In this document: one piece after another, positions 1 to 12,124 of the stretch | How the letters are laid out: every line of letters begins with the position of its first letter | Numbering within the stretch: position 1 is the stretch's first letter | DNA from: Methylothermaceae bacterium | GTDB taxonomy: Bacteria > Pseudomonadota > Gammaproteobacteria > Methylococcales > Methylothermaceae | Direction of reading: 5' to 3' | Assembly: GCA_027024125.1 (NCBI GenBank) | Contig: JALVSV010000335.1 | Span: 1 to 12,124, forward strand | Length of the DNA stretch: 12,124 bases | Translations under genes and position numbers: made by a program | The notes under the pieces: generated by a model | Seen by the model: only the letters and a program-made list of their open reading frames with translations | Told to the model about the DNA's origin: nothing | Databases searched by the model: none

Positions 1-252
1 GGTCTTGTTCGACTGAATAGGCCCGATAAAATGCCAGGTGATGTCAAAATGTCCCAGTGAGCATTGTTTCCTCAAGGCTTCCTGCAGATAGTTCTCTCCA
101 AAATGGCGTACGCCACCTCGGTAGGCCTCGAGCAGACACGATACCGGTTGCGTCTTGCCCACGGCCACCAGGACCACCTGGTCATCACGCCCTGCCAGAC
201 CCCTCGCCTGTTCGATTCTTTGTTGCAATGCGTGCAAATGATCCGTAACCAT
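1..252 (-). CDS. yggS: YggS/PROSC family pyridoxal phosphate homeostasis protein, N-terminal part
   Basis: Cytoplasmic PLP-binding protein of the YggS/PLPBP family, which buffers free pyridoxal 5'-phosphate and supports B6 and amino-acid homeostasis. Only the first 84 codons are present; the gene runs off the left edge. The reading starts MVTDHLHALQQRIEQARG and continues into VLVAVGKTQP, where Lys33 aligns with the PLP-bearing lysine of the family (usual motif VSKTKP, so Gly and Gln replace Ser and Lys). It then reaches the family signature HFGENYLQEA and WHFIGPIQSNK. The ATG at 252-250 is the natural start. It diverges from pilT with a 78-bp gap, as yggS and pilT do in Pseudomonas aeruginosa, where proC follows yggS. 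Identification is firm from the motifs; the C-terminal half is not visible. Confidence 0.93.
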   Translation of the reverse strand, partial: MVTDHLHALQQRIEQARGLAGRDDQVVLVAVGKTQPVSCLLEAYRGGVRHFGENYLQEALRKQCSLGHFDITWHFIGPIQSNKT

Positions 253-330
253 GTTCCCTGCACTATACTTTTTCATATTTGCTTGATTCGTTGTCTTCAG
301 TCGCCTGGTTCCAGAGGAGATATTGATACT
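253..330. promoter_or_regulatory. yggS/pilT divergent intergenic region with pilT ribosome binding site
   Basis: This 78-bp spacer must hold the start signals for both yggS (left) and pilT (right), unless these lie inside the genes. A clear Shine-Dalgarno stretch AGAGGAGA (313-320) precedes the ATG at 331 and decides the pilT start: upstream in-frame codons have no such site and do not resemble PilT. A TATACT hexamer sits at 264-269 (TATAGT on the other strand), but no well-spaced -35 box accompanies it on either strand, so no promoter is claimed. Confidence 0.4.
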
Positions 331-1365
331 ATGGATATTGCAGAATTACTCGCCTTCTCGGTCAAAAACAATGCCTCAGACCTTCACCTGTCGGCAGGTC
401 TCCCACCAATGATCCGCGTCGATGGCGACATCCGCAGGATCAACGTGCCGGCCCTCGAGCACAAGGAGGTCCACGCATTGGTTTACGATATCATGAGCGA
501 CAAACAGCGCCGTGATTACGAGGAATTCCTGGAAACCGACTTCTCGTTCGAGCTTCCCGGTGTCGCGCGTTTCCGTGTCAATGCCTTCAATCAGGACCGG
601 GGAGCCGCCGCGGTTTTCCGTACCATTCCCTCCAAGGTTCTGACCCTGGAAGATCTTGGATGCCCCACTTTTTTCCGCGACGTCACCCAAAAACCCAGGG
701 GATTGGTACTGGTCACCGGCCCCACAGGTTCCGGTAAATCGACAACCCTGGCGGCGATGATCGATTACATCAATTCTAACAACTACACTCATATCCTGAC
801 CATTGAGGATCCCATCGAATTCGTCCACCAGAGCAAGAAGTGCCTCATCAACCAGCGTGAAGTCCACCGTGATACCCTGGGGTTCAACGAAGCCCTGCGA
901 TCGGCTTTGCGTGAAGACCCGGATGTGATCCTGGTGGGGGAAATGCGTGACCTGGAAACCATACGCCTGGCGCTCACCGCCGCAGAGACCGGTCACTTGG
1001 TATTTGGGACCCTGCATACGTCTTCGGCTGCCAAAACCATCGACCGTATCATCGATGTGTTCCCCGCGGCAGAAAAGGCAATGATCCGCTCGATGTTGTC
1101 AGAATCACTACAGGCGGTCATCGCCCAGACCCTGCTCAAGAAGATTGGGGGTGGTCGAACCGCCGCATGGGAGATCATGGTCGGAACCTCGGCCATCCGC
1201 AACCTCATCCGGGAAGACAAGGTGGCACAAATGTATTCTGCCATTCAGACCGGTCGTAAGGAGGGCATGCAAACCCTCGATCAGCATCTCCAGGAGCTGG
1301 TGGAAAAAGGCATCATTTCCCGTCAGACTGCACGGGTCAAAGCTCTCAACAAAGCGGCATTTTAA
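331..1365 (+). CDS. pilT: Type IV pilus retraction ATPase PilT
   Basis: Hexameric secretion-type ATPase at the cytoplasmic base of the type IV pilus. It drives pilus depolymerisation and so twitching motility, surface sensing and DNA uptake. The product has 344 residues, the normal PilT length. The N-terminal PAS-like domain opens MDIAELLAFSVKNNASDLHL. Walker A is GPTGSGKST (130-138), followed by the Asp box (HILTIEDPIEF), the Walker B region (DPDVILVGEMRD), the His box (TGHLVFGTLHT, from about 220) and the PilT-specific C-terminal AIRNLIRE motif (from 288) needed for retraction. An open frame continues upstream to position 64, but the ATG at 331 matches the family start and has a good ribosome binding site. 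The gene is followed by pilU after 12 nt, so the two are probably cotranscribed. No key residue is missing. Confidence 0.97.
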   Translation: MDIAELLAFSVKNNASDLHLSAGLPPMIRVDGDIRRINVPALEHKEVHALVYDIMSDKQRRDYEEFLETDFSFELPGVARFRVNAFNQDRGAAAVFRTIPSKVLTLEDLGCPTFFRDVTQKPRGLVLVTGPTGSGKSTTLAAMIDYINSNNYTHILTIEDPIEFVHQSKKCLINQREVHRDTLGFNEALRSALREDPDVILVGEMRDLETIRLALTAAETGHLVFGTLHTSSAAKTIDRIIDVFPAAEKAMIRSMLSESLQAVIAQTLLKKIGGGRTAAWEIMVGTSAIRNLIREDKVAQMYSAIQTGRKEGMQTLDQHLQELVEKGIISRQTARVKALNKAAF

Positions 1366-1377
1366 GGAGATTCCAAG

Positions 1378-2499
1378 ATGAACATCGAGTCGCTACTTAC
1401 CTTGATGGTACACAAAGAAGCTTCGGATCTATTCATCACGGCGGGCCGCCCCCCCTGCATCAAGGTCAATGGAAAACTTGAACCTCTCAGCCCCAAGGAT
1501 CTGTCTCCCGCCATGGCCACTGAACTGGTCACCAGCAGCATGGACAGCCGTCAGCTGGACGAATTCGAGAACGCCCGCGAGTGCAATTTCGCCATCAGCA
1601 TGGACAATCTCGCCCGTTTCCGCGTCAGTGCCTATTATCAGCGCAACCATCCTGCCATGGTGATACGGCGCATCCAGGACTACATACCCGATGTGGAAGA
1701 GCTGCACCTGCCACCGATACTCAAGGATCTGGCAATGACCAAGCGCGGACTGATCATCTTCGTCGGCGCCACCGGCACCGGCAAGTCCACCTCGCTGGCA
1801 TCGATGCTCAAATATCGCAATCACAACAGTTCCGGACACATCATCACCATCGAGGACCCGATCGAATACAGCCATAAGCACGATGGCTGCATCGTCACCC
1901 AAAGGGAGGTGGGGACAGATACCGAATCCTATGAAGTGGCCCTGAAGAACACTTTGCGACAGGCACCCGACGTGATTCTCATCGGCGAAATCAGAACCCG
2001 CGAAACCATGCAGCATGCCATCACCTTCGCCGAGACCGGGCACCTGTGCCTCTCCACCTTGCATGCCAACAATGCCAACCAGGCCCTGGACCGTATTCTT
2101 CACTTCTTTCCCGAAGACATGCACAGCCAATTGTTTATGGACCTTTCACTCAACCTAAAAGCCATCGTCGCCCAGCAACTGATTCGCCGCGCCGATGGTG
2201 AGGGGCGCTATCCGGCCGTCGAAATCCTCATCAATACACCGCTTGCCTCCGACATGATCCGCAAAGGGGAGGTGCACAAATTGAAAGAACTGATGAAGCG
2301 CTCCCGGGAACAGGGAATGCAAACCTTCGACCAATGCCTCTACGATCTCTACCAGGCAGGAAAAATCAGCTACGAAGACGCGCTCAACGCGGCCGACTCC
2401 CGCAATGAGGTTCGGTTGATGATCAAACTGGGTGGAGACGGTGGCATAGACAAATTCGCCGGAAGCGAGGATCGGATGCATTTGGTAGAGGATGAATAA
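1378..2499 (+). CDS. pilU: PilT-dependent retraction ATPase PilU
   Basis: Second retraction ATPase of type IV pili, a PilT paralogue that in studied species helps PilT retract under load. The product has 373 residues, longer than PilT through a C-terminal extension (about 345-373), as is usual for PilU. It opens MNIESLLTLMVHKEASDLFI. Walker A is GATGTGKST (130-138), then HIITIEDPIEY, the Walker B region APDVILIGEIRT and the His box TGHLCLSTLHANN. The PilT AIRNLIRE motif is replaced by PLASDMIRKGE, which separates it from PilT. The start has AAGGAG shortly upstream, just after the pilT stop. The TAA at 2497-2499 lies 172 bp from the convergent end of the pyrimidine operon. Assignment rests on motif content, length and the pilT-pilU order. 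Confidence 0.96.
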   Translation: MNIESLLTLMVHKEASDLFITAGRPPCIKVNGKLEPLSPKDLSPAMATELVTSSMDSRQLDEFENARECNFAISMDNLARFRVSAYYQRNHPAMVIRRIQDYIPDVEELHLPPILKDLAMTKRGLIIFVGATGTGKSTSLASMLKYRNHNSSGHIITIEDPIEYSHKHDGCIVTQREVGTDTESYEVALKNTLRQAPDVILIGEIRTRETMQHAITFAETGHLCLSTLHANNANQALDRILHFFPEDMHSQLFMDLSLNLKAIVAQQLIRRADGEGRYPAVEILINTPLASDMIRKGEVHKLKELMKRSREQGMQTFDQCLYDLYQAGKISYEDALNAADSRNEVRLMIKLGGDGGIDKFAGSEDRMHLVEDE

Positions 2500-2671
2500 T
2501 GGCCTTCATTGCGCCTGGGCACGCCCCTCCAAGCGCCCATCCTGGATCCTGGACTTACTGACGATTTCCCCCGGGCCTGAATATTCTTTTAGGTGGAAAG
2601 CGCGGTGGATATCGGACTGCTCCAGCCTTGCTCTGCCTTCTCCGTGTCTTCACAGTGAATGTTCAGATCCA
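2500..2671. other. Convergent spacer between pilU and the pyrimidine operon
   Basis: This 172-bp stretch separates two converging transcription units. I see no GC-rich hairpin followed by a T-run on either strand. The best inverted pair is a weak TGGGC/GCCCA with a loop of about 14 nt near 2516-2540. Open frames crossing it are shadows. Termination may be Rho-dependent or the transcripts may overlap. Confidence 0.5.
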
Positions 2672-3961
2672 TCACCTGGGATCGCTGTCCCGGTATACCA
2701 CTTTGCCATTCACCAAGGTCAGGAGGACTTTTCCCCGCATCGTCTCTCCCCAAAAAGGTGTGTTACGTCCCCGGCTGATCCAGGTTTGTTCTCCCACCTG
2801 CCAATTCGCCCGAGGGTCGAAGACACACAGATCAGCAACCCCCCCCACCACGATCCTGCCAGTTTCGATTCCAAGAACCGAAGCCGGGCCGGAGGTCAGA
2901 CAGGTAAGTGCCCGCACCAGCGACAACCTGCCCTTGTCAACCAAATCCAAGGTCAGGGACAATAAGGTTTCCAATCCTGAAATACCAGGTTCGGTAGCGG
3001 CAAACACATCGGCCTTGGCATCTTCTTCATGGGGTTGATGGTCGGAACAGATCGCCTGGATCATGCCATCAGCGACTGCCTGACGCAAACCGTCCCGATC
3101 AGCAAACGTGCGAAACGGGGGCAATACATGGGCGATAGGATCGAAACCTTCAATCGCTTCTTCGGTCAGGTGTAAGGAATGCGCTGCGACATCACTACTG
3201 ACCGGAAGCCCGTTCCGTCTTGCTGCACCAATCATGGCAGCGGCACGGCAAGTGGAAAGGCAAGAGAAGTGGACCCGGGTACCGATCTCTTCCACCAGGG
3301 CCAGAATCTGCGCCACAGCCACAGTCTCGGCACTGGGAGGGATCCCAGGCAAACCCAGACGGGTTGCCACAGAGCCTTCATGCACGGTGCCACTTCCAGC
3401 CAACCAGGGATCCATGGGACGCACCACGACCAACAGGTCATAGGTGGCTGCATATTCCAGGGCACGGCGCCAAATCAAAGGATTGGCTACAGCGCGCATG
3501 CCATTGCTCACCACCTGGCAACCCGCACCCTTGAGTGCATACATCTCGCTCAACGACTCCCCCTGGAGACCCTGAGTCAGTGCTCCAATCGGAATCACCT
3601 TGGATCGGGCAGCCAATTCGGCCTTTTCCCGAATCAGTTCGATCACTGCAGGTGTATCACAGGGCGGCGCTGTCTCTGGGCTACAGCACAATGTCGTCAC
3701 TCCTCCCTTGACCGCTGCGTTAGATTCACTGGCAATGGTCGCTTTGTGCTCGAAACCCGGTTCACGCAAATGGACACTGAGGTCGATGAAACCCGGAGAT
3801 ACGACCGCCCCCTCAATATCAAAAACCTGGTCGGCGACGAAACCTTCCGGAGGTTGCCGCAGCGCCACGACTCTGCCTTCGGCGATGAACACATCCGAGG
3901 TCGACGAAGTCCCATCCCCAGAATCCAAAAGACGCCCGTTGAGCAGGGACAGTTTCGTCAC
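2672..3961 (-). CDS. pyrX: Degenerate dihydroorotase-like protein (PyrC'/PyrX type), likely ATCase partner
   Basis: Amidohydrolase-fold protein of the class I dihydroorotase family, 429 residues. In Pseudomonas the equivalent protein encoded after pyrB is catalytically inactive and is needed to assemble the large PyrB-PyrC' aspartate transcarbamoylase complex. The metal site here is damaged. The usual HxH (DxHVHxREPG) reads [10 protein letters not shown] at 60-69, so the first zinc-ligand histidine is Ser62. The HCED-like region reads RPMD (181-184), the HxxHxST region reads HFSCLST (231-237), and the usual HH pair is HS (261-262). The SDHQPH segment (306-311, usually DHAPH) survives. Translation starts at GTG (3961-3959), overlapping the pyrB stop as GTGA, which implies coupling. 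A true dihydroorotase would be expected elsewhere in the genome. Inactivity is inferred from the lost ligands, not shown. Confidence 0.85.
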
Positions 3962-4920
3962 TGCCCCGACCTCATCGCCAGAACCATGACCGCCATGCGA
4001 ATGGCGATGCCGTGGCCGACCTGCTCCAAGATCACCGAATGCCGGCCATCGGCCACAGCGGAGGAAATTTCCACCCCCCGATTGATTGGGCCCGGGTGCA
4101 TGACGAGGACATCGGGTTTCGCTTTGGCCAATCGTTTAGAGGTCAGGCCGTAACAACGGTAATATTCACGCTCGCTGGGCAGCAACGCCCCCTCCATTCT
4201 CTCCTTCTGCAGCCGCAACATGATGATGACATCCACATCCTCCAGCCCTCGATCCAAATCGCAGAAGGGTTTCACACCCAAAGATTCCACGGCAACAGGC
4301 AGCAGGGTTCGGGGGGCCACCACCCTGACCTCGGTCACCCCCAATGCCTTTAATGCATGGATCTGTGAACGGGCAACTCGTGAATGCAGAATGTCGCCGA
4401 CGATGGCCACCTTCAACGGACCAAACTCAGGTTTGTGCCGGCGTATGGTGAACATATCGAGCAGTGCCTGGGTGGGATGAGCATGCCGGCCATCCCCGGC
4501 ATTGATCACGCTGATGTGGGGGGCGACATGACGGGCAATGAAATGAGCCGCTCCGCTGCCGGCGTGCCGGACCACGAACATATCGACACTCATGGCTTCC
4601 AAATTACGTATCGTGTCGAGCAGAGTCTCTCCTTTGGCGGTAGCAGAGACTGCGACATTGATATTGAGCACATCGGCAGAAAGCCGCTTGGCAGCCAGTT
4701 CAAAGGTGGTACGGGTACGGGTGCTGGTTTCGAAAAACAGATTGACTACGGTCTTGCCTCGAAGCAGCGGAACCTTCTTGACCTGTCGTTCGCGGACGCT
4801 GCCAAAAGTCTCTGCCGTATCCATGATGCGATGCAACCACTCTGAGTTCAATCCCTCTACGGTGAGAAAATGACGCAAGCGTCCTTGCTCATCGAGTTGC
4901 AAATCCCTGACCGATATCAT
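3958..4920 (-). CDS. pyrB: Aspartate carbamoyltransferase catalytic subunit
   Basis: Cytoplasmic enzyme catalysing carbamoyl phosphate + L-aspartate to N-carbamoyl-L-aspartate, the committed step of pyrimidine synthesis. The product has 320 residues. The carbamoyl-phosphate loop is FFETSTRTR with STRTR at 66-70, then SATAKGE with Lys96 (the 80s-loop lysine), HPTQALLD (148-155), the MLRLQKER segment that binds aspartate (about 234-241) and HPGPINRG (275-282). All main catalytic positions are present. An N-terminal leader of about 20 residues ([20 protein letters not shown]) resembles the class found in Pseudomonas, whose ATCase pairs with a PyrC-like protein rather than PyrI; no pyrI is seen here. 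The ATG overlaps the pyrR stop by one base (TGATG), and the TGA overlaps the GTG of the downstream dihydroorotase-like gene. Confidence 0.96.
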
Positions 4921-5435
4921 CAGCCATTCACACTGTGAAGTTCCAATCGTAGGGGTGATGGTCCGGTCAGTTTAACCCTCTGCCCCGGTGCCAACTCAAT
5001 TTTGGCGCCACAACAATCTGCCTGAATGGGGAGCTCCCGCCCATTGCGCACGATCAAAACCCCTAGGACGACTTGGCGGGGACGGCCGTAATCGAACAGT
5101 TCATTGAGGGCGGCGCGTATGGTACGCCCGGTATAGAGAACATCATCGATCAAAATAACGTCACGGTTTTCGGTGCTTGGTAGTTGGCTGGGCCTCACCT
5201 CCGGGTGCATTCCGATACTGGAAAAGTCGTCGCGGTAGAAAGAGATGTTGAGCTGACCAATCGATCCTGAAATCCCCAAACGCTGTTGCAATATCTCGGC
5301 GATCCAGACTCCCCCGGTGTGAATTCCCACCAGCAGTGGATCGATCAACCCACGTTCCTCCATTTCCCGCTGCAGACATTCCCCCAAAGCAGCAATCAAG
5401 GCTTCCACGTCCAATTCAGCGATGGCAGTATTCAT
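4920..5435 (-). CDS. pyrR: PyrR: pyrimidine operon regulator / uracil phosphoribosyltransferase
   Basis: Type I phosphoribosyltransferase-fold protein, 171 residues, the usual PyrR length. The PRPP-binding motif [13 protein letters not shown] lies at 93-105, and [10 protein letters not shown] near 35-44 is the family's conserved N-terminal segment. In Firmicutes PyrR attenuates pyr mRNA by binding RNA and also has weak UPRTase activity; in Pseudomonas it has been tied to pyr regulation by other means. No pyr attenuator (an anti-terminator hairpin with a terminator) is visible upstream, because the gene begins inside the tail of ruvX (ATGA overlap). If it regulates here, the target is not obvious from this window. 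The arrangement pyrR-pyrB-pyrC' matches the Pseudomonas order. Confidence 0.95.
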
Positions 5436-5866
5436 GCTGCCCTCTCATGATCATCCAGCCAAGTCTGCAGAATCAATTTGGCTGCAACTTGATCGTTGAA
5501 AGCGTGGACCCCGCGAGCACGCAGATTGAGCTCATCAAATAACATCCGCCGGGATTCGATACTGGTCAAGCGCTCATCCACGTTATGGACTGGCAAACGG
5601 TAACGAGCTTCCAATTGACGACAGAATTTGCGTATGAGGGGAGTGATTGGATTGTCGCCACCATCCTCCTGGTAGGCAATTCCCACAATCAGTGCCTGGG
5701 GCTGCCAATCAGCCACCAGGCGATCAATGGCCTCCCAGCGCACCCGTTTTTTTTCCGACCGAATGGTTTCAAGGGGAGAGGCCGTTCTGGTGATTTTCTG
5801 GCCCACAGCCACACCGATCCTTTTGGTACCAAAGTCGAAACCCAGATAGGCACCTGATTTATCCAT
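5432..5866 (-). CDS. ruvX: Putative pre-16S rRNA nuclease YqgF/RuvX
   Basis: RNase H-fold nuclease implicated in 16S rRNA 5'-end maturation and earlier proposed as a Holliday-junction resolvase. With the start at 5866-5864 the product has 144 residues, the family's usual size. It begins MDKSGAYLGFDFGTKRIGVAVG, in which Asp11 is the first catalytic acid of the FDFGTKRIG motif. It continues to ALIVGIAYQEDG, VDERLTSIES (about 96-105) and FNDQVAAKLIL, with Asp125 as the last conserved acid. The open frame extends 71 codons further upstream inside yqgE, but that part has no family similarity and is rejected. The start overlaps the yqgE stop by 8 nt and the stop overlaps the pyrR ATG by 4 nt, so translation is probably coupled on both sides. 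Confidence 0.94.
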   Translation of the reverse strand: MDKSGAYLGFDFGTKRIGVAVGQKITRTASPLETIRSEKKRVRWEAIDRLVADWQPQALIVGIAYQEDGGDNPITPLIRKFCRQLEARYRLPVHNVDERLTSIESRRMLFDELNLRARGVHAFNDQVAAKLILQTWLDDHERAA

Positions 5867-6428
5867 GACCAGCCTGGGAAGACAAGAGATCAAGATCCAC
5901 CCCCATGAGCGCTGCAGCCGCTTTCCAGCGTAGTGGCGGAGCCAGGTCGAATAAAATTTCTGCAGCAGCAGGACCATTGAGCCAGGTATTCTCCAGAATC
6001 TCTCGCTCCAATTGCCCCTCACCCCAACCCGCATATCCCAGAGATACGAGCAACTTATTCGGCCCACAGCCACAGGCAATCGCCTCCACGATATCCTTGG
6101 ACGTGGTCAATCCAATTTCATCACTGACAGCCAGGGTTCCCTGCCAGTTTCCCACTGGACTATGAATGACGAATCCACGTTCAGGTTGGACAGGACCGCC
6201 CCAAAAGACCGGGATATCACCTGCTGCTTCGTCTTCCAGCGGTATCTGCATCGATTCCAGGACTTCAGACAGACGCATATCGAGGGGACGGGAGATAATG
6301 ATCCCGAGTGCCCCTTCAGTACTGTGTTGGCACAGATAGGTCACCGTCTGGGAAAAATTGGGATCCTCAAGTGCCGGCATGGCAATCAGGAACTGACCTG
6401 TAAGAAGATTTTCTCGTCGTTGCGTCAT
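5859..6428 (-). CDS. yqgE: YqgE/AlgH family protein (DUF179)
   Basis: Conserved protein of the UPF0301/YqgE (AlgH) family, molecular role unsettled; in Pseudomonas the orthologue was linked to alginate expression. The product has 189 residues, a normal length. Family features are the start LTGQFLIAMPALEDPNFSQT, then VTYLCQH and GALGIIISRP, then VFWGGPVQPERGFVIH in the middle and the SLGYAGWGEGQLEREI segment in the second half. It is almost always found next to ruvX, as here. The ATG at 6428 is preceded by AAGGA and sits 15 nt after the tonB-like stop, the only non-overlapping junction in this operon. Confidence 0.93.
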   Translation of the reverse strand: MTQRRENLLTGQFLIAMPALEDPNFSQTVTYLCQHSTEGALGIIISRPLDMRLSEVLESMQIPLEDEAAGDIPVFWGGPVQPERGFVIHSPVGNWQGTLAVSDEIGLTTSKDIVEAIACGCGPNKLLVSLGYAGWGEGQLEREILENTWLNGPAAAEILFDLAPPLRWKAAAALMGVDLDLLSSQAGHG

Positions 6429-6443
6429 ATGTTTCAGCGTCCT

Positions 6444-7289
6444 TCAGCGATCCATAGCCAGACCCGCTTCGTTATAGAAGGTCCAAGTTCGGGTAATCAC
6501 CAGAACGTCCGTCTGGGCAGCCAGTTCCTTTGGAAACGCAGCAAATGGAGCCGCGAGTTTTACAATCCGTACTGCTGCATCATCCAGAACCCGATAACCG
6601 GAAGAACGGTGGAGTTTGATCTTCCTCACCCTCCCATCTTTGGCCACATAGACACTGATCAGCAGCCGCCCTTTCAGTCCTTTTCTTCTGGCTTCATCGG
6701 GATAGTTCAGATTGCCTATCCGTTCAACCTTTTCCTGCCAGGCTCTTTCATAGGCGGCGGCGATATATTTATGGGCACTGATCTGGTGAACCGGGGTAAC
6801 CCGTTCATGACTGAAGCGCAATCTTTTCTTTGGCATGACACCCAGGTCGGCTATCTGGCGCGCCAGCAACCTGGGATCAAGTTGCGGCTCGGCCCTGACG
6901 ATTTCCTCCACCCGTTTTTCCACGTGTTTCCTGGCATTGGCCTGCGCGAGGACCTGCTTTTGGTTGCGCTGATTGGGGCGCTGTTTCATTCTCGGACGTG
7001 GTTGAACCGGAACGGGTGGCCGTTTGGCTGCAACTGGCAGTGGCTCTGGTTTCATCTGTTTTATTTGGGGTCCGCTGCCCTCGCTATCGGTAGGCGCCAG
7101 ATAGTCCGCATTTTCCGGCCGTTTGCTGTCGTGATTCTCGATCAGCTCAATATCCAAGGGACGGGACAGGCGTTTGACAGGCTTTGGTAAACTGAAACCC
7201 ACACTGAATATCAGTGCTGCGTGCAGAGCCAATGCCACCAACACCGCTACTAACAATCGATCCGATGTATTTCCCAAGGTTTGCATCAT
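6444..7289 (-). CDS. TonB family protein (TonB3-like by position)
   Basis: Inner-membrane-anchored periplasmic protein with TonB architecture, 281 residues. A short cytoplasmic start is followed by one membrane segment (about 11-33) containing His23, comparable to the TonB transmembrane histidine used with ExbB/ExbD. A DIEL motif (46-49) and a Pro/Lys/Arg-rich periplasmic spacer (about 75-112, with PPVPVQPRPR) come next. The C-terminal TonB domain (about 195-275) carries NYPDEARRKGLKG, a VYVAKDGRV strand and a SSGYRVLDDAAV helix. No exbB or exbD is nearby. By position (between gshB and yqgE) it corresponds to Pseudomonas aeruginosa tonB3, which is required for twitching motility and pilus assembly, and this fits the pilT-pilU pair in the same window. 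The start is ATGATG; the first ATG overlaps the gshB TGA. A classical iron-uptake role is possible but less supported. Confidence 0.87.
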   Translation of the reverse strand: MMQTLGNTSDRLLVAVLVALALHAALIFSVGFSLPKPVKRLSRPLDIELIENHDSKRPENADYLAPTDSEGSGPQIKQMKPEPLPVAAKRPPVPVQPRPRMKQRPNQRNQKQVLAQANARKHVEKRVEEIVRAEPQLDPRLLARQIADLGVMPKKRLRFSHERVTPVHQISAHKYIAAAYERAWQEKVERIGNLNYPDEARRKGLKGRLLISVYVAKDGRVRKIKLHRSSGYRVLDDAAVRIVKLAAPFAAFPKELAAQTDVLVITRTWTFYNEAGLAMDR

Positions 7290-8260
7290 CGCTGCAACAG
7301 ACCCTCGATTTCATTCATCAGTTTGGCACTGATATTCAGTCTGAATAGTTTATCCAATTCCTGTATACATGTGGGACTGGTGACATTGATCTCAGTAAGA
7401 TAATCACCAATGACATCAAGACCGGCGAACACCAGCCCGCGTTTGCGCAGTTCCTCCCCTACCTGGCCACAAATCCAAAGATCGCGTTCACTCAGCGGTC
7501 GCCCTTCCGCTCTCCCGCCAGCCGCCAGGTTTCCACGAAGCTCTCCTGGGGCAGGAATACGTGCCAAGGCATAAGGGATCGGTTCGCCATTGATCATGAG
7601 AATACGTTTATCTCCCTGGGATATTTCAGGTAAATACCTTTGCGCCATGACGAACCTGTTGCCATGTGCCGTCATGGTTTCCAGGATCACACTGATATTG
7701 GGATCATCTGGTTGCAGAAAAAAAATCGATGCCCCTCCCATACCATCAAGAGGTTTTAGAATGATTTGCCCTTGCTCAAGCAGAAACTCACGGAATTTCA
7801 CCGGCTCTCTCGCCACCAATGTCGGAGCGCAACATTGGGGAAACCAGGCTGTGAACAGTTTCTCGTTGGCATCACGCAGGCTACGTGGTTTGTTGACTAC
7901 CAAAGCGCCACGTTGCTCGGCACATTCGAGCAAATACGTGGCATAGATATATTCCTGATCGAATGGCGGGTCCTTGCGCATCAGGATAATACTCAGTTCA
8001 TCCAATGACCGTTCGGTCAACTTACCAAAACGAAACCAATCCTGTTGGTCCTTCTTGACTACCAGCGGTCTCATCCGGGCAAAAGTACGGCCGTCACGTA
8101 AATAAAGATCACTTAACTCCATATACCATAATTTCCATCCCCTGGCCTGTGCCTCAAGCAACATGGCGAAACTGCTATCTTTTTGGATGTTGATCGCGGC
8201 AATGGGATCCATCACAATCCCAAGCTCGATATCAGATGGGTTGACTTTGGGTTTAGACAT
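7286..8260 (-). CDS. gshB: Glutathione synthetase
   Basis: ATP-grasp ligase joining gamma-glutamylcysteine and glycine to make glutathione, in the cytoplasm. The product has 324 residues with the chosen start (316 in E. coli). It opens with the substrate-domain segment IELGIVMDPIAAINIQKDSS. ATP-grasp features are IILKPLDGMGGASIFF (about 166-181), MAQRYLPEISQGDKRILMINGE (205-226, the last part covering metal and nucleotide contacts), the glycine-rich loop region NLAAGGRAE (244-252) and the metal-binding ITEINVTSPT-like segment LTEINVTSPT (288-297). A TTG eight codons upstream (8284) could also start it, but the ATG at 8260 has GAAGGA placed correctly before it. It is the first gene of the seven-gene minus-strand operon; its leader faces the hairpin element. 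Confidence 0.95.
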   Translation of the reverse strand: MSKPKVNPSDIELGIVMDPIAAINIQKDSSFAMLLEAQARGWKLWYMELSDLYLRDGRTFARMRPLVVKKDQQDWFRFGKLTERSLDELSIILMRKDPPFDQEYIYATYLLECAEQRGALVVNKPRSLRDANEKLFTAWFPQCCAPTLVAREPVKFREFLLEQGQIILKPLDGMGGASIFFLQPDDPNISVILETMTAHGNRFVMAQRYLPEISQGDKRILMINGEPIPYALARIPAPGELRGNLAAGGRAEGRPLSERDLWICGQVGEELRKRGLVFAGLDVIGDYLTEINVTSPTCIQELDKLFRLNISAKLMNEIEGLLQR

Positions 8261-8264
8261 CACT

Positions 8265-8270
8265 TCCTTC
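8265..8270 (-). promoter_or_regulatory. gshB ribosome binding site (decides the start)
   Basis: GAAGGA on the minus strand sits four bases before the ATG at 8260-8258. The alternative in-frame TTG at 8284 has no such motif before it, so the shorter 324-residue gshB product is preferred. Confidence 0.7.
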
Positions 8271-8300
8271 GTTTCGAGACTCAATTCAATGCTTCATATT

Positions 8301-8325
8301 ACCAGCTGAAACAAAACAGGCTGGT
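8301..8325. repeat. Small inverted repeat in the gshB leader
   Basis: ACCAGC (8301-8306) and GCTGGT (8320-8325) form a 6-bp stem around a 13-nt A-rich loop, 41 bases upstream of the chosen gshB start. It could be an operator half-site pair or a modest mRNA hairpin. There is no T-run, so it is not a terminator. It could also be chance. Confidence 0.3.
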
Positions 8326-8372
8326 GTCTTATCCAGGACCACGTCATTTAAACATGCAAAGGATTGATTGAA

Positions 8373-8633
8373 GAGGAAGGTGGTCTGCTTCGAAAGCCTC
8401 GCCGGCAAGGAAGCCGGCGTGCAGCCTTCAGGGGCGAGCCGGACCGACAAATTTGAACAGCCGCAGGCTGGCCCCAACGGGGTGAACCACAGGGAAGTGG
8501 TTCATAAAGTCCAGTGGGCTTTCGAAGCCAGGCGAGCGCCCAAACCCGGAAGTTGGGGCAGGACTTTCTTGCACAGCAGGATTGCGCAGCAAGAAAGTAT
8601 TCACGGAGTTTTTCGAAGCAGACCACCTGCCTC
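8373..8633. repeat. 261-bp hairpin-array element with terminal inverted repeats and GGA loops
   Basis: The ends are inverted repeats of 23 bp with one mismatch (8373-8395 and 8611-8633); the inner 18 bp, AGGTGGTCTGCTTCGAAA, match perfectly. Between them lie about eight hairpins in a row: 8400-8419 (loop AAGGAA), 8424-8435 (weak), 8458-8470, 8472-8482, 8483-8504 (8-bp stem, loop AGGGAA), 8506-8522, 8538-8559 (loop with CCCGGAAG), and 8563-8598 (10-bp stem with CAGGAT inside). A 12-bp inner inverted pair (8387-8398 with 8517-8528) offers competing folds, and TTCGAA occurs three times (8389, 8521, 8612). Four loops show GGA on the plus strand, as in CsrA/RsmA-binding RNAs. No flanking target duplication or transposase is seen. 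It may be a MITE-like dispersed element, a structured RNA, or both; the function is not established. Confidence 0.75.
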
Positions 8634-8677
8634 GACCAGAATAGATGACAGAGCCCTGGGTGTCTTACCATCCTTTT

Positions 8678-8706
8678 TTGCCCGGAAGCCATATTTAGGA
8701 TAGAAT
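8678..8706 (+). promoter_or_regulatory. Probable sigma70 promoter of rpmB-rpmG
   Basis: TTGCCC (8678-8683) and TAGAAT (8701-8706) are separated by exactly 17 bp, a good match to the sigma70 -35 and -10 boxes. The expected transcript start near 8713 would leave a leader of about 33 nt before rpmB. The -35 box abuts a T6 run (8674-8679). This promoter lies outside the hairpin element, so rpmB expression need not depend on it. Confidence 0.72.
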
Positions 8707-8745
8707 TACTCGTTTAGTTTTATCGGTACTTAAGGGTTTACGATC

Positions 8746-8982
8746 ATGTCCAGAGTGTGTCAAGTCACGGGCAAGCGCCCACTCACCGGCAACAATGTTT
8801 CCCATGCCAACAACAAAACCAAACGACGCTTCCTGCCTAACCTCCACAACCATAAGTTCTGGGTAGAAAGCGAGAATCGATGGGTTAAATTGCGCGTTTC
8901 CAGCCAAGGAATGAGGATCATCGACAAGAAAGGCATCGATGCCGTACTAGCCGATATACGTCAACGCGGTATAAAGATCTAA
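8746..8982 (+). CDS. rpmB: 50S ribosomal protein L28
   Basis: Ribosomal protein L28 of the large subunit, 78 residues, the usual gammaproteobacterial length. It starts [20 protein letters not shown] and contains [12 protein letters not shown] and [19 protein letters not shown], all typical of L28. The ribosome binding site is weak (TAAGGG about 11 nt before ATG). It forms a two-gene operon with rpmG, 17 nt downstream, as in most Gammaproteobacteria. Confidence 0.97.
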
Positions 8983-8999
8983 TTTGAGGAGTCTCCACC

Positions 9000-9155
9000 A
9001 TGCGGGAAAAAATCAAGATGGTTTCCAGTGCCGGTACCGGATATTACTATACAACCACCAAAAACAAACGTACCACGCCAGACAAGTTGGAATTCAAGAA
9101 ATACGATCCGGTGGTTCGCAAACACGTGCTTTTCAAAGAAGCCAAAATTAAATAA
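9000..9155 (+). CDS. rpmG: 50S ribosomal protein L33
   Basis: Ribosomal protein L33, 51 residues, so short that simple ORF screens miss it. The ATG at 9000-9002 follows a strong GAGGAG (8986-8991). The product reads [20 protein letters not shown], then [21 protein letters not shown] and a basic end KEAKIK (TAA at 9153-9155). There is no cysteine, so it is the zinc-free (C-minus) L33 form rather than the CxxC zinc-ribbon form. It is cotranscribed with rpmB and followed at once by a strong terminator. Confidence 0.97.
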
Positions 9156-9161
9156 ATGAGT

Positions 9162-9190
9162 CCCCGCGTTCATACGTACGCGGGGTTTTT
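9162..9190 (+). terminator. Intrinsic terminator of rpmB-rpmG
   Basis: An 8-bp perfect GC-rich stem, CCCCGCGT (9162-9169) with ACGCGGGG (9178-9185), is followed directly by TTTTT (9186-9190), seven bases after the rpmG stop. The converging minus-strand gene ends at 9192, so the T-run nearly touches its stop codon. In the minus direction the stem is followed only by scattered T's and would terminate less well. Confidence 0.93.
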
Positions 9191-9191
9191 A

Positions 9192-11231
9192 CTATTCGGC
9201 GAATAGGTCTTCACTCGCCCCTTCATCCGAAAATAGCTCTTCTCCAGCACCTCCAGACGAATAACCTTCCAGTAACGGATCCCGCTGATCCTCTGCCTCT
9301 TCCCCTTCCTCCTTTACCTTATCCATCACCTCATCCGTCTTTCCATAGGTGGGTTTGAGGTTCACGGAAGGGGAAACCGAGTCGCCATCTGCCTGCACCC
9401 ATTCAAATATCCAGCTTTTGCCATATTCGGTCTGCAACCCAATGCCCAACAATGAGAAACTCGCCAGAATACCGACCAGAAACCACAATATGCCTTGCAC
9501 CATTGCCGAGCCCTGGTTCCAGGATGAGGTGTCATTCGATCCCAACGAATCGTTTTGCAAAGGTAACTGCTGCGATTCCACCGCTTGAAAATGTGATGGC
9601 AGGGAGCTGACATGACGCTCCTCGGCCCGTTGCGACAGTTCCATCTGTAGACGTTCACATTCCCGTTGGACCTCTTCCAACTTAAAACGCATAGCCGTTA
9701 CATCGGTTTCAGCCTGCTCTCTCACCATTGCCAACTCGGCTCTAAGAGACTGTACCTCCCCGCCACCCTCATCATCGTTGAATTGTGCGGCCTCCACATA
9801 CTGCCTGATGACCGCTTCTAGCTCCTGGACCCGGTCCTTGAGAGCAATCGATTGTTCCTCTAACTGTTTTTTTTCCTGATTGGCGCGCTCGTAATGCTCC
9901 TGCATGCGTTTATGCACTTCTTTCTGCTTGATATCCATTTCTTCAATTTCGCCCTGAAGCAACTGGACCTGCGTAGCCAGCTCTTTGTTTTCCGCTTCAA
10001 GCAGGATCAGCTTCTCACTTTCATCTGAGGAAATTTTGAGGGGTGACAGGTCATTGTACTCATGAGATGGACGCTGACGTTTCGTTTCCGCAAACTGTTC
10101 CCTCGCATCCTGCTGTCCTTCTGGTGCCTGCAGGTTCGTAGCGAATTCACCTTTCCCTTCTTCAAGATTGACGTTTTCCGGAACCTCTCCCTGCAGGCAT
10201 TTCAATGGAACCCCAACAAGACCACCTTCCAACACAGACGCCTCGAAACCATAACGCAACAGCAGGAAGGTTGCAGCAGAAGACAGATTCCCACTGTCAC
10301 AAACAGCAATGTATCGGCGCTTGCGATCCAGAGTACCCAACTGCATGCGCAGTGAAAAAAAAGGAATATTCAGACTATCCTCAAAATGCCGCTCCTGAAA
10401 AGCATCAGGATCACGAACGTCCAGCCAGATAGAGCCCTGTTCAACCTCGCACAATGCCAACTCCAGACTTACCTTTGTCAGTACTGGATTGACTACCAGA
10501 TCAATGAAATCCTCTTTGCTTAGGCGATGCACCGAACCATCGCTCTCCATGGTCACAGAAACCGCTCTGGGCAACCCGGAAATCAGTGCATCCTCTCCAA
10601 ACAAATCCCCAACCTGGATCTCTCCCAACTTGATATCTTTAGCATTGGGGCGAGGCTTTCGCGTGACCATACATCTGCCAGCAGACATGACATAGACACA
10701 ATCTGCTTCTTCACCTTGCTCTATGATCCTGGAACCAGCGGTGACTTCTACCTCTTCGAAACGTTGCAGAATTCTTTGTAAATTACTTGCAGGCAGGCTT
10801 TGAAATATTGACAATTTGAACAGTCTTCCCATCCAATCATCAGTCTTTTCTGTTTTGTCATTTTGGAATTTCGTTTCAGTATTTTCCTGATCTTGTTCCA
10901 TGGTTTCCATCATCTGCTGATCAATTCGAAAGTAACGTAGCTTGGTCAGGGCGCGTCCAGATACCTTTCGTGGAACCTGGTGTGCCAAAGGAAACCTTGC
11001 GGCTTCAGTCCCACCCTGGATTTGCTCCATCGTGATGCCATCGTTTTCCAGCACTACCCTCCCCTTGAGTAGATAGATCCATGCCGAATCGCAATCCCCG
11101 CGCTTAAAAAGGTAGTTCCCTGCGTCAATCTCTTCTATGACCAAATCCGAACACAATCGTTTAAATTCCCTTTGTGGTAACAAATGGAGAGGGATCATTC
11201 GTCGTATCTGGGAAACAGGGAAAGACTTCAC
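9192..11231 (-). CDS. Tandem cNMP-binding-like, rhodanese, coiled-coil, single-pass membrane protein
   Basis: Large protein of 679 residues with an unusual domain string. Residues about 10-105 look like a degenerate cyclic-nucleotide-binding domain without a clear phosphate cassette. About 135-250 is a second such domain with GDLFGEDALISGLPRAVSV (208-226), which keeps Glu213 and Arg222 of the phosphate-binding cassette, so it may bind a cyclic nucleotide. About 255-345 is a rhodanese domain: WLDVRDPDAFQERHFEDSLNIP, then the loop CDSGNLSS with Cys311 in the catalytic position. About 402-540 is a charged coiled coil. About 577-599 is one hydrophobic membrane segment, followed by an 80-residue acidic tail. 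There is no helix-turn-helix, so it is not a Crp-type regulator. It starts at GTG two codons after an in-frame stop, without a convincing ribosome binding site; ATG at residue 12 is an alternative. Function is unknown; nucleotide- and sulfur-linked signalling at the membrane is a guess. Confidence 0.85.
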   Translation of the reverse strand: MKSFPVSQIRRMIPLHLLPQREFKRLCSDLVIEEIDAGNYLFKRGDCDSAWIYLLKGRVVLENDGITMEQIQGGTEAARFPLAHQVPRKVSGRALTKLRYFRIDQQMMETMEQDQENTETKFQNDKTEKTDDWMGRLFKLSIFQSLPASNLQRILQRFEEVEVTAGSRIIEQGEEADCVYVMSAGRCMVTRKPRPNAKDIKLGEIQVGDLFGEDALISGLPRAVSVTMESDGSVHRLSKEDFIDLVVNPVLTKVSLELALCEVEQGSIWLDVRDPDAFQERHFEDSLNIPFFSLRMQLGTLDRKRRYIAVCDSGNLSSAATFLLLRYGFEASVLEGGLVGVPLKCLQGEVPENVNLEEGKGEFATNLQAPEGQQDAREQFAETKRQRPSHEYNDLSPLKISSDESEKLILLEAENKELATQVQLLQGEIEEMDIKQKEVHKRMQEHYERANQEKKQLEEQSIALKDRVQELEAVIRQYVEAAQFNDDEGGGEVQSLRAELAMVREQAETDVTAMRFKLEEVQRECERLQMELSQRAEERHVSSLPSHFQAVESQQLPLQNDSLGSNDTSSWNQGSAMVQGILWFLVGILASFSLLGIGLQTEYGKSWIFEWVQADGDSVSPSVNLKPTYGKTDEVMDKVKEEGEEAEDQRDPLLEGYSSGGAGEELFSDEGASEDLFAE

Positions 11232-11303
11232 GAGCTAAAAACCCTATCGTTTCCAGATTTGATGTTGAGATAATGTCTTCAAGCCCATGCGTGTTATTGA
11301 TAT

Positions 11304-11332
11304 GGTATAGATTGACTTTCTCTCTCTTCCAA
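11304..11332 (-). promoter_or_regulatory. Candidate promoter for the cNMP-rhodanese gene
   Basis: On the minus strand TTGGAA (11332-11327) and TATACC (11309-11304) are 17 bp apart. Transcription would begin near 11297, giving a leader of about 65 nt before the GTG. The match is moderate. It overlaps a plus-strand candidate promoter for the small membrane protein. Confidence 0.45.
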
Positions 11333-11339
11333 GTAATTT
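11312..11339 (+). promoter_or_regulatory. Candidate promoter for the small membrane protein gene
   Basis: TTGACT (11312-11317) and TAATTT (11334-11339) are 16 bp apart, with the start expected near 11346 and a leader of about 54 nt. A GGAG (11387-11390) nine bases before the ATG at 11400 is the ribosome binding site. The -35 lies within the spacer of the opposing candidate promoter. Confidence 0.45.
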
Positions 11340-11399
11340 TAGCCTAGGGCGGGTATGCCGACTCAACAAATCAAAAGACACAACATGGAGTAGCGAACA

Positions 11400-11759
11400 A
11401 TGAGACCCAGATCCATCTTTCTGCTTTGCTTTGCAGTGGCTGTGATGACGTTGCCAAAGTTCCTCAATGCCGTATACGCACTGTTCGTATCCCCCAGCGG
11501 CTACGCTCTGCTTTGGTTCATCAGCAACGGTTTGGTCCTTGTTTCATGTTACGGCCTTTGGCACATGCGCAAATGGGGGGTCTACTTATTCGTAGGTGCA
11601 TGGTTAGTCAAAATTGCAGGGGTTTTATGGTTTCCGCTTGAACCCGGCAAATCGACCCTTTTACTTTGGTTCCCGGTCGTGGTCCTTTTAGTCTATCTTG
11701 CTGTAGTTGCCCATCATTGGAAAGATATGAACAAAGAGAGCAATGAATTGATTCAGTAG
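11400..11759 (+). CDS. Small integral membrane protein of unknown function
   Basis: A 119-residue hydrophobic protein that I do not recognise. It has about four membrane segments: near 5-30 (FLLCFAVAVMTLPKFLNAVYAL, possibly a signal-anchor), 33-54 (SGYALLWFISNGLVLVSCYG), 59-78 (WGVYLFVGAWLVKIAGVLWF) and 85-105 (TLLLWFPVVVLLVYLAVVAH). A charged tail HHWKDMNKESNELIQ follows. The ribosome binding site GGAG is well placed and the frame is clean. It diverges from the cNMP-rhodanese gene across 168 bp, and nothing follows it on the same strand. Its content and regulatory signals suggest a real gene; no function can be assigned. Confidence 0.78.
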   Translation: MRPRSIFLLCFAVAVMTLPKFLNAVYALFVSPSGYALLWFISNGLVLVSCYGLWHMRKWGVYLFVGAWLVKIAGVLWFPLEPGKSTLLLWFPVVVLLVYLAVVAHHWKDMNKESNELIQ

Positions 11760-11830
11760 CTCTTCTTTATTAAACGCGAGGAACAAGCCCATTCATGGGT
11801 ATTGCAGAGCGATATCGTAATACCTTAAGT

Positions 11831-11871
11831 AGCCGCCCTTTGCTGTAGCCATTTTGACAGAAAGGGCGGCT
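11831..11871 (+). terminator. Strong stem-loop, possible terminator or 3' structure of the small membrane protein gene
   Basis: AGCCGCCCTTT (11831-11841) pairs perfectly with AAAGGGCGGCT (11861-11871), and CTGT/ACAG (11843-11846, 11857-11860) extends the stem after a one-base gap. The following bases TGTTGCTC are not a clean T-run, so intrinsic termination is uncertain. It could serve as an mRNA 3'-end stabiliser. Confidence 0.5.
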
Positions 11872-11999
11872 GTTGCTCATCTGCTGCCTATTGACTCTTC
11901 CAGGATCCATCCTCCATACCTATAAAACTCCTCTCAGACACCGTTTCTTAACATAACCCTTCAGGAAGAACAGCGCCTGAACATGACGGTTTACAAACT

Positions 12000-12027
12000 A
12001 AAAAAGCCCCCTCGCTGAGGGGGCTTT
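12000..12027 (-). terminator. Intrinsic terminator of the gene at the right edge
   Basis: AAAGCCCCCTC (12003-12013) and GAGGGGGCTTT (12017-12027) form an 11-bp stem with a GCT loop. On the minus strand the GC stem is followed by six T's (12005-12000), a classical intrinsic terminator, 51 nt past the stop codon at 12079-12081. It could also act weakly in the plus direction, where only TTT follows the stem. Confidence 0.88.
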
Positions 12028-12078
12028 AAGTCTTGGGTCATTGTTGTTATTGTCTGCGACCGCAACGCGGTCCCAACC

Positions 12079-12124
12079 TTACATGAAGATCGGGATCAGC
12101 GGTGCATCAATCAGAACCAGCTGA
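12079..12124 (-). CDS. 3' end of an unidentified gene
   Basis: The last 14 codons of a minus-strand frame read QLVLIDAPLIPIFM and stop at TAA (12081-12079). The frame is supported by the well-formed terminator downstream and the hydrophobic, plausible C-terminus, which suggests a membrane protein. Too little is present to name it. Confidence 0.5.
   Translation of the reverse strand, partial: QLVLIDAPLIPIFM

Follow-up and report, generated by a model that had tools for sequence, protein, structure and literature searches.

The window, that is, the whole stretch of DNA analysed, comprises 12,124 nucleotides of a contig from a Methylothermaceae bacterium, and the interval 8373-8633 in it lies between gshB and rpmB, which are read divergently. 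As described in an earlier reading made from the letters alone (the sequence-only reading), the gap is non-coding: neither of the two open reading frames crossing the element has a Pfam match at E <= 0.01, and the element thus holds no transposase gene of its own. The inverted arms described there were also found, 28 nt long and 89% complementary, and had been taken for the ends of the element. The copy alignment ruled this out: similarity among the copies extends beyond 8373-8633 as far as position 8334, up to CAGGACCACGTCAT, and position 8658, up to ATGACGGAGCCCTG, and the target duplication flanks 8334-8658 and not the inner arms. The true left end is displaced outward by 39 bp and the true right end by 25 bp, which makes the inner arms subterminal (Table 1). 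The MITE is located upstream of a promoter-like site of rpmB, whose region is retained in congeners as judged by eye, and no promoter-like site was found within 8334-8658; the MITE is therefore not part of the rpmB leader. Elsewhere in the window, 9192-11231 of the minus strand encodes a protein of 679 aa that contains a rhodanese domain and two stretches of the cyclic-nucleotide-binding kind.

Table 1. Coordinates of the element, its parts and its neighbouring features in the window
Feature	Position	Strand	Basis or remark
Whole MITE (non-autonomous transposon), 325 bp	8334-8658	+	Copy alignment and target duplications
Left target duplication GGTGTCTTATC	8323-8333	n/a	10/11 match to 8659-8669
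Right target duplication GGTGTCTTACC	8659-8669	n/a	Partner of 8323-8333
Left outer terminal inverted repeat CAGGACCACGTCATTT	8334-8349	+	End-pattern count in genome
Right outer terminal inverted repeat, CAGGGCTCTGTCATCT on the - strand	8643-8658	-	11/16 identical to left
Left inner inverted-repeat arm, closing the hairpin string	8373-8400	+	Terminal repeat of the sequence-only reading
Right inner inverted-repeat arm	8606-8633	-	Pairs with 8373-8400
Hairpin HA, loop AAGGAA, GGA 8409-8411	8400-8419	+	Fold and copy alignment
Core module, rrB/TLR-like; loop and most of H1 absent (15-nt deletion against the model)	8447-8505	+	61.3 bits, model R1
Module hairpin H2, CAGCC-GCA-GGCTG	8458-8470	+	Fold and covariation alignment
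Module hairpin H3, CCCC-AAC-GGGG	8472-8482	+	Outside the lowest-energy fold of the window copy
Module hairpin H4, loop AGGGAA closed by C-G, GGA 8493-8495	8483-8504	+	Fold and alignment
Hairpin HC, loop CCGGAA (AGGGAA in most copies), GGA 8548-8550	8538-8559	+	Copy alignment
Hairpin HD, ACTTTCTTGC/GCAAGAAAGT with inner GCAGGATTGC, GGA 8579-8581	8563-8598	+	Fold and copy alignment
Promoter-like site TTGCCC-17-TAGAAT before rpmB	8678-8706	+	1 found against 0.4 expected

In the BLASTN search with 8373-8633 that had been proposed with the sequence-only reading, the own genome yielded 66 matches, with 40 of its 120 candidates scored, and 16 of the 61 genomes searched had matches, the own genome included. 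Six of the nine congeners were among these (G002, G003, G005, G006, G008 and G009), some of them matching part of the query only. The outer end pattern was counted 141 times in the genome with up to two mismatches, compared with 25 for a reversed-pattern control. The element has terminal inverted repeats, and those of the window copy agree at 11 of 16 positions. Both ends were available for 50 copies, of which 46 came from the own genome, three from G002 and one from G006, with one row (L093, 254 bp) borrowing the right end of another copy; flanking 10-bp duplications matching at 8/10 or better were found in 37 of them (10/10 in 18, 9/10 in 17 and 8/10 in 2), where 0.8 were expected from swapped flanks. 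The mean flank identity was 0.77 at length 10 and 0.24-0.30 at lengths 8, 9, 11 and 12, which gives a target duplication of fixed length. For the window copy a duplication of 11 bp fits (10/11), and the 10-bp register matches at only 3/10; most 340-bp copies likewise have poor duplications, as expected of old insertions. The sizes of the copies step at about 73, 164, 267 and 325-343 bp. The downstream gene was on the same strand as the MITE in 30 of the 44 copies for which one was called, which is a hint only, the calling of open reading frames being crude and having missed rpmB in the window.

The comparison of the gshB-rpmB spacer in relatives pointed in the same direction. By eye, no element was present there in eight of the nine congeners, G002 carrying a degenerate relative, and in G008, the closest congener, ACTACCATCCTTTTTTGCC runs uninterrupted across the insertion site. 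What lies at 8334-8658 is one copy of a DNA transposon of the non-autonomous kind, inserted in the gshB-rpmB spacer with a target duplication of about 10 bp. The MITE-like nature proposed earlier thus held, on the strength of the copy number, the target duplications and the congeners with an empty site, its named ends being the part in error. Inverted pairs of the MITE (L020) were considered as a composite transposon enclosing a transposase and rejected, since each copy has its own duplication (8/10 and 9/10). The inside of another copy (L037, 1303-1569) is flipped with respect to its outer ends, an arrangement that recombination between the two inner arms would produce. The own genome also contains a second element (L023 1200-1700 and L030 1640-1900), with GAGCAGGGGAGTGGT inverted ends, the same hairpins and AAGGAA loops; HC of this second array is CCCGGAC[AAGGAA]GTCCGGG as against CCCAAAC[AGGGAA]GTTTGGG, both sides of the stem being different and the GGA loop being kept.

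Elements of the ISAs1 type are defined by ends that start with CAGGG and by target duplications of 8-10 bp, and the MITE, which begins with CAGGGC at its right end and CAGGAC at its left end, has ends and duplications of this kind. An ISAs1 element in congener G003 carries CAGGGCAATCGCATGAA at both ends and is flanked by 10-bp duplications, which were perfect in three of the four copies with both ends found, out of five loci examined. Because this element has like ends and 10-bp duplications, ISAs1-type mobilisation of the MITE is likely on sequence grounds, and we infer that an ISAs1-like transposase moved it. The ISAs1 transposase (PF13808) had 16 matches in G003 and one in G007, so that two of the ten genomes of the genus were positive, and no match in the own genome (G000), whose assembly is 91% complete.

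The 261 nt of 8373-8633 were found to fold beyond chance, with z scores of -7.3 for the plus-strand RNA, -9.1 for the minus-strand RNA and -7.9 for DNA, and in each case none of 200 shuffles folded as well. The string of hairpins reported earlier can be drawn between the arms, although two of its members, H3 and HC, are missing from the lowest-energy fold of the window copy, in which 8471-8478 pairs with 8552-8559 in their place; HC of this copy also has one stem mismatch. The closing stem, HA, H2, H4 and HD are formed, HA and H4 being closed GGA hairpins of the consensus kind. The window copy has four GGA loops, and the consensus copy forms five.

The core of the cargo of the MITE is a covarying hairpin module of about 75 nt, whose first and last hairpins carry GGA in their loops. 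A block at the junction of GGACCG and AAAGTCC was present in the large MITE copies and absent from the medium ones, and its presence or absence at one exact place fits a module entering (or leaving) as a unit; parts of the block were matched in other families of the order. The module is separate from the MITE and older than it. A scan of named genomes for TTTGAACAGCCGN{1,2}AGGCTGGCCC gave at least 80 loci, and the matches listed included the genera Methylomonas, Thioalkalivibrio, Rhodanobacter, Halomonas, Marinobacter, Ectothiorhodospira, Rheinheimera and Halothiobacillus. After removal of near-duplicates the module rows went from 78 to 47; two without a visible module were dropped, and the window and its sibling L017 were added for the alignment. 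GGA was found in the H1 loop in 43 of 45 rows and in the H4 loop in all 45, the base preceding it being variable, and H4 reads mostly C[ANGGAT]G or C[AGGAY]G. In the 47-row alignment 92.6% of the cells were paired in comparison to 22-45% for slid structures. The number of doubly changed cells was 174 in comparison to 52 in shuffled alignments, and covariation was 0.363 in comparison to 0.121, both to be read with H2 and parts of H1 and H3 preset by the search pattern that collected the rows. Two of the five measures were no better than shuffles: pairs changed on both sides numbered 12 against 10.7 (114 of 500 shuffles reach 12), and further pair types 33 against 34.1 (428 of 500 reach 33). For the cargo module, the selection on folding suggested in the sequence-only reading is thus supported: its stems covary between genera and its GGA loops are kept.

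The sequence-only reading had not recognised the element as one of a named family, but a named relative exists. The covariance model R1 was built from 32 rows, with L017 as one row and no row from E. coli, and it matched the rrnB terminator spacer of E. coli K-12 at 70.7 bits (E 9.4e-17) and E. coli tyrT at four places (11.8-18.5 bits); the window module reached its 61.3 bits with its sibling in the model, whereas rrnB was not in it. The rrnB inter-terminator spacer encodes RrB (the rrB gene), a tRNA-linked repeat (TLR), of which K-12 has 22 at ten loci; these repeats have been noted in E. coli since 1978 and are described in the RrB study as having been without a known function (PMC8144298). 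Judged by the model match, the cargo module is homologous to the core of RrB. The other hallmark of tRNA-linked repeats, a copy of 18-19 bp of the upstream tRNA or rRNA 3' end, is missing from the window copy: the search of the window found no adjoining tRNA or rRNA gene and no tRNA 3'-end copy. A named Rfam family for the element was also sought and ruled out, with no match at the gathering score.

The module was found in 116 of 274 genomes of the class and in 96 of 222 genera (model search, E <= 1e-4), with E-values that are rough and copy numbers that are lower bounds, up to 16 places being scored per genome. It sits between G and A in tRNA T-loop copies, group II introns, transposase genes, integron-integrase genes and the MITE. 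The base before it was G in 42, C in 6 and A in 3 of the 51 places tallied, with TTCG or TTCA preceding in 20, and TAA occurred within the 14-base stretch at its right end in 36 of the 51. A tRNA gene was present in 19 of 40 fetched loci, or 15 of 36 when the four picked for a nearby csrA are left out, and 16 modules in 16 loci (L151 included) begin 58-135 bp downstream of a tRNA, all on the strand of that tRNA, mostly splitting a copied tRNA 3' end between GGTTCG and AATCC. Two E. coli repeats formed a filled/empty pair, each filled at one site and empty at the other's (GAGTG[..]AATCCCC with TTAGCGAACGC; GAGGGAAGCCCC with GAGTG[..]AACCCG). By NCBIfam, modules interrupt genes of an integron integrase and of IS1182 (below cut-off), IS256 and ISCR/IS91-like (below cut-off) transposases; they also flank a group II intron maturase, and both orientations were seen relative to the interrupted or flanked genes. 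Matches were present in 448 of 5426 E. coli genomes, and a single one covered more than 80% of the query. The K-12 panC-rpnC spacer was rejected as the empty site of an O157 module, being only 73 bp long and without the entire surrounding repeat, and the top rows of the E. coli panC empty-site query were the filled site in two pieces, which isolated no empty alleles.

Several arrangements were observed besides. Integron integrase genes of Alkalimonas and Rheinheimera are split by the module near the RHSF motif (L132, L133, L173). Five head-to-tail module units lie about 72 bp apart in L225 (G012 C1:3570674-3571036), and in L151 (400-950) a tRNA-Ser copy is split by modules in the D-loop as well as the T-loop, beside an intact tRNA-Ser and another module. 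Many tRNA genes, for example in L241 (162-550), are followed first by a terminator-like hairpin, next by a partial copy of the tRNA 3' end in inverted orientation and then by a direct copy, whose T-loop contains the module; in L241 this occurs in tandem. On an E. coli plasmid from poultry, an intergenic repeat that lies upstream of ybtA also contains a module (L217 1998-2080), and of 192 matched plasmid records 166 were from Salmonella.

In IS200/IS605-like systems the hairpins at the ends of the element are recognised by the mobilising enzyme, and the GGA loops could similarly be read in single-stranded DNA, by whatever enzyme mobilises the module, and not as RNA by CsrA. The lack of a target duplication, the junction between G and A with its predominant preceding G, the position of two GGA hairpins at the two ends of the module and the two orientations among insertions in protein genes are in line with this explanation, which we nevertheless consider rather unlikely, as the GGA hairpins HA, HC and HD lie away from the module ends and RrB binds CsrA as RNA (PMC8144298).

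Among the baits of the RrB study, CsrA was pulled most strongly by RrB, which was also shifted in gels with CsrA at about 100 nM, the shift being abolished by changing three GGA; for the other 19 tRNA-linked repeats of E. coli a CsrB/C predictor gave scores below 0.01, and RrB deletion and overexpression had modest effects (PMC8144298). The SELEX site of CsrA is RUACARGGAUGU, with GGA in the loop of 51 of 55 ligands, mostly in hexaloops closed by AC/GU, and the repeats of CsrB read CAGGA(U/A/C)G, as given in PMC7652899. The GGA hexaloop of H4 fits this consensus, and the host genome has csrA. By analogy with RrB, the GGA-loop hairpins could bind CsrA if they are transcribed, and binding of CsrA by the MITE RNA in vitro, still putative, appears likely. 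Transposition of the MITE would then scatter potential CsrA-binding sites through the genome.

To see how the CsrA proposal compares with the genome data, we considered co-occurrence and loop composition. CsrA was matched in 235 of the 274 class genomes, and its co-occurrence with the module was no greater than expected, the module being present in 103 of 235 CsrA-positive and 13 of 39 CsrA-negative genomes, of which 20 are named as negative in the output and the rest are negative by absence from the match list. In one genus both genomes were without a CsrA match (G183, 95% complete with 11 modules, and G297, 55% complete), and some of the negative calls may come from genes missing in draft genomes. 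The adjacency of modules to csrA in four genomes was rejected as a link to CsrA, as the tRNA genes beside csrA there are the better explanation. A role of CsrA in vivo goes beyond these data, because CsrA did not predict the module and the MITE lies outside the rpmB leader. Among hairpins with a stem of at least 6, those inside modules had 117 GGA, 0 TCC and 3 other loops.

The strongest competing explanation is that of a plain MITE whose inside is structured and functionless, the hairpins being leftovers of nested insertions and the GGA loops being inherited, neither selected nor bound, and to this we give nearly even odds. It would account for the poor duplications of the full-length copies, which look old, for the loss of the H1 loop in the window copy and for the failure of CsrA to predict the module. 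The five GGA loops had 3 mismatches out of 375 in 34 MITE copies in comparison to 392 out of 7793 overall, a conservation with P of 0.011 against random triplets and just 0.067 against unpaired triplets, the latter again agreeing with a functionless inside. What it explains poorly is the constancy of GGA across genera while the preceding base varies freely, and also the extra non-module GGA hairpins (stem of at least 6) on the same strand near the module: within 400 bp outside modules there were 47 GGA, 19 TCC and 141 other loops (207 in total, deduplicated, some of the GGA hairpins possibly being degenerate modules), and further away 77, 64 and 937 (1078 in total, not deduplicated).

That the element is a small RNA gene of the CsrB/RsmZ kind turned repetitive is very improbable. 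Many GGA loops on one strand would suit such a gene, as would sub-threshold Rfam matches over modules to rsmX (one locus) and RsmY (two loci), but these are weak, microRNA families having better E-values in the same table, and the window itself has chance-like matches only, at E <= 5. The target duplications and outer inverted repeats show transposition, and no promoter-like site was found inside the element.

Through this analysis the observation of the sequence-only reading was confirmed with corrected ends and its interpretation was supported in part: the sequence is repeated, its module covaries, and relatives differ in having it. We consider, with a probability of roughly three in four, that 8334-8658 is an ISAs1-type MITE whose cargo is an RrB-homologous module with candidate CsrA-binding GGA loops. 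As a MITE, probably of the ISAs1 type, the frame is commonplace, in contrast to the cargo, which ties a repeat of E. coli tRNA and rRNA operons, reported to bind CsrA, to a module inserted widely in Gammaproteobacteria and multiplied here by a transposon. More tentatively, and as something less likely than not, the core of the tRNA-linked repeats may be a mobile RNA-structured module of Gammaproteobacteria. It would insert between G and A with no target duplication, in many cases into copies of tRNA T-loops, would be carried along by MITEs, group II introns and transposase and integron-integrase genes, and would have CsrA sites in its loops, dispersed as a mobile sponge or as a source of new CsrA targets. 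No published account of the MITE or of a mobile core of tRNA-linked repeats was found in searches of one open-access library.

As an insertion spread widely and well outside tRNA operons, this core offers a testable answer to what tRNA-linked repeats are, namely mobile elements, and together with the binding of CsrA by RrB it offers a testable idea of their function. Should MITEs prove to carry sites for CsrA, a global regulator acting after transcription, their transposition could rewire it, and if the module is indeed mobile, its spread would disperse CsrA-binding sites through genomes.

In comparison to known systems, the element resembles MITEs derived from ISAs1 in its CAGG(G/A)C ends and 10-bp duplications, as in the G003 ISAs1 copies, and differs from them in that the ends diverge beyond the first six bases (CAGGGCTCCGTCAT vs CAGGGCAATCGCAT) and that the host has no transposase match. 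With the tRNA-linked repeats of E. coli (rrA, rrB and rrF in the rrnA, rrnB and rrnD terminator spacers) it shares the homologous core of four hairpins with GGA loops, whereas the window copy lies inside a transposon with its own ends and has no tRNA or rRNA beside it. The sponge RNAs CsrB, CsrC and RsmX/Y/Z similarly have several GGA-loop hairpins on one strand, and the loop and closing pair of the element fit the CsrA SELEX site (PMC7652899); in contrast to these RNAs it falls outside the CsrB and RsmX/Y families at the Rfam gathering threshold, is mobile and multi-copy, and has no known transcript. Another similar group is that of the REP, BIME and REPIN palindromes, which are also repetitive intergenic hairpins in many copies, REPs being palindromes of 20-40 bp tagged GTAG or CGTC (PMC3733652), while the ends of the present element are terminal inverted repeats with target duplications.
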